Below are positions 1 to 64,000 of a stretch of 64,000 nucleotides of DNA, one piece after another. A program made the position numbers and the translations under genes. Each line of letters begins with the position of its first letter. The first letter of the stretch is position 1. The notes below the pieces were generated by a model. The model was not told where the DNA came from and ran no database searches. It was given only the letters and a program-made list of their open reading frames with translations. The stretch is from contig JAKFWO010000031.1 of assembly GCA_021731815.1 (NCBI GenBank), positions 1 through 64,000 on the forward strand, in the 5' to 3' direction. This stretch comes from Hyphomonadaceae bacterium. Its GTDB lineage: Bacteria > Pseudomonadota > Alphaproteobacteria > Caulobacterales > Aquidulcibacteraceae.

Positions 1-1
1 G

Positions 2-361
2 GCCCAGGCTCCGGTCGTGTGTCAGGAAGTCAGCTTCACGATCTATTTCGAGTTTGATCGTTCGGCGCTGACCCCCGAAGCTGTGGCGCGCATCGACCGT
101 GCGGTCGAAGAGGCCAGGGCCTGCAATTACAATCTGGTCAATGTCGAAGGCCATGCCGACAAATCCGGCAATCCGCGTTATAATATCGGCCTGTCGCAAC
201 GCCGCTCGGGCATTGTGCGGGATGCGATGGTCCAGCGCGGGGTATCGGCCGATCTGATCCGGATCGACGCGCTTGGCGAGTCGAAGCCCGCGGTCAATAC
301 GCCGGACGGCACCAAGGAAGCGCTCAACCGGCGCACCGAGGTCAAGATCACGTTCCGCTAA
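2..361 (+). CDS. OmpA-family C-terminal domain protein (5' end outside window)
   Basis: The reading frame is open from the first bases of the window, so this is the 3' end of a longer gene. The visible part (about 119 residues) is an OmpA-like peptidoglycan-binding domain: FEFDRSALTPEA, then VEGHADKSGNPRYNIGLSQRR, then a C-terminal NRRTEV segment. The conserved Asp and Arg of this fold, which bind meso-diaminopimelate, are within these motifs. Such domains tether outer-membrane or periplasmic proteins to the cell wall. An in-frame GTG/TGT stretch at the window edge is not a convincing start. A strong terminator follows about 50 bases after the stop. What lies N-terminal (beta barrel or lipoprotein) cannot be seen. 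Confidence 0.85.
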   Translation, partial: AQAPVVCQEVSFTIYFEFDRSALTPEAVARIDRAVEEARACNYNLVNVEGHADKSGNPRYNIGLSQRRSGIVRDAMVQRGVSADLIRIDALGESKPAVNTPDGTKEALNRRTEVKITFR

Positions 362-412
362 AAGCGAACGGAATTGCGCTGGCCGCGCTGCGGCGAACAC
401 GCTATGAAGCAA

Positions 413-442
413 GGCCCGGCGAGCGATCGCCGGGCCTTTTTT
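413..442 (+). terminator. Rho-independent terminator after the OmpA-like gene
   Basis: A perfect 10-bp stem (413-422 with 427-436, GGCCCGGCGA / TCGCCGGGCC) closes a 4-base loop and is followed by six T residues. It ends the OmpA-like transcript. It also argues that the next gene starts downstream at 521 and not at the earlier in-frame codons, because those would put the terminator inside coding sequence. Confidence 0.9.
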
Positions 443-520
443 CAATGCCGTGCCTTTTGTGGCGTGCGCCTTCTCCTGAATGGTTTGGCGCGTCGAAACT
501 CCTGTTCAGTGGCGGACCCG

Positions 521-1804
521 ATGGAACATAATCCGAAATCCTATCGCAAACGGACGCTGGGTGGACGCGATCTCGCGCCCGAGACCCTGATGATGTCCTA
601 TGGCTATGATCCACTGATGTCGGAAGGGGCGATCAAGCCGCCGATTTTTCAGAGTTCTACCTTTGTTTTCCGCACCGCCGAGGACGGCAAGCAATTCTTC
701 CGCCAGATGGCGGGCGGCATGGCGGATCCGGGGCTGATCTATTCACGCTTCAACAATCCCGATCTCCAGATCGCCGAGGACCGGCTCGCTTTGTGGGATG
801 ATGCGGAGGCGAGTCTGGTTTTTTCGAGCGGCATGGCGGCGATCAGCACGGCGCTGTTGACCTTTCTGAGCCCTGGTGACGGAATGATTTATTCGGCACC
901 GATTTATGGCGGAACGGAAAGCTTTATCCGTGTGACTTTGCCGCGCTTCGGTGTGCATTTCGAGGCTTTTGACGCCGGGATCGATTCCGCCGGTATGAGA
1001 GGAGCCGCGCGCAAGCTCACGCGCCAGATCGGCAAAAACGGGAAGATCCGGGTCATTCTGCTGGAAACCCCGGCCAATCCGACCAATGGGCTGGTCGATA
1101 TCCGCGCGGCTGCCGACCTCGCCGAAAAAATTGCCGAAACCCAGGGCGAAAAGCCGCTTCTGTTGATCGATAACACCTTTTTGGGGCCGCTCTGGCAGAA
1201 GCCTTTGCGGCTCGGTGCCGACATTGCGCTGTATTCACTCACGAAATATGTCGGGGGGCATTCCGACCTCATCGCGGGCGCGGCCTCCGGGCGGGCGGAG
1301 CTCATCCGGCGCATGCGTCCCATGCGCAACAATTTGGGCGGAATGGGGGCGGCCGAGACCTCGTGGCTCATCCTGCGCAGTCTGGAAACGCTGAAATTGC
1401 GCATGGAGGCATCGGCTGCCAATGCCAGAAAGGTCGCGGAATATCTGAAGGCCCATCCCAAAATTGCCCGGGTGCATTATCTCGGCTTTGCGACGGGGCG
1501 GGTGGAGAAGAAACTGGTGGCGTCGCAATGCCAGTCCGCCGGCTCGACCTTTGCCTTTGACGTGGTGGGTGGCGAGGCGGAGGCTTTCCGCTTCCTCGAT
1601 GCACTCCAGATCATCAAGCTCGCGGTCTCGCTGGGCGGGACGGAAACGCTGATCTGTCACCCGGCGAGCACCACCCATTCGGGGCTGGGGGTCGAGCGCT
1701 GCAACCGGATTGGTGTCACCGAAGCGCTCGTGCGGATTTCGGTAGGGGTCGAGAACCCGGCCGATCTCATCGCTGATCTCGGCCAGGCACTGGCAGGGAT
1801 TTGA
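521..1804 (+). CDS. Cys/Met metabolism PLP-dependent enzyme (cystathionine gamma-synthase / methionine gamma-lyase family)
   Basis: A 427-residue fold-type I PLP enzyme. Visible family marks are KPPIFQSSTFVF near the N terminus, YSRFNNPD (cofactor phosphate contact from the partner subunit), SSGMAAIS, LLIDNTFLGP (Asp to the pyridine nitrogen) and SLTKYVGGHSD, in which the Lys forms the Schiff base. Near the C terminus SLGGTETLICHPASTTHSG is typical of the family. ATG 521 is chosen because earlier in-frame starts lie upstream of, or within, the terminator at 413-442. The stop overlaps the M20 hydrolase start region, so it is the first gene of the ast operon. It is not the class-III aminotransferase AstC. 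The exact substrate (cystathionine, O-acylhomoserine, methionine) is not decidable here. Confidence 0.85.
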   Translation: MEHNPKSYRKRTLGGRDLAPETLMMSYGYDPLMSEGAIKPPIFQSSTFVFRTAEDGKQFFRQMAGGMADPGLIYSRFNNPDLQIAEDRLALWDDAEASLVFSSGMAAISTALLTFLSPGDGMIYSAPIYGGTESFIRVTLPRFGVHFEAFDAGIDSAGMRGAARKLTRQIGKNGKIRVILLETPANPTNGLVDIRAAADLAEKIAETQGEKPLLLIDNTFLGPLWQKPLRLGADIALYSLTKYVGGHSDLIAGAASGRAELIRRMRPMRNNLGGMGAAETSWLILRSLETLKLRMEASAANARKVAEYLKAHPKIARVHYLGFATGRVEKKLVASQCQSAGSTFAFDVVGGEAEAFRFLDALQIIKLAVSLGGTETLICHPASTTHSGLGVERCNRIGVTEALVRISVGVENPADLIADLGQALAGI

Positions 1805-1812
1805 GCGCGCGC

Positions 1813-3075
1813 ATGTTCACCTTCGAAGATTTGTCAGCGGACGAGCACAGGGAACTCGCCGCGCTCGCGGAAGCAGGCGAAGCGCTGGTCACCCGGACCA
1901 TGGAATGGTCGCGGATCAGCTCGGGCAGCGGGAATCTCCCCGGCCTGCGGCGCATGGCGGACGCGCTGGAAGATGCCTTCGAGGCGCTTCCGGGGAAAGT
2001 TCGGCGCGAGGCCTTGCCGCCTTTTGCCATGATCGGTGCCGATGGAACCGAAACCCTCCATGAGGCAGGCGAGGCCCTGACCCTGGAGATGCGCCCGGAT
2101 GCACCCATCCAGATCGCGCTGACCGGCCATTACGATACGGTGTTTGGCCCCGATCATCCCTTCCAGACCCCGATGCGCCAAAGTGATGGCCGGATCAATG
2201 GCCCGGGAATGGCGGATATGAAAGGCGGGCTCGCGCTGATGCTGGCGGCGCTGACCGCCTTTGAGCGTCTGCCCGACGCCAGGAATATCGGCTGGCGGGT
2301 GCTGTTGTCGCCGGATGAGGAAATCGGCTCCCCGGCCAGTGCCGGCCGATTGGCCGATCTGGGAAGATTCGCAACCCTCGGCCTCACCTTCGAGCCCGCA
2401 ATGGCCGATGGGGCACTGGCTGCGGCCCGCAAGGGCTCCGGAAAATTCGCGCTGGTCGTGCATGGGCGGGCGGCACATGCCGGGCGTGACTTCGCGCTCG
2501 GGCGCAATGCGCTCGCGCTTGCGGCATATCTTGCGACCCGCATCGATGGTTTAAATGGCCGGCACCCCGAAATGACCTTTAATATCGGCCGGATCGAGGG
2601 GGGCGGACCGCTCAATATCGTGCCGGATCGCGCGATCCTGCGCTTCGAGGCCCGCATCGCCTCGGCTGAAGATGCTGTGCGCGCCAAGGGCTGGCTCGAT
2701 GAAATCCTGGCGGATGCCGCTGCGCGGGAAGGATTTTCGGCGCATTTGCATGGCGGCTTTCACCGCCCGGCCAAGCCGATGAGCGCCGGCTATGACTATC
2801 TGTTGGGCCATGCGCGCGAATGTGCGCGCGCCATCGGCTTCGATCTCGCCTGGCGGGATTCGGGCGGGGTATGCGAGGGCAATAATCTCGCGGCCGCGGG
2901 TTGCGTCAATATCGACACCCTTGGCCCGATCGGCGGCGCATTGCACAGTTCCGATGAGTGGGCGGATGGCGCGAGTTTTGCGCCGCGTGCGCAATTGTCG
3001 TTTCTGCTGCTCGCCAATCTTGCGGCCGGGCGCATGGATCTCTCACAGCCCGGAATGCGTCGGCACGGGGCCTGA
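1813..3075 (+). CDS. M20-family zinc hydrolase in the ast operon
   Basis: A metallopeptidase of the M20 / carboxypeptidase G2-ArgE-DapE superfamily, about 420 residues. Zinc-binding motifs are in order: LTGHYDTVFG (His, Asp), GPGMADMKGG (bridging Asp), LLSPDEEIGSP (catalytic Glu and ligand Glu), and a late His in GGALHSSDEW. The middle lid domain has the family HGRAAHAGRD signature. ATG 1813 is taken as start; a TTG at 1801 overlaps the preceding stop and is an alternative. It is co-directional with astA, astD and astB and no M14-type AstE is seen in the window. I infer that it may remove the succinyl group from succinylglutamate, but the sequence only proves an M20 amidohydrolase. Confidence 0.85.
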   Translation: MFTFEDLSADEHRELAALAEAGEALVTRTMEWSRISSGSGNLPGLRRMADALEDAFEALPGKVRREALPPFAMIGADGTETLHEAGEALTLEMRPDAPIQIALTGHYDTVFGPDHPFQTPMRQSDGRINGPGMADMKGGLALMLAALTAFERLPDARNIGWRVLLSPDEEIGSPASAGRLADLGRFATLGLTFEPAMADGALAAARKGSGKFALVVHGRAAHAGRDFALGRNALALAAYLATRIDGLNGRHPEMTFNIGRIEGGGPLNIVPDRAILRFEARIASAEDAVRAKGWLDEILADAAAREGFSAHLHGGFHRPAKPMSAGYDYLLGHARECARAIGFDLAWRDSGGVCEGNNLAAAGCVNIDTLGPIGGALHSSDEWADGASFAPRAQLSFLLLANLAAGRMDLSQPGMRRHGA

Positions 3076-3146
3076 CCCGTGAAGCGCGCCGGGTCTCCGC
3101 TGCGTCTCACGGATCATGAATCATTTGGAACGGAATCGGGTTGAAA

Positions 3147-4169
3147 ATGCTGGTGGTACGCTCCGCGCAAGCGCGGGATCTGGATGCCGTCGAAGCTTTG
3201 GCAAGGGCGTCTGGCCCGGGCTTTACCAGCCTTGCGCTGGGGCGGGCGGCGCTGGCCGAGCGGCTGGTCGATTGCGAGGCTGCCTTCGCGGCCCCCGAAA
3301 AGCCGGAACCGGGCGAGGAACGGTATCTCCTCGTGCTCGAGGATCTCGATACCGGGCGGCTGTGTGGTCTGTCGGGGATCAAGGCGGCGATCGGGCATTC
3401 CAAGCCCTTTTTCAATTTCCGCGTCCTGACCCTGAGCCAGGCCAGCCGGGCCGGCAATCGCCGGTTCGACCTCGACGTGCTGGTACTGGTCAATGAATAT
3501 ACCGGCTGTTCGGAAGTAGGCTCGCTGTTTGTGGATGCCGGCTGGCGCGGATCGGGGACCGGGCGGTTGCTGGCGCAATCGCGGTATCTGCTGATGGCGG
3601 CCGCGCCGGCGCGTTTTGGGCGCCTCGTCGTGTCGGAATTGCGCGGCGTGGTCAGCGCGGATGGCCAATCCCCGTTCTGGGAGCATCTGGGGCGCGCTTT
3701 TTTCCATATGGACTTTGCCGAGGCCGATCAATTGAGCTCGGAAACCGACAATCAGTTCGTGCTCGACCTGATGCCCAAACATCCGATCTATGTGGATCTT
3801 CTGCATGAGGACGCCCGCGCCGTGATGGGCCAGTGCCATCCGGAGGGGCGGGGTGCATTGGCGCTGCTCAACTGGGAAGGCTTTCGCTATGATCACGTCC
3901 TCGACATTTTTGACGGCGGACCGCTGGTCCTCTGCGCGCGCGAGGATATTCGCACGATCAAGGAATCCTTCGTCGCGGTTGCAAATGCCGGCGAGCCCGG
4001 CCCGCTGGCCCGACCGGCGCTGGCTTCTTCCAACCGTTTCAATGATTTCCGGGTCTGTCAGGCGAGGGTGAGGTGCGAGCATGGCGTGGCGACACTCCCG
4101 CCGGATGTGCTCGCGGCGCTGGGCCTTGCTGATGGCGATCCGGTTCGGCTCTGGCTGCGGCATGAATGA
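3147..4169 (+). CDS. astA: Arginine N-succinyltransferase
   Basis: First enzyme of the arginine succinyltransferase (AST) catabolic route: it transfers succinyl from succinyl-CoA to the alpha-amino group of arginine. The protein is 340 residues, matching the family. It starts VVRSAQARDLDAVEALA, like other AstA proteins, and has the GNAT-like core with LFVDAGWRGSGTGRLLAQSR (acyl-CoA loop) and later FRYDHVLDIFDGGP, characteristic of AstA. ATG 3147 is preferred; TTG 3141 is two codons upstream. It follows the M20 gene by about 70 bases, and its stop lies 20 bases before the preferred astD start. Confidence 0.93.
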   Translation: MLVVRSAQARDLDAVEALARASGPGFTSLALGRAALAERLVDCEAAFAAPEKPEPGEERYLLVLEDLDTGRLCGLSGIKAAIGHSKPFFNFRVLTLSQASRAGNRRFDLDVLVLVNEYTGCSEVGSLFVDAGWRGSGTGRLLAQSRYLLMAAAPARFGRLVVSELRGVVSADGQSPFWEHLGRAFFHMDFAEADQLSSETDNQFVLDLMPKHPIYVDLLHEDARAVMGQCHPEGRGALALLNWEGFRYDHVLDIFDGGPLVLCAREDIRTIKESFVAVANAGEPGPLARPALASSNRFNDFRVCQARVRCEHGVATLPPDVLAALGLADGDPVRLWLRHE

Positions 4170-4189
4170 TGCGTGAAACAGGGGCGGTG

Positions 4190-5641
4190 ATGAGCGGGCT
4201 TTTCATCAATAATCAGCTGCGATCTGGCACGGGCGCGGTGTTTGCAAGCCGCAATCCTGCGGATGGCGCGATGGTGTGGGAAGGGGCAGGGGCCTCACCC
4301 ACGGATGTCGATGCTGCGTTCGGGGCGGCGGCGGCGGCGTTTCCGCTCTGGGCGGACCTGAAGCTTGCCGGGCGCATCGCATATGCCGAGGCCTATGCCG
4401 AAGCCCTCAAGGCGCGCGCTGAGGCACTCGCCGAATGTATTTCGCGCGAGGTCGGAAAGGCCCTGTGGGAATCCCGGGCCGAAGTGCAGACCATGATCGG
4501 CAAGGTGGCCTTGTCCATCGCCGCCCGGGCCGAGCGCGCCGGCGAACGCGATGTGCCGGCACCCTTTGGCGGCACGCGCTTGCGTCACCGGCCGCATGGG
4601 ATCATGGGGGTGATGGGGCCGTTCAATTTTCCCGGCCATTTGCCCAATGGCCATATCGTTCCCGCCCTGCTGGCGGGCAATGTGGTGGTGTTCAAGCCCT
4701 CGGAACATGCACCCGCCACCGCTGTGCTGATGGCAGATTGCTGGCGCGCGGCAGGCCTGCCCGATGGCGTCGTCAATGTGGTGACCGGTGGCCGCGAGGC
4801 AGGGGCAGCGCTGCTCGCCGATCCCCGGCTGGCGGGGATCCTGTTCACCGGCTCGGCCGAGACCGGGGCCTTCATCCATCGCATGTTCGGCGGCCGGCCC
4901 GACATTATCCTTGCGCTCGAAATGGGCGGCAATAATCCGCTCATCCTTTGGCCGCCGGCCGATCCGGAGGCCGTGGCCGATCTCGTCGTGCAATCGGCAT
5001 TCATCACCACCGGGCAGCGTTGTTCCTGCGCGCGGCGCCTGATCGTACCGGCGGGAGAGGCAGGAACTGCCTTTATCGACGCCCTGCGCGAGCGCGCGTT
5101 AAAATTGCGGATCGGGGCGTGGGATTCCACTCCCGAGCCCTTTATGGGCCCTCTGGTCGACGACCAGGCCGGGCAGCGGGCGCTGGCGTTTCAGGCGCAG
5201 CTCGTCACGCTCGGGGCGACGCCGATTCTGCCGCTGGCATCCGCCGGCCCGCGGGACGCCTTTGTGTCGGCCGGGATCGTGGATGTCACCGGGCTCGAAA
5301 TGCCCGATACCGAATTGTTCGGGCCATTGCTTCAGGTCACCCGGGTGGGGAGCTTCGAAGAAGCCATCGCTTCGGCCAATCGCACGCGCTTCGGGCTGGC
5401 GGGTGGGCTGATTTGCGATGACGAGGCCCGCTGGGCGGAGGCCGAAGCCGGAATGCGGGCAGGCGTACTCAACTGGAACCGGCCGACCACCGGGGCTTCG
5501 GGGGCCATGCCGTTTGGCGGCCCCGGCCTGTCGGGGAATTTCCGGCCCAGCGCCGCTTACGCCGCCGATTATTGTGCTTATCCGGTGGCAAGCCAGATCG
5601 CGCCGAAGGCATTACCGCTCAAGGTCACGGGGATGGAATAA
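4190..5641 (+). CDS. astD: N-succinylglutamate 5-semialdehyde dehydrogenase
   Basis: An aldehyde dehydrogenase that oxidises succinylglutamate semialdehyde to succinylglutamate with NAD, the fourth AST step. About 483 residues. Visible motifs: GPFNFPGHLPNGHI, VFKPSEHAPATA (NAD adenosine site), LFTGSAETG, LEMGGNNPLI (general-base Glu), and TTGQRCSCARRL with the nucleophilic Cys. The start at 4190 gives the usual AstD N terminus (SGLFINNQLRSG) and is preceded by AGGGGCGG. An ATG at 4166 overlaps astA but lacks a comparable ribosome site. The stop codon TAA abuts the astB ATG directly, so the two are surely co-translated. Confidence 0.95.
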   Translation: MSGLFINNQLRSGTGAVFASRNPADGAMVWEGAGASPTDVDAAFGAAAAAFPLWADLKLAGRIAYAEAYAEALKARAEALAECISREVGKALWESRAEVQTMIGKVALSIAARAERAGERDVPAPFGGTRLRHRPHGIMGVMGPFNFPGHLPNGHIVPALLAGNVVVFKPSEHAPATAVLMADCWRAAGLPDGVVNVVTGGREAGAALLADPRLAGILFTGSAETGAFIHRMFGGRPDIILALEMGGNNPLILWPPADPEAVADLVVQSAFITTGQRCSCARRLIVPAGEAGTAFIDALRERALKLRIGAWDSTPEPFMGPLVDDQAGQRALAFQAQLVTLGATPILPLASAGPRDAFVSAGIVDVTGLEMPDTELFGPLLQVTRVGSFEEAIASANRTRFGLAGGLICDDEARWAEAEAGMRAGVLNWNRPTTGASGAMPFGGPGLSGNFRPSAAYAADYCAYPVASQIAPKALPLKVTGME

Positions 5642-7009
5642 ATGCACGCCAGCGGAATCGAGGCAAATTTCGATGGCCTGATCGGGGCAAGCCATAATTA
5701 TGGCGGGTTGGCATCGGGCAATCTGGCATCCGACGCCAATCGCAATGCCATATCGGCCCCGCGGGCGGCAGCGCTTGAAGGCCTCGCCAAGATGCGACGC
5801 CTGATGGATTGGGGGCTGGTTCAGGGAATAGTTCCGCCCCAGGAACGGCCCTTGATCGCGCCCCTGCGCGCTTTGGGCTTTTCGGGGAAGGGCGCGGGCA
5901 GCGATCGCGACATCTGGGAAGGCGCCTTTCGCAGTGATCCACGCCTTGCCCGCCAGTTCATCTCCGCCTCCCCCATGTGGGCGGCCAATGCTGCGACCGT
6001 TTCCGCCAGTGCCGATGCGGAGGACAAGCGGGTCCATTTCACCCCGGCCAATCTTGTTTCGATGTGCCACCGCGCCGTCGAGGCCCCCGGAACCGCGCGG
6101 GCGCTGGCGCGTCTGTTCCCCGATCCGGAACGATTTGCCCATCACGCGCCGCTGCCCGCCCATGCCGCGTTCGGGGACGAGGGTGCGGCCAATCACATGC
6201 GCATGTCGGCCGGTCACGGCATGCCGGGCGTTGAAATCCATGTCTATGGCCGCGAGGCCTTTGATGGTTATGCCGGCACCTTTCCCGCCCGCCAGACGCT
6301 GGAAGCAAGCCGGTCGATCGCCCGCCTGCACGGCATTGCGCCCGGAAGCTGCGTCTTTGTTCGCCAATCGGCGCGTGCCATTGCAGCGGGTGCCTTTCAC
6401 AATGATGTCGTCGCCGTTGCCCATCTCGATACCTTGTTCTTTCACGAATGGGCGTTTGAGGACAAGCCGGCGGCGCTCGATGCCATCAGGCGCGCAGCGG
6501 ATGGGCTGTTTGAGCCGCGCTTCGTCGAAATTCGGGCGGCGGAAGTTCCGATAGGGGACGCGATTTCATCCTATCTCTTCAATTCCCAGCTCCTGCGCCG
6601 GCCCGGTGCCAATCATCTGACCCTGCTTCTGCCCATGGAATCGGCCGAAAATTCCCGGGTGAAGGCGGCGCTTGATCGCGTTTCCAGCGAAGGCGGGCCG
6701 ATCGGGGAAGCAGTTTTCGTCGATGTCCGGCAATCCATGCGCAATGGCGGCGGGCCCGCCTGTCTGCGGCTGCGGGTGCCCTTGACCGCCAGTGAGGCGG
6801 CGGCACTCCATCCCGGGGCGGTTCTCACACCCGCACTTGCCGCGCGGCTGGAGGAATGGGTCCGCCGCTATTATCGGGAGGCGCTGGCACCCGATGATCT
6901 GGGCGATCCGGCGCTTGTGGATGAAATCCGCGCGGGCCTCGATGTGCTGACGCAGATCCTCGACCTTGGCAGCGACTTCTACGCGTTTCAGCGCGCGAGC
7001 GGGGACTGA
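5642..7009 (+). CDS. astB: N-succinylarginine dihydrolase
   Basis: Hydrolyses succinylarginine to succinylornithine, CO2 and two ammonia, the second AST step. 455 residues, full length for the family. It opens with EANFDGLIGASHNYGGLASGN, the diagnostic AstB start. The Cys-His-Glu catalytic set of the amidinotransferase-like fold is recognisable: Glu in FGDEGAANHMRM, His in FHNDVVAVAHLDT and Cys in NGGGPACLRLRV. It begins on the base after the astD stop and is the last gene of the operon; trpA converges on it 17 bases later with no clear terminator between them. AstC is not in the window, so an ArgD-type transaminase elsewhere may supply that step. Confidence 0.96.
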   Translation: MHASGIEANFDGLIGASHNYGGLASGNLASDANRNAISAPRAAALEGLAKMRRLMDWGLVQGIVPPQERPLIAPLRALGFSGKGAGSDRDIWEGAFRSDPRLARQFISASPMWAANAATVSASADAEDKRVHFTPANLVSMCHRAVEAPGTARALARLFPDPERFAHHAPLPAHAAFGDEGAANHMRMSAGHGMPGVEIHVYGREAFDGYAGTFPARQTLEASRSIARLHGIAPGSCVFVRQSARAIAAGAFHNDVVAVAHLDTLFFHEWAFEDKPAALDAIRRAADGLFEPRFVEIRAAEVPIGDAISSYLFNSQLLRRPGANHLTLLLPMESAENSRVKAALDRVSSEGGPIGEAVFVDVRQSMRNGGGPACLRLRVPLTASEAAALHPGAVLTPALAARLEEWVRRYYREALAPDDLGDPALVDEIRAGLDVLTQILDLGSDFYAFQRASGD

Positions 7010-7025
7010 CCGGACAGCCGAAACG

Positions 7026-7868
7026 TCAAAGCCTCGCGTTTCGCACTGCGGCTGCGAGTTCGGCAACCAGTGCGGCAGCACGTGGAGCGCAATTCCCGGG
7101 CTGGCCGAGCTCGGCGGCGGCACCGATCTGTTCGACGATCGCCGAGCCGACCACCACTGCATCAGCGATCCGGGCGATGGCGGCGGCCATTTCGGGGGTG
7201 CGCACACCGAATCCGACCGCGATCGGAAGTTTGGCAGCCTGCCGCAAGGCCGCAAGGGCACCCCCCACATCACCTGCATCGGCGGATTTCTGGCCGGTAA
7301 CACCGGTCAGCGAGACATAATAGAGAAAGCCGGCCGCCCCTTCGAGCACGGTCGGAAGACGGCTGGCATCCGTCGTGGGCGTCGCGAGCCGGATCAGCGC
7401 AATGCCTTCCGCCGCGAGGACTTCACGGATTTCAAGATCTTCCTCGGGCGGCAGGTCGACAAGGATCGCCCCATCCACCCCTGCTTCCCGCGCCGATCGC
7501 GCAAAGCGGACCGGCCCCATGGCCAGGACCGGGTTGAGATAGCCCATCAGAATGAGCGGAATGTCGGGAAATTGCGTCCGGAATCGCCGCGCAAGCCCGA
7601 GTATCCCCGCAAGCCCGGCCCCGGCGGCGAGCGCGCGCTGGCCGGCAGCCTGGATGGCGGGACCATCGGCCATGGGATCGGTGAAGGGAAAGCCAAGCTC
7701 GATGAAATCGGCACCGGCTTCGGCGATCGCCGCGAGAATTTTGCCACTGTGCGCAATGTCGGGATCCCCGCCCATGACATAGGTGACAAGGCCTGCGCGC
7801 CCTTCCGCCGCAAGTGCAGCAAAACGCGCCGCGATGCGCGCGAAACCGGTTGGTGCGGCGGTATTCAT
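7026..7868 (-). CDS. trpA: Tryptophan synthase alpha subunit
   Basis: Cleaves indole-3-glycerol phosphate to indole and glyceraldehyde 3-phosphate and passes indole through the tunnel to TrpB. 280 residues. The catalytic pair is in [16 protein letters not shown] (Glu and Asp). Phosphate-binding Gly-rich loops appear late ([23 protein letters not shown]). ATG 7868 overlaps the trpB stop in an ATGA arrangement, consistent with coupled translation. It is the last gene of trpF-trpB-trpA and ends tail-to-tail with astB. Confidence 0.96.
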
Positions 7869-9142
7869 GGGGAATTTCCCGCGCGGGTCTTCAACGCTTC
7901 GGCGATGGTAAAAATATCCTTGTCGCCGCGGCCGCACAGATTCATGATGATCAGCCCGTCCTTGCCGATATCGCGCGCGATTTCGCCCACCCGCGCCAGC
8001 GCATGGGCCGGTTCGAGCGCGGGCAGGATCCCTTCGAGCCGGGCGCAGAGCTGAAAGGCGTCGAGCGCTTCCTCATCCGTGGCGGACAGATAGGTCGCGC
8101 GCCCGCATTCCTTGAGAAAGGAATGCTCGGGGCCCACGCCCGGATAATCCAGCCCCGCGGAAATGGAATGCGCCTCCGTGATCTGGCCGTCTCCGTCCTG
8201 GAGGAGATAGGTGCGGTTGCCATGCAAAACACCGGGCCGCCCGCCGGTCAGGGCGGCTGCGTGGCGGCCGGTGTCGATCCCGTGCCCGGCGGCCTCGATG
8301 CCATACATTTTCACTGCCTCATCGGCGAGAAAGGGATGAAACAGCCCGATCGCATTCGATCCACCGCCGATACACGCCACCAGCGCATCGGGAAGCCGTC
8401 CCTCGGCAGCCATGATCTGGGTCCGCGCCTCGCGCCCGATCACCGCCTGAAAATCCCGCACCAGAGCCGGATAGGGATGAGGGCCTGCTGCCGTCCCGAT
8501 AATGTAGAAGGTGTCGTCCACATGGGTCACCCAATCGCGCATGGCCTCGTTCATCGCGTCCTTGAGGGTCGCGGCACCTGAATTTACCGGCCGGACCTCG
8601 GCCCCGAGCAGATTCATGCGGAAAACATTAGGCTTTTGCCGTTCGACATCCACCGCGCCCATATAAACGACACAGGGCAGGCCGAAGCGGGCAGCGACGG
8701 TCGCAGAGGCCACGCCATGCTGGCCGGCCCCGGTCTCGGCGATGATGCGAGTCTTGCCCATGCGCCGGGCCAGCAGGATCTGGCCGAGGCAATTATTGAT
8801 CTTGTGGGCCCCGGTATGGTTGAGTTCGTCGCGCTTGAACCAGATTTTCGCGCCGCCGAAATGCGCGCTCAGCCGTTCGGCGAAATAAAGCGGCGAGGGC
8901 CGGCCGACATAATTGGCCAGAAATGCGTCGAGCCCTGCGAGAAAAGCGGGATCGGCCATGGCGTCGCGCCAGGCCTGTTCGAGCGCCTTGAGCGGCGGCA
9001 CCAGGGTTTCGGCGACGAACATTCCGCCAAAATCGCCAAATCGCCCGCGGGAATCGGGGAGTGCTGACCAGTCATTTCCTGCGGGGCCCGATCCTGCGGG
9101 ATACGGCCGTGTGGCGTCCTGATACATGGCAATGTCCGTCAT
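7865..9142 (-). CDS. trpB: Tryptophan synthase beta subunit
   Basis: PLP enzyme that condenses indole with serine. About 425 residues from ATG 9142. The Schiff-base Lys is in HTGAHKINN, the phosphate loop in [10 protein letters not shown], and [14 protein letters not shown] is the usual N-terminal signature. ATG 9142 is chosen because GAAAGGG lies five bases upstream. A GTG at 9220 would overlap the trpF stop as GTGA and add 26 residues of low-complexity sequence, so it remains possible. The stop overlaps the trpA start. Confidence 0.95.
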
Positions 9143-9216
9143 GTGCCCTTTCGGCGCGGCTGTTCCCGGGGCGAGGGTGAGGGGCGTGGAGGAGGGGGAA
9201 CGAAAGGGCGGTTCCG

Positions 9217-9888
9217 TCACGGTTGCAAAGCCCCCGCGGCTGCGCGCGCGGCGGAAACGAAAGCAGCAATCGCGGAGGGATCCTTTAGCCCCGGGGCCCG
9301 CTCAACGCCAGAGGACACATCCAGTCCTGCGAATCCTTTGACTTGCCCCGCCAGCGCAATCGCTGCGCCGGCATTATCCGCGCGCAGGCCGCCGGCCAAC
9401 AGGAACGGAGTTGGGCCGGTATAACCAGCGATCTGCGTCCAGTCAAAAATGGTTCCGTGGCCGCCGGGGCGGGACATTCCGTTCGGCGGTTTGGCATCGA
9501 GCAGCAGGAGATCGGCAATCCCGTGAAATACCTTTGTGCCGGCGAGGTCGGACGCCGTGCCGATCCCCAGCCCCTTGATGACCGGGATCCCGAAACGGGC
9601 CTTCAATTCGGCGAGGCGCGCGGGGCTTTCGTGGCCATGGACCTGTAGCCAATCGGGACAAAAGGTTTCCACCACCGCGTGAACCCATTCATCCACGGGA
9701 TCGACCAATACGGCGACCGAGGCGATCCGTCCACGAACCGGGTCGAACAGGCGCGCAGCGTCTGCCGGCGCGAGAAAGCGAGGACTGTCATGCGCAAAAA
9801 CGAAGCCGGCCAGATCCGCGCCGGCCGCGATGGCCGCGCGCAGTCCTTGGTTTTCGGTCAATCCACAGATCTTTATCCTGATATCCAT
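9217..9888 (-). CDS. trpF: Phosphoribosylanthranilate isomerase
   Basis: Amadori isomerase of tryptophan synthesis, 223 residues, a TIM barrel. [11 protein letters not shown] holds the catalytic Cys, [10 protein letters not shown] the catalytic Asp, and [14 protein letters not shown] the phosphate-binding loop. It is first in the trpF-trpB-trpA operon. The divergent gene is deoB, and the 180-bp gap between them holds a 17-bp tandem repeat. I see no leader peptide rich in Trp codons upstream, so attenuation is not supported here. Confidence 0.95.
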
Positions 9889-9964
9889 GCCTCATTTTCT
9901 CCCGCTGTGGTCCCGTGCGGTCTTATAGACAAACCCCTTCCCCTGAAGCACAATTATCACCTGG

Positions 9965-10049
9965 CCAAATCGGCCCGCAGACCAAATTGGCTGGCAGACC
10001 AAATCGGCCCGCAGACCAAATTGGCTGGCAGACCAAATTGGCTGGCAGA
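9965..10049. repeat. Five tandem 17-bp units upstream of deoB
   Basis: Five contiguous 17-bp units of two sorts: A (CCAAATCGGCCCGCAGA, 9965-9981 and 9999-10015) and B (CCAAATTGGCTGGCAGA, 9982-9998, 10016-10032, 10033-10049), in the order A-B-A-B-B. The order suggests an AB pair duplicated as a 34-bp block followed by one further B. The B unit contains the small palindrome CCAA-A-TTGG. The array ends 18 bases before the deoB ATG, so copy-number changes would alter the deoB leader and the trpF-deoB intergenic spacing. Unit length is not a multiple of three, in keeping with a non-coding location. Confidence 0.95.
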
Positions 10050-10067
10050 ATCGAAGGAAATATCGGA

Positions 10068-11297
10068 ATGGCGCGCGCGATCATTGGCGTTCTGGACAGT
10101 TTCGGCGTGGGTGCGGCCCCCGATGCGGGGAAATTCGGTGATGACGGGGCGAATACGTTTGGCCATATCGCAGAATCCTGCGCGCGCGGCGACGCCGATT
10201 CTCCGGGTCTGAGGGCCGGGCGGCTGCATCTCCCCAATCTCGTCGATTACGGTCTTGCCCATCTGGGGCGGGCCGCAGCGGGCAAGGATATTCCCCTGAC
10301 GGAGCGCGCGGATGGGGGACATGCGCGCGGAATTTATGGTTTTGCTGCCGAACAGAGTTTCGGCAAGGACACGCCCAGCGGCCATTGGGAAATGATGGGG
10401 CTGCCAGTGCTGTTCGACTGGGGTTTCTTTCCGCCGAAACCACCGAGCTTTCCGCCGGCTTTGCTCGACGCGCTGATCGGTGAAGCCGGCTTGCCGGGTG
10501 TGCTCGGGGATTGCCATGCCTCGGGCACGGTCATTCTCGACGATCTGGGCGAGGAACATATCGCGAGCGGCAAGCCGATCGTCTATACCTCGGCCGATTC
10601 GGTGTTCCAGATCGCCGCCCACGAGACCCATTTTGGATTGCAGCGTCTGTATGAGATCTGCGCAATCGCGCGGCGGCTGGTCGATGACTATCAGGTCGGC
10701 CGCGTCATCGCCCGGCCCTTTGTCGGGGAAAGACGGGGCGAATTCAGACGCACGGGCGCGCGGCGCGATCTGACCACCCCGCCACATGGGCCGACCCTGC
10801 TCGACCGGGCAAAAGAAGCCGGGGCCGAGGTCATCGGCATCGGCAAGATCGGCGATATTTTCGCCTATAAGGGCCTGACGCAATCGCTGAAAGCCGAGGG
10901 CAATGATGCGATCATGGATCAATTGCTGGCCAGTCTTGGCTCAGCGCCCGACGGTTCGGTGATTTTCGCGAATTTCGTGGATTTCGACACCTTGTTCGGC
11001 CATCGGCGCAATGTTCCCGGCTATGCGGCGGCGCTCGAAGCCTTCGACCGGCGGCTGCCGGAACTGACCGCCCGCCTCAAGCCTGGCGATCTTGCCGTGC
11101 TGACGGCAGATCACGGCTGCGATCCAACCTTTCCGGGGTCTGACCACACCCGCGAATATGTGCCGGTCCTCGGCTTCGGACCGGGGATCGAAGGGCGCGA
11201 CATAGGCGCGCGCAGCAGTTTTGCCGATATTGGCCAGAGCCTTGCTGCCCATCTCGGGCTTGCCCCGCTATCGGCCGGAACATCGTTTCTGGGGTGA
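10068..11297 (+). CDS. deoB: Phosphopentomutase
   Basis: Interconverts (deoxy)ribose 1-phosphate and 5-phosphate in nucleoside salvage; alkaline-phosphatase superfamily with two Mn ions. 409 residues. Metal ligands fall in VLDSFGVGAAPDAG at the N terminus and in LTADHGCDPTFPGSDHTRE near the C terminus; DTPSGHWEMMGLP is the cap motif and FVDFDTLFGHRRNV is also conserved. ATG 10068 follows GAAGGAA at a good distance. The frame is open further upstream through the 17-bp repeat, but family alignments begin at MARAIIGVLDS. No other deo gene lies nearby. Confidence 0.95.
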   Translation: MARAIIGVLDSFGVGAAPDAGKFGDDGANTFGHIAESCARGDADSPGLRAGRLHLPNLVDYGLAHLGRAAAGKDIPLTERADGGHARGIYGFAAEQSFGKDTPSGHWEMMGLPVLFDWGFFPPKPPSFPPALLDALIGEAGLPGVLGDCHASGTVILDDLGEEHIASGKPIVYTSADSVFQIAAHETHFGLQRLYEICAIARRLVDDYQVGRVIARPFVGERRGEFRRTGARRDLTTPPHGPTLLDRAKEAGAEVIGIGKIGDIFAYKGLTQSLKAEGNDAIMDQLLASLGSAPDGSVIFANFVDFDTLFGHRRNVPGYAAALEAFDRRLPELTARLKPGDLAVLTADHGCDPTFPGSDHTREYVPVLGFGPGIEGRDIGARSSFADIGQSLAAHLGLAPLSAGTSFLG

Positions 11298-11382
11298 GCG
11301 CAGGCCTGGATGCGGGACCCGTTGCCGGGGGCAAAGTGCCTCTAACCCGGCGCCAGGGACCCGGCGCCCGGTTCGCGACCGA

Positions 11383-11925
11383 TTATTCGGGCAAGCGATA
11401 ATGGAAATCATAGAAATGATTTCCGCCCTCGATCCGGATCTCCATATTGCCGGTCAATCCCGTCAGTTGTTCCGTGGCGGAATCCGGCACAACGCTGACC
11501 GAAAGCGTGCGGGCGCCCCTGTCCATGGTGCCGCTGTGCTGGAGCGTGAAACTGCCTTTCTGCCCGCCCAGTTTCGCATTCACCCGTTCCATGGCGACAT
11601 AGCCTGCCGATCCCTCAACGGCTGTGCGAAAAGACAGCATCTGGCCGGCGCTGTCGCCGCTCAGATCGCCCTGAAAGGACTTGGCGATCGACAGGGCGGA
11701 AGGCAATCCGTCCGCGGTCGCCAGCGGCGTCAGGTTTACCAGAAAAGTCCCGGATGCATGCTGCGTGGCAATCGGTGATTTTGGCATCAGCCCCTCATCC
11801 GAAAAACCCGGCGAAAAACCCGGCGAAAAACCTGGCGAAAAACCCGTCGCAGCCATGTCGTGGCCGACAAAGCTCGCGCCGGCGACGCATATCAATGACA
11901 GCACATGCACGAACCGGAGCATCAT
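11383..11925 (-). CDS. DUF3224-family protein with signal peptide and GFSP repeats
   Basis: 180 residues. From about residue 55 the sequence follows the DUF3224 pattern: ASGTFLVNLTPLA, KSFQGDLSGDSAGQMLS, EGSAGYVAMERV, GSFTLQHSGTMDRG, SVSVVPDSATEQLTGL, and a C-terminal HFYDFHYRLPE. The family is a small beta barrel of unknown function. The N terminus is hydrophobic (FVHVLSLICVAGASFVG) and probably exports the protein. It is followed by four GFSP repeats encoded by four 12-bp units. Two adjacent ATGs (11925, 11922) are possible starts. It converges on deoB. Confidence 0.8.
   Translation of the reverse strand: MMLRFVHVLSLICVAGASFVGHDMAATGFSPGFSPGFSPGFSDEGLMPKSPIATQHASGTFLVNLTPLATADGLPSALSIAKSFQGDLSGDSAGQMLSFRTAVEGSAGYVAMERVNAKLGGQKGSFTLQHSGTMDRGARTLSVSVVPDSATEQLTGLTGNMEIRIEGGNHFYDFHYRLPE
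11801..11848. repeat. Four tandem 12-bp units inside the DUF3224 gene
   Basis: Four units of GAAAAACCCGGC (11801-11812, 11813-11824, then two with one change each to 11848). Read on the minus strand they encode (GFSP)n directly after the signal peptide region. The unit is a multiple of three, so copy-number changes keep the reading frame. Confidence 0.95.
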
Positions 11926-12031
11926 TGCTTATGGATCAGGCGTGGCGGCCGCGTCAATATGAAACCAATTCCCGACCGCGAGGTAATTTCGAACCTTGCG
12001 GGTGTCACCGGAAGGATCGTTATATGTGTCG

Positions 12032-12406
12032 CTAAAACAGTTCCACCGGCGAGAGCGCAGGCGCACGGAGCTCGCCAAACAGGCTTCGGCGAAGCTCCTC
12101 AAGATTGATGACGCCGGAGATCATTCTGTGCAATTCCGCTTCCGATTGATCGGAGTAGACGTCCAGCACCTCGAGCGCACGGGCGAGGCCGGTCAGCTTT
12201 TGCCGTTGCAGATCAAGACCCTGCAGAGCTGCTCCGTCACGACATTCCCCGACCAGTCGCGCACCAATGGAGTCAATTTCGGTGGCGCTTTCCTCGATCA
12301 TTGTGGCGATCGTCGCCACCAGACGCCGCCACGAGGCCGTGCCCGATGCCCCGTCACCGACGGGGGATTCCGGATTCGGAGCCCTTGTTTCGCAAATCAT
12401 ATTCAT
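12032..12406 (-). CDS. Small CheT/CheZ-like candidate protein divergent from cheD
   Basis: 124 residues from ATG 12406, which is preceded by GGGGTGAG at good spacing; ATG 12400 is an alternative. The protein is predicted largely helical and has ALQGLDLQRQKLTGLARAL. This contains LQxxDxxRQ, with a DxxxQ pair like the catalytic Asp and Gln of the CheZ phosphatase helix and of the alphaproteobacterial CheT proteins. Gene context supports chemotaxis: it is divergently arranged with cheD. The C terminus ends in VELF, and CheD ends in IELF. Function is inferred; the sequence is short and the match is only to the motif. Alternative: an unrelated small helical protein. Confidence 0.5.
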   Translation of the reverse strand: MNMICETRAPNPESPVGDGASGTASWRRLVATIATMIEESATEIDSIGARLVGECRDGAALQGLDLQRQKLTGLARALEVLDVYSDQSEAELHRMISGVINLEELRRSLFGELRAPALSPVELF

Positions 12407-12527
12407 TCTCACCCCGAAATTTTGGCTGACTGTCGCGAAATGTCTTGCTTCGGATCGTGCCAGCATAAAACACCAGAAAGGTTTTAGTCCGATAAAGGAC
12501 ATTGCAGGAAATTTCGCGGAAGGTTGC

Positions 12528-13148
12528 ATGCCCGTCCAAATGCAGAGCACGAACACGGCTTTATCCGGTGGGAATTCCGCGCCCGGTCCTGCGGATCTCG
12601 CGATTGAAGCCCTGATCGGTGGGGAATGTCGCGCCTCGCTTGACCCCCTGAGAGGCTATTCGACGGTGTTGGGCTCTTGTGTTTCGCTGTGCCTGTTTGA
12701 TCCGGTGAGCAAAGCGGGGGGGATGAATCACTTTCTGCTTCCCGAGCCACCGGTGCATGCACGCGAAGATCGCAGCCCTGACTGGAGTTTTCGCTATGGC
12801 GTGCAGGCCATGGAGGAATTGCTCAACGCCGTGTTCAAACTTTCGGGTCGCTCGCGCACCGATTTTCGTGCCAAGCTCGTAGGTGGTGCGCGGTTGAGTG
12901 GCGCGCTTGCCGATGTCGGCGACCGAAATCTCCGCTTTGCCGAAAGTTTTCTGGAAAAAGAGGGGATCAGGATCCTCAGTCGCCATACGGCTGGGACCAT
13001 GGCCCGGCGCCTGCTGTTCCATCCGGCGAGCGGGCGCGCCTTTGTCAAGGAAATCAAAGGATTGCCTGCACCGGAACTTTCGCTTCGGGAAGAGCGGCTC
13101 TTGCGGGTCACCTCGCCACCGCCCGTGGATGATATTGAGCTGTTCTAG
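12528..13148 (+). CDS. cheD: Chemoreceptor glutamine deamidase CheD
   Basis: 206 residues. CheD deamidates specific glutamines in methyl-accepting chemoreceptors. The catalytic Cys is in TVLGSCVSLCLFDP and the catalytic His in AGGMNHFLLPE, both in their usual positions, followed by YGVQAMEELLN and KLVGGARLSG. ATG 12528 has GGAAGG six bases upstream; a second ATG lies at 12540. The stop codon overlaps the first base of a repeated hairpin element. No cheA, cheB, cheR, cheW or cheY is in the window, so cheD stands apart from the main chemotaxis operon, with only the CheT-like candidate beside it. Confidence 0.93.
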   Translation: MPVQMQSTNTALSGGNSAPGPADLAIEALIGGECRASLDPLRGYSTVLGSCVSLCLFDPVSKAGGMNHFLLPEPPVHAREDRSPDWSFRYGVQAMEELLNAVFKLSGRSRTDFRAKLVGGARLSGALADVGDRNLRFAESFLEKEGIRILSRHTAGTMARRLLFHPASGRAFVKEIKGLPAPELSLREERLLRVTSPPPVDDIELF

Positions 13149-13375
13149 AGCATTTTCAAAGAGATCGACGTCGATTTCTGATTTAAAAAATTCTCTAATT
13201 CAATAATTTGGAGCGCATTCGAACGAAATACCGGACCCCACTTTTACTGAATGCGCTCCAGAGCATTTTCAAGGGAATCCGAGCCGAGTTCTGAATTGAA
13301 AATGTTTGCATTCAATGATTTAAAGCGCATTCGGAAGATAAACCGGATTCCACTTTTCCTGAATGCGCTTTAGAG
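13147..13375. repeat. Two tandem ~113-bp intergenic repeats, each ending in a long-stem hairpin
   Basis: Unit 1 (13147-13259) and unit 2 (13260-13375) both start AGAGCATTTTCAA and end in a hairpin. Stem 1: GGAGCGCATTC (13210-13220) with GAATGCGCTCC (13249-13259), perfect over 11 bp. Stem 2: TAAAGCGCATTC (13321-13332) with GAATGCGCTTTA (13361-13372), perfect over 12 bp. The loops share ACCGGA and CCACTTTT. The two stems differ but each remains fully paired, a sign of compensatory change. The pattern is reminiscent of dispersed palindromic intergenic repeats in alphaproteobacteria. The stems could also act as transcript ends for cheD and lexA. Confidence 0.9.
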
Positions 13376-13653
13376 GTTCGATCCCGACATTTGCATCCCA
13401 CTGATACGAACCGGCGAGCAAATTCCCACAAAGCTTAGATGGCATGTCCATCGTTTCCCCGGTGCTTTTTTCGTGGGCCTTGGCCGCACTATTCCTGTTC
13501 CGCACTTCTGCGCTTCCCGTTCGTTCCGCCCTTTTGATCGTCTGGTCTTCCGCCCCGCCGGCCCTTCTGACTTTCCAGCCCACTCCTTTTCTTGCCCGCT
13601 TTGTCACAGTCCGGTCCGCGACACATCGAATGGCGCGGAGGGCCGCATCCCTG
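13376..13653. other. Intergenic stretch between the repeat pair and the lexA 3' end
   Basis: About 280 bases. Open frames cross it on both strands but none has a ribosome site or a recognisable product, and the longer ones overlap the 3' end of lexA. I see nothing that I can name here beyond the hairpin repeats just before it. Confidence 0.5.
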
Positions 13654-14337
13654 TCAGCAGCGTCGGACGAGGCCCGCGAGGGTTCCCTGAACCTGAACCC
13701 GGTCAGGGCCGAAAATCCGGGTACCATAGGCGGAATTGGCGGCTTCGAGGGCGATTGAATTGCCTTTGCGCCGGAAGCGTTTGAGCGTTGCTTCCTCCGA
13801 ATCGATCAGGGCCACAACGATATCGCCGGTCTGGGCGGTGTCGGTGCGGCGCAGAACGGCGATGTCGCCGTCCAATATTCCGGCGTCGATCATCGAATCG
13901 CCCTGCACAATCAGGGCGAAGAGGTCTCCGTCGCCAAACAGGTCCTGGGGGGTCCCGATGCTCGAGATCTCGTTTTGGATCGCTGCGATGGGTGTACCGG
14001 CGGCGATTCGCCCAAGAACCGGAATTTCACCATTATTCGAGCGTCCCTGAAGGCCGCGTGCCGTGGGAATAATGGCCGGGCGGAAGGGCGTCCGCCCGCG
14101 GGGTGGTGCCGCAGGCGTGGCCTCTTCCGGCATTTTGAGCACTTCAAGCGCGCGCGCGCGATGTGGAAGACGGCGAAGAAATCCCCGTTCTTCAAGTGCC
14201 ACGATCAGCCGGTGTATTCCGGATTTCGACGCGAGATCCAGCGCATCGCGCATTTCATCGAAAGAAGGCGAGGTTCCTGTTTCTTTTATTCTCTGATGAA
14301 TAAAGAGCAGTAATTCCCTTTGCTTGGCGGTCAGCAT
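13654..14337 (-). CDS. lexA: LexA SOS repressor
   Basis: 227 residues. The N-terminal winged-helix domain ([20 protein letters not shown], then [21 protein letters not shown]) binds the SOS box. The C-terminal S24 domain has the self-cleavage Ala-Gly bond in [11 protein letters not shown], the catalytic Ser in [11 protein letters not shown] and the catalytic Lys in [10 protein letters not shown]. Cleavage is triggered by RecA filaments after DNA damage. A match to the alphaproteobacterial LexA box lies about 90 bases upstream, so autoregulation is expected. It is transcribed toward the hairpin repeats, away from the sugar transferase. Confidence 0.96.
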
Positions 14338-14424
14338 CCGGATTTCACCCTGTGGCGCGAGTACGGAATTAACGGCAGGACGGCACCTCGCCGTACAGCC
14401 ACATCCTGAGAACGAATGTAAAAC

Positions 14425-14439
14425 GTTCTACAGACGTTC
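14425..14439. promoter_or_regulatory. LexA (SOS) box upstream of lexA
   Basis: GTTC (14425-14428), seven bases TACAGAC, GTTC (14436-14439): an exact match to the direct-repeat SOS box GTTC-N7-GTTC known for alphaproteobacteria. It lies about 90 bases upstream of the lexA start codon. A further GAAC at 14410-14413 may form part of an extended site. Confidence 0.85.
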
Positions 14440-14484
14440 GTGTTTCGCGTCAAGCCGTCACAATGTAGCGATGTGCGTGTGCGC

Positions 14485-15261
14485 TCAGCGATTGCGCCCG
14501 GTGAGGATCGCCCCGGGGGTTGCGGCGAGGATTTTCAGATCGCCTCGCAGGCTGGAATGCCGGACATAGTCCACATCCATTCTGATGCGGGTTGTGATTG
14601 CCCCTTCCTCGTCCCGCCCGACCTGCCATGCGCCGGTCATGCCGGGGCGGGCCAGCCGGTAATATTTCCTGTCGGGACCAAAGTGATGGACTTCCTCCGG
14701 GGTGGCGGGGCGGGGACCAACAAGGCTCATTTCCCCGCGCAATATATTGATCAATTGAGGTAATTCATCGAGCCCTGAACGACGCAAAATACCCCCCACC
14801 GGGGTGACACGCGGATCTGTGCGCAGCTTGCGCCCCGACCGCCATTGGGCGGATGCAGTCGGATCCGCGCGCAGAATCGCGTGGAGCCGGAATTCTGCCT
14901 CCGGCTGCATGGTCCGGAATTTCAGACATTCGAATATCAATCCGTCGCGGCCCATCCGGCTGTGGCGAAAAAGGATCGGGCCGCGGCCGGTAAACCTGAT
15001 CGCCACCGCGATGGCCAGCATGACCGGCGCGAGGATGGCGAGCAGGATGAAACTCACCACGAGGTCAAACACCCGCTTTGTCCAGCGATCATGATGGGCG
15101 TAGAGCGCGGCCAGCCCGTCATCGCTGTGGCGATCCACGGTTTCAGAAAAACGCCCGAAGGACTTGCGTGCTGTCGCGGGTTCCTGGCGGGCATGTGCCA
15201 CACCTCGCCGCGGTTCTGTCGGCGTCGAATCAAGGAGGTGTCTGAAATCCGGACGTGACAT
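14485..15261 (-). CDS. Undecaprenyl-phosphate sugar phosphotransferase (bacterial sugar transferase)
   Basis: 258 residues from ATG 15261 (GAGAGAG upstream). The protein has a ~55-residue N-terminal tail, one hydrophobic segment (RVFDLVVSFILLAILAPVM) and a cytoplasmic catalytic domain with GPILFRHSRMGRDG, LKFRTMQPEAE, KLRTDPRVTPVGG, LRRSGLDELPQLINILRGEM and SLVGPRPATPEE. These are the marks of the WcaJ/ExoY/PglC-type monotopic phosphoglycosyl transferases, which start lipid-linked glycan assembly at the inner membrane by moving a sugar phosphate onto undecaprenyl phosphate. No other glycan genes are near, so the polymer it serves is unknown. Confidence 0.9.
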   Translation of the reverse strand: MSRPDFRHLLDSTPTEPRRGVAHARQEPATARKSFGRFSETVDRHSDDGLAALYAHHDRWTKRVFDLVVSFILLAILAPVMLAIAVAIRFTGRGPILFRHSRMGRDGLIFECLKFRTMQPEAEFRLHAILRADPTASAQWRSGRKLRTDPRVTPVGGILRRSGLDELPQLINILRGEMSLVGPRPATPEEVHHFGPDRKYYRLARPGMTGAWQVGRDEEGAITTRIRMDVDYVRHSSLRGDLKILAATPGAILTGRNR

Positions 15262-15319
15262 TGATCTCTCTCGTTTGTTCTGTGCCAAACACAGCAAGAT
15301 CAATGCCAAACCGACAGGG

Positions 15320-16093
15320 TCAGCCCCTGAAACCATCCTTCATGATGCGGATTTCGGCAAAGGCCTCCCAATCGGCGCGCTGATCTTCCCCAAGCGCGCG
15401 CGCGATTTCTGGCGCACGAAGGAAGGGATTGGTTGCCTTTTCGAGTGCAAGAGTGGTCGGAACCGTCGGCAGATCCTGGTCACGGCGGGCGCGAATTTCG
15501 TCTGCACGCGCCAGAAGGGCGGGATTGAGGGGGTCCACACGCAGCGCAAAGGCCAGATTACTGGCGGTATATTCGTGGGCGCAATAGATTTTGGTGTCGT
15601 CAGGCAAGGTGGCGAGTCTCGACAGACTGTCCCACATCATCCTGCCATCCCCTTCGAACAGGCGTCCGCAGCCCAGTGCAAAGAGGCAATCGCCGACAAA
15701 AGCCGCTTTCGCCGTGGGAAAGTAAAAGCTGATATGGCCCAAAGTGTGGCCGGGTGTCGCGATGACCTGCGCCTCGATCCCACCCAGAAACAGCCTGTTG
15801 CCACCGGAAAGTTCGTGATCAATATCCGGAATGCGACTGTTCTCGTCGCGCGGCGCGAAGACTTGCGCGCCGGTCGCCGCCCTGATTGCTCCATTGCCGC
15901 CGGCATGGTCGGCATGCCAGTGCGTGTTCCAGATTTCGCTGATGTTCCAGCCCTGTTTGCGAGCTTCCACAAGATAGACCTCAGGATCGGGGGTATCGAT
16001 GGCGGCGCAGGCACCACTCTCCGGGTCCCGGACAATGAAACCGTAATTGTCAGACAGGCACGGAAACATATGAATCTGCAAGCTTGAGGGCAT
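15320..16093 (-). CDS. gloB: Hydroxyacylglutathione hydrolase (glyoxalase II)
   Basis: 257 residues of the metallo-beta-lactamase fold. THWHADHAGGN is the metal-binding motif; GHTLGHISFYF, FVGDCLFALGCGRLFEGD and IYCAHEYTASNLAFAL supply the other ligands and are typical of glyoxalase II. The enzyme hydrolyses S-lactoylglutathione to lactate and glutathione, detoxifying methylglyoxal. The presence of gshA later in the window shows the cell makes glutathione. ATG 16093 is preceded by TGGAG. It ends about 60 bases before the sugar transferase on the same strand. Confidence 0.94.
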   Translation of the reverse strand: MPSSLQIHMFPCLSDNYGFIVRDPESGACAAIDTPDPEVYLVEARKQGWNISEIWNTHWHADHAGGNGAIRAATGAQVFAPRDENSRIPDIDHELSGGNRLFLGGIEAQVIATPGHTLGHISFYFPTAKAAFVGDCLFALGCGRLFEGDGRMMWDSLSRLATLPDDTKIYCAHEYTASNLAFALRVDPLNPALLARADEIRARRDQDLPTVPTTLALEKATNPFLRAPEIARALGEDQRADWEAFAEIRIMKDGFRG

Positions 16094-16365
16094 GAGAACT
16101 CCAGGAAGCGGCCGGTTCGGGGGCAAAATGTCGGGGCCAGAACAGGTGCCAAAGCAGGGTCCAGTGTAGCGATTGTAATGGATTTTGCACGGCGCTATCT
16201 GCGTCTCGCGATCCCGGCTGCATGATCTGAAGGCTGCGCGATATTCTGCCGATCGCATTTCCGGGCATCCAACGGTCGTCGGATTCGGAATGTCGTGACC
16301 AAAAGCAGCGGGAATGCGGCAATTCGCGCTTGCATTTTCGCGAGGTTCTGGTCCAGAAGCGCGAC

Positions 16366-16758
16366 ATGAATGACGAAGCGCCGGGTCATCCTTCCCGTCC
16401 GCTCTCCGATCCGGGAGAGGGGGCGCGATTGGATGCGCTTGGCGAGCGGTTGCGATCGGCGCGAGCGGAGATCAGCCCGAAGCCGGCGCAGATCCATTCC
16501 CATTCGGGTGTGGATGCAGTTTTCCGGCTCGTCGGAGGTTTTGTCAGCCCCATCCTGATCGGGGTTGCGGGCGGATGGGCGGTCGACCATTATTTCGGTT
16601 TGAGCCCCATCGCAATTCTGCTCGGGACCTTTGTGGGTTTGGGCCTTGGTTTTTATGTTCTGGTCGGGCAAGCGGCTGCCGGGTCGGTTCGAACTGCGCC
16701 GACAGAGAATTCGGTGGGGCCTGCCCCCGCGGATGAAGATGACGGTGGTGATGATTGA
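16366..16758 (+). CDS. atpI: ATP synthase protein I (AtpI)
   Basis: 130 residues. A soluble N terminus with LDALGERLRSARAE is followed by two membrane segments (VFRLVGGFVSPILIGVAGGWAVD and PIAILLGTFVGLGLGFYVLVG) and an acidic tail. This is the alphaproteobacterial AtpI pattern. AtpI helps assemble the c-ring and may handle Mg. ATG 16366 is chosen because alphaproteobacterial AtpI proteins begin shortly before the LxxLxxRL segment. It leads the atpI-B-E-F'-F cluster. Confidence 0.85.
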   Translation: MNDEAPGHPSRPLSDPGEGARLDALGERLRSARAEISPKPAQIHSHSGVDAVFRLVGGFVSPILIGVAGGWAVDHYFGLSPIAILLGTFVGLGLGFYVLVGQAAAGSVRTAPTENSVGPAPADEDDGGDD

Positions 16759-16861
16759 AAGCGCTTCGGAAGCAGGGAAGTCCTGCTGCCGGAACGGGAT
16801 CGGAACTTGTCGGGCCGGGCAGTGAAGGCCTGTTCAGGCGAAGCAAGCGGGATCGGGGCGG

Positions 16862-17686
16862 ATGGCCTTGGCTATTGAACATTTGAACCTTGCCGGGGCG
16901 GCCCTGCTGCGGCCTCAGGTCGCCGAGGGGGGCGGGATCGATCCCATCCATCAATTTGCGTTGCACAAGGTCATTGCGCTACCAAAACTGTTTGGCCTGG
17001 ATCTTTCGATTTCCAATTCCACCTTGTTCATGATCCTTTCGGCGCTGGCGCTGATCGGGTTTTTCTGGATGGCCGGCCGTCAGAACGCGCTGGTGCCCAA
17101 TCGCTTGCAGAGCCTTGGCGAGCTTGCCACCGAAGGCCTGCGCGGCCTTGTGCGTTCCATGATCGGTGATGCCGGCGCGCGTTTCTTTCCGTTTGTCTTT
17201 ACTTTGTTCACCTTCATTCTGGCGATGAATTTTGTGGGACTGGTCCCCGGCGCTTTCACCGCCACCTCGCAATTGGCAGTCACGGTGACGCTCGCCCTGG
17301 TGAGCTTCCTGACGGTGCTCGTGGTTGCGTTCCGCACCAATGGTCTGCGCTTCTTCACCAAATTTTGGCCCAGGGGCGTGTTCTGGCCGCTGGCGCTGGT
17401 GGTGATGGTGATCGAGCTCGTTTCCTTCATGATGCGGCCGCTGACACTCGCGCTGCGTTTGTTCGGCAACATGCTTGGCGGGCATATCGTGCTCAAGGTT
17501 TTCGCGAGCTTTGTCGCCCTGTTGCTCGGGGCAGGGGGCTTGCTCTCCGCTTTGTCGGTGGCACCTTTTCTCGGCGCTGTCGCACTCACGGCGCTCGAGG
17601 TTCTGGTTGCGGGTCTGCAAGCCTTTGTGTTTGCGGTTCTGACCTGTGTCTATCTGAACGACGTTCTTCATATCGATCATCACTGA
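16862..17686 (+). CDS. atpB: ATP synthase Fo subunit a
   Basis: 274 residues with five to six membrane helices. Conserved positions include [11 protein letters not shown], and [20 protein letters not shown], in which the Arg is essential for proton transfer against the c-ring Glu; the C-terminal helix ends [23 protein letters not shown]. It forms the two proton half-channels of Fo in the inner membrane. It follows atpI by about 100 bases and precedes atpE by about 70. Confidence 0.96.
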
Positions 17687-17753
17687 TCGGATTGTTTGCC
17701 TTTCTTTGCTTGCGCATGGATGCGCAAGCTGTCGCGTTTCCAGGGAGAAAAAC

Positions 17754-17981
17754 ATGGACGCTGAAGCAGCAAAACTCATTGGCGCTGGCCTCGCCACACT
17801 CGGAATGATCGGTGCCGGCATCGGGGTGGGCAATATTTTCGGGCAATATCTGTCCGGGGCCTTGCGCAATCCGTCGGCTGCCGCCAGCCAGACCGGCAAT
17901 CTGTTCGTGGGTGCCGCACTGGCCGAGGCGCTGGGCATTCTGGCCTTCGTGATCGCCATCCTGCTGATGTTTGCCGTCTGA
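17754..17981 (+). CDS. atpE: ATP synthase Fo subunit c
   Basis: 75 residues, two helices joined by a polar loop. Helix 1 has the Gly-rich [18 protein letters not shown]; the loop is SGALRNPSA; helix 2 carries the proton-binding Glu in [15 protein letters not shown] 17754 follows AGGGAGAAAAAC. A TTG at 17706 would add 16 residues and is rejected because c subunits start close to the first helix. Confidence 0.96.
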
Positions 17982-18053
17982 GAATCAATTGCGCGGGCCG
18001 GATCGCCGCAATTGGCGGTCACCCGGCCCGGTCAGCAGGGACGGTAGTCGGAC

Positions 18054-18686
18054 ATGATCTTGACAACGCTCGGAACACTTATTTCGGGAACGATTTTCCC
18101 GGATGGCGGAGTGCAGGCGTTCGGGCGCGTGCGCGCTTTGGAAGAAGCCGCGTCCGGTGCAGAGCATGGGGCCGCGCAGGCCGCGCATGCGCCGGGCCTG
18201 CCGCAGCTCGATTTCAGCTTCTGGCCGGGCCATATTGTCTGGACCCTGATTGTCTTTGGGGTCCTCTATTGGGTGTTCGAAAAGCACCTGCTTCCGAAGA
18301 TCGAAGCCCCGATCACGGCCCGGCGGGGACGGATCGAAGCCGATCTCTTGGCGGCGGAGAAGCTGAAAAGCGAGATTGATACGGCCCGCGCACGCGCAGA
18401 TTCCGCAATCGCCGAAGCCCGCGCGCGGGGACAAAAAGCGGCGCAAATGGCTCAGGCGGAAATGGCGACCGAGGCCCAAACCCGTCGCGGGCTGGCCGAG
18501 GCGCAATTGGCCGGACGTATTGCGCAAACCGAGGCTGCGATTGCAAAAGCCGAGGCCAATGCACTCGCACAGCTCGAAACATTCGTGCCGGTGCTGGCCG
18601 GCGAGATCGTTCAAAAATGCTCGGGACTGACATTGACCCGCGAAGACATAGCGCGAAGCTTTGCTGCGATGCGGAAAAGCACGTGA
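18054..18686 (+). CDS. atpF': ATP synthase Fo subunit b'
   Basis: 210 residues: a membrane helix around residues 58-78 (FWPGHIVWTLIVFGVLYWVF) followed by a long Ala/Glu/Arg-rich helix that dimerises with subunit b to make the peripheral stalk. The roughly 55-residue N-terminal tail before the helix is longer than in b and is typical of b'. Separate b and b' subunits are characteristic of alphaproteobacteria and photosynthetic bacteria. The gene sits between atpE and atpF, with atpF 25 bases downstream. Confidence 0.9.
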   Translation: MILTTLGTLISGTIFPDGGVQAFGRVRALEEAASGAEHGAAQAAHAPGLPQLDFSFWPGHIVWTLIVFGVLYWVFEKHLLPKIEAPITARRGRIEADLLAAEKLKSEIDTARARADSAIAEARARGQKAAQMAQAEMATEAQTRRGLAEAQLAGRIAQTEAAIAKAEANALAQLETFVPVLAGEIVQKCSGLTLTREDIARSFAAMRKST

Positions 18687-18711
18687 CCGAAGTCAGGGAA
18701 AAGGCTGGAAC

Positions 18712-19257
18712 ATGATAACCCTGATCGCTGCTGGCGCATCCGTTACCATTGATATTCCGGAACTCCTCAATCCCGGCGGGCCGGAATTCTATGTATTGCT
18801 GGCGATGCTGGTCTTCCTCGCGATCGTCTGGCGGGTCGGGGCGTTCGGGCAGATTACCAAAAATCTCGATGCACGTGCCGCGAAAATTCGCAAGGATCTG
18901 GAATCGGCCGCCGAACTGAAGGCAGAAGCTGAAAATCTGTTGGCGACTTTTGCGGATCGCCAGGCCGAAGCGGAAAAAGAAGCCGCCCGGATTCTGGAGG
19001 ATGCCCGGCGTGAGGCAGAGCGAATTCGCTCTGAATCGGCGCGCGCGCTCGAAGCCGAGATCCGTCGCAAGACGGCCCAGGCCGAGCAACGGATTGCCCA
19101 GGCCGAGGCGGCAGCCGAGCGCAATGTGCGCGAACGCGCTGTCGATTTGGCTATCGCGACCGCGCGCACGGCATTTGCGGAGCGCCCTGGAGCTCTGGAC
19201 GGGATGCTCGAACAGGCCATTGAGAAATTTCCGGATCGCTGGCAGCGCCAGGACTGA
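18712..19257 (+). CDS. atpF: ATP synthase Fo subunit b
   Basis: 181 residues. A membrane helix (FYVLLAMLVFLAIVWRVG) near the N terminus is followed by DARAAKIRKDLESAAELKAEAE and a long charged coiled-coil helix. It is the partner of b' in the stator. ATG 18712 follows GGCTGGA. It closes the Fo cluster; the F1 genes are not in the window, as is usual when alphaproteobacteria keep Fo and F1 operons apart. Confidence 0.93.
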   Translation: MITLIAAGASVTIDIPELLNPGGPEFYVLLAMLVFLAIVWRVGAFGQITKNLDARAAKIRKDLESAAELKAEAENLLATFADRQAEAEKEAARILEDARREAERIRSESARALEAEIRRKTAQAEQRIAQAEAAAERNVRERAVDLAIATARTAFAERPGALDGMLEQAIEKFPDRWQRQD

Positions 19258-19644
19258 GCATATCCGGGCCAGGGGGAGCCGGGCCAGAGGGAGCCGGGCC
19301 AGAGGACGGAGATTTTCGCCTTTTGGGTGTTGAGAAATGAGGCAATTGGCGGAGTCAGCTGGCCATCGAATACACAGTCCCTCGGTTGAGCGGTGCATCT
19401 TATGTGCGAAGATTGGGCTCCGGGGGCTTGACGGTGCAGCTTCAGGGGATTTAGAAAACATTTGCGAGTGTTAGAATACCAATTTCCAGAAAAATAATTG
19501 AAACTTGTTGTTCTCGTGTTGTAATTTCATAGATTGACCCTGCATTTATCGATTTTATTTTCTCATTCATTCAGAAATGTTTTGAATCTTCGGAGTTTTA
19601 TTTCCGGCGTGCCTGCAAGGTCGTGCGCCGACACGGAGTTTTGT
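19258..19644. other. Intergenic region between atpF and the Oar-like receptor, with a 15-bp tandem repeat
   Basis: Just after the atpF stop lies a 15-bp tandem repeat (19264-19306). The remainder, especially 19470-19600, is AT-rich and probably carries the promoter of the receptor gene, but I can point to no clear -35/-10 pair. No gene is supported here. Confidence 0.6.
19264..19306. repeat. About 2.9 tandem 15-bp units after the atpF stop
   Basis: Units of CCGGGCCAGAGGGAG at 19264-19278 (one change), 19279-19293 and a 13-base partial copy to 19306. The array starts seven bases after the atpF TGA, in non-coding DNA. Confidence 0.93.
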
Positions 19645-22600
19645 ATGACAATTGTTTCGAACGCTGCGCGCGCGCCTGCGCCGACGCGCTTTCTCGTGTT
19701 GGCATGTGTCATGGGTCTGAGCGCCGGGATCGCCCATGCCCAGGTGGCCATTGAGGTCACTCTGGTCGACGAAGCGGCGCAACGCCCCGCGGGCCCCGGA
19801 ATTGCCGTCGTGCTTGAAAATCCCGCCACGGGGCAAACCCTGATATCGCAGAGCGATTCCCTGGGCCGCGCGCGCTTTGGCGGGCTTGGCACGGGCGGCG
19901 TATGGCGGGTCTCCGTCCGGGAGACGGATCAATATCGGTCAGCGGAAACCGGCGAGATCAGCCTGCGCTCGGTCGTCGATCGCGGAATCAGTCTCAGTCT
20001 CAGCCCCAACACGGATGGAATCGAGGAGATCGAAGTCGTCGGCAGCCGTGCAATATCGCGATTGAATGTCGTCAATGCCGAAGTGTCGGGCACACTCGAC
20101 ATCGCGGAGATCGAACGGATTCCAGTTGAAGCCCGCAGCCTCGAACGGGTATTGTTCCGCTTGCCTGGCGTTACCCAGGCCACCGGGTTTTTTGGCGAAG
20201 CACCGTCGGTTGCCATCAATGGTTCGAACGGATTGTTCACCAATTACACGATTGACGGGCTCGACAATAACGAGAACTTCCTTGGCGGGCAGCGTTTTCC
20301 GGTACCTGTGGGCGCAATTTCGGAAGTCACGGTGCTGGCGGGTTCCTATTCGGTGGAATATGGCCGTACCACCAATGGCATTGTCAATGTAACCACCAAA
20401 TCCGGCACCAATGATTTCCACGGCGAGGCCTATTTCCTCACCCGCCCGGGCGGATTTCTGTCGGCCGAACCCGATATCGGGGCGGCGACGACCTTGTTCG
20501 GGGCACCCATCACCGATAATTTCCGGCGCTTCCAGGGCGGTTTCGGGATTGGTGGCCCGATCGCGCGGGGCCGCACTTTCTTCTTCCTCAATGCCGAATT
20601 CACGCGCGATGGTACGGAAAATGTCCTGTCATCGCCACTTTTGCCGGAAGCTGCCCTGATCGGCGGAAGCAATCGGCAGACATTACTGACGGCGCGGCTC
20701 GATCACAATTGGACGAATCTTCTGCGCTCCTCGCTCCGGATCAATCACGGGCGGGTCAATCTGGAGCGCCAGGGCGGCGGCCTCACCGGGGGGCTGACTT
20801 TCCCCAGTGCCGGTTCGGTTCAGGACCGCATTTCCACCAATGTCGCGCTGACCACGACCTATGCGCGCGGCGCGCTCGATTACACGATTTCATTCAATTA
20901 CAGCCGCTACGACTGGGACTTTGGCGAGCCGCTGGTCCCCGCCGGTCCTCAGGTAGCGGCGTTCGGGCCCAATGGGCTTTCTATTGGAACCATAGGCAGC
21001 CCCGGCTTCATTTTCGACGAAACCGAGAATACCGGCCAGATCCAGCAAAAACTGACACTTCAATCGGGGCGGCACCAGTTCAAACTGGGCTCTGATTTCA
21101 TCAATGCCCGGCTCGGTTTGTTCGGCGGGGGCAATGTCGATGGCAATTTCTCGGTTACTCTGACGCAGGCCCAGATCGATCTTATCCGCGCCTCGGGGGT
21201 CGGTACGGGGTTTGGGGTCGCCGATATTCCGGCCGATGCGCAGCTCAATTCCGCTTTCTTCGAGACCCAGCCCAATTCATTTGGCGAGACGCAGCGGATC
21301 TATTCATTCTATGCCGAGGATCAGTTTCAGGTTTTGCCCGAACTGAGCCTGACCCTTGGGCTGCGCTATGATTTCGACAATCTGACCAATCTGGTCGGCA
21401 ATGGCGATTTCAACAATATCGGGCCACGTCTGGCGGCGAATTGGGTTCCGGCCACCAATGTTTCGGTGCGGGCGGGGATCGGGCTGTTTTACGAGAAAAT
21501 TCCCTATGCCATCATCTCGGACGCCATCCAGCAGAATTCGACCGCGCCGGCCTTTCTGGGCCAATTGCGACAATTGCAGGCGGCGGGCATCATTCCGGGC
21601 GACATCGATCCGGCGCGCCTTGTGACCGATCGCGGCAATATTTCGGTGGATGCGACCTCCCTGTGCAGCGCTGTGTTCCGGTGTCCGGCAATTTCAGAGC
21701 TGGCGGGCTTGCGCAATCAGGTCACGTTCAATGGCGATCGCAGGATTTTCAATCCGTTCGGGCTCGACAATCCCGAAGCCTTGCAGGCCAGTCTCGGTGT
21801 GCAATGGCAGCCCTCGCGGCTGTGGGTTTTAGGAATTGACGGGCAATTCCATCGCAATCGCAATGTGTTGCGGTTGGTCGATCTCAATGCCGCCGCACCC
21901 TTTGTGTTCGAGGGCACGCCGCGCAATGTGGCGGCGGCCAATGCCACCCGCCCGGCGGTCAATCCGGATGGAACGATCCCCACCGGCGGCGCGCGTTCCA
22001 TCATCATCTCCGATACCGGGGGGCGTTCGCGCTATCAGGCCCTGATTTTCAGCGCCCGCAAGGAGAAGGGCGAGGACCGCTACGACGCCAATCTGTTCTA
22101 TACATTGTCGCGGCTGGTGAATGACAGTGATGACATCAATGTCCGGGCCAATGATGCCAATAATTTTGCGGCCGATATCGGACCGTCACTCAATGACCGC
22201 ACCCATGTCATTTCAACGATCTTCAATCTCTATCCGCTGGAAGGGCTGACCTTCACGCTGGCCGGGCTGTTCCAGTCGGGCCAGCCGGTGAATTTCATCC
22301 CGGACGCCAGCCTGACCGGAACCACCGACCTCAATGGCGACGGGCTGTCCTTTGCCGACCAGTTCACGGGCAATCCGGACCGTGCGCCCGGTTTCGCCCG
22401 TAATTCGGGACGTCTGCCCTGGTCAACCAATGTGGATATCGGTTTTGGCTATCGCCTCGGCACGCCGGGGCCCGGCCGGTCGGGCGGGCTGGAAATCCGG
22501 GCAGATTTCTTCAATATTTTCAACGTCAATAATGAAAGTGGCTTCCCGGTAAGCTTTACCGCCTCGAACCAGATCCAGATCGCAGGGCGGCCTTTCACGC

Positions 22601-22656
22601 AACGCAGCGCCGCCCCGCCGCGCACCTTTCAATTGCAGGCGCGCTATTCGTTCTGA
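19645..22656 (+). CDS. Oar-like TonB-dependent outer-membrane receptor
   Basis: 1003 residues. A signal peptide ends near AHA|QVAIEV (about residue 32). Residues ~33-115 form a carboxypeptidase-regulatory-like beta-sandwich. IEEIEVVGS (about residue 126) resembles a TonB box, followed by the plug domain (RIPVEARSLERVLFRLPGV, NYTIDGLDNNENF, EYGRTTNGIVNVTTKSGTN). The rest is a 22-strand-type barrel ending in LQARYSF, with the terminal Phe used for BAM recognition. The layout matches Oar-like receptors that import large substrates or siderophores. ATG 19645 has GGAG upstream. The ligand is unknown. The LdtR-like gene converges on it. Confidence 0.9.
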   Translation: MTIVSNAARAPAPTRFLVLACVMGLSAGIAHAQVAIEVTLVDEAAQRPAGPGIAVVLENPATGQTLISQSDSLGRARFGGLGTGGVWRVSVRETDQYRSAETGEISLRSVVDRGISLSLSPNTDGIEEIEVVGSRAISRLNVVNAEVSGTLDIAEIERIPVEARSLERVLFRLPGVTQATGFFGEAPSVAINGSNGLFTNYTIDGLDNNENFLGGQRFPVPVGAISEVTVLAGSYSVEYGRTTNGIVNVTTKSGTNDFHGEAYFLTRPGGFLSAEPDIGAATTLFGAPITDNFRRFQGGFGIGGPIARGRTFFFLNAEFTRDGTENVLSSPLLPEAALIGGSNRQTLLTARLDHNWTNLLRSSLRINHGRVNLERQGGGLTGGLTFPSAGSVQDRISTNVALTTTYARGALDYTISFNYSRYDWDFGEPLVPAGPQVAAFGPNGLSIGTIGSPGFIFDETENTGQIQQKLTLQSGRHQFKLGSDFINARLGLFGGGNVDGNFSVTLTQAQIDLIRASGVGTGFGVADIPADAQLNSAFFETQPNSFGETQRIYSFYAEDQFQVLPELSLTLGLRYDFDNLTNLVGNGDFNNIGPRLAANWVPATNVSVRAGIGLFYEKIPYAIISDAIQQNSTAPAFLGQLRQLQAAGIIPGDIDPARLVTDRGNISVDATSLCSAVFRCPAISELAGLRNQVTFNGDRRIFNPFGLDNPEALQASLGVQWQPSRLWVLGIDGQFHRNRNVLRLVDLNAAAPFVFEGTPRNVAAANATRPAVNPDGTIPTGGARSIIISDTGGRSRYQALIFSARKEKGEDRYDANLFYTLSRLVNDSDDINVRANDANNFAADIGPSLNDRTHVISTIFNLYPLEGLTFTLAGLFQSGQPVNFIPDASLTGTTDLNGDGLSFADQFTGNPDRAPGFARNSGRLPWSTNVDIGFGYRLGTPGPGRSGGLEIRADFFNIFNVNNESGFPVSFTASNQIQIAGRPFTQRSAAPPRTFQLQARYSF

Positions 22657-22667
22657 GATGACGAGCC

Positions 22668-23165
22668 CTACAGCCGGTAGCGGATCTGGTCCGACCAGAA
22701 GCGCTCAAGGCGGGATGCCACCCGGTTGAGATGGGCGAGGTCCTCGCGCTTCAGCGACGCCGCCGGTTCCAGCGCGGACAAATGCTTTTCGAACAGCGAA
22801 CGCACCTTGGAACGGATGGCGCGGCCAGCCGGCGTGAGCGAGAGACGCGTGGCGCGCTTGTCGGCATCGCTGCGTTCCTGGCGAATATAGCCGCCATCCA
22901 CCAGTTTCTTGACATTATACGACACGTTCGACCCGGAATAGACGCCCTTGGCCTTCAGGGCTGAAGGATTGGCGTCGCCCTCGCCGATGTGAAACAGCAA
23001 TAATGCCTGCACGCCATTGAGATCATTATCGCCATCGCGGTCGAGATCGTCTTTCACAACCTCGAGCAGGCGGCGATGCGCCTGGTCAAGCAAAGCCAGT
23101 GATCGAAGATATTCGTCACGGATGATAGTTGCGGAATCTTCTCCCGCATTGTTCTGGTTATTCAT
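22668..23165 (-). CDS. ldtR: MarR-family regulator of the LdtR type
   Basis: 165 residues from ATG 23165. The winged-helix core has LNGVQALLLFHIG, YSGSNVSYNVKKLVDGGYIRQERSDADKR and a C terminus LERFWSDQIRYRL. This combination closely follows LdtR, a MarR-family regulator of Liberibacter and rhizobia that controls L,D-transpeptidase (cell-wall) and stress genes. No L,D-transpeptidase is in the window. The regulated genes here are unknown. A TTG at 23180 is a weaker alternative start. The upstream region carries an inverted 12-mer that could be an operator. Confidence 0.8.
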   Translation of the reverse strand: MNNQNNAGEDSATIIRDEYLRSLALLDQAHRRLLEVVKDDLDRDGDNDLNGVQALLLFHIGEGDANPSALKAKGVYSGSNVSYNVKKLVDGGYIRQERSDADKRATRLSLTPAGRAIRSKVRSLFEKHLSALEPAASLKREDLAHLNRVASRLERFWSDQIRYRL

Positions 23166-23171
23166 GACACC

Positions 23172-23280
23172 CAACACCAATATGTTTTTGTTGATTGAGT
23201 GTGTTCTACACGGTTTTTACTAAAATTGCGCTAAAATCAATTGTTTATATCAGGTTAACGCAATGCGAATATTGGTGTTG
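23172..23280. promoter_or_regulatory. Inverted 12-mer pair upstream of the ldtR-like gene
   Basis: CAACACCAATAT at 23172-23183 and its reverse complement ATATTGGTGTTG at 23269-23280 flank an AT-rich 85-base segment containing the likely ldtR promoter. The first copy begins just before the start codon. Exact inverted copies spaced like this could be paired operator sites; there is no experimental or family consensus I can cite for it. Confidence 0.45.
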
Positions 23281-23371
23281 ATTGCGCAGGCTTGCGGTTG
23301 GACAGCACGGGTCAAGCCGCAGTTAAAATCTTCACGTTCTTTCAGACACTTGCCGGATAAAAATCAGGTCG

Positions 23372-24094
23372 TCAGGCGGAAACGGCATCCGCGCCCGAAG
23401 GGGCTGCGGCCCGACGTTCGCGCTGAATTCGGCCATAGGCCTCATTGATCGACGCGGATTTCACATGCGCGATGCGCAGAAATTCCGGCGGGGCGCCGCG
23501 TGCGGCAAGGGCGTCCGGATGATTTTCTGCGGCCAGGCGGCGAAAGGCCCGGCGGATTTCGTCATCGCCGGCGTCCGGGAACAGGCCGAGCACCGCATAG
23601 GGGTCCCCGGGATCGGGCCCGAGATGCGAATAACGGATGCGACGAAATTCAGTTTCATTCAGCCCGAACAATTCGGTTACGCGGCGGAGAAAGTGAAGCT
23701 CCGCTTCTGTGACTGCGCCATCGGCACCTGCGATATGAAACAGCCCGTCCAATACATCCTCGAGCAGGCAGGGGCGCGAGCGATAACGCCGGCCAATGCG
23801 CCGGGCATAGGTCTCGAATCCGGCCGTTGACTGGCGTGCGATGTCAAAGACCCGGCGAACATTGCCGGCTTCCTCTGGCGGGGGGATGAAGACCCGGGTG
23901 AAAATCTCGACCTCATCGCGCGTGACAAAGCCATCGGCCTTGGCCATCTTGGCCGACAGGCAGACAATGGCGGCCGTAAAGCCCAGATCATCCGGATCGG
24001 GCTTGCAGCCATTTTCAGGTGGAAGCGGTGTTTCGCTTTCATGGAACTCGAACACGCGACCCGCGGTCGCAATGATTTTTTGCCAGACAGACAT
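23372..24094 (-). CDS. DjlA-like co-chaperone: TerB-like domain plus J domain
   Basis: 240 residues. Residues ~35-160 form a TerB/DjlA-type helical domain (FTAAIVCLSAKMAKADGFVTRDEVE; LFHIAGADGAVTEAELHFLRRV). Residues ~175-225 are a J domain, DPYAVLGLFPDAGDDEIRRAF and AENHPD with the HPD motif that stimulates DnaK. This architecture is that of the alphaproteobacterial DjlA/DjiA proteins; unlike E. coli DjlA no N-terminal membrane helix is visible. ATG 24094 is chosen. A perfect 9-bp inverted repeat lies right before it. Confidence 0.88.
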   Translation of the reverse strand: MSVWQKIIATAGRVFEFHESETPLPPENGCKPDPDDLGFTAAIVCLSAKMAKADGFVTRDEVEIFTRVFIPPPEEAGNVRRVFDIARQSTAGFETYARRIGRRYRSRPCLLEDVLDGLFHIAGADGAVTEAELHFLRRVTELFGLNETEFRRIRYSHLGPDPGDPYAVLGLFPDAGDDEIRRAFRRLAAENHPDALAARGAPPEFLRIAHVKSASINEAYGRIQRERRAAAPSGADAVSA

Positions 24095-24487
24095 ATGGAA
24101 AGCATAAATGCTTTCCTTGGAAAAATCCGCTGAAAATTGCGTCGTCAGGAGAATTTTCGTTACATTGGTGGAATTTCGGTGCAGCTTCACAGAATTGTAA
24201 TTTGTTGGGGAATTCGGCATGGTCAGGACGAGGCATCGAGACAAAGGAGAATCGGGCAACCGATAAGCCCTTGAGGGCCTCTCCTCGGCCGGCTGAGGCG
24301 GGGGCCTGAAACTGGCTGCGCAATGTGGATCAAACAATTCCGGACCATGTACGTCCTGCCTGATCCGGCCAGCATTCCCTCCGCTCCCTGATCTGTGTCT
24401 GCACGGTCACGCGGGTTTCGAATCGGGGAGTTTCGGGTCAACCCAAGGATGCAATTCAAATCACCCGGCAAGGGAAAAGGGGGGGTA
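24095..24487. other. Divergent intergenic region between the djlA-like gene and sspB
   Basis: 393 bases, relatively AT-rich near 24100-24220. It holds the perfect inverted repeat at 24097-24116 and must hold promoters for both genes. Frames crossing it have no recognisable product. I see nothing else. Confidence 0.5.
24097..24116 (-). promoter_or_regulatory. Perfect inverted repeat at the djlA-like translation start
   Basis: GGAAAGCAT (24097-24105), two bases, ATGCTTTCC (24108-24116). In the mRNA this is a 9-bp hairpin ending two bases before the start codon, and its 5' arm contains the only GGAAAG in the region. It could be an operator in DNA or a structure limiting ribosome access in RNA. 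Confidence 0.5.
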
Positions 24488-25060
24488 ATGACAATTGATT
24501 ACAATGCGCTGGTGCAGGAAGCCCTGCGCGAAGTCCCGCGCGCAGCACTCAGGCAAATTGCCGGAAATCCGATCGGGAATGAAGGAATCCACATTTATCT
24601 CGGGTTTCGCACCGATTGGCTTGGCGTGGTGATTTCAGAGGCGCTGAAGGCCCGGTTTCCCGAGGAAATCACAATTGTCCTTCAGCACCGGTTCTGGGAT
24701 CTGGCAGTCATCGGGGAAACTTTCACGGTAACCCTGACCTTTGGCGGAATCGCCGAAAAGCTGGTCGTGCCTTTCGCGGCGCTGACCAGCTATGCGGATC
24801 AGGTCGCCAAATTTTCGCTGGCCTTCACGCCGGTCCTTGCGCCGGCCGCCGATGCTTCGGCATCCGCCATCCGCAGGAAAGCCGCAAAAGGAACCGAGGC
24901 CCATCGCAAGGTGGAAGAAGGCGCGCCTCGCGCGGATGCCGTGAAAAAAACGGCTGCTTCCCTGGGTCAGAAGCATCCCGGGGCCAGTGAGGAACCCGAC
25001 GAAGACAGCGATTCCAGCAGCGATTCCAATATTGTGAGCTTTGACCGCTTTCGAAAATGA
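24488..25060 (+). CDS. sspB: SspB-type ClpXP adaptor (alphaproteobacterial form)
   Basis: 190 residues. The folded core (YNALVQEALREVPRAALRQIA; HIYLGFRTDWLGV; FPEEITIVLQHRFWDLAV; FTVTLTFGGIAEKLVVPFAAL) matches alpha-type SspB, which delivers ssrA-tagged proteins to ClpXP. A ~70-residue acidic and low-complexity linker leads to a C-terminal NIVSFDRFRK, equivalent to the ClpX-binding tail. ATG 24488 follows a run of G residues that serves as ribosome site. It converges on mnmC with only about 20 bases between the stops. Confidence 0.9.
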   Translation: MTIDYNALVQEALREVPRAALRQIAGNPIGNEGIHIYLGFRTDWLGVVISEALKARFPEEITIVLQHRFWDLAVIGETFTVTLTFGGIAEKLVVPFAALTSYADQVAKFSLAFTPVLAPAADASASAIRRKAAKGTEAHRKVEEGAPRADAVKKTAASLGQKHPGASEEPDEDSDSSSDSNIVSFDRFRK

Positions 25061-25081
25061 GTGCTGGATCCCGGAGGGGCG

Positions 25082-27031
25082 CTAATTTGTCCCCGGCGGG
25101 TATTTTCTTCGGGCGCGCGCGGCAAAGCGCAGGGGGGACAGGGCAGCAAGCACCACCGGCTCCAGCGGCGAGGGCTCGCCCAGTAACAGGCTTACTGCCG
25201 CCTCCGCAAGCAGCGGTGCGAGGGTAAAACCACGCGAGCCGAGGCCGGCGATGATTGCTCCGCCGTGATTCTTTTCGGAAAAATTCGTGCCGCTTTCGTC
25301 CAGAAAACCGAAGGCAGGCAATTGATCGGCGAAGGCTGCGCGGATCCCGGCGCGCGCGCCCAGATGTTTCCCGAGCCCGGCGGCCAGTATCGGTGCCACT
25401 TTCATGAGCCCATCCCGGTTGCGGGCGCTGGCCTCGGCGCTCGTTGCGGCGAGATCGCCCGATCCTGCGGGCAGGCGGTCAAAAGTCGCACCAAACATCA
25501 GGGTTCTCGCGTCGAGAGCCACTGCGTATCGCTCTCCTGCCGGGGGGAAGCTGAGCCCCTCGCCCGACCATTCGGCCCAATCGACCTGTCCGGCGATGCG
25601 GTCCACCGGCAAATCATCGGTCAAGGCATGGCCGCGTGCCCCGGGCGCGAGAACGAGCAAGGGCGCGCTTGCGCAGAGCGTTCCATCCGGGGCAAACGCC
25701 CGCCATTCGCCATCCATCCGCATGATGCTCCCGATCGGTCGGGAACGGTGGATTATGGCATTGGCCAGCAAGGCCGGTAACAGGATGGGCGGCCGAACCG
25801 CCCCACATCGGCGATGCAGAATTGCACCATCCCCAAAATTCAGCCATTCGGGTCCCAATGGGGGCGCGGCCGCCAGTTTGGCAAAGCGCAGTGCCTCATC
25901 CGGATGGCCAGGCTGCACGCAGATTCCGGTCTCCTCATAGGCATCCTTGCCGATTTCCAGATAGAGGTCGCGGGCATACAGGAACCCAGCCAGATGCAGG
26001 CGCCGGGCCGGGCTGTCGATAGCATCGAGCCGCGGATGCATCAGGGCGGCCGGGTTGAAGCTCGCGCCGGGTTCGGCAAGGGCATCGAACACCGTCACAT
26101 GAACGCCACGCAGGGCGAACGCAAAGGCCGCGCAGGCACCGGCAATCCCGCCCCCGATCACAATGGCGCGCGCGGGGGGGCTGTCGGGCGCGGGTTCTGT
26201 CGCCTTCCGGGGCGATGAAGGAATGGCGCGGCGCGCCACCAGGCGTTGCTTCTTTGTGGCAAGGCCCTTCGCCCTGAGGGGTTCGAAGCCGGTTTCGGAC
26301 AGTGCGCGCCGGACATGGCCGGCGACGCTGTAGCTCGCCACCCGCGCATCGGCTGCGCACAGCGCGGCGATCATGGAAAGGAGCGCCGGCGACCACATCT
26401 CCGGATTTTTCGAGGGCGAAAAACCGTCGAGAAACACGGCATCGGCGCGAAAACGCGCCTCAGGTGGTTCCGTTTCTCCGGCCGGATCGCTGGCCGGATC
26501 GCTGGCCGCCAGAGTGGCGAGCGCTTCGAGTGCGGGGGCGATCATCAGGCTCAGACACAGGCCCTCCGCGGCATACCACAGGCGCTGGAGCCCATGGCAT
26601 TGTGCGGGCCAGCGTCTCAGGAGCGATTCGGACAATTCTGTTAGTCCAGGCAATTCGCCCAGTTCGGGTTCGGCCGTGTGAATGCGCCGGGCCTCGGCCG
26701 CATTCATGGGAAAGCCTTCGATCGCGAGATAATGCAGGATTGCGCCCGGGGGGCGGTGGCTGCGCCACAGATCGAGGGTGGCGAGAAAATTGATTCCCGC
26801 GCCGAAGCCCAATTCAAGCAGGGTGAAGGACCGACGGCCCGCCCAGGCGTGCGGCAAATCGCATCCGGCGAGAAACACCGCGCGCGCCTGCGCCAGCGCG
26901 CCGGCGCGCGTCGCGTAAATGTCACCGAACAGCGCGCTTTCAGGATTTCCGTCGCGCCAGATGATCTGCGGGTCGGGCGGCGTGCCGGAGCGAGGTGAAA
27001 ATGCGGGGCGATCCTTGCGCCTCACATGCAT
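25082..27031 (-). CDS. mnmC: Bifunctional tRNA mnm5s2U biosynthesis protein MnmC
   Basis: 649 residues. The N-terminal MnmD half (residues ~1-255) is an SAM methyltransferase with LLELGFGAGINFLATL and VFLDGFSPSKNPEMWS; the C-terminal MnmC1 half (from ~275) is an FAD oxidoreductase opening AIVIGGGIAGACAAFAFALRG and ending with IIAGLGSRGFTLAPLLAE. The two steps convert cmnm5s2U to nm5s2U and then mnm5s2U at tRNA position 34. ATG 27031 overlaps the aguB stop by 10 bases, implying coupling. Near residues 175-185 a 12-bp tandem repeat encodes ASDPASDPA. Confidence 0.94.
   Translation of the reverse strand: MHVRRKDRPAFSPRSGTPPDPQIIWRDGNPESALFGDIYATRAGALAQARAVFLAGCDLPHAWAGRRSFTLLELGFGAGINFLATLDLWRSHRPPGAILHYLAIEGFPMNAAEARRIHTAEPELGELPGLTELSESLLRRWPAQCHGLQRLWYAAEGLCLSLMIAPALEALATLAASDPASDPAGETEPPEARFRADAVFLDGFSPSKNPEMWSPALLSMIAALCAADARVASYSVAGHVRRALSETGFEPLRAKGLATKKQRLVARRAIPSSPRKATEPAPDSPPARAIVIGGGIAGACAAFAFALRGVHVTVFDALAEPGASFNPAALMHPRLDAIDSPARRLHLAGFLYARDLYLEIGKDAYEETGICVQPGHPDEALRFAKLAAAPPLGPEWLNFGDGAILHRRCGAVRPPILLPALLANAIIHRSRPIGSIMRMDGEWRAFAPDGTLCASAPLLVLAPGARGHALTDDLPVDRIAGQVDWAEWSGEGLSFPPAGERYAVALDARTLMFGATFDRLPAGSGDLAATSAEASARNRDGLMKVAPILAAGLGKHLGARAGIRAAFADQLPAFGFLDESGTNFSEKNHGGAIIAGLGSRGFTLAPLLAEAAVSLLLGEPSPLEPVVLAALSPLRFAARARRKYPPGTN
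26480..26508. repeat. About 2.4 tandem 12-bp units inside mnmC
   Basis: GGCCGGATCGCT at 26480-26491 and 26492-26503, then a partial copy. On the minus strand it encodes ASDPASDPAGE, a small insertion in the methyltransferase half. Unit length is a multiple of three. Confidence 0.9.
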
Positions 27032-27864
27032 AATCCGTGATAGAGGTCCGGGCGGCGATCGCGAAAAAAGCCCCATGCCGCCCGGTGGCGATCGATGAAA
27101 TCCAGATCCACCGAAGCAAGAATTACTCCTTCTTCCGTCCGCCCGAATTCGGCGAGGATGTCGCCGCGATGATCGGCGATGAAGCTCGTGCCATAATAGG
27201 TCTGTCCATTTTCGGTGCCGACCCGGTTGGATCCGACCACGGGGATGACATTGGCGACGGCGTGGCCCTGCATCACGCGCCGCCAGGGCGCGCTGGTATC
27301 GAGGCTTGCATCATGGGGTTCGGACCCGATCGCCGTGGGATAGAGCAGCACTTCCGCTCCCTGAAGCGCCATGGCCCGGGCGGCTTCCGGGAACCATTGG
27401 TCCCAGCAGATCCCGGTACCGATGCGGCCGAACCGGGTTGCCCAGACCCGAAAGCCGGTATCGCCCGGGCGGAAATAATATTTTTCCTGATAGCCGGGCC
27501 CGTCGGGAATATGGCTTTTGCGATAGCAGCCCAGCAAGCTCCCATCCGCATCGATCATGACCAGCGAATTGTAATAAGCCGGCCCGTCGCGCTCGAAGAT
27601 CGAGACCGGCAGGACCACGCCAAGCTCGGCCGCCAGCGGCCGCAATGCAAGAACGCAAGGATGCTCGCGCCAGGCAAAGGCTTCGCCAAACCATCGCTCT
27701 TCCTGCGAGGTGCAGAAATAGGGCCCCTGAAACAATTCCGGCGGCAGTATGATTTGCGCCCCGCGCCCGGCGGCCTCGCGGATGAGCAGCGCGACCTTTG
27801 CGATATTGGCATCGCGGTCGGGACTGAAAGAGGCCTGGATCGCGGCGAAAGAGAGCATGCGCAT
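27022..27864 (-). CDS. aguB: N-carbamoylputrescine amidase (nitrilase superfamily)
   Basis: 280 residues. The nitrilase Glu-Lys-Cys set is visible: Glu in ILPPELFQGPYFC, Lys in CYRKSHIPDGPGYQEKYYF, Cys in IGTGICWDQWFPE. SHIPDGPGYQEKYYFRPGDTGF and the C-terminal DRRPDLYHGL identify AguB, which hydrolyses N-carbamoylputrescine to putrescine. ATG 27864 is used; ATG 27858 is close by. AguA (agmatine deiminase) is not in the window. The gene leads an operon with mnmC, overlapping its start. Confidence 0.93.
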   Translation of the reverse strand: MRMLSFAAIQASFSPDRDANIAKVALLIREAAGRGAQIILPPELFQGPYFCTSQEERWFGEAFAWREHPCVLALRPLAAELGVVLPVSIFERDGPAYYNSLVMIDADGSLLGCYRKSHIPDGPGYQEKYYFRPGDTGFRVWATRFGRIGTGICWDQWFPEAARAMALQGAEVLLYPTAIGSEPHDASLDTSAPWRRVMQGHAVANVIPVVGSNRVGTENGQTYYGTSFIADHRGDILAEFGRTEEGVILASVDLDFIDRHRAAWGFFRDRRPDLYHGLCM

Positions 27865-28162
27865 GGCAGAATTCCGAAACAATGGGGCTGGATCCGGGCA
27901 AGAGGTAGCAGCCGGTCGGCCCGCTTTATCAGGTTCCGTCGGTCGGAAAAGCCTCAAATCCGGCCGCGTGGAATCACAGATGAGGCGATGAAGATAAAAA
28001 ACTCTGCAAAAGCTGGATTCGTAGCTTGCAAACAGACGAAGCTTCTCGCAATAAGCATTTATGAGCATAAAAATTCTACAAATTAGAAATGTGAACCCAG
28101 ACCGCGTGCAGGCCGCTTTCGCGCGCGATATTTCTGCGCCGGACGTACCCGGACGAGGTTCG
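27865..28162. other. Divergent region between aguB and the leu leader
   Basis: About 300 bases, AT-rich from 27985 to 28100. It should contain the promoters of aguB-mnmC and of the ilvD-leu operon. I cannot identify a confident -35/-10 pair and see no gene. Confidence 0.5.
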
Positions 28163-28213
28163 ATGGTGGGCTATTTTTGTTTGTCGGCCTCGCTGCTGCT
28201 GCTTCGCCCTTAG
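28163..28213 (+). CDS. Leucine-rich leader peptide of the ilvD-leuACDB operon
   Basis: A 16-codon frame, MVGYFCLSASLLLLRP, with GAGG six bases before the ATG. Four Leu codons in a row (CTG CTG CTG CTT, 28193-28204) end three codons before the TAG stop. A terminator hairpin and a competing antiterminator arm follow immediately. This is the layout of a classical ribosome-mediated attenuator: charged tRNA-Leu supply decides whether the ribosome stalls. It is followed 118 bases later by ilvD. This short frame has no other likely role. Confidence 0.88.
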   Translation: MVGYFCLSASLLLLRP

Positions 28214-28271
28214 GGAGCGGGATGCGATGCGTCATGTTTCGCCACCCGCCCCGCTCCGGAGCGGGTTTTTT
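28214..28271 (+). promoter_or_regulatory. Leucine attenuator: antiterminator arm and terminator hairpin
   Basis: GGAGCGGG at 28214-28221, right after the leader stop codon, is identical to the 3' arm of the terminator at 28258-28265. Both can pair with CCCGCTCC at 28250-28257. Terminator: 28250-28257 with 28258-28265, then six T (28266-28271). Antiterminator: 28214-28221 with 28250-28257. A ribosome that reaches the stop codon covers the first arm and lets the terminator form; one stalled on the Leu codons leaves it free to pair and blocks termination. Confidence 0.88.
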
Positions 28272-28331
28272 ATTGCCCCTTCGGTCTTGTTTGTGAGTCG
28301 ATTTTTCTAACCCGATCCCCGGTCAGTCGCC

Positions 28332-30071
28332 ATGCAAAACCCTTCCGACGCCATTTCCGAAAAGCGCAGCCACGCCATTACCGCGGGTCCGGGGCGGGCG
28401 GCGGCGCGGGCTTATCTGCGCGCGACCGGCATGGAGGATGGGGATTTCGCGCGCCCCATGATCGCGATCGTCAATACCTGGTCGAGCGTCACGCCCTGCA
28501 ACATGCATCTGGCCGATCTCGCAGTCCATGTCCGGCGCGGGATCCGCGAGGGCGGTGGTCATCCTGTCGATTTCAACACGATCGTGGTGACGGACGGGAT
28601 TGTCATGGGTTCGGCGGGAATGAAGGCTTCGCTGATTTCGCGGGAGGTGATTGCGGATTCGATCGAACTTGCGGTCGAGGGGCATCAATTGGACGGGCTG
28701 GTTTGTATCGTGGGCTGCGACAAGACCATACCGGCTGCCGCCATGGCGCTGATGCGGCTCAATGTTCCGGGGCTGGTGCTCTATGGCGGCACGATCATGC
28801 CCGGCCTTGTCCAGAAGCAGGGCGAAGCGGAGCCGACGGAAATCTCGATCCAGGACGTGTTCGAGGCCATCGGCGGCCATGCGGCCGGTGTACTCGACGA
28901 TGAAGCGCTCGCGGCCATCGAGCGCGCCGCCTGTCCGGGAGCCGGGGCCTGTGGCGGCCAGTTCACCGCCAATACCATGGCGATGGCGCTGACTTTTCTC
29001 GGTCTGTCGCCCATGGGGGCCAATGACGTCCCCGCCATCCACCCTGACAAGGCGCAGGTCGCCCGCGATGCCGGCGTTCGGGCCGCCGAATTATGCCTTG
29101 CCGGGATCCGGCCGCGCGACATTGTCGACCGGCACTCGCTCATCAACGCCGCACGCGCCGTCTCGGCCAGCGGTGGCTCCACCAATGCGGCGCTGCATCT
29201 GCCGGCGATCGCGGCGGAAGCGGAGATTCCCTTCAGCCTCGAGGATTGCCACGCGGCATGTGCCGAGATTCCGGTCCTGTGCGACCTCAAGCCCGGCGGG
29301 CGTTTTCTGGCGAGCGATTTGTTTGCCGCCGGCGGGTCGCGCTTGCTGGCCCGTCGCCTCGCCGAAGCCGGGAAATTGCATGACCGGCCGAGTGTCAGCG
29401 GCAGGAGCCTGTTCGCCGAATGCGCGGATGCGCCCGAGACCTCCGGCCAAAAGGTGGTCCGCGCCTGGGGCGATCCCGTCTTTCCGCGGGGCTCCTTCGC
29501 GGTGCTCTATGGCGACCTTGCGCCCGAAGGCAGCGTCATCAAGCTCACGGGCCATGATCTCGACCGCTTCGAGGGGCCGGCTTGCGTGTTTGACAGCGAG
29601 GAAGAGGCTTTTGCGGCAGTCCAGGCCGGGGCGATTGCCGAAGGCAGCGTCATCGTCATCCGCCATGAGGGGCCGCGCGGCGGGCCGGGAATGCGCGAAA
29701 TGCTTCAGGTGACGGCCGCATTGAAGGGTCGGGGGATCGAGCGTGTGGCGCTGATTACCGATGGCCGCTTTTCCGGCGCATCCTATGGCTTTGTGGTGGG
29801 TCACGTTTCGCCCGAGGCCGCATTGGGGGGCGCGATTGCATTTCTGCGCGATGGCGATCCGATTTTAATCGACGTCAAGGCGCGGCGCATCGACACGACC
29901 GCCGATCTCGCTTCCCGCAATTTTGTGCGCCCATCACGCGCGCCACAAGGCGGGGTGTTCGGGAAATATGCCGCGCTGGTGTCGTCGGCCTCACTGGGGG
30001 CAATTACCCGACCGCCTGTTGCGGTGCCACATGATGCTCCAGTTGTTTTCGTTGCCACAACGGTGATCTGA
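28332..30071 (+). CDS. ilvD: Dihydroxy-acid dehydratase
   Basis: Iron-sulfur dehydratase producing the 2-keto acids of valine, isoleucine and (through ketoisovalerate) leucine. 579 residues. Cluster cysteines: [23 protein letters not shown], and [16 protein letters not shown]. The lyase motif [21 protein letters not shown], with the catalytic Ser, is near the C terminus. ATG 28332 is 60 bases after the attenuator T run. First structural gene of ilvD-leuA-leuC-leuD-leuB; its TGA is one base before the leuA ATG. Confidence 0.95.
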
Positions 30072-30072
30072 G

Positions 30073-31341
30073 ATGAATCCGAACCATTCCGTCTTGCCCA
30101 TTCCCGCGGTTCCGACCATGAATTCCGGGCGCGAGCGCCTGACCATCCTCGACACCACACTCCGCGATGGCGAACAGGCACCGGGTTTTTCCATGACGGG
30201 CGAGGTGAAGCTCCGGATTGCCCGGGCATTGGCCGAATTGGGGGTGGATGTGATCGAGGCCGGATTTGCCGCGACCTCGCCCGCCGACGAGGAGGCCCTG
30301 CGGATCATTGCTCAGGAAGTCGGGGGCGGGTTCACCGGGCCGGTGATCTGCTCGCTCGCGCGGGCCAATGAGCGCGACATCCGCGCCGCCGCGCGGGCAC
30401 TGGCGGGGGCACGGCGTGCGCGCGTGCATGTCTTCATCAGCACGAGCCCTTTGCACCGGCGCGCCAAGCTCGGCATGAGTGCCGCCGAAGTGCTGAAAGC
30501 CGCAAGCGAGGCGGTCAGCTTTGCGTGCAGCCTGTTTGCGGATGTGGAATTCTCGGCCGAGGATGCGATCCGCACCGAGCCTGAATTCCTTGCCGAGGTG
30601 ATGGAGGCCGCCGCCGAAGCGGGGGCGCGCACGCTCAATCTGCCCGACACGGTTGGCTATGCGACGCCAGAGGAAATGTTCGCGATCTTTTCCGCCATGC
30701 GCGCACGGCTCATGCCGCGCTTTCCGGGGATCGTATTGTCGGCGCATTGTCATGACGATCTCGGCATGGCGGTCGCCAATTCGCTGGCCGCCGTGCGCGC
30801 CGGGGCGCGCCAGATCGAGGTATCGATCAATGGCATTGGCGAGCGCGCCGGCAATTGTGCGCTGGAGGAAGCAGTGATGGCCATCCGCACCCGGCCCGAT
30901 GTCTTTGGCGTGGAAACCGGGGTGGAGACGACGAAATTGCTCGCCACCAGCCAAATGGTCAGCGAACTCACCTCGGCCCCCGTCTCGCGCAACAAGGCTG
31001 TGGTGGGGGCCAATGCCTTTGCCCATGAAGCGGGCATTCATCAGCACGGGATGCTGGCCGATGCCCGCACCTATGAAATCATGCGTCCGGAGGATGTCGG
31101 TTTTGCGGGGTCAAGGCTGGTCCTCGGTCGCCATTCGGGGCACCATGCGATCGCCGCCCGGGCTGCGGAACTCGGGCATCAATTGGGATCCGGTGAGACA
31201 AGTGCGGTGATGACGGAGTTCAAGGCGCGGGCCGAGGCGATCGGCGAGATCGACGATGCGGAATTGCTGGCGATCATCGCGGCGGTAACCGGCCCGGCGC
31301 CGGAAGCGCCCGCCATGGCGGGGCTTGCCAATGTCGGCTGA
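30073..31341 (+). CDS. leuA: 2-isopropylmalate synthase, short form without the C-terminal regulatory domain
   Basis: Condenses ketoisovalerate with acetyl-CoA, the committed leucine step. 422 residues. The catalytic TIM barrel is clear: [16 protein letters not shown] (metal Asp, catalytic Arg), [39 protein letters not shown] (metal His pair), [19 protein letters not shown] linker subdomain follows ([29 protein letters not shown]). The protein stops soon after, about 100 residues before a typical LeuA (around 520) that carries the leucine-binding dimer domain. ATG 30073 follows the ilvD stop; ATG 30118 is possible. NifV-like homocitrate synthase is less likely given leuCDB downstream. Confidence 0.9.
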
Positions 31342-32782
31342 GCAAGTCTCTCCGCCCCGGACCCTGTTCGACAGGATCATGGATTCGCATCTCGTGCGCG
31401 GCGAAACGGATGATGCGCCGGCGATTCTCTATGTCGATCTCCATCTCGTGCATGAAGTGACGAGCCCGCAGGCCTTTGCCGGGCTGGCGGCGCGGGGTAT
31501 CAAAACCCGCCGCCCGGACCTCACCCTCGCCACCATCGACCATTCGACGCCGACCCTCCCGCCCGATTGCAACGGGAAGCGGCCTTTTGTCAGCCCGGCG
31601 GCGGAGGCCCAGGTGGCGACGCTTCTGCGCAATTGCGCCGAACATGGCATCGAAATGCTCGGCTGGGACAGCGCCGATCGCGGGATCGTCCATGTCATTG
31701 CGCCCGAACTCGGCCTGACGCTTCCGGGCTCGGTCATCGTGTGCGGCGACAGCCACACCGCCACCCATGGGGCGTTTGGCGCACTGGCTTTCGGGATCGG
31801 CACCTCGGAAGTCGCGATGGTACTGGCCACGCAATGCATTTTGCAGCGCAAGCCAAAGGCGATGCGCGTAACGATTACCGGGCCGCGCCCCGCCTTTGTG
31901 GCAGGCAAGGACATCGCGCTTTACGTTTTGCATGTGCTCGGTTTCAGTGGCGGCACCGGCCATGTCATCGAATATGCCGGCGAAGTGGTGCAGGCCATGA
32001 CCATGGAAGAGCGCATGACCCTGTGCAACATGTCCATTGAGGCCGGGGCAAAAGCGGGGCTCGTCGCGCCTGACGAAACCACCATCGCCTGGCTGCGGGC
32101 ATGTCCGCGGGTGCCCGAGGGTGCGGAATTCGTGGCTATGGCCGCGCAATGGCGGACGCTCAAAAGCGATCCGGATGCGGTGTTCGACCGCGAGATCAGC
32201 GTCGATATCAGCGGACTTTCGCCCATGGCGAGCTGGGGGACGACCCCCGATGCCGCCGGACCGATCGTCGAACAGATTCCCGAACCACGGGACACGAATG
32301 AAAGCCGGGGCTTTGATTATATGGGCGTCGCGGCCGGCCAGCCCAATGAAGGTCGCAAGGTGGATGTCGTGTTTATCGGGTCCTGCACCAATGGCCGGCT
32401 GTCCGATCTTGAAGCGGCGGCGGCGATCCTGCGCGGCCGGGTTGTGGCACCGGGCCTTCGCGTTATCATCGCGCCGGGATCGGAAGCGGTGAAGCGGGAG
32501 GCCGAAGCGCGCGGGCTGGACATGGTGTTTCGCGAGGCCGGCGCCGAATGGCGCGAACCGGGCTGTTCCATGTGCATTGCGATGAATGGCGATATCGCGG
32601 CGGCGGGAGAGGTGGTTGTCTCTACCTCCAACCGCAATTTTGCCGGACGTCAGGGTCCCGGCTCCCGCACCATTCTCGCGAGCCCCGCAACGGCTGCGGC
32701 GAGCGCAATCATGGGCGCACTTGCCGATCCGCGGCGTTTCGCCGGTTCCCCGGAACCCGAACAGGAAGCGTTCCGGGCCTGA
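31331..32782 (+). CDS. leuC: 3-isopropylmalate dehydratase large subunit
   Basis: Aconitase-family [4Fe-4S] subunit that isomerises 2- to 3-isopropylmalate with LeuD. 483 residues. Marks: [69 protein letters not shown] (cluster Cys), [14 protein letters not shown] (two more cluster Cys) and [17 protein letters not shown] 31331 lies inside the end of leuA, so the genes overlap by 11 bases. A TTG at 31325 is an alternative. Confidence 0.95.
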
Positions 32783-32810
32783 GCCCGTGACCAGCCAACA
32801 GGAACACCGG

Positions 32811-33404
32811 ATGCGTCAGCCTTTTGTCAGCCTCACGGCACCCCTTGTCGGCCTCGCGCAAGCGAGCGTCGATACCGATCAGATCATTCCGGCGCGGTTC
32901 CTGACGACCACCACACGGCAGGGTCTGGGCGACAAGGCCTTTTTCGACTGGCGCCATGACGCCACAGGCCAGCCGATTGCCGGGCACAGGCTCAATGGAA
33001 TCGCCGGGCAGGGGCCGTTCATCCTGGTGGCGGGCGACAATTTCGGCTGCGGTTCCTCGCGCGAACATGCGCCCTGGGCCTTGCTGGATTTCGGGTTCCG
33101 GGCGGTGCTCTCGACCCGGATCGCCGATATTTTTCGCAGCAATTCCCTCAATAACGGCCTGTTGGCGCTGGAAATCCCGGCCGATATCCATCAGCAATTA
33201 CTGCGGGCGGAGGGAACCGCGATCACTATCGACCTCGCTGCGCGCAAAATCCGGGCTCCCGGAATTTGCCCCGATTTTGGCTTCGACTTGGATCCCTTTG
33301 CGCGGCTCTGCCTGATGGAGGGGACCGATCCCATGGGCTATCTGCTCGGACACAGCGCGACGATCGCTGATTTTGAGGCCCGCCAGCGGTCGGAAATGCA
33401 ATGA
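32811..33404 (+). CDS. leuD: 3-isopropylmalate dehydratase small subunit
   Basis: 197 residues. Contains DTDQIIPARFLTTTTRQGLG, GDNFGCGSSREHAPWAL (the substrate-binding swivel-domain loop) and ADIFRSNSLNNGLLALE. It pairs with LeuC. ATG 32811 has AGGA nine bases upstream. Its stop overlaps the leuB start in an ATGA arrangement. Confidence 0.95.
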   Translation: MRQPFVSLTAPLVGLAQASVDTDQIIPARFLTTTTRQGLGDKAFFDWRHDATGQPIAGHRLNGIAGQGPFILVAGDNFGCGSSREHAPWALLDFGFRAVLSTRIADIFRSNSLNNGLLALEIPADIHQQLLRAEGTAITIDLAARKIRAPGICPDFGFDLDPFARLCLMEGTDPMGYLLGHSATIADFEARQRSEMQ

Positions 33405-34438
33405 AATCCATTGCTTTCCTTCCGGGCGACGGGGTGGGACCCGAAGTGTCGGCCAGCGCCATGGCGGTCCTGCGAAAAGTTACAGAGCGCTTTGGAATTG
33501 AATTTGCCGTTTCCAGCCATCCCATTGGCGGTGCCGCGATCGATGCGACGGGTGAGCCTTTGCCCGCGGCGACTCTCGAAGCCTGTCTCGCGGCCGATGC
33601 CGTCTTTCTCGGTGCGGTCGGTGGCCCACGCTGGGATGGGGCATTCCAGCGCCCCGAACATGGCCTGCTGGCCCTGCGCAAGGCCATGGGGGTCTATGCC
33701 AATATCCGCCCGCTGCGGATTTTTCCTGGATTAATGATGGCCTCGCCCCTGCGTCCGGAACTGGTGGCGGGAGTGGATCTCGTGATCTTCCGCGAATTAA
33801 CCGGCGGGATCTATTTCGGAGCCAAACAAGAGGAATCCGGATTCGCCCGCGACGAATGCCCCTATCACGCCGATGAGATCGCGCGCATCGCGCACCGGGC
33901 CTTTGCGGGGGCCCGAGGCCGGCGGGGCAGGGTCGCATCGGTGGACAAGGCCAATGTCATGGCAACCGGTCGCCTGTGGCGGCGTGTCGTCAGTGCCATC
34001 CATGCCGCGCATTATCCGGACATCCTGCTCGAACACATTCTGGTCGATGCCATGGCCATGCATCTCGTTCGCCGCCCGGCTGATTTCGATGTGATCCTGA
34101 CCGAAAACATGTTTGGCGATATTCTGTCGGACGAGGCCTCGGCCATTGCCGGCTCGATCGGGCTCGCGCCCTCGGCCTCGCTGGGGGATCGCGCGGGCGG
34201 GCTGTTCGAACCCGTGCATGGATCGGCCCCCGACATTGCCGGTCAGGACAAGGCCAACCCGATCGGAGCCATCCTGTCGCTGGCCATGCTGCTGGAGGAC
34301 GGACTCGGGCTGCCGGAACCCGCCGCGCGCATCGTGGACGCGGTCAGCCAGACCCTGGCCGATGGTGCGCGGACGGTGGATCTCGGCGGAAACTGGGGTT
34401 GCCGGCGCATGAGCGAGGCCATTCTCGCCCGCATCTGA
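33401..34438 (+). CDS. leuB: 3-isopropylmalate dehydrogenase
   Basis: Oxidises and decarboxylates 3-isopropylmalate to 2-ketoisocaproate with NAD. 345 residues. FLPGDGVGPEV, LLALRKAMGVYANIRPLR, LVIFRELTGGIYFG, VDKANVMATGRLWRRVV (catalytic Lys), LTENMFGDILSDEASAIAGSIG (metal Asp residues) and LFEPVHGSAPDIAGQDKANP (NAD site) are all present. Last gene of the operon. About 130 bases separate it from shc. Confidence 0.96.
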   Translation: MKSIAFLPGDGVGPEVSASAMAVLRKVTERFGIEFAVSSHPIGGAAIDATGEPLPAATLEACLAADAVFLGAVGGPRWDGAFQRPEHGLLALRKAMGVYANIRPLRIFPGLMMASPLRPELVAGVDLVIFRELTGGIYFGAKQEESGFARDECPYHADEIARIAHRAFAGARGRRGRVASVDKANVMATGRLWRRVVSAIHAAHYPDILLEHILVDAMAMHLVRRPADFDVILTENMFGDILSDEASAIAGSIGLAPSASLGDRAGGLFEPVHGSAPDIAGQDKANPIGAILSLAMLLEDGLGLPEPAARIVDAVSQTLADGARTVDLGGNWGCRRMSEAILARI

Positions 34439-34571
34439 AGCGGGTGTGATCCCACGCCTTGCGCACTGATATTTCCCCGGCCTGCGTGGCGGCGTTGTTT
34501 CCATGGGGCTCCAATGCTTATAGACGCCATTCCCGGCCAGAATCGCCGGTTCGCTGACCGGCTGAAATTGC

Positions 34572-36485
34572 ATGAAGCGTGAAGAACTTGTCCTGGACGC
34601 CCGCACCCGGCTCGAGGCCCTGCAAAGGCCGGACGGGCATTATTTGTTTGAGCTCGAGGCCGACGCGACGATTCCGGCTGAATATATCCTGCTCCGGCAT
34701 TTCCTCGATGAACGCGACCCGGCGCGCGAGAAGCGGATCATTGTCTATCTGAAGCGGATCCAGAACACAGACGGCTCCTGGCCGCTCTTCCATCGGGGGG
34801 AGGGCGATCTTTCGGCCACGATCAAGGCCTATTGGGCGCTGAAATGGGCGGGCGAACCGATCGACGCAGGCTATATGGAAAAGGCCCGCGCCTTCGTGCT
34901 GTCGAAAGGCGGAGCCGCCAGAGCCAATGTGTTTACGCGCTTTGCGCTGGCCCTGTTCGGTCAGGCCCCGTGGCGGGCAATGCCGGTCATGCCGGTCGAG
35001 ATCATGCTGCTGCCGCAATGGTTCTTCTTCCACATGTCGAAAGTGGCCTATTGGTCGCGCACGGTGATTGCACCGATGCTGGTGCTGTGCGCCCTGAAGC
35101 CCCGCGCTACCAGCCCGACCGGTCTCGATATTCGGGAATTGTTTCTCATCCCGCCGGAGGAACGCCAGATCTTCAACATCAACCCGACCGGATCGCTGGT
35201 CGGCAATCTGTTTCTCGGGCTCGACAAATTATTGCGCTTTTGCGAGCCGGCCTTTCCAAAGGGCCTGCGCAAGCACGCCATCCGGAAAGCGACCGAATTT
35301 TTTCTCGAGCGTCTGAATGGCGAGGACGGATTGGGCGCGATCTATCCGGCCATGGCCAATTCCGTGATGGCCATGCATGCGCTGGGTTTTGCGAAGGATG
35401 ACCCGAATCTGGTGATCGCAAAACGATCGATCGAGCTTCTGGTCGTCGATCGCGGCGAGGAAACCTATGTCCAGCCTTGCGTATCGCCGGTCTGGGACAG
35501 CGGGCTGGCGGCGCATGCCTTGCTGGAAGCGGGGGCTGGCCCCAATGCGGCCTCGGTGAAAAAGACGCTGGACTGGCTGAAGGACCGCCAGATCCTCGAT
35601 GTGAAGGGCGATTGGGCCGTGCGGCGCCCAGGCCTCCGGCCCGGCGGCTGGGCATTTCAATATTGGAACAATCATTATCCGGATGTGGACGACACCGCCG
35701 TCGTCGCCATGGCCATGCACCGCGCGAGTGACCCTGCCTATAACGAAGCCATCGACCGGGCCGTGGAATGGATCCTTGGCATGCAATCGGCCTCGGGCGG
35801 CTGGGGCGCGTTTGAACCGGAAAACGAGCATTTTTATCTGAATTCGATCCCCTTCGCCGATCATGGCGCTCTGCTCGATCCGCCCACGGTGGATGTAACC
35901 GCGCGCTGCGTATCGCTGCTTGCCCAGATCGATCCCGAGCGCAAGGACCCGGTAATGCAGGAATCCATCCGCAAGGCGGTGGATTACATGCGCCGCGACC
36001 AGGAGCCGGATGGCTCATGGTTCGGGCGCTGGGGGGCCAATTACATCTATGGAACGTGGTCAGTTTTATGCGCGCTCAATGTGGCCGGTGAGGACCCGAA
36101 ACAGGATTACCTTCAGCGCGCGATCGCCTGGCTCAAGCGCCAGCAGCGCGAGGATGGCGGCTGGGGCGAGGATCTTGCGACCTATCACGCCCATCGCAAG
36201 GGCGAGGCGCAGGGCTCGACTCCTTCCCAGACCGCCTGGGCGCTGATGGGCCTGATGGCGGCGGGGGAGGTCGCGGCCCCCGAAACCGCGAAAGGGATTT
36301 CCTGGCTCGAGGATGCTCCGCGCGAAGGGGCCCGCTGGAACGAGGATTTTTATACAGGTACCGGATTTCCGCGCGTTTTTTATCTCAAATATCATGGCTA
36401 TGCGGCCTATTTTCCGCTCTGGGCGGTCGCGCGCTATGAAAATCTGCGGCGGTCCAATGAGAAAAAAATCGCCTATGGCATGTGA
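34572..36485 (+). CDS. shc: Squalene-hopene cyclase
   Basis: 637 residues, class II terpene cyclase at the inner membrane that folds squalene to hopene. The general acid DxDD motif is in NHYPDVDDTAVVAMA. QW-type repeats are frequent (QNTDGSWPLF, GMQSASGGWGAF, QEPDGSWFGRWGANYIYG, QQREDGGWGED, STPSQTAWALMGL). C-terminal GTGFPRVFYLKYHGYAAYFPLWA is also conserved. ATG 34572 gives a full-length enzyme. hpnG follows nine bases later, so the pair is a hopanoid operon. The presence of an upstream leu operon appears incidental. Confidence 0.96.
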   Translation: MKREELVLDARTRLEALQRPDGHYLFELEADATIPAEYILLRHFLDERDPAREKRIIVYLKRIQNTDGSWPLFHRGEGDLSATIKAYWALKWAGEPIDAGYMEKARAFVLSKGGAARANVFTRFALALFGQAPWRAMPVMPVEIMLLPQWFFFHMSKVAYWSRTVIAPMLVLCALKPRATSPTGLDIRELFLIPPEERQIFNINPTGSLVGNLFLGLDKLLRFCEPAFPKGLRKHAIRKATEFFLERLNGEDGLGAIYPAMANSVMAMHALGFAKDDPNLVIAKRSIELLVVDRGEETYVQPCVSPVWDSGLAAHALLEAGAGPNAASVKKTLDWLKDRQILDVKGDWAVRRPGLRPGGWAFQYWNNHYPDVDDTAVVAMAMHRASDPAYNEAIDRAVEWILGMQSASGGWGAFEPENEHFYLNSIPFADHGALLDPPTVDVTARCVSLLAQIDPERKDPVMQESIRKAVDYMRRDQEPDGSWFGRWGANYIYGTWSVLCALNVAGEDPKQDYLQRAIAWLKRQQREDGGWGEDLATYHAHRKGEAQGSTPSQTAWALMGLMAAGEVAAPETAKGISWLEDAPREGARWNEDFYTGTGFPRVFYLKYHGYAAYFPLWAVARYENLRRSNEKKIAYGM

Positions 36486-36494
36486 CCAACGCGC

Positions 36495-37187
36495 ATGATC
36501 GGTATTGTCTGCGGGCTGAAATCCGAGGCCGATGCGCTCCGTCTGGCGCTGCCTGGGGCGGGCACTCATATTCGCATTGAAATTGCCGGAGCGTCTGCGG
36601 CGCGTGCGGAAGCATGTGCCATTGCGCTCTATGAAGCCGGCGCGCGGCTGGTGCTGAGCGTCGGCCTCGCAGGGGCGCTCGATTCCACGCTCGCACCCGG
36701 CATGGTGGTAACGGCCCGGGCGGTGCGCCTTGCCGACGGGACGCGGTGGCCGGCCGATTCCGGGCTGCTCGCGCTGCTCCTTCAGGGCTCAGCTAACCCC
36801 CTGCCTTTTGATGCCTCGTTCGGGGCCGATGAAGCCATTGGTCAGGTCGCAAAGAAGCGCGGGCTGTCGGCGTCTGACTCGGGCTTTACCGATTGCGGAT
36901 TTGTTGACATGGAAACCCATGGGGTGGCGCGGGCCGCAAACCTGCACGGACGTCCATGGGCGGCCTTGCGCGCGATTGCCGATGACGCGGCTACCCCGCT
37001 GCCCGACTGGACGCTCGGCAGCGTGCGCGCGGACGGAACCATCGACCTCGCCAGGCCGATCCTCGGGCTCATGCGCCGGCCGCTGGATCTGCCACTCGCC
37101 CTGAAGCTCGCAAGCGCCAACAAGGCAGCGCTCTCGGCATTGTCTGGCCCGGTGGCGGCCGCGATCAGCGAACTCGCCCGGCACTGA
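36495..37187 (+). CDS. hpnG: HpnG-like hopanoid nucleosidase/phosphorylase
   Basis: 230 residues of the MTA/SAH nucleosidase-purine phosphorylase fold. It starts MIGIVCGLKSEADAL; SVGLAGALDSTLAPGMVV and CGFVDMETHGVARAA (the latter with the substrate-ribose Glu) follow the family. Placed directly after shc, it matches HpnG, which removes adenine from adenosylhopane on the way to bacteriohopanetetrol. HpnH, which makes adenosylhopane, is not in the window. A 15-bp tandem repeat begins at the stop codon. Confidence 0.88.
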   Translation: MIGIVCGLKSEADALRLALPGAGTHIRIEIAGASAARAEACAIALYEAGARLVLSVGLAGALDSTLAPGMVVTARAVRLADGTRWPADSGLLALLLQGSANPLPFDASFGADEAIGQVAKKRGLSASDSGFTDCGFVDMETHGVARAANLHGRPWAALRAIADDAATPLPDWTLGSVRADGTIDLARPILGLMRRPLDLPLALKLASANKAALSALSGPVAAAISELARH

Positions 37188-37224
37188 CCGAACAGGCGCT
37201 GACCGAACAGGCGCTGACCGAACA
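37185..37224. repeat. About 2.7 tandem 15-bp units starting at the hpnG stop codon
   Basis: TGACCGAACAGGCGC at 37185-37199 and 37200-37214, then a 10-base partial copy. The first TGA is the hpnG stop codon, so each full copy repeats an in-frame stop. Confidence 0.95.
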
Positions 37225-37275
37225 TCGGAAGCGTCCGGGAAGTGCCTGGTCGGCGGATCCGGCTGTCCAAAATCC

Positions 37276-38961
37276 CTATTGACCTGCGAATTTCAGGCCG
37301 AGATTTTCCGGCTTGGCTACAAAGGCCCCGCTCTGCAAATCGCTGAGCGCCAAAGGCTGCGCAGGTTTCATAGTGATGCTCAGTTTGGCCGGCTTGCGTG
37401 CAAAGGCCGCGTTGAGAAAGGATTCAAGTGCGCCCCTTAGCTCTCCCGCCAGTTTGGCGCTTGCGGCCGGATCCTCGGGTCCAGCCTTGATGGCCGAAAT
37501 CGCGCCCAGCCATTGCTTGCGGATATCCTCCACCGGCATATTTCCCGTTTTGGCGAAATATTGCGTGATCCGATCGATCAGACTGGAATCGGTGACCGTA
37601 AAATCAAAGGTTTCGAGCCTTACCTGTTCCAGAAATACGCGTTCTGCCTTTGAGGCCGTTGAAAAATCGGCCAGGGTCTCAAGGCTGTCGGTTTCCTCAG
37701 GGGTTGCGTCCTCGGGGACTGACGGATCGCTTCCGGGCGCATCGGGCTCAACTTCTGCCGCAAGTGCCGCAGCGGCTTTGGCACCGGTGACCACGCTGCC
37801 AAGGCTGCCGCCAACGGAAAAAGTCGCCCCATCTGCCAGTATGAGCTCGATTTTTTCGCCCGAGGTCCGGTCGGCGGCGCGATCATAGGCGAAGGATGCG
37901 CCATATTTCAGGGAAAGATTTGAATAGCCGAGATCATCCACAAACTTCTTGAAAGCTTCGGAAAAACGGCCGGTCTCAATGGGTGTGAGGACCAGTGGCG
38001 TCGATTCCGTGCGTAGGCCGGTTGCAAAACCATCCTTGTCACGCGTTGCCGTCGTTATGGAAGATGGCAATTCCCCCTTGATACCCAATCCCGAGAACGA
38101 GAAATTTTTGAATGCAAGTTGGTCATAACCCATTTCGAGGGGGCCGAATTGCGCCACAACCTTGTGGTTGAGCGAGCGGAGTCCGGTCAGGGTCTGCGTC
38201 AGTGGACGACCCGATTCAGAGCCGGTCCCAAACAATTCGTCAAGGAACAATTTGGCAACCTTGAAGGTTGGCTTTTCGGCTGCGGCCTCGCCCAAATTCA
38301 TGGTGATCCGGCCGGTCTCCGCGGAATCGAGTTCGACCACGAGACCATTCATGCTCGTCCGTGAGCCCTTGAGATTCTGCACATCAGCGGCGGCGAAAGA
38401 GGCAAGCCGGAAGGTCCCCGATGCATCTTGCTGCGTGGTTTTGTAACTTCCCTCGACCCCCTCGATCCGCCAATCCTTGTAATTGAGCTTTTCGATATCC
38501 GGGAAGACCGCGTCCGGATCCTTGCGAAACAGGCTGACTGCCCATTTGGCGGTATCGGGTCCTGGATCGAGCAGATAGATGCGCTTGATATTCAGTTTGG
38601 CGGATGTCCCCGGAACGCCGGCCAGCGAATAGGCCACATCGAACAATTCCATGGATTCGAAACCCGGCTGGGGGGAGGCCCCGGCGCTCATGTCGAGGCC
38701 CTTGAAAATGATCTTGCCAACCGGAATTTCGAGCCCCTCGGCGACCATGATTTTGGCGTCGGTTATTTCCGCACGCGATCCCGAACTGGTGAGCTTCGCA
38801 TAGGTGACGATTCCCGCGCCCGATTTGTCCAGCGCCATGGCCGCCAGCGCCTTTTTGGCATCGGCACTCGGGGGCAGAAATCCGCATCCGGCAAGGCCGA
38901 GTACTGCGCCCGCACCCATCAGGATGGCCAATGTTTTGATGGCCGGTGTGAATCTCTTCAT
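37276..38961 (-). CDS. Large lipoprotein of unknown function
   Basis: 561 residues from ATG 38961. The N terminus is a lipoprotein signal: KRFTPAIKTLAILMGAGAVLG then LAGC, the lipobox Cys at about residue 22. The remainder is globular with many short beta-like and amphipathic segments, repeated KLxxxNY/SLKYGASF patterns and an Asp/Glu/Pro-rich stretch near residues 405-435 (VEPDAPGSDPSVPEDATPEE) that looks like a linker between two domains. I do not recognise a family. A DUF945-like periplasmic protein is possible. A GTG at 38973 is an alternative start. It is transcribed alone, tail-to-tail with hpnG. Confidence 0.75.
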   Translation of the reverse strand: MKRFTPAIKTLAILMGAGAVLGLAGCGFLPPSADAKKALAAMALDKSGAGIVTYAKLTSSGSRAEITDAKIMVAEGLEIPVGKIIFKGLDMSAGASPQPGFESMELFDVAYSLAGVPGTSAKLNIKRIYLLDPGPDTAKWAVSLFRKDPDAVFPDIEKLNYKDWRIEGVEGSYKTTQQDASGTFRLASFAAADVQNLKGSRTSMNGLVVELDSAETGRITMNLGEAAAEKPTFKVAKLFLDELFGTGSESGRPLTQTLTGLRSLNHKVVAQFGPLEMGYDQLAFKNFSFSGLGIKGELPSSITTATRDKDGFATGLRTESTPLVLTPIETGRFSEAFKKFVDDLGYSNLSLKYGASFAYDRAADRTSGEKIELILADGATFSVGGSLGSVVTGAKAAAALAAEVEPDAPGSDPSVPEDATPEETDSLETLADFSTASKAERVFLEQVRLETFDFTVTDSSLIDRITQYFAKTGNMPVEDIRKQWLGAISAIKAGPEDPAASAKLAGELRGALESFLNAAFARKPAKLSITMKPAQPLALSDLQSGAFVAKPENLGLKFAGQ

Positions 38962-39195
38962 CGTCTTCCCCACTCTGAGGTGTCCCGGTTGACTGTCCGA
39001 ACCCGATCGACATCCAAATGCTACCGATACTGTTCCCTCGGGAAATGTCCACCGTGATTTTATTCATGGCTTCCGGCACATTCCGGCCGGGACTCGGAAA
39101 AACGCGTGAATCGGGGCATGGTATCGGATGGACGCAATTTCGGGCGTTGCGCCAGCCGCCTTCTTCGCCGCGAACCGATCCGGAACCCCGCTTTC

Positions 39196-39942
39196 ATGTC
39201 GCCTCCATTTGCCGATGGCCGGATCATGGTCGAGAATCTCCACGGAGAGCGGGTGAGCGTGCGCCTTGTCGTCAATTCCCGGGCGCGGCGGATCTCGTTG
39301 CGGATTGATTCGCGCCTCCGCGAGGGCGTGGCGATTGCGCCGAACAAGCGTGCACTCAAGGACGCCGCGAGCTTTGCCCATTCGCGCGCCGATTGGCTGG
39401 TGCGGGCGCTCAAGGCCGTTCCGGCTGCATCTCCCTTTGCGGATGGAGCGATGTTGCCGCTGCGCGGTGTCCCCAGCCGGATTCTGTATGACCGCGGCGA
39501 AAAGCTGGTGCGGTTCGAAGACGGGTCGCCGCCGCTGGTCCGGGTGGGTGGAATGCCGGAGGCATTGCCGGGACGGGTGCGGCGCTTTCTCCAGACCGAG
39601 GCCCTGAAGGACATTCGCGCTGCCCTTCTGCCTTGCGTGGCAGTACTTGGGCGCAAGGCGGGTCCGATCCGGGTCAAGGACATGCGCTCGCGCTGGGGAT
39701 CCTGCGCCCATGACGGGGCGATGAGTTTTTCGTGGCGGCTGATCCTTGCGCCTCCGGATGTGCTGACCTATGTCGCCGCCCATGAGGCCGCCCATCTCGT
39801 GGAAATGAATCACGGACCCAAATTCTGGGCGCTGGTGGCGCGGCTCTATGGCGATTCCGGCCCCGCGCGCGCGTTTTTGCGCCAGCATGGTGCCTCGATC
39901 CAGAATTATGGCCGGACCGGGGAACCGGCTGCGAAATCCTGA
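39196..39942 (+). CDS. YgjP-like metallopeptidase-domain protein (M48-related)
   Basis: About 248 residues. RVKDMRSRWGSCAHDGAMSF followed by YVAAHEAAHLVEMNHGPKFW is the diagnostic YgjP/DUF45 pattern: HExxH supplies two zinc ligands and the catalytic Glu, and the later His in NHGPKFW likely the third. The N-terminal domain starts VSVRLVVNSRARRISLRID. The cellular substrate is not established for the family. ATG 39196 is preferred on length grounds; the frame is open further upstream. Confidence 0.87.
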   Translation: MSPPFADGRIMVENLHGERVSVRLVVNSRARRISLRIDSRLREGVAIAPNKRALKDAASFAHSRADWLVRALKAVPAASPFADGAMLPLRGVPSRILYDRGEKLVRFEDGSPPLVRVGGMPEALPGRVRRFLQTEALKDIRAALLPCVAVLGRKAGPIRVKDMRSRWGSCAHDGAMSFSWRLILAPPDVLTYVAAHEAAHLVEMNHGPKFWALVARLYGDSGPARAFLRQHGASIQNYGRTGEPAAKS

Positions 39943-40003
39943 TTGGACACGGAACGCAACACAGGGATAGACCCGCAAGTCAGGGAAAGGCCGGAAGCCG
40001 TCA

Positions 40004-40504
40004 ATGAGTCAACTTCTCGATGTCATGCAGGCCCATGCGCGCCTGATCATGGAGACCGTGCCCTTTGCCCGCGCGCTGGGCATGGAGGCCATGCGCGTCG
40101 AAAAGGGCTATGCTTCCGCCCGTCTGTCGTGGCGCGCGGATCTGGTCGGCGATCTTCGTTCCGGCGTCCTGCATGGCGGCGTGGTGACGGCGTTGCTCGA
40201 CAGTCTGAGCGGGGTTGCGGTCGCGAGCGCGCTTGAAAGCCTTACCTCGATCGCCACGCTCGATCTGCGGATCGATTATATGCGCGGCAGTGAGCCGGGG
40301 CGTGATCTCCATGCCGAAGCGCGCGTGATCCGGCTGACCCGGCGCATTGCCTTTGTTCAGGCGCTGGCTTTTCACGAAAATGCGGCCGACCCGGTCGCCA
40401 CTGCCAGTGCGGCCTTCATGCTTGGCTCGAATGGCGGGCGCAAAGCGGGGCATAATCTCTCGTCCATGGTCCCGGCCCCATTATCGGAATTTTCCCCGCA
40501 ATGA
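40004..40504 (+). CDS. PaaI-family hotdog thioesterase (first of two)
   Basis: 166 residues. Hotdog fold with VEKGYASARLSWRADLVGD, GVLHGGVVTALLDSLSGVAVAS (the HGG turn on the central helix) and ATLDLRIDYMRG. Such enzymes hydrolyse acyl-CoA thioesters; the substrate cannot be told from sequence. Its stop overlaps the start of a second hotdog gene in ATGA, so the two are co-translated and may form a heteromer. Confidence 0.87.
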   Translation: MSQLLDVMQAHARLIMETVPFARALGMEAMRVEKGYASARLSWRADLVGDLRSGVLHGGVVTALLDSLSGVAVASALESLTSIATLDLRIDYMRGSEPGRDLHAEARVIRLTRRIAFVQALAFHENAADPVATASAAFMLGSNGGRKAGHNLSSMVPAPLSEFSPQ

Positions 40505-40968
40505 GCCCCCTGATCCCGCAATCCCCACCTGGTTTTGCCGGAAAGGATACCGATGTCTCGCCTTTTGTTCGCTTTCTCGGCATTCGTCCCGCGGAAGACG
40601 CAAAGCTCGCGCGCAGCGGCGGCCGCGTGTTCATTCTGCCCTTTGTTCCGGAACTGATTGGCAATGTGCTGTTGCCGGCGATTCATGGCGGTGTGATCGG
40701 TGCGCTGCTCGAGACCGTCGCGATCATCGCTGCCCATGATCCTGACAGCATGGACGCATTGCCAAAAACCATCGACATCAATATCGATTATCTGCGCTCG
40801 GCGCGCCCGCGCGACCTGTTCGCCGAAGCGCGCATTCTCAGGATCGGGCGGCGCACCGCCATAATCACCGCCGAGGCCTGGCAGACGGATTCGCCTGATC
40901 CGGTCGCGTTTTTGCGCGGGCAATTCCTGTTGCGGCGGAAAGAAGCGGCAGCGGAGAGCAGGGATTGA
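40501..40968 (+). CDS. PaaI-family hotdog thioesterase (second of two)
   Basis: 155 residues. Same fold as the preceding gene: GRVFILPFVPELIGN, AIHGGVIGALLETVAIIAAH and KTIDINIDYLRSARP. Identity to its neighbour is modest, so the duplication is old or the two were paired by selection. The ATGA overlap indicates coupled translation. It ends 18 bases from the hemY stop on the opposite strand. Confidence 0.86.
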   Translation: MSPLIPQSPPGFAGKDTDVSPFVRFLGIRPAEDAKLARSGGRVFILPFVPELIGNVLLPAIHGGVIGALLETVAIIAAHDPDSMDALPKTIDINIDYLRSARPRDLFAEARILRIGRRTAIITAEAWQTDSPDPVAFLRGQFLLRRKEAAAESRD

Positions 40969-40986
40969 TCGGGACTGCGCGCCCTC

Positions 40987-42447
40987 TTAACTGAAATTGT
41001 CGTCGCCCGGTGCCCAATCGGCGGCGGGCGGAGCGGCCGAAGCCGGGCGCATGGGGGGTGCCGAAAAACCGGTAGCATTTGCGACCACCGGCGCGGGCAG
41101 CAGGGACAAGGGCCGTTCGTCCCGGTCAGGCAATTGGCGCAGACGGTGCTCAGCCTCAAAGGTCGGCAATTCGCTGCGATCGCCATAATGGAGGATGACC
41201 CGGCTCCATTCCTGGTCCGAGAAGTCGAAGGCCTGGTCGATGAGATCGGGATTGCTCCAATCTGGTTCGGCGCGTGCCGACAGCCCGAGCAGCAGCCAGC
41301 GTTCGGCCTCGGCGGGATCCGCGCGCATGGCCGCAAGACGTGCCATGGCCAGACAGGCCCTGGTGCTCGCCCCCTGGCGCAGAACCGGTGCCAGTTCCTT
41401 TTCGGCGGCAGCGAAATTCCCCTTGGCCATTGCCAATTGCGCTGACAGATAGGCCGCCTCGACATGGGCGGGGTTGAGTTCGGCCAGTTTCAATTGCCGG
41501 TCGGCCCCCTGCGCTGCGGTCTCGCCGGAGAAGGGAATCTCCGCATAGAGCGCCGCGACCACCGGATGCGGGGCGATCGCCCATGCCTTCTCCAGGACTT
41601 CCGCGGCTTTTTCCGGCTGATTGGCACGCAAAAAGGACCGTGCTGCAAGGCAGGCACCCGGGGCAAAGCCCGGTGCATGACGCACGGCTTTCTGGGCACT
41701 TTCGCGCAAATCATCAATCTGGTTGAGCCGCTCGGCGCGATGGGCGAGCGCTGCATGGAGCGCCCCGCGCCGGCGCTCGATCAGCTCGTCATCGAGCAGA
41801 TCCTTGCGATCGGCCTTTTCGAGAATCTCAAGCGCTCCCTCGAAATCGAGATTGGCGAGTTTGAGCCCGAAGGCCGCCTCGGTCGGCCAGCTCGCCTTGC
41901 CCCGCAGCTTGAAGGCTTCTTCGGCATGGATGAGCGCCGTTTCCTCGTCGCCGCGCTTGAGGGCCGCATTCATCAGCCCGCGCCGTGCCAGTAGACGGGT
42001 GTCGGAGCTTTCGAGCAGGCGGTCATAGACGCGTTCGGCCTCGGGCCAATCCTTGTCGATCTCGGCGGCCTTGGCGCGGGCCAGCAAGGACAGCCGTGGA
42101 TCTTCGAACAATTCACCAGCGCGTTCGGCCTGGCGCCGTGCTTCCGCGACATCGCCGTTTTCAATGGCGATGATGGCCGAGGCATAGGCCCCGCGCCCAC
42201 GCGCCTGACGCCCATGCACCCGCCATTTGCGGATCTGGCCGGGCATGTTCCACAGAAAGCTGAACAGCCGCCAGGTCAAAGCGAGGATACCTGCGGCCAC
42301 CACCAGAACGACAAAGCCGACGGCCGCGCTGGTTTCGTACTGGACGCCACGCCATTCCACGAGCATGCGCCCGGGCTCCGGCGCGGCCCACAGGGCCAGC
42401 AGCGCAGCGGCGGCGGCGATCGCGATGACAAGCAGAAGACGGATCAT
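40987..42447 (-). CDS. hemY: HemY-type TPR membrane protein
   Basis: 486 residues. An N-terminal membrane helix (RLLLVIAIAAAAALLALWAA) is followed by VEWRGVQYETS and a second helix (VGFVVLVVAAGILALTWRLFSFLW), then WNMPGQIRKWRVHGRQARG and tetratricopeptide-like helices to about residue 420, and a Pro/Ala-rich tail. This is the alphaproteobacterial HemY N-terminal-domain protein, a scaffold near haem synthesis whose exact function is unsettled. It is last in hemD-mic60-hemY, 12 bases after mic60. Confidence 0.9.
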   Translation of the reverse strand: MIRLLLVIAIAAAAALLALWAAPEPGRMLVEWRGVQYETSAAVGFVVLVVAAGILALTWRLFSFLWNMPGQIRKWRVHGRQARGRGAYASAIIAIENGDVAEARRQAERAGELFEDPRLSLLARAKAAEIDKDWPEAERVYDRLLESSDTRLLARRGLMNAALKRGDEETALIHAEEAFKLRGKASWPTEAAFGLKLANLDFEGALEILEKADRKDLLDDELIERRRGALHAALAHRAERLNQIDDLRESAQKAVRHAPGFAPGACLAARSFLRANQPEKAAEVLEKAWAIAPHPVVAALYAEIPFSGETAAQGADRQLKLAELNPAHVEAAYLSAQLAMAKGNFAAAEKELAPVLRQGASTRACLAMARLAAMRADPAEAERWLLLGLSARAEPDWSNPDLIDQAFDFSDQEWSRVILHYGDRSELPTFEAEHRLRQLPDRDERPLSLLPAPVVANATGFSAPPMRPASAAPPAADWAPGDDNFS

Positions 42448-42459
42448 GGCGCGGCCTGT

Positions 42460-43920
42460 TTACGACGGAGCGGAAGCGGAGAGACCCGCGACATCGCGGG
42501 CAAGTTTCTGGCGCAGCGCAAGGACATGGCGGTCGAGCTCGGCCCGCGCGCGCGCTTTGGCCGTCCAGTCGCGGCTGGCAAGTTGCGCTGCACCCTTCAG
42601 CCGGCCCATTTCGCCGAGCGCGGCGGTCAGGTCGTCGCGCTGCAAATGCCGGCCTGCGCGGCTCAGTACATCGCGGGCGCTGTCCTCACTGCCGGGGGCG
42701 ACCCGGCGGATGGTCACGAAATTGGCGATCAGCCGGTCGAGCCAGCCAAACAGGCCCTTGGAAGGCCGCTCTTTGTTCCATGCCTTGAGCGCAGTCTTTT
42801 CGAGCTTCGGGAAGCTGTTTTTAAGGTCGGCAAGGGTCGGGGCCCCGATGCGTGCGGCATCGGCCAGCGCCGTGACATCCTCGTCCGTCGGCAGGATCTG
42901 GGCCAGCCGGGTAAATTCCGGCTCGAAGGGCCGCCCGCTGTCGCCCACAGCCTGAAGGGCGGAGACGAGATAGAGTGCGGCCGCGCGTTGCGGTCCCGCC
43001 GGGCCGCGTTCGAATTCCTCGAAGCGTTTGACGAGGCGCCCGACCTCTTCCTGGGCGGCAGCGACATCGGCCGAGGCCGCGAGCGTTCCGCGCACGCCGC
43101 CCAACGCGGTTTCGTGGGCCCGCAGCAAGGCATCCATCTCCGCCACTTGGCCGAGAATGAGCGTCAATTCGGGCCCCCCCGGGGCTCCCGCCGAGGCGAT
43201 ACCGAAATTCCCGGCTCCTCCCGGAACTGCCGGCGCGCGGGCAAGGATTTGCGTCGCGGTTTTTGCTTCCAGCGCACCGATCCGGGCGCGCAGCGAGCCC
43301 ATGGCGCGGGCGACCTCGAAATAGGTGGCACCCTCGGGTTTTGCACCGGCTTCCTCGACCCCCGCCATGCGGGCCTCGAACAAGGCGACGCGGTCCCCGA
43401 TCGCCTTGAGCTCACCGGCCAAAACCGAAAGATCACTGCGCAGGGACAAGGTCGAATTCCCCTGGCCGAGCAGTTTTTCCTCGAGCGTCTTGCCCGCGGT
43501 TTCATTGGCGGCAGTACGGGCGCTGATCCCGGTCAATTGCCGGTCGAGCCCGGAGCCCGGAATGGTGCCGAGCGACGTAAAACCAATCGCAGCACCAGCG
43601 GCTGCCAGCGCCGAAACCATGCCGGTGCCGATCAATGCCCCCCAGCCGGGACCATTGCGCGGGGCATTCCCGGGCTCGATCGGGGTGAAGGCCGCGTCCA
43701 TGGGGGCAGCGCGGGCGCGTGAATGCGACGCGGGCGGCACAGTGCCGAGGAAATCGCTGCCGGCAAGGCCGCTTTCGCCGCGTTCGGCACCGGCCATCGC
43801 ATCCGGGGCAGGTCTTCCCCCGGATTGGCCACCTGCCTGCATTGCGGGCTGGCCAGAAGAATCATCCGGGGACGGGCCCTGGCTGGGGCTGGCCGCGCCG
43901 GTGGTTTCATCCGTGTTCAT
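42460..43920 (-). CDS. Mitofilin / Mic60-family inner-membrane protein
   Basis: 486 residues. A disordered ~95-residue N terminus rich in Ser, Gly and Pro precedes one membrane helix (WGALIGTGMVSALAAAGAAIGF), a long coiled coil (LTGISARTAANETAGKTLEEKL; LKAIGDRVALFEARMAGVEE; AAAQEEVGRLVKRFEEFERG) and a C-terminal helical mitofilin domain (LDRLIANFVTIRRV; SRAGRHLQRDDLTAALGEMGRL). Position between hemD and hemY is the standard place for alphaproteobacterial Mic60, which shapes intracytoplasmic or periplasmic membrane contacts and is the ancestor of the mitochondrial crista-junction protein. Confidence 0.88.
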   Translation of the reverse strand: MNTDETTGAASPSQGPSPDDSSGQPAMQAGGQSGGRPAPDAMAGAERGESGLAGSDFLGTVPPASHSRARAAPMDAAFTPIEPGNAPRNGPGWGALIGTGMVSALAAAGAAIGFTSLGTIPGSGLDRQLTGISARTAANETAGKTLEEKLLGQGNSTLSLRSDLSVLAGELKAIGDRVALFEARMAGVEEAGAKPEGATYFEVARAMGSLRARIGALEAKTATQILARAPAVPGGAGNFGIASAGAPGGPELTLILGQVAEMDALLRAHETALGGVRGTLAASADVAAAQEEVGRLVKRFEEFERGPAGPQRAAALYLVSALQAVGDSGRPFEPEFTRLAQILPTDEDVTALADAARIGAPTLADLKNSFPKLEKTALKAWNKERPSKGLFGWLDRLIANFVTIRRVAPGSEDSARDVLSRAGRHLQRDDLTAALGEMGRLKGAAQLASRDWTAKARARAELDRHVLALRQKLARDVAGLSASAPS

Positions 43921-43992
43921 GTCCCGTTCCGTATCCTGCTGCGACCGCCTTCTGCGATCCCCGCCTCACCTTATTCCAGCCAGAGCAAAGGC

Positions 43993-44898
43993 TCAAGCCG
44001 GCAGGGATTCGCCGTCTTCTCCGGACGTCGCAGCCGCGAGCATTGCCGCATCATCGGGCCGGGCGGCGATCAATGTCCGGGCAAATTCCGGTATGGCAGG
44101 GCGAAGCAAGTTTGGTGCCGGTGCGAAAGCCAGTGCCGCATGGATGCGGGGTGACAGCGAGAGCGCCGTCCAGTCCCTGAGCCGCGCGGTGAGGCCGGCT
44201 TCGGCCACCAGCGCGAGAAAGGCTGTTGCCGCCTCCGCCGAGTAGAACGCGATGATCCCCGCTGAACCCGCTGGCCCGACCGGCGCGCGGGTGAGCGCCA
44301 GATGCGCGGCCCGCGGCAATTTCGTCGCCCGTTCCATTGCATATAGCGGCCAGGCCTTGGCTTCGAGGCCGGAAGCGGTCAGCTCCCGTGCCAGGTCCTC
44401 ACCGGCGGCGAGCCCAGCAGCATGGAGGATGAGGCCCGAGCCGGGCTGCCACAGGCCGATGACAAGGGAAGCAAGGGCCGCGGAATCGCCGTCGCCAGCT
44501 TCGATATGTGAGAACCCGGCCCGTGCGGCCGCGCGCGCGGTGGCAGCCCCGACCGCAAAGACCGGGCACCCGAACCAGGCGGGATTTTCTTCCGCGGCCC
44601 GCGCGGCCAGAAAGCGCGCGCCATGCGGGCTCGTCACCGCAAAGGCTTTTGCGCGCGATGTCGCGTCGGATGCGGGAGTTGCCAATGCCCGCGCCCGCAA
44701 CACCGGACAGGCGATCGCCGCCATCCCATGGGCGCGGAAGCGGCGCGCGCTTGTTTGCGCACCGGGTGCCGAGCGGATGACGAGGACGGGCCGCGCAATT
44801 GGTGCGCCCGGCTCATTGTGTTGTGGAATTTCCGCAGCCGGACCAGACATGGGACCAGACATGGGACCAGACATGGGGCCAGACATGGGACCAGACAT
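43993..44898 (-). CDS. hemD: Uroporphyrinogen-III synthase with an MSGP-repeat N terminus
   Basis: Cyclises hydroxymethylbilane to uroporphyrinogen III. 301 residues. HemD is poorly conserved; [81 protein letters not shown] and [18 protein letters not shown] follow the two-domain fold. The start at 44898 has GGAGG eight bases upstream. From there five MSGP units, encoded by five 12-bp repeats, precede the conserved domain, each carrying its own ATG. hemC is not adjacent. It leads hemD-mic60-hemY and is divergent from lepA. Confidence 0.87.
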
Positions 44899-44900
44899 GG
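44841..44900. repeat. Five tandem 12-bp units at the start of hemD
   Basis: GACCAGACATGG at 44841-44852, 44853-44864, 44865-44876, a one-base variant at 44877-44888, and 44889-44900. On the minus strand they encode MSGP five times. Unit length is a multiple of three and each unit offers an in-frame ATG. Confidence 0.96.
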
Positions 44901-44960
44901 GAACAGCCTCCGGCACAAAGCGGGTTCCGCTTCGCAACAAAACGCTTTAAAGCCCAATAC

Positions 44961-46766
44961 ATGTTTCCAAAAGAGCGAATCCGAAATTTTTCCATCGTCG
45001 CCCATATCGACCATGGCAAATCCACCCTGTCCGACCGCCTCATCCAGTTGACGGGCGGGCTGACCGACCGCGAGATGAAGGAGCAGGTGCTCGATTCCAT
45101 GGATATCGAGCGCGAGCGCGGCATAACGATCAAGGCGCAGACGGTTCGTCTGTCCTACCGCGCCCGCGACGGCCTCGATTATGTGCTCAATCTCATCGAC
45201 ACGCCCGGCCATGTCGATTTCGCCTATGAAGTGTCGCGCAGCCTCGCTGCCTGCGAGGGGTCGCTGCTGGTGGTGGATGCCAGCCAGGGGGTGGAAGCTC
45301 AGACGCTCGCCAATGTCTATCAGGCGCTCGACAATAATCACGAGATCGTGCCGGTCCTCAACAAGATCGATCTGCCGGCTGCCGAACCCGCCCGGGTCAA
45401 GGCCCAGATCGAGGACGTGATCGGGCTCGATGCCTCGAATGCGGTGGAAATCTCGGCGAAATCCGGGCTCGGTGTTCCCGAGGTGCTGGAGGCGATCGTC
45501 ACCCGGCTGCCGGCCCCGAAGGAAGGCGATGAGAACGCACCGCTCAAGGCGCTGCTGGTCGATGCCTGGTATGATCCCTATCTCGGCGTCGTGACGCTGG
45601 TGCGCATCGTGGACGGGATCCTGAAAAAGGGGATGCGCATCCGGATGATTGCCACCGATGCGGCTTATCTCGTGGATCGGGTGGGAGTGTTCACCCCCAA
45701 ACCCGTGGACATGGATGCGCTGGGTCCGGGCGAGATCGGCTTCATCATCGCCGCGGTCAAGGAAGTGGCCGATGCACGGGTCGGCGACACGATTACCGAG
45801 GAAAAGCGCCAGACAAAGACGCCGCTGACCGGGTTCCGCACCGCCCAACCCGTGGTGTTTTGCGGATTGTTCCCGACCGACGCCGCCAATTTCGAGGATC
45901 TGCGCGGGGCCATGTCCAAATTGCGGCTCAATGACGCCAGTTTCTCTTTCGAGATGGAAAGCTCTGCGGCGCTCGGCTTCGGCTTTCGCTGCGGCTTTCT
46001 CGGGCTGCTGCATCTCGAGATCATTCAGGAGCGGCTCGAACGCGAATTCGGGCTCGACCTCATCGCGACGGCTCCCTCGGTGGTCTATGAGCTCGCCATG
46101 AGCGATGGCTCGACCATGGAGCTGCATAATCCGGTCGATATGCCGGATGTGGTCAAGATCCGGGAGATCTCGGAGCCATGGATCAAAGCGACAATTATGT
46201 CCCCGGACGAATATCTGGGGCCGATCCTGAAATTATGCCAGGAACGGCGCGGCGTGCAGCTCAATCTGTCTTATGTCGGCTCACGCGCCATGGCCGAATA
46301 TGAATTGCCACTCAATGAAGTCGTGTTCGATTTCTATGACCGGCTGAAATCGATCTCCAAGGGCTATGCATCCTTCGATTATTCGATCGTTGCCCGCCGG
46401 CCGGGCGATCTCGTGAAAATGCAGGTTCTGGTCAATGGCGAGCCGGTCGATGCCCTGTCCATGCTGGTGCATCGGGCGCGCGCCGAGATCCGCGGGCGGG
46501 CCATGGTGGAAAAGCTCAAGGAGCTCATCCCCATGCATATGTTCCAGATCCCGATCCAGGCCGCGATCGGCGGACGTGTGATCGCGCGCGAAACGGTGCG
46601 CGCGCTACGCAAGGACGTGACCGCCAAATGCTATGGCGGCGATGCCAGCCGCAAACGCAAGCTGCTCGACAAGCAGAAGGAAGGCAAAAAGCGCATGCGT
46701 CAGTTCGGCCGGGTGGACATCCCGCAGGAAGCCTTTGTCGCAGCGCTGAAAATGGACGGGGATTAA
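44961..46766 (+). CDS. lepA: Translation elongation factor 4 (LepA)
   Basis: 601 residues. The GTPase domain has [14 protein letters not shown] (P loop), [15 protein letters not shown] (switch I), [22 protein letters not shown] (switch II), [12 protein letters not shown] and EISAKSGLG; domains II-IV resemble EF-G; a LepA-specific C-terminal domain with [30 protein letters not shown] closes the protein. It back-translocates or remodels stalled ribosomes. ATG 44961 is chosen: homologues begin [18 protein letters not shown]. Upstream in-frame codons run antisense through the hemD repeat and are not credible. Confidence 0.97.
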
Positions 46767-46887
46767 AGGCGCGGGGCGTGTCCCGGAAAAGCGCGCGCCG
46801 CAACCTGACGAGATTCGGGAGTGCCGGCTACCGTGTCGAGGGTCCGTGCGGGTGATCGGCGAACCAAGCGCGTGGAATGGTCCGGAT

Positions 46888-47061
46888 TCAGGCCGCCGGC
46901 CCGGGATCCGCCGGCCCGGGATCCGCCGTGACCGGGATCGTCCGCGCGGCGGCAGCGGCCTCAGCCGCGATGCGCGTTTCCCAGGTTGAAACGGGGCCGA
47001 GCACGCGAACGCTCCACAAGGCAAGGATCAGCGCAAACAAAAGATGGACGCCAAAACGCAT
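46888..47061 (-). CDS. Possible small single-span membrane protein with an ADPGP-repeat tail
   Basis: 57 codons. The N terminus is hydrophobic (MRFGVHLLFALILALWSVRV), followed by an Ala-rich helix and a tail TADPGPADPGPAA encoded by a 15-bp tandem repeat. GGGAA lies about eight bases before ATG 47061. The next upstream in-frame start would be 47094. Codon usage resembles its neighbours. I know of no family. The repeat unit is divisible by three, as expected if it is translated. It could equally be spurious. Confidence 0.35.
   Translation of the reverse strand: MRFGVHLLFALILALWSVRVLGPVSTWETRIAAEAAAAARTIPVTADPGPADPGPAA
46893..46928. repeat. About 2.4 tandem 15-bp units between lepA and gshA
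   Basis: CCGCCGGCCCGGGAT at 46893-46907 and 46908-46922, then CCGCCG. On the minus strand it would encode ADPGP units in the small frame described above. Confidence 0.93.
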
Positions 47062-47144
47062 CACACATTTCCCGAACCGGTCCGGACCTTGCACAGAATG
47101 ACCTGCGCGACTTCCGATACGGACAATTCGCAGAATAAGTGAAA

Positions 47145-47190
47145 TCTTTTCTTAAGAAAAGACCGATTGTCACGGAATTGGTTAATTCCG
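47145..47190. promoter_or_regulatory. 18-bp perfect palindrome and a nearby 7-bp inverted repeat
   Basis: TCTTTTCTTAAGAAAAGA at 47145-47162 is a perfect 18-bp palindrome. CGGAATT / AATTCCG (47173-47179 and 47184-47190, loop GGTT) lies 11 bases away. Both are downstream of gshA and upstream of the possible small gene on the same strand. They could be an operator, or mRNA stems ending the gshA transcript, although no T run follows either stem. Confidence 0.45.
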
Positions 47191-47231
47191 GTGGCGTCCT
47201 GGATTCAGACGAAACGAGCACCTGTATGCGT

Positions 47232-48602
47232 TCAATACGCGCATTCCGCGAAGGCGTGGTCGAGATCGCCTGTCCATTCGGTGCGGTATTTGTCGGCAAG
47301 GATTTGCGCCATGGTCCGGCCGGTCGTGGCGATTTCTTCAAGCCCGGTCAGGAAAAGCGTTTCATCCTCACCCGCAAGGCTGCGCCGGTCGCGCGCTCTG
47401 AGACCCTTGCGGGCGATGGCCAGCACATCCTTTGCCACATCCTGCGCGCGTCGCCCGGCGATCGGGGCGGAAAGACCGAGCACGGGTACTGCGCGACGCA
47501 AGGCCTCGCGGTCGGCGCCATCCCAGTCCCTGATCAGTTCGAGGGCACTGTCGATCGCCACATCGTCATAAAGAAGGCCCGTCCACAAGGCTGGCAGCGC
47601 GCAGAGCGAATCGCGGCCGCCGGCATCAGCACCGCGCATTTCGAGATAGGTCTTGAGCCGCACTTCAGGAAACAGGGTCGAGAGATGGTCTTCCCAATCC
47701 TTGATCGTCGGGCGCTCGCCCGGCAGTTCCGGCAATTTTCCGGCCAGGAAATCGCGGAAGGAGCGGCCGGCGACATCGATATAGCGCCCGTTGCGATAGA
47801 CGAAATACATTGGCACATCGAGCGCATATCGGGCATAGGCGGCATAGCCGAAATCATCGGCAAAGGCGAAGGGCAGCATGCCCGTGCGGTCGGGATCGGT
47901 GTCAGACCATACATGCGCCCGATAGCTCTGATAGCCGTTGAGACGCCCCTCGGCGAAGGGGGAATTGGCAAACAGCGCCGTGGCGATCGGTTGCAGCGCG
48001 AGGCTGACCTGCATCTTTCGCACCATGTCGGCCTCGCTCGAAAAATCGAGATTGACCTGGACCGTGCAGGAACGGAACATCATCTGCCGCCCCAGCCGCC
48101 CGACCCGCGCCATGTAATCGCGCATGATTTTATAGCGGCCCTTGGGCATGATTGGCGTGTCGTCGAGCGCCCATACCGGCGAGAACCCAAGTCCCAGAAA
48201 ACCGAGCCCGAGTTCACCGGCCACTTCACGCACCTCGCGCAAATGGTCCGTCACTTCTGCGCAGGTCTGGTGGAGATGTTCGAGCGGGGCACCCGATAGT
48301 TCGAATTGCCCGCCGGGCTCGAGACTGATCGAGGCCCCGGCCGCCTTGAGGCCGATCAGGGTTTCGCCTTCGTAAATCCCGGCCCAGCCGAAGCGCTTGA
48401 GGCCTTCGAGCAATGCCCGGATCGAGGAGGCTCCCTCATAGGCCACCGGCGAGCGGTCGGCGAGATGAAACACGAATTTCTCGTGCTCCGTCCCGATACG
48501 ATAATCATGCCTGGGTTTTTCGCCGGAGGCGAAATGGGCCACCAATTCCTCAAAAGACCCGATGGGTGCAAGCGGGGCCGCCGGGCGGATCGTGTCGGCC
48601 AT
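47232..48602 (-). CDS. gshA: Glutamate-cysteine ligase (plant/alphaproteobacterial type)
   Basis: 456 residues. First step of glutathione synthesis: ATP-dependent joining of glutamate and cysteine. YRIGTEHEKFVFH, ISLEPGGQFELSGAP, MRDYMARVGRLGRQMMFRSCTVQVNLDF, LFANSPFAEGRLNGYQSYRAHVWSDTDPDRTG and LKTYLEMRGADAGG mark the GCS2 class found in plants and alphaproteobacteria. ATG 48602 has GAGGAG seven bases upstream. The upstream neighbour ychF diverges. Glutathione links to gloB earlier in the window. Confidence 0.95.
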   Translation of the reverse strand: MADTIRPAAPLAPIGSFEELVAHFASGEKPRHDYRIGTEHEKFVFHLADRSPVAYEGASSIRALLEGLKRFGWAGIYEGETLIGLKAAGASISLEPGGQFELSGAPLEHLHQTCAEVTDHLREVREVAGELGLGFLGLGFSPVWALDDTPIMPKGRYKIMRDYMARVGRLGRQMMFRSCTVQVNLDFSSEADMVRKMQVSLALQPIATALFANSPFAEGRLNGYQSYRAHVWSDTDPDRTGMLPFAFADDFGYAAYARYALDVPMYFVYRNGRYIDVAGRSFRDFLAGKLPELPGERPTIKDWEDHLSTLFPEVRLKTYLEMRGADAGGRDSLCALPALWTGLLYDDVAIDSALELIRDWDGADREALRRAVPVLGLSAPIAGRRAQDVAKDVLAIARKGLRARDRRSLAGEDETLFLTGLEEIATTGRTMAQILADKYRTEWTGDLDHAFAECAY

Positions 48603-48954
48603 CTCGATGCTCCTCGAAATCTCCCTGCGAAGGTCGCGGAAGTAGGGCGCGGTTATGCCTGAACTCGGCCAGAAGCGAAAGCCGGGCAAGGATTTTCACG
48701 CAGTCGCCGGTTGATGACACGATCACTGACACACAGCACTGGCCGCCCCGGGCCCGCTTTGCTAAAGGCCAGAGCGTCAAAAAGCGGTTTGTTTCGGGGC
48801 GGTATGGAATTGGGCGCAAGGGTCTCGGGCGGCAAGCCGGGTCGCTGAGGGGATCAAGTCCCCATGCATGGGATCGGAGCGATCGCAGCTCCGTTCTTTT
48901 GCGCTGTTCCCCTCCATTTCGGTTCCTGTCCAGAGTTTGAGGAATTATTTTCAC
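48603..48954. other. Divergent intergenic region between gshA and ychF
   Basis: 352 bases holding promoters for both genes by necessity. pth, the usual neighbour of ychF, is missing. Minor inverted repeats such as GGGGATCAAGTCCCC (48851-48865) are present. Frames in it have no recognisable product; I see no gene. Confidence 0.5.
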
Positions 48955-50052
48955 ATGGGTTTCAAATGCGGCATTGTCGGTCTGCCCAATGTTGGCAAAT
49001 CGACGCTTTTCAACGCGCTCACCCAGACGGCAGCGGCGCAGGCCGCCAATTATCCCTTTTGTACGATCGAGCCCAATGTCGGTGAGGTCGCGGATCCCGA
49101 TTCCCGGCTGGAGATTCTCGCCGAAATCGCGGGCTCGAAGGAAATCATTCCGGCGCGCATGAATTTTGTCGATATTGCCGGGCTGGTGCGCGGGGCGTCG
49201 AAAGGCGAGGGGCTCGGCAACCAGTTTCTCGCGACCATCCGCGAGACAGATGCCATCGTTTATGTCTGCCGGTGCTTTGAAGACGATGACATCACCCATG
49301 TCGAAGGGCGGATCGATCCCATCGCCGATGTCGAAACCGTCGAAACCGAACTGATGCTCGCCGATCTCGAAAGCCTTGAACGCCGGCGGCTGAATGTCGA
49401 GAAAAAGGCCAAGGGTGGCGACAAGGATTCGCGGGAAATCCTCGAACTGATCGATCTGGCGCTGGTCGAGCTCGCTGCCGGCCGCCCGGCGCGGCGCGCG
49501 CTCATTCGCGCCGAACAGGACAAGACCTGGCGCGCCCTGCAATTGCTGACCGCCAAGCCCGTGCTGTTCATTTCCAATGTGGACGAGGCTTCCGCGGCCA
49601 ATGGCAACGCGTTTTCAGCGCGCGTCGCGGCACGGGCAGCGGGTGAAGGGGCGGCGCATGTCGTGATTTCAGCCGCGGTGGAGGCCGAACTCGCCGGGCT
49701 CGATTCCACGGAACGCGCCGAATATCTCGCGGCCATGGGACTCACCGCGCCAGGGCTCAACCGGCTGATCCGCTCGGGCTTCGAATTATTGGGGCTCCAG
49801 ACCTATTTTACCGTGGGGCCGAAAGAGGCCCGGGCCTGGACGATCCGCAAGGGCAGCACCGCGCCGAAAGCCGCCGGAATCATCCATGGGGATTTCGAGA
49901 AGGGCTTTATTCGCGCCGAAACGATCGCCTATGACGATTATGTCCGGTTCAATGGTGAGAACGGCGCGAAAGAGGCCGGCAAGATGCGGCTCGAGGGCAA
50001 GGAATACATTGTGCGTGACGGCGACGTCATGCATTTTCGCTTCAATGCCTGA
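48955..50052 (+). CDS. ychF: Ribosome-binding ATPase YchF (Ola1 type)
   Basis: 365 residues. [15 protein letters not shown] (P loop), [20 protein letters not shown] (switch II with G3), a coiled-coil insertion ([20 protein letters not shown]) and [13 protein letters not shown] in place of NKxD, the reason this Obg-family protein prefers ATP. The C-terminal TGS domain covers [19 protein letters not shown] to [27 protein letters not shown]. It binds ribosomes and is linked to stress. ATG 48955 fits the family start; longer in-frame options are unlikely. Confidence 0.96.
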
Positions 50053-50082
50053 CGGGAGCCCGCGAAAAGCGCCCCGACAAGG

Positions 50083-50118
50083 CCTGCCGACCAGGACCTG
50101 CCGACCAGGACCTGCCGA
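50083..50118. repeat. About 2.6 tandem 14-bp units between ychF and cvpA
   Basis: CCTGCCGACCAGGA at 50083-50096 and 50097-50110, then CCTGCCGA. It lies between two convergent genes, in non-coding DNA, and the unit is not a multiple of three. Confidence 0.93.
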
Positions 50119-50130
50119 AATTGTGGTTTC

Positions 50131-50808
50131 TCAATTATCCGGCGTTTCGGGGGCTGGAGCGGGTGTGGAAGGCTCCGTCGTTGCCGGGGTCCCGGTTCCC
50201 GCTGTGCTGCCTGTCGCAGGTTTGACCAGCTCCCGTGTGCGGCCGGACGCAATGTCCTCGCCCACGCGTTTCGCGGATTCCGCACTGTCATGGATGGCGC
50301 GCGTCGCCTGTTGCGGGGTGGGTGCGATGGCGATGATGGTTTTGGTGACGCTCTGAATGGTCGGATAGAGCTTGGCTTCCTTTACCCATTTGGGCTGGAG
50401 GTCCTGCGCAATCAACGAATTCAGCAGCATCAGACCGAGCCCGAGGACGACCAGTCCACGAACGGCCCCGAACACGAATCCGGCCGAGCGGTCCACGGCC
50501 GTGATCGTATCGCTTTGCAACAATCCGTGCCGAACCCGCCCGGTAATGACGCCAAAGGCGGCGAAGGCAGCCGTGAACAGCACAGCGATCATGATCGCGT
50601 CGCAAATCCATACCGGGGTATTGGCGGGAAAGAGCGGCCCGACGGTCTTGCGTGCCAGCGGCAGCAAAACGATCACCGCGAGGACGCCGACCACAAGGGA
50701 AGCGATCGATACCACTTCGCGCAGCAGGCCGCGGGCGAAGGCCATGATCGCCGACAACAGCACCACGCCCAGAACCAGCGCGTCAAACAATGTCAGATTG
50801 AGGTTCAT
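50131..50808 (-). CDS. cvpA: CvpA-family membrane protein
   Basis: 225 residues with four membrane segments (FDALVLGVVLLSAIMAFARGLL, VVSIASLVVGVLAVIVLLPL, ICDAIMIAVLFTAAFAAFGVI, FGAVRGLVVLGLGLMLLNSL) and a cytoplasmic or periplasmic tail rich in Pro, Thr and Ala. DRSAGFVFGAVRG is the family hallmark. CvpA was named for colicin V export; its normal role is in envelope and stress tolerance. It follows radA by 12 bases and is last of the operon; purF, its frequent neighbour, is not here. Confidence 0.9.
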   Translation of the reverse strand: MNLNLTLFDALVLGVVLLSAIMAFARGLLREVVSIASLVVGVLAVIVLLPLARKTVGPLFPANTPVWICDAIMIAVLFTAAFAAFGVITGRVRHGLLQSDTITAVDRSAGFVFGAVRGLVVLGLGLMLLNSLIAQDLQPKWVKEAKLYPTIQSVTKTIIAIAPTPQQATRAIHDSAESAKRVGEDIASGRTRELVKPATGSTAGTGTPATTEPSTPAPAPETPDN

Positions 50809-50820
50809 CTTGTTCCCCCG

Positions 50821-52248
50821 TCAAAATCCGTTGCGAATGAGTTCGACCAATTGCCCGGCATTTTCGATCCTTCGCACATTTAGCCCATCCGATGCTACAG
50901 GCGAATGCTTCTGGCGCGAAGTCGGTATTCCGGGCCGGCCAGGTTCGGGGGGCAGGTCATTTTGCGCGCACAAGGCCTGTTTGAAGCCGAGTTTGGCCGC
51001 TTCCTTGAGCCTTGTATCGGCGCGGGCGGCGGGCCGAACGGCCCCCGAAAGGGCGATTTCGCCGAAAAATACCATGTCGCGCGGCAAGGGCTGGTCGAAG
51101 GCCGCCGAGATCAGGGCCGCCCCTACGGCGAGATCGGCCGAGGGCTCGGTCAGTTTGAGCCCGCCCGAGACGCTGAGATAAACATCCCGCCCGGCAAAGG
51201 AAACGCCGCAGCGTGTTTCCAGAACGGCAAGGATCATCGACAGCCGCGCCGAATCCCAGCCCACCACCGTGCGGCGCGGCGTGCCGGGATTGAGCTGGGC
51301 AGTCAGGGCCTGAATCTCCACCAGCATCGGGCGCGTACCCTCGACTGCGGCAAAGATCGCCGCCCCCGATGCCCGCACGCCCGAGGAATCGAGGAAGAGA
51401 GCCGAGGGATTTGGCGTTTCCCGGAGACCGCTTTCGGCCATTTCAAACACGCCGATCTCGTCGACCGGACCGAAGCGGTTTTTCACCGCGCGCAGGATGC
51501 GGAACTGGTGGCCGCGCTCGCCCTCGAAATAAAGCGTGGCATCGACCATATGCTCCATGACGCGGGGCCCGGCGATCTGGCCGTCCTTGGTCACATGCCC
51601 GACGAGTACGACGGCCGTTCCGGATTTCTTGGCAAAGCGCACCAGTTCATGGGCGCAGGCCCTGACCTGCACGACGGTGCCCGGTGCGGCACCTGCGGCT
51701 TCCGACCACAGCGTCTGCACCGAATCGATGATTGCGAGGTCCGGCTTGAGAATTTTCAGCCCGTCAATGATCAGCTTGAGATCGGTCTCGGCCGCCAGCG
51801 CCACCGATTGCTCGGCGACATTGAGCCGGCGGGCGCGGTCCTGAACCTGGCCGACCGCTTCCTCGCCGGAAATATAGGCGGCACTTCCGCCATTGCGCGC
51901 AAGGCTCGCGGCCGCCTGAAGCAGCAGGGTTGATTTCCCGACCCCGGGATCCCCGCCGATCAGAATGGCCGAGCCCTTGACGAGGCCCCCTCCCAGAGCG
52001 CGGTCGAGTTCGGAAATGCCGGTCGGACGGCGCGGGGCCGCCTGTTCATGGCCGGCGAGATCGGTGAATTCCATCTTCCCGACCCGTTTGCGGGCGGAAG
52101 CGAGGCTCGCGCCGCCCGTCCCGATGGTCGGAATGTCGATCTCTTCCAGAACCGTGTTCCATGCCCCGCAGGCCTCGCAGCGCCCCGACCATTTGGACGA
52201 GGCTGCACCACAGGACTGGCAGACATAGCGGATCTCGGGTCGCGCCAT
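50821..52248 (-). CDS. radA: DNA repair protein RadA
   Basis: 475 residues. An N-terminal zinc finger (YVCQSCGAASSKWSGRCEACGAWN), a RecA-like ATPase core with IGGDPGVGKSTLLLQAA (Walker A), LAIIDSVQTL (Walker B) and the RadA-specific KNRFGPVDEIGVFEM, and a C-terminal Lon-like domain (YLSVSGGLKLTEPSADLAV; FFGEIALSGAVRP). It drives branch migration of recombination intermediates. About five bases separate its start from the mlaF stop. Confidence 0.96.
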   Translation of the reverse strand: MARPEIRYVCQSCGAASSKWSGRCEACGAWNTVLEEIDIPTIGTGGASLASARKRVGKMEFTDLAGHEQAAPRRPTGISELDRALGGGLVKGSAILIGGDPGVGKSTLLLQAAASLARNGGSAAYISGEEAVGQVQDRARRLNVAEQSVALAAETDLKLIIDGLKILKPDLAIIDSVQTLWSEAAGAAPGTVVQVRACAHELVRFAKKSGTAVVLVGHVTKDGQIAGPRVMEHMVDATLYFEGERGHQFRILRAVKNRFGPVDEIGVFEMAESGLRETPNPSALFLDSSGVRASGAAIFAAVEGTRPMLVEIQALTAQLNPGTPRRTVVGWDSARLSMILAVLETRCGVSFAGRDVYLSVSGGLKLTEPSADLAVGAALISAAFDQPLPRDMVFFGEIALSGAVRPAARADTRLKEAAKLGFKQALCAQNDLPPEPGRPGIPTSRQKHSPVASDGLNVRRIENAGQLVELIRNGF

Positions 52249-52253
52249 CGGGC

Positions 52254-53024
52254 TCAGAGCGCCGGCTGGATCGGCCCATCGGCCCGGCCGTGGACGAATT
52301 GGTCGACCCTTGGATCGCCGGATTGGTCGAGCGCCGAAGGCGGCCCGCGCCAGATGATGCGGCCTTCATGCAGCATCGCGACCTCATCGGCGATTTTGCG
52401 GGCGGAGGCGAGGTCATGGGTGATCGACACCGCCGTCGCCCCCAATGCCCGGGTGCGCGCGATGATGAGATCATTGATGGCGTCGGCGGTGATGGGGTCG
52501 AGGCCGGTGGTCGGCTCGTCGAAAAACAGGATATCGGGATCGGCCGCAATGGCGCGCGCCAGCGCCACGCGCTTTTGCATCCCGCCCGACAGTTCGGACG
52601 GGTAGAGCCTGCCCACATCGGCCGGCAGCCGGACGGCGGCGAGCGTGGCGATCGCCTTGTCGCGGGCGGCCGCGCGCTTCATCCGGTTCTTGTTGAGCAG
52701 GCGGAAAGCCACATTTTCCCAGACCGTCAGGGAATCGAACAATGCCGCGCCCTGAAACAGCATTCCGAACCGGGCAAGGGTGGTGTCCCGGTCCTTCCCG
52801 CGCAAGCGTTCGATATTACGGCCATCAACGAGGATGCGACCGGCATCGGGCTTGATCAGCCCCAGTGCGCATTTGAGCGTCACCGATTTTCCGGTCCCCG
52901 AACCACCGATAATCACCAGCGATTTTCCCGGCGCGACCGAAATGTCGACGCCGGACAGCACGCGTTTGGTGCCGAAGGATTTCTCGACCCCCGAAAGTTC
53001 GAGCCGGGAAGGAATGACAGACAT
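52254..53024 (-). CDS. mlaF: ABC transporter ATPase, MlaF type
   Basis: 256 residues. Walker A IIGGSGTGKSVTLK, Q loop in MLFQGAALFDSLTVWENVAF, signature LSGGMQKRVALARAI, Walker B ILFFDEPTTGLDP and switch His ITHDL. FQGAALFDSLTVWENVAF is the MlaF/Mkl pattern. With the neighbouring MlaE permease it should form the core of a phospholipid or lipid transporter. The MCE partner mlaD is not adjacent. ATG 53024 has GGAGGG upstream. Confidence 0.92.
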   Translation of the reverse strand: MSVIPSRLELSGVEKSFGTKRVLSGVDISVAPGKSLVIIGGSGTGKSVTLKCALGLIKPDAGRILVDGRNIERLRGKDRDTTLARFGMLFQGAALFDSLTVWENVAFRLLNKNRMKRAAARDKAIATLAAVRLPADVGRLYPSELSGGMQKRVALARAIAADPDILFFDEPTTGLDPITADAINDLIIARTRALGATAVSITHDLASARKIADEVAMLHEGRIIWRGPPSALDQSGDPRVDQFVHGRADGPIQPAL

Positions 53025-53035
53025 TTTCCCTCCGC

Positions 53036-53827
53036 CTATTTCACGACAAGCGTGGTGATCATGTAATTGGCGGCCAGAATGAGGACCGCCGCGCTCACCA
53101 CCGCATTGGTCGTCGCCCGCCCCACGCCGCGCGCGCCACCTGCACTGTGAAAACCGTGATAGGCTCCCATCACCGCGATGATGAAGCCGAAAACGAGCGC
53201 CTTCCACAGCCCGATGGCCACGTCGCCGGCTTCGAGGAAATCACTGGTATTGCGCAGATAAACGGGCCCGCTGAAATCAAGCGTCGTCACGCCGACCGCA
53301 TAACCCCCGGCGACCCCGATGACATCGGCAATCAGCGTCAGCAATGGCAGGACGATCATGGTCGCCGCCACGCGGGGTGCGATCAGATAATTCATCGGAT
53401 TGGCTGAGAGCGTGCGCAGGGCGTCGATCTGTTCGGTCACGCGCATGGTTCCGATCTCGGCCGCGATGCCCGCCGACACCCGCCCCGCCACCATCAGGCC
53501 CGCGACCACCGGTCCCAGTTCCCGCGTGATGCCCAATACGACGATCTGGGGGACGAATTGCTCGGCATTGAAGCGTGCACCGCCGGTATAGATGTTGATT
53601 GCAAGCGCGGCCCCGATGAAAATCGCCGTAAGCCCCACCACCGGCAGCGAGAAATAGCCGATGCGGATGAGCTGCTTGCCCAGCTCTGCAAGATGCCATG
53701 GCGGTCGCAGAATGGAGAGGAATGCGTCGATGGCAAATAATGCCGTCCGACCGCTCACCTCGAAGGCCTCGAGCGCACCCGCGCCGATCCTCTGGACGAC
53801 GACGAGCGCCAGGTTCCGATGTGTCAT
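53036..53827 (-). CDS. mlaE: ABC transporter permease, MlaE type
   Basis: 263 residues. IGYFSLPVVGLTAIFIGAALA, QFVPQIVVLGITRELGPVVAGLMVAGRVSAGIAAEIGTMRVTEQIDAL and PRVAATMIVLPLLTLIADVIGV are the conserved MlaE regions, with about five membrane helices. ATG 53827 shares its A with the TGA stop of alr (TGATG). GGGGAGG lies just upstream. It works with MlaF in inner-membrane lipid transport. Confidence 0.93.
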   Translation of the reverse strand: MTHRNLALVVVQRIGAGALEAFEVSGRTALFAIDAFLSILRPPWHLAELGKQLIRIGYFSLPVVGLTAIFIGAALAINIYTGGARFNAEQFVPQIVVLGITRELGPVVAGLMVAGRVSAGIAAEIGTMRVTEQIDALRTLSANPMNYLIAPRVAATMIVLPLLTLIADVIGVAGGYAVGVTTLDFSGPVYLRNTSDFLEAGDVAIGLWKALVFGFIIAVMGAYHGFHSAGGARGVGRATTNAVVSAAVLILAANYMITTLVVK

Positions 53828-55065
53828 CAGGCCTCCCCGTTGCCCGTGGCGGCATAGACCCGAAAACATTGCGCGCCAAGGCTGGTCAGCACTTCATAGG
53901 GAATGGTTCCCGCCGCGCGCGCGACATCTTCCACCCGAATATGGGGGCCGAGAAATTCCACCATGGTTCCCAAAGACGCTTCCCCGGCGCAGGCGGACAC
54001 ATCCACCACGGTCAAATCCATGGAAACCCGCCCCAGAATCGGCACGCGCTGTCCGCGCAATGCAGCATAGCCCGCCGGCGACCCTGCGCGCAAGAAGCCA
54101 TCCGAATAGCCGAGCGCCACCGTCGCAACCTCCATGTCGGCCGGCGCTGTGAACGTGCCGCCATATCCGACCCGGGCACCGCGCGTGAGCCGCCTGCGGC
54201 CGATGATCGGGGCATGGAGTGTGGCCACGCACCGCAACCCGATGCGATCGGGGCGTGGTGCCAGGGGTTCGGCCCCATAAAGCGCAAGGCCGAGACGCAC
54301 CATATCGCCATGGGATTCCGGAATTTCGATAGCCGCGGCCGAATTGGCGAGACTGACGGGCACGCCGGGAAACAGCGCCCTTATGCCTGAAAACAGTGTG
54401 AGCTGGCGGGCATTTTCGGGCGAGCCGTTCTCATCTGCCGCGGAAAAATGGCTGACCAGCAGATCGGGCGATCGACCGGAACGCCGGCACAGATCCGCGG
54501 CGGCCCCGATATCATCGGGGCTGAAGCCGAGCCGGTTCATGCCGGTATCGACATGAAGCGCGAAGGGATGGTCTCCGGCTTCCAGCCATGACCGGAGCTC
54601 TGCCGCATGGTTGAGCACCGGAACGAGGTTCCGCGCGATCAAAAGCTCCGGTTCCCGGGTTTCGAGACCATGGAGAACGAAGATCCGGCTCCCCGAAAAG
54701 CCGGCATTGGTCAGAATGAGGCGGGCCTGAACGCCCTCGCCGGGGCTTGCCACGAAGAAATCCCGGGCCCCGGCCCGGGCAAATACCGGCGCGAGCCTTT
54801 CCACCCCAAGGCCATAGGCATCGGCCTTGACCACGGCGGCCGCCCGCGCCGGGGCCACCCATTTGGCGAGCCCGCGGAAATTATGGGCGGCGGCGTCAAG
54901 ATCCACACGAAGGCGCGCAGCGCGGCGCGCGCCGGTCGCCTCGCCGTCCCCCGTCGTCTCGCCGTCCCCCGTCGTCTCACCATCCCCGGTCGTTACAGGG
55001 TTCTTCGTTACAGGGTTCTTCGTTACAGGGTTCTTCGTTACAGGGATCTTTGTCACCGGGATCAA
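53827..55065 (-). CDS. alr: Alanine racemase with a tandem-repeat N-terminal extension
   Basis: Makes D-alanine for peptidoglycan. The conserved enzyme starts near residue 50: LRVDLDAAAHNFRGLAKW, VVKADAYGLGVERLAP (PLP Lys), HVDTGMNRLGF, LVSHFSAADENG, GARVGYGGTF (catalytic Tyr of the barrel partner), ILGRVSMDLTVVDV. Before it comes a 45-residue tail made of (K/I-N-PVT)-type repeats and TTGDGE repeats. The frame opens with TTG at 55065; GTG codons at 55056 or after the repeats are other options. All repeat units are multiples of three, which favours translation. It follows dnaB by about 50 bases. Confidence 0.88.
   Translation of the reverse strand: MIPVTKIPVTKNPVTKNPVTKNPVTTGDGETTGDGETTGDGEATGARRAARLRVDLDAAAHNFRGLAKWVAPARAAAVVKADAYGLGVERLAPVFARAGARDFFVASPGEGVQARLILTNAGFSGSRIFVLHGLETREPELLIARNLVPVLNHAAELRSWLEAGDHPFALHVDTGMNRLGFSPDDIGAAADLCRRSGRSPDLLVSHFSAADENGSPENARQLTLFSGIRALFPGVPVSLANSAAAIEIPESHGDMVRLGLALYGAEPLAPRPDRIGLRCVATLHAPIIGRRRLTRGARVGYGGTFTAPADMEVATVALGYSDGFLRAGSPAGYAALRGQRVPILGRVSMDLTVVDVSACAGEASLGTMVEFLGPHIRVEDVARAAGTIPYEVLTSLGAQCFRVYAATGNGEA
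54941..55062. repeat. Two adjacent tandem repeats at the start of alr (18-bp and 15-bp units)
   Basis: Three 18-bp units (54941-54958, 54959-54976 and a diverged 54977-54994; the first two are identical) adjoin three identical 15-bp units ACAGGGTTCTTCGTT (54995-55009, 55010-55024, 55025-55039), then a diverged fourth unit to 55054 and a partial to 55062. On the minus strand they encode TTGDGE and PVTKN units at the N terminus of alr. Confidence 0.96.
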
Positions 55066-55116
55066 GATGCGCCACGACTCATGTCAGGGGCATGCCGCAC
55101 CGGCCCGGAACCCCGA

Positions 55117-56685
55117 TCACCTTTGCGGGCTGTCCGGCCGGCCATATTGCTCGCTGAAATGGTCATAAGCGAGATTATAGAACTTGGTGAATTCAGGCTG
55201 AAAGCCCACAATCGCAGTGCCGATGGGCCCATGACGCTGCTTGCCGAGAATGACTTCGGCGGTGTTGTGCGCGCGCTCGCATTTCACTTTCCATTTCTCG
55301 AATTCCGGTGTCCCTTCTTCGGGCTTGGCCCGGTCGAGATAATAGCTCTCCCGATAGACGAACATGACGATGTCGGCGTCCTGCTCGATCGAGCCGGATT
55401 CGCGCAGATCGGCGAGCTGGGGGCGCTTGTCTTCGCGCATCTCCACCTGGCGCGACAATTGAGACAAGGCCAGCACCGGCACTTTCAGTTGCTTGGCCAG
55501 CATTTTGAGGCCCTTGGTGACATCCTGGACCTCCTCCACCCGGTTGCCATAGCGTTTGCCCTGATAGCCGGCGACCAATTGGAGATAATCCACCACGACG
55601 AGGTCGAGCCCGTGGCGCCGTTTGTGACGCCGCGCCCGCGCCATCAGCGTGTCGATCGAAATGCCGCCGGTGTCGTCGATGAACAAGGGCGCGCGCTCGA
55701 TCTCGTTCACTGCCTGAAGAAAGCGCCCGAATTGGCTCTTGTCGAGCTTCCCCTGGCGGATATGTTCGGAGGGCAGTTCCGCGCGTTCGGCGATCAGGCG
55801 ATTGGCCAATTGATCGGCCGACATTTCGAGCGAGAAAAACAGGGTGATTGCCCCGTCCAGTGTCTTTTTCCCGCCCGATGCCGGATCCGGCTTCCACGCC
55901 ATGGAGGCATTGAAGGCGATATTGGTGGCGAGCGCCGTCTTTCCCATGGAAGGCCGGCCCGCAAGGATCAGCAGGTCCGAGGAATGCAGCCCGCCGGTCA
56001 GCCGGTCGAGATCGGCCAGCCCCGAGGCGATCCCCGCAATCTTGTCACCACGCTTGGCCGCGCGCGCGGCCAGCTCCACTGCCTCGCGCAGGGCTTCGGA
56101 AAAGCTTTTGGCGGCGTCGTCGCGGCTGCCCTGCTCGGCCAGTTCCTGAAGCTGGCGCTCGCCCTCGGTGATCTGGCCATCGGCATCGCGCGGATTATCG
56201 GGCCGCGCGGCCTCCATCGCGATGCCACCGCCGATCTCGATCAGCTTGCGGCGCACACCCAGCTCATAGATGACGCGCGCATATTCGGGAGCCGCCGCCA
56301 CCAGCCCCGCTTGCGCGATCAATTGGGCGAGATAATCGACGCCGCCGATTTCCGACAATCCGCCATCGGTCTCGAAGAATTCCTTGAGCGTGACCCCGTC
56401 GGCCAATTGCTCGCGCCGGATAAGCCCGATCGCCGCGGCATAGATGCGCTTGTGCACCGGGTCATAAAAATGATCCGGCGTCAGGAATTCCCCGATGCGG
56501 TGAAAGATTTCATTGTCGAGCATGAGTGCGCCGAGCACGCGCTGCTCGGCCTCGACATTGCGCGGGGCCGAAAGAATGGGCCCCGAAGGTGGCTTCATGA
56601 CACCCGACTGGGCACCCATGGCCGGCACCGGAAAGAGGGAGGGCGCAGAAACGGCATTGTGGGGAGGAGTGGGGTAATCAACCAT
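55117..56685 (-). CDS. dnaB: Replicative DNA helicase DnaB
   Basis: 522 residues. The N-terminal domain (RNVEAEQRVLGALMLDNEIF; DPVHKRIYAAAIGLIRR) is followed by the RecA-like helicase core: LILAGRPSMGKTALATNIA (Walker A), LFFSLEMSADQLANRL, LDLVVVDYLQLVAG (Walker B) and VLALSQLSRQVEMREDKRPQLADLRESGSIEQDADIVMFVYRE. It unwinds DNA at the replication fork. ATG 56685 is preferred to a GTG at 56703. It leads dnaB-alr-mlaE-mlaF-radA-cvpA. Confidence 0.97.
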   Translation of the reverse strand: MVDYPTPPHNAVSAPSLFPVPAMGAQSGVMKPPSGPILSAPRNVEAEQRVLGALMLDNEIFHRIGEFLTPDHFYDPVHKRIYAAAIGLIRREQLADGVTLKEFFETDGGLSEIGGVDYLAQLIAQAGLVAAAPEYARVIYELGVRRKLIEIGGGIAMEAARPDNPRDADGQITEGERQLQELAEQGSRDDAAKSFSEALREAVELAARAAKRGDKIAGIASGLADLDRLTGGLHSSDLLILAGRPSMGKTALATNIAFNASMAWKPDPASGGKKTLDGAITLFFSLEMSADQLANRLIAERAELPSEHIRQGKLDKSQFGRFLQAVNEIERAPLFIDDTGGISIDTLMARARRHKRRHGLDLVVVDYLQLVAGYQGKRYGNRVEEVQDVTKGLKMLAKQLKVPVLALSQLSRQVEMREDKRPQLADLRESGSIEQDADIVMFVYRESYYLDRAKPEEGTPEFEKWKVKCERAHNTAEVILGKQRHGPIGTAIVGFQPEFTKFYNLAYDHFSEQYGRPDSPQR

Positions 56686-56791
56686 AAGCCGATCGTAGAT
56701 CACACCGCCGGCAGAGGGGAAGGGGGTGGTCCATGCTCCTAACAGGTTTTTGCCGAACGGGAGGCGCAGGGGCCGCCGGCCGTCAATCCCC

Positions 56792-58132
56792 TCAGTCCGG
56801 TGTCACCCTTTTCCCGCGCGCCATGACGAAATCCATTTTGCCGAGGGCAGCGAGATCCTTCAGCGGATCGCCCGACACCGCAATGATGTCGGCGGCGAAA
56901 CCGGGGGCGAGGATGCCGGTCTCCGTTTCGAGGCCGAGATGGCGCGCGGCTCCTTTGGTGGCGGCAGCGATGGCTTCAGCCGGGCTGAAGCCGGCCTGTG
57001 CCCAGAGCAGAAATTCGGCGGCATTGTCGCCATGCTTCGACACGCCGGTATCGGTGCCGAAGGCGATCGCGATTCCCGCCAGACGCGCCCGGCGCAGCAT
57101 GTCGAGCATCAGCGGGCCGGCGATCAGGGCCTTTTCGCGCTGGGCCTGGGTCATCCAGCTTTCTTCATTGGCCTGCCGCACCACGGTCGCGCCGGCCAGC
57201 ACGGTCGGCACCAGCCGGGCACCCGATGCCCTGTAGAGCGCAAAGCTTCCGTCATCGCCATAGGTGCCATGTTCGATCGAATCGACCCCCGCCTTGAGCG
57301 CGGCATCGATCCCCGATTTGCCATGGGCATGGGCGGCGGCCTTGCGGCCCAAAGCATGGGCGGTTTCGACGATGGCACGCAATTCGTCGTCGCTGAATTG
57401 CTGGCCAAGCCCGGCTTTGGTGTTGGAAAGCACCCCGCCCGTCGCCGTGATCTTGATGATGTCTGCCCCAAGCCGGACCATTTCGCGCACCGCGCGGCGG
57501 CAATCATCGGCCCCTGAACAGGCATTGGAGCGGTCGAGGCCGGAGGTGACATCGGCGCGGAAGCCGTGAATGTCGCCATGTCCGCCATGGGGCGTGATCG
57601 CGCTGCCTGCTGCAAGGATGCGCGGTCCCTCGAGCTTGCCGGCATTGATCCCGTTGCGCAGCGCGATGATCGCCCCAGGCTCGCCCCCCAGATCAGCGAC
57701 CGTGGTAAAGCCCGCCAGCAGCGTCTTGCGCGCATTGGCCGCGCCATCCACCACGAGATCTTCGGGGGATTTGGTCACTTCCTCGAGCCGGGAATTGGGC
57801 CCGAACTCGCCCAGCAAATGGACATGGCTGTCCACGAGGCCCGGCAGCACGAATTTGTCCCGCAGATCGATGATTTCGGCACCGCGCTCGCGATGATAGC
57901 CGTCGCGGATCGCCACGATCCGCCCGCCGGACACCACAATGGTCCTGGCCTTTTGCACGGCACCCGCGGCATCGGCCAGCAAAGTCCCGGCATGGATATA
58001 GATCGGGGGGGCGGCCGTGGGCGGCGCAGGTTTTTTCTCGGCCGCCTGCGCTGAAAGAAGCGCGGCCCCCGCAAGCATGATCGCGCCGGACAGGAGAATT
58101 CCGCGCAGACGCGCTCCGACGGATTTGACCAT
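56792..58132 (-). CDS. Secreted amidohydrolase (imidazolonepropionase-like)
   Basis: 446 residues. A signal peptide (ARLRGILLSGAIMLAGAALLSAQA) leads into an amidohydrolase fold: LPGLVDSHVHLLGEFG (metal HxH), ADIIKITATGGVLSN (carboxylated Lys), AAAHAHGKSGIDAALKAGVDSIEHG (metal His residues), FGTDTGVSKHGDNAAEFLLW (Asp). ATG 58132 follows AGGGGAG. It resembles extracytoplasmic Xaa-Pro or imidazolonepropionase-like amidohydrolases found in multiple copies in aquatic alphaproteobacteria. The substrate is unknown. A second relative lies 3 kb away. Confidence 0.85.
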   Translation of the reverse strand: MVKSVGARLRGILLSGAIMLAGAALLSAQAAEKKPAPPTAAPPIYIHAGTLLADAAGAVQKARTIVVSGGRIVAIRDGYHRERGAEIIDLRDKFVLPGLVDSHVHLLGEFGPNSRLEEVTKSPEDLVVDGAANARKTLLAGFTTVADLGGEPGAIIALRNGINAGKLEGPRILAAGSAITPHGGHGDIHGFRADVTSGLDRSNACSGADDCRRAVREMVRLGADIIKITATGGVLSNTKAGLGQQFSDDELRAIVETAHALGRKAAAHAHGKSGIDAALKAGVDSIEHGTYGDDGSFALYRASGARLVPTVLAGATVVRQANEESWMTQAQREKALIAGPLMLDMLRRARLAGIAIAFGTDTGVSKHGDNAAEFLLWAQAGFSPAEAIAAATKGAARHLGLETETGILAPGFAADIIAVSGDPLKDLAALGKMDFVMARGKRVTPD

Positions 58133-58251
58133 TGCATTCTCCCCTGTCAGCCATGATGGCAAAGCCAGGGAGCGAGCCTCGCCGCCACGCGCGCGCTTGT
58201 CAATCCGCGCCCACGACAATGGCGGGAGATTGGGGTGCCAGAGATCCAGGC

Positions 58252-59685
58252 TCAGCGCACGATATACAGGGTGGCGAGGCCCAGAAACAACAGGAAGCCG
58301 ACGAGATCGATCGAGGTCAGCACGAAGACCGACGACGCCACAGCAGGGTCCGCCCCCAGCCGGCGCAGGGCGAGTGGCGCGAGAATGCCCATGAGCCCGG
58401 CCCACAGAAACGCGCCCGTCATCGCTGCCCACACCACGCCTGCGAGCTTCGGATCGCCAAACCAGATGGTGACGATGAGCGCGGCAAGTGTCGCAATGGC
58501 AAGACCATTGACGAGCGCGGTCAGTCCCTCGCGCAGGACGGCGCGCCAGGCATTCGCGTCATTGAGTTCCCGGCTGGCCAGCGCCCGCACGGCGACCGCC
58601 AATGTCTGCGCCCCGACATTGCCACCGAGGGATGCGATCAATGGCATGAGCGCCGCAAGCGCCGCCATTTTGGCGATCGAGCCCTGAAACAGATTGATGA
58701 GTGCCGCCGAGCAAAAGGCTGCCGCGAGATTGACCCCGAGCCATGGCAGCCGCGCGCGCACCGAGGTCCACACGGAATCGCCCGGCCCGGATTCCTCGAC
58801 CCCATGGAGCGCCAGAAAATCCTCCTGGTTTTCTTCCTGGATCACATCGACGATATCATCGACCAGAATCATCCCGGTCAGCCGGCCGCTGCTATCGACC
58901 ACCGGGGCGGAAGCGAGATGGTAGCGCTGGAAGCGCAAGGCGATCTCTTCCTGGTCCATTTCGGCGGGAATAATCACCTCGAGCGGGGCCATGACTTCGG
59001 CCAGCGGCGTCGTGCGCGGCGATTTCAGCAGGGCCGCCAGCGGCACCGCCCCGATGGGCCGAAAGCCGGGATCGACGATATAGACGTCGAAAAACACGTC
59101 CGGCAAATCGGATGCGACGCTGCGCATGTGGTCAATCGCCTGGCCGATGGTCCAGAATTCCGGCGCGGCCACGAAATCGCGCTGCATCAGCCGGCCTGCG
59201 GTTTCCTCATCAAACGCCAATTGGGCTTCGATGGTGATCCGCTCGGGCCGGGGAATGGCGGCCAGCACCTCGGCGCGCTGGTCTTCGTCGATATCATCGG
59301 CGACGAGGGCGGCATCATCCGAATCCATGGCTCCCAGCGCGCGTGCCAGTACCGCGGGGGGGGCGTGCTGCAACAGCTTGCGCCGCTTGGTGGATTGCAA
59401 TTCCACCCAGATCGCCGGCGGAAACTCAAAGCCAAGGATACGCGCCGTCTGCACCGCGAGATAATCAGACAGATGTTCAAGCGCATCGGCGGCATCTGCC
59501 GGGTGCAATTCCTCGAAGAAGATCTGGCGCAGGCTGACGGGGTCGCGGTCGCCGGCGGCGGCGACAATCCGCATCATCAGGGAGGCGGGAACCTCGAGAT
59601 CGGAGGCGGCGAGCGATGCGCCGGACCCGTAGGACCTGTCCTGATCCACAGCCATCGCCGGGGGCGTTTCGTCAGAATGGCTCAC
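58252..59685 (-). CDS. mgtE: Magnesium transporter MgtE
   Basis: 477 residues. The N domain (VSLRQIFFEELHPADAADALEHLS; MDSDDAALVADDIDEDQRAEVLAAI), a pair of CBS domains (PLAEVMAPLEVIIPAEMDQEEIA; GRLTGMILVDDIVDVIQEENQEDF) and five C-terminal helices (WLGVNLAAAFCSAALINLF to FLLFLGLATLYIVR, with MPLIASLGGNVGAQTLAV lining the pore) are present. Cytoplasmic Mg closes the gate. The start is GTG 59685 with AAGGGG upstream; ATG 59655 would lose ten residues. Confidence 0.95.
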   Translation of the reverse strand: MSHSDETPPAMAVDQDRSYGSGASLAASDLEVPASLMMRIVAAAGDRDPVSLRQIFFEELHPADAADALEHLSDYLAVQTARILGFEFPPAIWVELQSTKRRKLLQHAPPAVLARALGAMDSDDAALVADDIDEDQRAEVLAAIPRPERITIEAQLAFDEETAGRLMQRDFVAAPEFWTIGQAIDHMRSVASDLPDVFFDVYIVDPGFRPIGAVPLAALLKSPRTTPLAEVMAPLEVIIPAEMDQEEIALRFQRYHLASAPVVDSSGRLTGMILVDDIVDVIQEENQEDFLALHGVEESGPGDSVWTSVRARLPWLGVNLAAAFCSAALINLFQGSIAKMAALAALMPLIASLGGNVGAQTLAVAVRALASRELNDANAWRAVLREGLTALVNGLAIATLAALIVTIWFGDPKLAGVVWAAMTGAFLWAGLMGILAPLALRRLGADPAVASSVFVLTSIDLVGFLLFLGLATLYIVR

Positions 59686-59816
59686 CGCGCGCCCCTTTCC
59701 GTCCGGGTACGGTTGCGATCGCCGTCACCCGGGTTCAGACCATCATGTTGATGAGCATGTCTGCCAGGCCGGGCAGAGCGCGAACCCTGCACGGCGTTCA
59801 ATTCATTTTCGGACCC

Positions 59817-59878
59817 GTCTCTTTTCGACCTGACCGGTCTCTTTTCCGGTCTGACCAGTCACTTTTCCGGTCTGATAT
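59817..59878. repeat. Three diverged 20-21-bp tandem units upstream of mgtE
   Basis: GTCTCTTTTCGACCTGACCG (59817-59836), a related 21-mer at 59837-59857 and another at 59858-59878. They lie between the mgtE start and tRNA-Leu. The copies differ at several positions, so the array is older than the others in the window. No M-box riboswitch is recognisable in this 240-bp gap. Confidence 0.8.
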
Positions 59879-59925
59879 GTTCCGGAGATGTCTTTCCGGT
59901 CGTGCGTTCCAGGTAATATCTCCCA

Positions 59926-60010
59926 TGGTGCGGTCGAGAGGACTCGAACCTCCACGCCTCGCGGCGCTACCACCTCAAGGTAGTGCGTCTACCAATTCCG
60001 CCACGACCAC
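59926..60010 (-). tRNA. tRNA-Leu (anticodon GAG)
   Basis: 85 nt with encoded CCA. Acceptor stem GTGGTCG pairs with CGACCGC (one G-U), discriminator A. The D arm reads GCGGAATTGGTAGACGC, the anticodon stem-loop CTACC-TTGAGGT-GGTAG with anticodon GAG, the long class-II variable arm typical of Leu tRNAs, and the T arm GGAGGTTCGAGTCCTC. GAG reads CTC and CTT codons, and the leu leader peptide uses one CTT among its four tandem Leu codons. Confidence 0.95.
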
Positions 60011-60122
60011 GCCTTTGGGAGGAAGGGGCGCTTAGCATGCGAATTGGGGCTTGTGAAGCCGGGAATGCTGCGGCGCGCACAGGGCTTGTGCTTGCCTGCC
60101 TTCGTCACGGACAGGCGGCGTT

Positions 60123-61547
60123 TCAGCGTGGGAAACTGGCTTCCAGTGCTGCGCCATTCTGTTTGTAGACAATCCCGCCCTTGACCACGAGATCCACCCG
60201 CGACAGCACATTCATATGGGTCAGCACATCGCCGCGCACCGCGATGATGTCGGCAAATTTTCCGGCCGACAGCGTCCCCAGATCCTTTTCAACCCCCATC
60301 AGCACGGCGGGCCAATACACGGCGGCGCGAATGACCTCCATGGCCGGCATCGCCATCACGCGGGTGAGCACGTCCATCTCGTTCCAGGTGGATTGGCAGT
60401 GGAAGGTCATGGGAATACCGCTATCGGTCCCGACCAGAAACACCACCCCCGACTGGCGCAATTGGGCGATCTTGCGGTCGAGGGTCGGCTTGCGCAAGGG
60501 CGTCAGCGCATTATAGCCCAATTGCCCGGGCTCGGCGATGGAACGCGCAATATCCGCGATCGTGTCGGGTTTCAGCCCGCGTTTCCAGCACGGATCGTCG
60601 AGCTTTTCGGGATTGGCGACCAATTGGTCGAAATTCCACAGGCCCGAAACGGTCGGGGTCCAATAGAGCGGACCTTCGCCGGTGCGACCCTTTCCGGTGC
60701 GCTCTCGCAGGAGCGTGATGATGTCTTCGGGGAATTCCGGGGCGGAGGTCAGCCCGGTATGCTCGAAATTATCCACCCCTATGCGCAGCCCGACCCTGAT
60801 TTCATCGGGCTTGTGGGAATGGCCGACCACCTTGAGCCCGAGCTTGTGGGCTTCCTCGACAATCGCCCTGGCGACCGGTTCGGCCATCCTGTCCTGATCG
60901 ATCAGCTTGACCACGTCCATGCCCGCATCCTTGAGCTGGCGGACTTTTGCGCGCGCATCGGCAACATCCTTGAGGGCCCAGCGATAGCCCTTTTCCCAAT
61001 CGGCGACCTCGGCCTGCAAAAAGGGACCCGACATGAACAGCCGGGGCGTGGCGATCTCGCCGGCGGCCGAGCGACGTTTCAGGGTTTTCGAGGCCTCCAG
61101 CGGCGCGCCCAGATCGCGCACGGATGTCACCCCCGCCAGCAATAATTGCTCGGCAGCGGCGGGCATGATCTCGTCGGCGAAGCGGGCGGCATATTTGGCC
61201 TGCCAATGGGGATAATCGGCGTGGCCGACCAATTGCAGATGGGCATGGGATTCCCACAGGCCGGGCAGGACATCCATGCCCTCGGTGGAAATGACCCGAT
61301 AGCCTTCCGGAACGGGAAGGGTCGCGACGGTCCCGGTTTTTTCGATGCGCTCCCCATTGACCAGAATGACGCTGTCGGCGATCGGGGCATGGCCGAAACC
61401 GTCGATGAGCCGCCCGCCGACCAAAGCGAGCTTTTCGGCCGACGCCATGGGTGCAATGAACATGAGTGTCAGGATTGCAGCGAGGACCGCCTTCACCGCT
61501 TTTCCCGCGTGCTGCGCGGGGGCACAATTTCTGTTTCGGGACATCAT
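60123..61547 (-). CDS. Second secreted amidohydrolase
   Basis: 474 residues. A signal peptide (AVKAVLAAILTLMFIAPMASA) is followed by the amidohydrolase fold: LPGLWESHAHLQLVGH (HxH), MDVVKLIDQDRMAEP, LGLKVVGHSHKPDEIRVGLRIGVDNFEHTG (metal His residues) and FLVGTDSGIPMTFH (Asp). ATG 61547, with ATG 61544 next to it. It is a distant relative of the 56792-58132 protein, with similar layout but clearly different sequence. Substrate unknown. Confidence 0.85.
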   Translation of the reverse strand: MMSRNRNCAPAQHAGKAVKAVLAAILTLMFIAPMASAEKLALVGGRLIDGFGHAPIADSVILVNGERIEKTGTVATLPVPEGYRVISTEGMDVLPGLWESHAHLQLVGHADYPHWQAKYAARFADEIMPAAAEQLLLAGVTSVRDLGAPLEASKTLKRRSAAGEIATPRLFMSGPFLQAEVADWEKGYRWALKDVADARAKVRQLKDAGMDVVKLIDQDRMAEPVARAIVEEAHKLGLKVVGHSHKPDEIRVGLRIGVDNFEHTGLTSAPEFPEDIITLLRERTGKGRTGEGPLYWTPTVSGLWNFDQLVANPEKLDDPCWKRGLKPDTIADIARSIAEPGQLGYNALTPLRKPTLDRKIAQLRQSGVVFLVGTDSGIPMTFHCQSTWNEMDVLTRVMAMPAMEVIRAAVYWPAVLMGVEKDLGTLSAGKFADIIAVRGDVLTHMNVLSRVDLVVKGGIVYKQNGAALEASFPR

Positions 61548-61636
61548 CTGCCAGTGCTCCAGCGTTGTTTCAGCGCGGGATCATTAAGCGGCGGAAACCA
61601 CTTTCACGCAAGTCCGCCCCGGTCTATCGAGCGCCC

Positions 61637-62539
61637 ATGAATCCTGACACCCTCCTTCACGCCATCCATTCCGCCGCCGATGGCGCGCGCGGCCCGCTGG
61701 TCATGGGAATTGTCAATGTCACGCCCGACAGTTTTTCGGATGGTGGCCTTGCCCTGAGCCCCGAAGATTCTGCCGCGCGTGCGGCGCAAATACTGGCGGA
61801 GGGGGCTGACATCATCGATCTGGGCGCGGAATCGACGCGGCCGGGATCCGGGGGCGTGAGCGGGGACGAGGAACGCGCGCGCCTTCTGCCGGCTTTGGCG
61901 GCGGTGATGGCGGCCTGTCCCGGAGCCATGCTGAGCATCGACACCCGCCGGCCAGAGATCATGCGCGCGGCTGCTGACTTGTATCCGGGGCAGGGTTTCA
62001 TCTGGAACGATGTTTCGGGCCTGCGATTCTCGCCTGAAAGCCTTGCGCAGGCCGCGGATCTTTCCGGCCCGGTGGTGATCATGCATGCCCAGGGCGACCC
62101 GCACTCCATGCAGGACCGGCCGCGTTATGGCGATGTGGTCGCCGATGTCGCCTGCTGGCTCGAAAGCCGGGCGGAGATTGCGATCAAGGCCGGAATTGCG
62201 GCCAGGCGCATCGTGCTCGATCCCGGGATCGGCTTTGGCAAGCGCGGTGATCACATTGTTGCCTTGCTGCGCGATCTGCCGTCCCTCACGGCGCTCGGCT
62301 TTCCGGTTCTGGTCGGGGTGTCGCGCAAGCGCTTTATCGGGGAATTTGATGCGGGTGTCGAGGCGCATCGGCGTCTGGGCGGATCGCTCGCCGCGGCCCT
62401 GTGGGCGGGCTTGCGCGGGGCGGCCATCCTGCGCGTCCATGATGTGCGCGAAACGGTTCAGGCACTGGCCATCTGGCGCGCCATCGCCCGCGCGCAGCGC
62501 CCGGCTCCGGACCGGGAGGATGACCTGCCAGGCATATGA
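61637..62539 (+). CDS. folP: Dihydropteroate synthase
   Basis: 300 residues. Condenses p-aminobenzoate with dihydropterin pyrophosphate in folate synthesis; the sulfonamide target. LVMGIVNVTPDSFSDGG, IIDLGAESTRPGSGGVSGDEE, SIDTRRPEIMRAA, FIWNDVSGLRF, VVIMHAQGDPHSMQ, IVLDPGIGFGKRGDHIVALL and PVLVGVSRKRFIGE follow the TIM-barrel family throughout. ATG 61637 is the best start; the upstream open frame overlaps the divergent amidohydrolase. glmM, a common neighbour, is not present. Confidence 0.95.
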   Translation: MNPDTLLHAIHSAADGARGPLVMGIVNVTPDSFSDGGLALSPEDSAARAAQILAEGADIIDLGAESTRPGSGGVSGDEERARLLPALAAVMAACPGAMLSIDTRRPEIMRAAADLYPGQGFIWNDVSGLRFSPESLAQAADLSGPVVIMHAQGDPHSMQDRPRYGDVVADVACWLESRAEIAIKAGIAARRIVLDPGIGFGKRGDHIVALLRDLPSLTALGFPVLVGVSRKRFIGEFDAGVEAHRRLGGSLAAALWAGLRGAAILRVHDVRETVQALAIWRAIARAQRPAPDREDDLPGI

Positions 62540-62720
62540 CCGAGGCGACGCAATATTGACCGCAAGGCCCCCGGCTGCCAGACTGGTGCGGGTCTCCTTC
62601 ATGGGGAAATCCGTCACGGAGAAACTGCCGGATGGGCGATTTGCGACCCCCGCCCCCCTTCGCGCCTGTCTCACTGCTGTTATCGTCTGCCCGCTTTTCA
62701 AATCATTGCCGGAGCCCCTT

Positions 62721-63911
62721 ATGGATCTCGCTTTCAGCCCCGAAGAAATCGCCTTTCGTGACGAGGTCCGCGCCTTTATCGCGGCCAATTATCCGGCGGA
62801 GCTCAAGGGCAAATCCATGCGCGAGGATCTGAGCCGCGAGGAATTTCTTGCCTGGCACAAGATCCTGGGAAAGAAGGGCTGGGCAGCACCCGCCTGGCCG
62901 GCAGAATATGGGGGGACCGGCTGGACCCCGACCCAGCGTTACATCTGGTCCGAAGAAAATGCCCGCGCCGAAACAGTTCCCGTTTTGCCCTTTGGCATCA
63001 ATATGGTCGCGCCGGTCATCTATACTTTCGGCACGGCAGCCCAGAAGGCCCATTATCTGCCCCGGATCCTGTCGGGTGAGGACTGGTGGTGTCAGGGCTA
63101 TTCGGAACCCGGCGCCGGCTCCGATCTCGCCAGCCTCAAGACACGTGCCGAGCGCGTGGGCGACCATTACATCGTCAATGGCCAGAAGACCTGGACGACG
63201 CTCGCCCAGCATGCCGATTGGGGCTTTTTTCTCGTCCGCACCGATGTCAATGCCCGCAAGCCGCAGGAGGGGATCTCCTTCCTGCTGATCAATATGCGCA
63301 GCCCCGGCGTCGAGGTCCGGCCGATCATCACCATTGATGGTGGCCATGAGGTCAATGAAACCTGGCTGACCGATGTCAGGGTGCCGGTCGAAAACCTCGT
63401 TGGCGAGGAAAATATGGGCTGGACCTGCGCGAAATATCTTCTGGCCCATGAGCGTTCGGGCATTGCGGGTGTGGCCCGTTCCAAACGTGCGCTGGAAAAA
63501 CTCAGGGCGATCGCCGCGACCGAAGCGATGAATGACCCGACGCTGGGCGGTGATTCTGAGTTCACCCGCAAGATGGCGCAATTGGAAATCGACCTGACCG
63601 CGCTGGAATACACCGAATTGCGGACTTTGGCGCGTGAACAGGCCGGCCATGGCCCGGGGGTCGAAAGCTCCTTGCTGAAAATCAAGGGAACCGAAGTCCA
63701 GCAGCGCCTGACCGAACTGACGCTGGAGGCCGTGGGCTATTACGCCATGACCGATTACCATGCGGGGGATCGCAATAATCTCGGCCCCATCGGTCCAGAT
63801 TACGCGCAAGGCATGTCGGCGATCTATTTCAATATGCGCAAGGCCTCGATCTATGGCGGATCGAACGAAATCCAGCGCAATATCATCGCAAAAATGGTGC
63901 TGGGGCTTTAG
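62721..63911 (+). CDS. Acyl-CoA dehydrogenase
   Basis: 396 residues. The N-terminal helical domain (LAFSPEEIAFRDEVRAFIAANY), the middle beta domain (CQGYSEPGAGSDLASLKTRAERVGDHYIVNGQKTWTT, FAD and substrate contacts) and the C-terminal helical domain (LAHERSGIAGVARSK; IYGGSNEIQRNIIAKMVLGL, FAD contact) are complete. This subclass resembles FadE-type enzymes with uncertain chain length or steroid-side-chain use. ATG 62721 has GGAG seven bases upstream. The next gene is outside the window, so operon partners are unknown. Confidence 0.93.
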   Translation: MDLAFSPEEIAFRDEVRAFIAANYPAELKGKSMREDLSREEFLAWHKILGKKGWAAPAWPAEYGGTGWTPTQRYIWSEENARAETVPVLPFGINMVAPVIYTFGTAAQKAHYLPRILSGEDWWCQGYSEPGAGSDLASLKTRAERVGDHYIVNGQKTWTTLAQHADWGFFLVRTDVNARKPQEGISFLLINMRSPGVEVRPIITIDGGHEVNETWLTDVRVPVENLVGEENMGWTCAKYLLAHERSGIAGVARSKRALEKLRAIAATEAMNDPTLGGDSEFTRKMAQLEIDLTALEYTELRTLAREQAGHGPGVESSLLKIKGTEVQQRLTELTLEAVGYYAMTDYHAGDRNNLGPIGPDYAQGMSAIYFNMRKASIYGGSNEIQRNIIAKMVLGL

Positions 63912-64000
63912 TCCTCGTGTTTTCGAAGGGGTGTCCGCATCACGCAGATTCAGTCGGGCCCGGGTGGCGCCGGGTGATCGGACCAGTACCTTCCCCCTCA

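Follow-up and report, generated by a model that had tools for sequence, protein, structure and literature searches.

We conclude that the sequence upstream of ilvD very probably encodes a ribosome-mediated attenuator of the operon ilvD-leuACDB, with charged leucyl-tRNA as the signal. It lies on the forward strand of the 64,000-nucleotide stretch of Hyphomonadaceae DNA analysed here (the window), and its position and architecture match those of the attenuator found before ilvD in relatives, which senses isoleucine, leucine and valine (the ILV attenuator); its own sensor is narrowed to leucine. The mechanism is ordinary and already known, and it is the retuning that is interesting. We lean towards a reading in which the attenuator changed what it senses along with what its operon makes: ilvC, ilvB and ilvN would have left the operon, the Ile and Val codons would have been lost, and leucine alone would now control a single dihydroxy-acid dehydratase. 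This sensor change is read from one genome. The predicted wiring is unusual, since leucine supply alone would set the level of the enzyme common to valine, isoleucine and leucine synthesis. The element also allows a clear comparison, over many genomes, between the amino acids to which an attenuator responds and the genes of its operon.

The leader open reading frame (MVGYFCLSASLLLLRP, 16 codons and a TAG stop, 28163–28213) was read directly from the sequence, and its translation is a prediction. A Shine–Dalgarno-like GAGG is found 4 nt 5′ of the ATG at 28163; no promoter was recognised. The sensor is the tandem run CTG CTG CTG CTT at 28193–28204, as the initial annotation had claimed for a 16-residue leader with four tandem Leu codons. 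A further Leu codon, TTG at 28181, makes five in the last 14 codons before the arm described below, a stretch in which there is neither Ile nor Val. CTG is the commonest Leu codon here (43%). The stop codon (28211–28213) is immediately 5′ of arm 2 (GGAGCGGG, 28214–28221), the 5′ arm of the antiterminator, whose counterpart is conserved in relatives. Arm 2 is complementary to arm 3 (CCCGCTCC, 28250–28257), which serves both as the 5′ arm of the terminator and as the 3′ arm of the antiterminator, and has the same letters as arm 4 (GGAGCGGG, 28258–28265). Together with the T6 run at 28266–28271, arms 3 and 4 place an intrinsic terminator (28250–28271; arm 4 and T run, 28258–28271) between the leader and the first structural gene. 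The copy of the terminator 3′ arm at the stop codon is thus where it had been reported, and the six T residues are present; the terminator stem is not the 8 bp first described. The two terminator arms together make up a 16-nt palindrome that leaves no room for a loop, so the actual stem has 6 bp (28250–28255 paired with 28260–28265) and is closed by a CCGG loop. In the folding model, a shifted register spanning 28244–28266 is more stable still (−13.5 versus −10.1 kcal/mol). A possible arm 1, CUGCUUC (28199–28205), lies within the Leu codons and pairs with 28214–28220 (−10.1 kcal/mol by energy evaluation).

We infer translation, stalling and termination as follows. Given the extent of the ribosome footprint in attenuation, and with the stop codon directly 5′ of arm 2, a ribosome that terminates there would cover the arm and one stalled at the Leu codons would leave it free. 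When leucine is plentiful, the ribosome would reach the TAG at 28211–28213 with its footprint over arm 2; arms 3 and 4 would then form the terminator and transcription would stop near 28271. Under a shortage of leucyl-tRNA, it would instead stall at CTG CTG CTG CTT, and the free arm 2 would capture arm 3 as it emerges from the polymerase, allowing transcription into ilvD-leuACDB.

The combination of a T-tailed hairpin whose 3′ arm recurs upstream with a Leu-run leader occurs once in the window and in 0 of 60 dinucleotide shuffles. Taken separately, the score of the 8-bp arm match is reached in 0.8% of shuffles (92 nt upstream), and a scan of the window for terminators by themselves found 5 where 6.0 were expected, with no excess over chance. 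In this GC-rich window, the terminator taken alone carries no significance.

The proposal that the two foldings are mutually exclusive is favoured by the 8-bp match between arms 2 and 3 and by the cross-clade matching of these arms described below, but is made less clean by a competing local hairpin (28217–28249; stem 28217–28221 with 28245–28249) that can form alongside the terminator. When the modelled transcript ends at 28257 and 28205–28211 onwards is free, the model at equilibrium gives this hairpin, extended to 28213–28252, a probability of 0.93–0.95 and the 8-bp antiterminator 0.05–0.07; the latter rises to 0.85 once 28213 is covered. As the local hairpin competes with the antiterminator, equilibrium folding by itself is no proof of switching, and as the model favours the hairpin at equilibrium, switching would have to be kinetic. 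In the full transcript with the Leu codons occluded, the terminator still has an equilibrium probability of 0.31–0.90. A ribosome modelled at the stop codon covers arm 2, and the shifted-register terminator can form. In naked RNA, the Leu codons (28199–28206) pair with arm 4, which would prevent the terminator, so that the fold without translation departs from textbook attenuator behaviour. A clean on/off switch was not obtained from ribosome-masked equilibrium folding.

Comparison with relatives supports ribosome-mediated attenuation. A leader, an arm and a terminator precede ilvD in nearly all examined relatives that have this ilvD type and enough upstream sequence; automatic detection missed or misplaced the terminator in some of them. 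The layout is a short open reading frame in which Ile, Leu and Val codons are densely clustered, followed mostly 0–23 nt 3′ of the densest stretch by a GGAGCGG-like arm, and further on by a terminator with a T run. The initial annotation would have been contradicted by close relatives lacking the Leu codons or the alternative pairing; the relatives examined keep both, and their terminator too has the same position ahead of ilvD, and its interpretation of the element as a leucine attenuator is supported. In the 14 codons before the arm, Val is found in 85/85 scored relatives, Leu in 85/85 and Ile in 83/85, whereas the window has Leu alone. The codons most frequent in the relatives' runs (leaders of loci L061–L182) are CTT, CTC, ATT and GTA; CTT, ATT and GTA are rarer in the operon genes of the window, and GTA accounts for 5.6% of the Val codons of these genes and shc.

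The ILV attenuator of the eight-gene operon ilvD-ilvC-ilvB-ilvN-leuACDB, seen in public genomes of Caulobacterales-type alphaproteobacteria and Lysobacter-type gammaproteobacteria, is a close counterpart of the window element. The two are alike in their position before ilvD, in the run directly 5′ of arm 2, in the complementarity of arm 2 to the 5′ arm of a T-tailed terminator and in having the same ilvD and leu genes downstream. They differ in what is sensed, which in relatives is Ile, Leu and Val together, and in gene content, as ilvCBN belongs to the relatives' operon but not to that of the window. The relatives' leader also usually ends 10–29 nt past the start of arm 2, which places arm 2 inside the leader in most of them, and the geometry thus differs from that of the window, where the leader ends directly before arm 2. 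As its sensor is Leu-only and lacks the Ile and Val codons, we regard the window element as a derivative of the ILV attenuator, not a standard member.

Covariation was assessed for both pairings. When 44 sequences are aligned, 95.8% of the terminator stem is paired and there are 14 double-change cells; neither figure was reached in any of 1000 whole-arm swaps. Column-based covariation between arms 2 and 3 is weak, the observed paired fraction being reached in 28/1000 swaps, partly because of misalignment; in the MAFFT alignment on which the column test was run, the window row is misaligned at arm 2. For these reasons, a position-free permutation test was used instead, in which the leader region of each genome was paired for scoring with the terminator arm of the same genome or of a different one. 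Arm 2 scores 18.72 against its own terminator arm and the permuted maximum is 17.77 (0/300 permutations reach the own score), figures that are not probabilities in the strict sense, since the sequences share ancestry and so lack independence. For the seven sequences of xanthomonad type, the score is 24.4 against their own arms (CGCGCC or CGCACC) and 15.8 against the commonest one. The three whose arms read GCTCCC go against the pattern (17.0 with their own arm, 20.6 with the commonest), and the arm-matching signal is therefore not uniform.

The genes downstream are all on the forward strand with close spacing or overlap: ilvD (dihydroxy-acid dehydratase, 28332–30071), leuA (2-isopropylmalate synthase, 30073–31341), leuC (31325–32782), leuD (32811–33404) and leuB (33401–34438). 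This ilvD is the only dihydroxy-acid dehydratase gene found in the genome, so leucine control would reach valine and isoleucine synthesis too, which upholds the earlier suggestion of leucine gating through ilvD. A second ilvD-like match in the genome was rejected as a dihydroxy-acid dehydratase and is edd. LeuA is a short form without the LeuA_dimer allosteric domain, and a search of the genome found no second leuA; the missing domain suggests that attenuation may bear more of the leucine control than usual. LeuA is 422 aa long (30073–31341); the homologue in locus L061 is also short and that in L070 has LeuA_dimer. A squalene-hopene cyclase gene (34572–36485) follows on the same strand, 133 nt 3′ of leuB.

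In family and order genomes with this ilvD type, the order is ilvD-ilvC-ilvB-ilvN, then in most cases leuA, and leuCDB. The same order holds in most of 80 named GTDB loci, which include Terricaulis and other Hyphomonadaceae, Brevundimonas, Maricaulis, Parvularcula, Robiginitomaculum, Lysobacter and Arenimonas; some of these loci are without leuA or are cut by contig ends. Among the loci inspected, leuA directly follows ilvD only in the window, and none elsewhere with ilvD directly before leuA was noticed among the matches listed for the family and 398 genomes of the order, whose coordinates were read. Two genomes that have lost ilvC alone retain a mixed ILV leader. In several genera (loci L218–L236), ilvD is oriented away from ilvC-ilvB-ilvN-leuA and is about 5 kb from it; where a genus has ilvD apart from ilvCBN-leu, a search of the region before ilvD in most cases revealed no recognisable ILV leader, with one short Leu-containing open reading frame in L225.

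The window's operon has no ilvC, ilvB or ilvN, and other copies are found elsewhere in the genome. Its ilvB and ilvC are on other contigs, and their identity to a relative's operon copies is 46% and 52%, respectively; to the dispersed copies in family members that lack the operon it is ~70%. By sequence, the genome combines an operon-type ilvD-leuACDB with dispersed-type ilvB/ilvN and ilvC. No attenuator was recognised before its own ilvC or, by the same criteria, before ilvB. A promoter-like TTGACT and a strong T-tailed hairpin (GGGCCCGGTATTTCCGGGCCC) precede this ilvB (locus L083, ~3080–3420; G000:C1:17080-17419), where no clear Ile/Leu/Val leader was recognised.

The absence of ilvCBN from the operon, taken with the absence of Ile and Val from the sensor, leads us to suggest a descendant of the ILV attenuator that narrowed as the operon shrank; the direction of change that we infer is one in which the sensor would have become leucine-only in the lineage where ilvC, ilvB and ilvN left. 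The same facts could be taken as signs of decay, with the terminator acting as a constitutive partial stop, the Leu run and stop codon as leftovers, and no response to any amino acid. The leader is indeed shorter than those of relatives and its Ile and Val codons are gone, its Leu codons are mostly the common CTG whereas the relatives' sensors use many CTT, ATT and GTA, and the model favours another fold over the antiterminator. However, the four tandem Leu codons, the arm match of 8 bp and the terminator with its intact T6 have all been kept while the ilvD protein stands at ~70% identity, and a stop codon adjoining arm 2 is the classical geometry; we consider decay unlikely.

The length of the leader bears on a different reading. 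An alternative in-frame open reading frame of 40 aa begins at a GTG at 28091 and runs to the same stop (28091–28213), and as the relatives' leaders are mostly longer than 16 aa, it stands as an alternative candidate for the real leader. Scattered Val and Ile codons in this open frame could in principle still let all three branched-chain amino acids be sensed. A ribosome stalled at such early codons would sit far from arm 2, however, and neither Val nor Ile is found in the last 14 codons before it, a stretch with Val in all scored relatives, which makes continued sensing of all three very improbable. Least credible of all is a protein-binding or riboswitch leader in which the open reading frame is incidental. 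One weak, sub-threshold Rfam match, to anti-hemB (28187–28274, 23.8 bits against a cut-off of 49.5), speaks for it indirectly at most, but what the relatives conserve before arm 2 is a translated-looking ILV run and not an RNA fold. The anti-hemB match spans most of the element and probably reflects a common hairpin-plus-terminator shape.

The leucine-sensing attenuator that we favour also invites comparison with described systems. The enterobacterial leuL attenuator has four tandem Leu codons, alternative arms and a terminator before the leu genes; the window element resembles it in the Leu run, the terminator and the putative alternative arms, but has ilvD as its first gene. The Rfam Leu_leader covariance model gave no match at the gathering threshold or at E values up to 10. 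The relatives point to an origin from the ILV leader, separate from that of enterobacterial leuL. The initial annotation spoke of leucine attenuation as proposed in alphaproteobacteria, and attenuation in this class has already been described: according to a passage of PMC4117421 citing Tarleton et al. 1994, the Caulobacter crescentus ilvBN (ilvIH) leader mediates ribosome-dependent attenuation through tandem Ile and Val codons. Like the mechanism proposed here, that attenuator is ribosome-mediated, serves branched-chain genes and belongs to an alphaproteobacterium of the same order, but it controls acetolactate synthase through Ile and Val codons and is a separate element from that of the window. 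Family members have short counterparts of it before ilvB (for example MRNVALVLVRMPRLGEG). A literature search found leader-peptide attenuation of branched-chain operons reported in several phyla; within the open literature that it covered, no account of this alphaproteobacterial ilvD attenuator came up, and an earlier description is possible, for example in the comparative paper of Vitreschak et al. 2004.

Seven loci of Lysobacter-type gammaproteobacteria (L141, L153, L157, L161, L162, L165 and L166) have an ilvD-ilvC-ilvB operon of this kind, preceded by an ILV leader and arms that differ in concert. The presence of this operon and leader in both classes suggests an old horizontal transfer between them.
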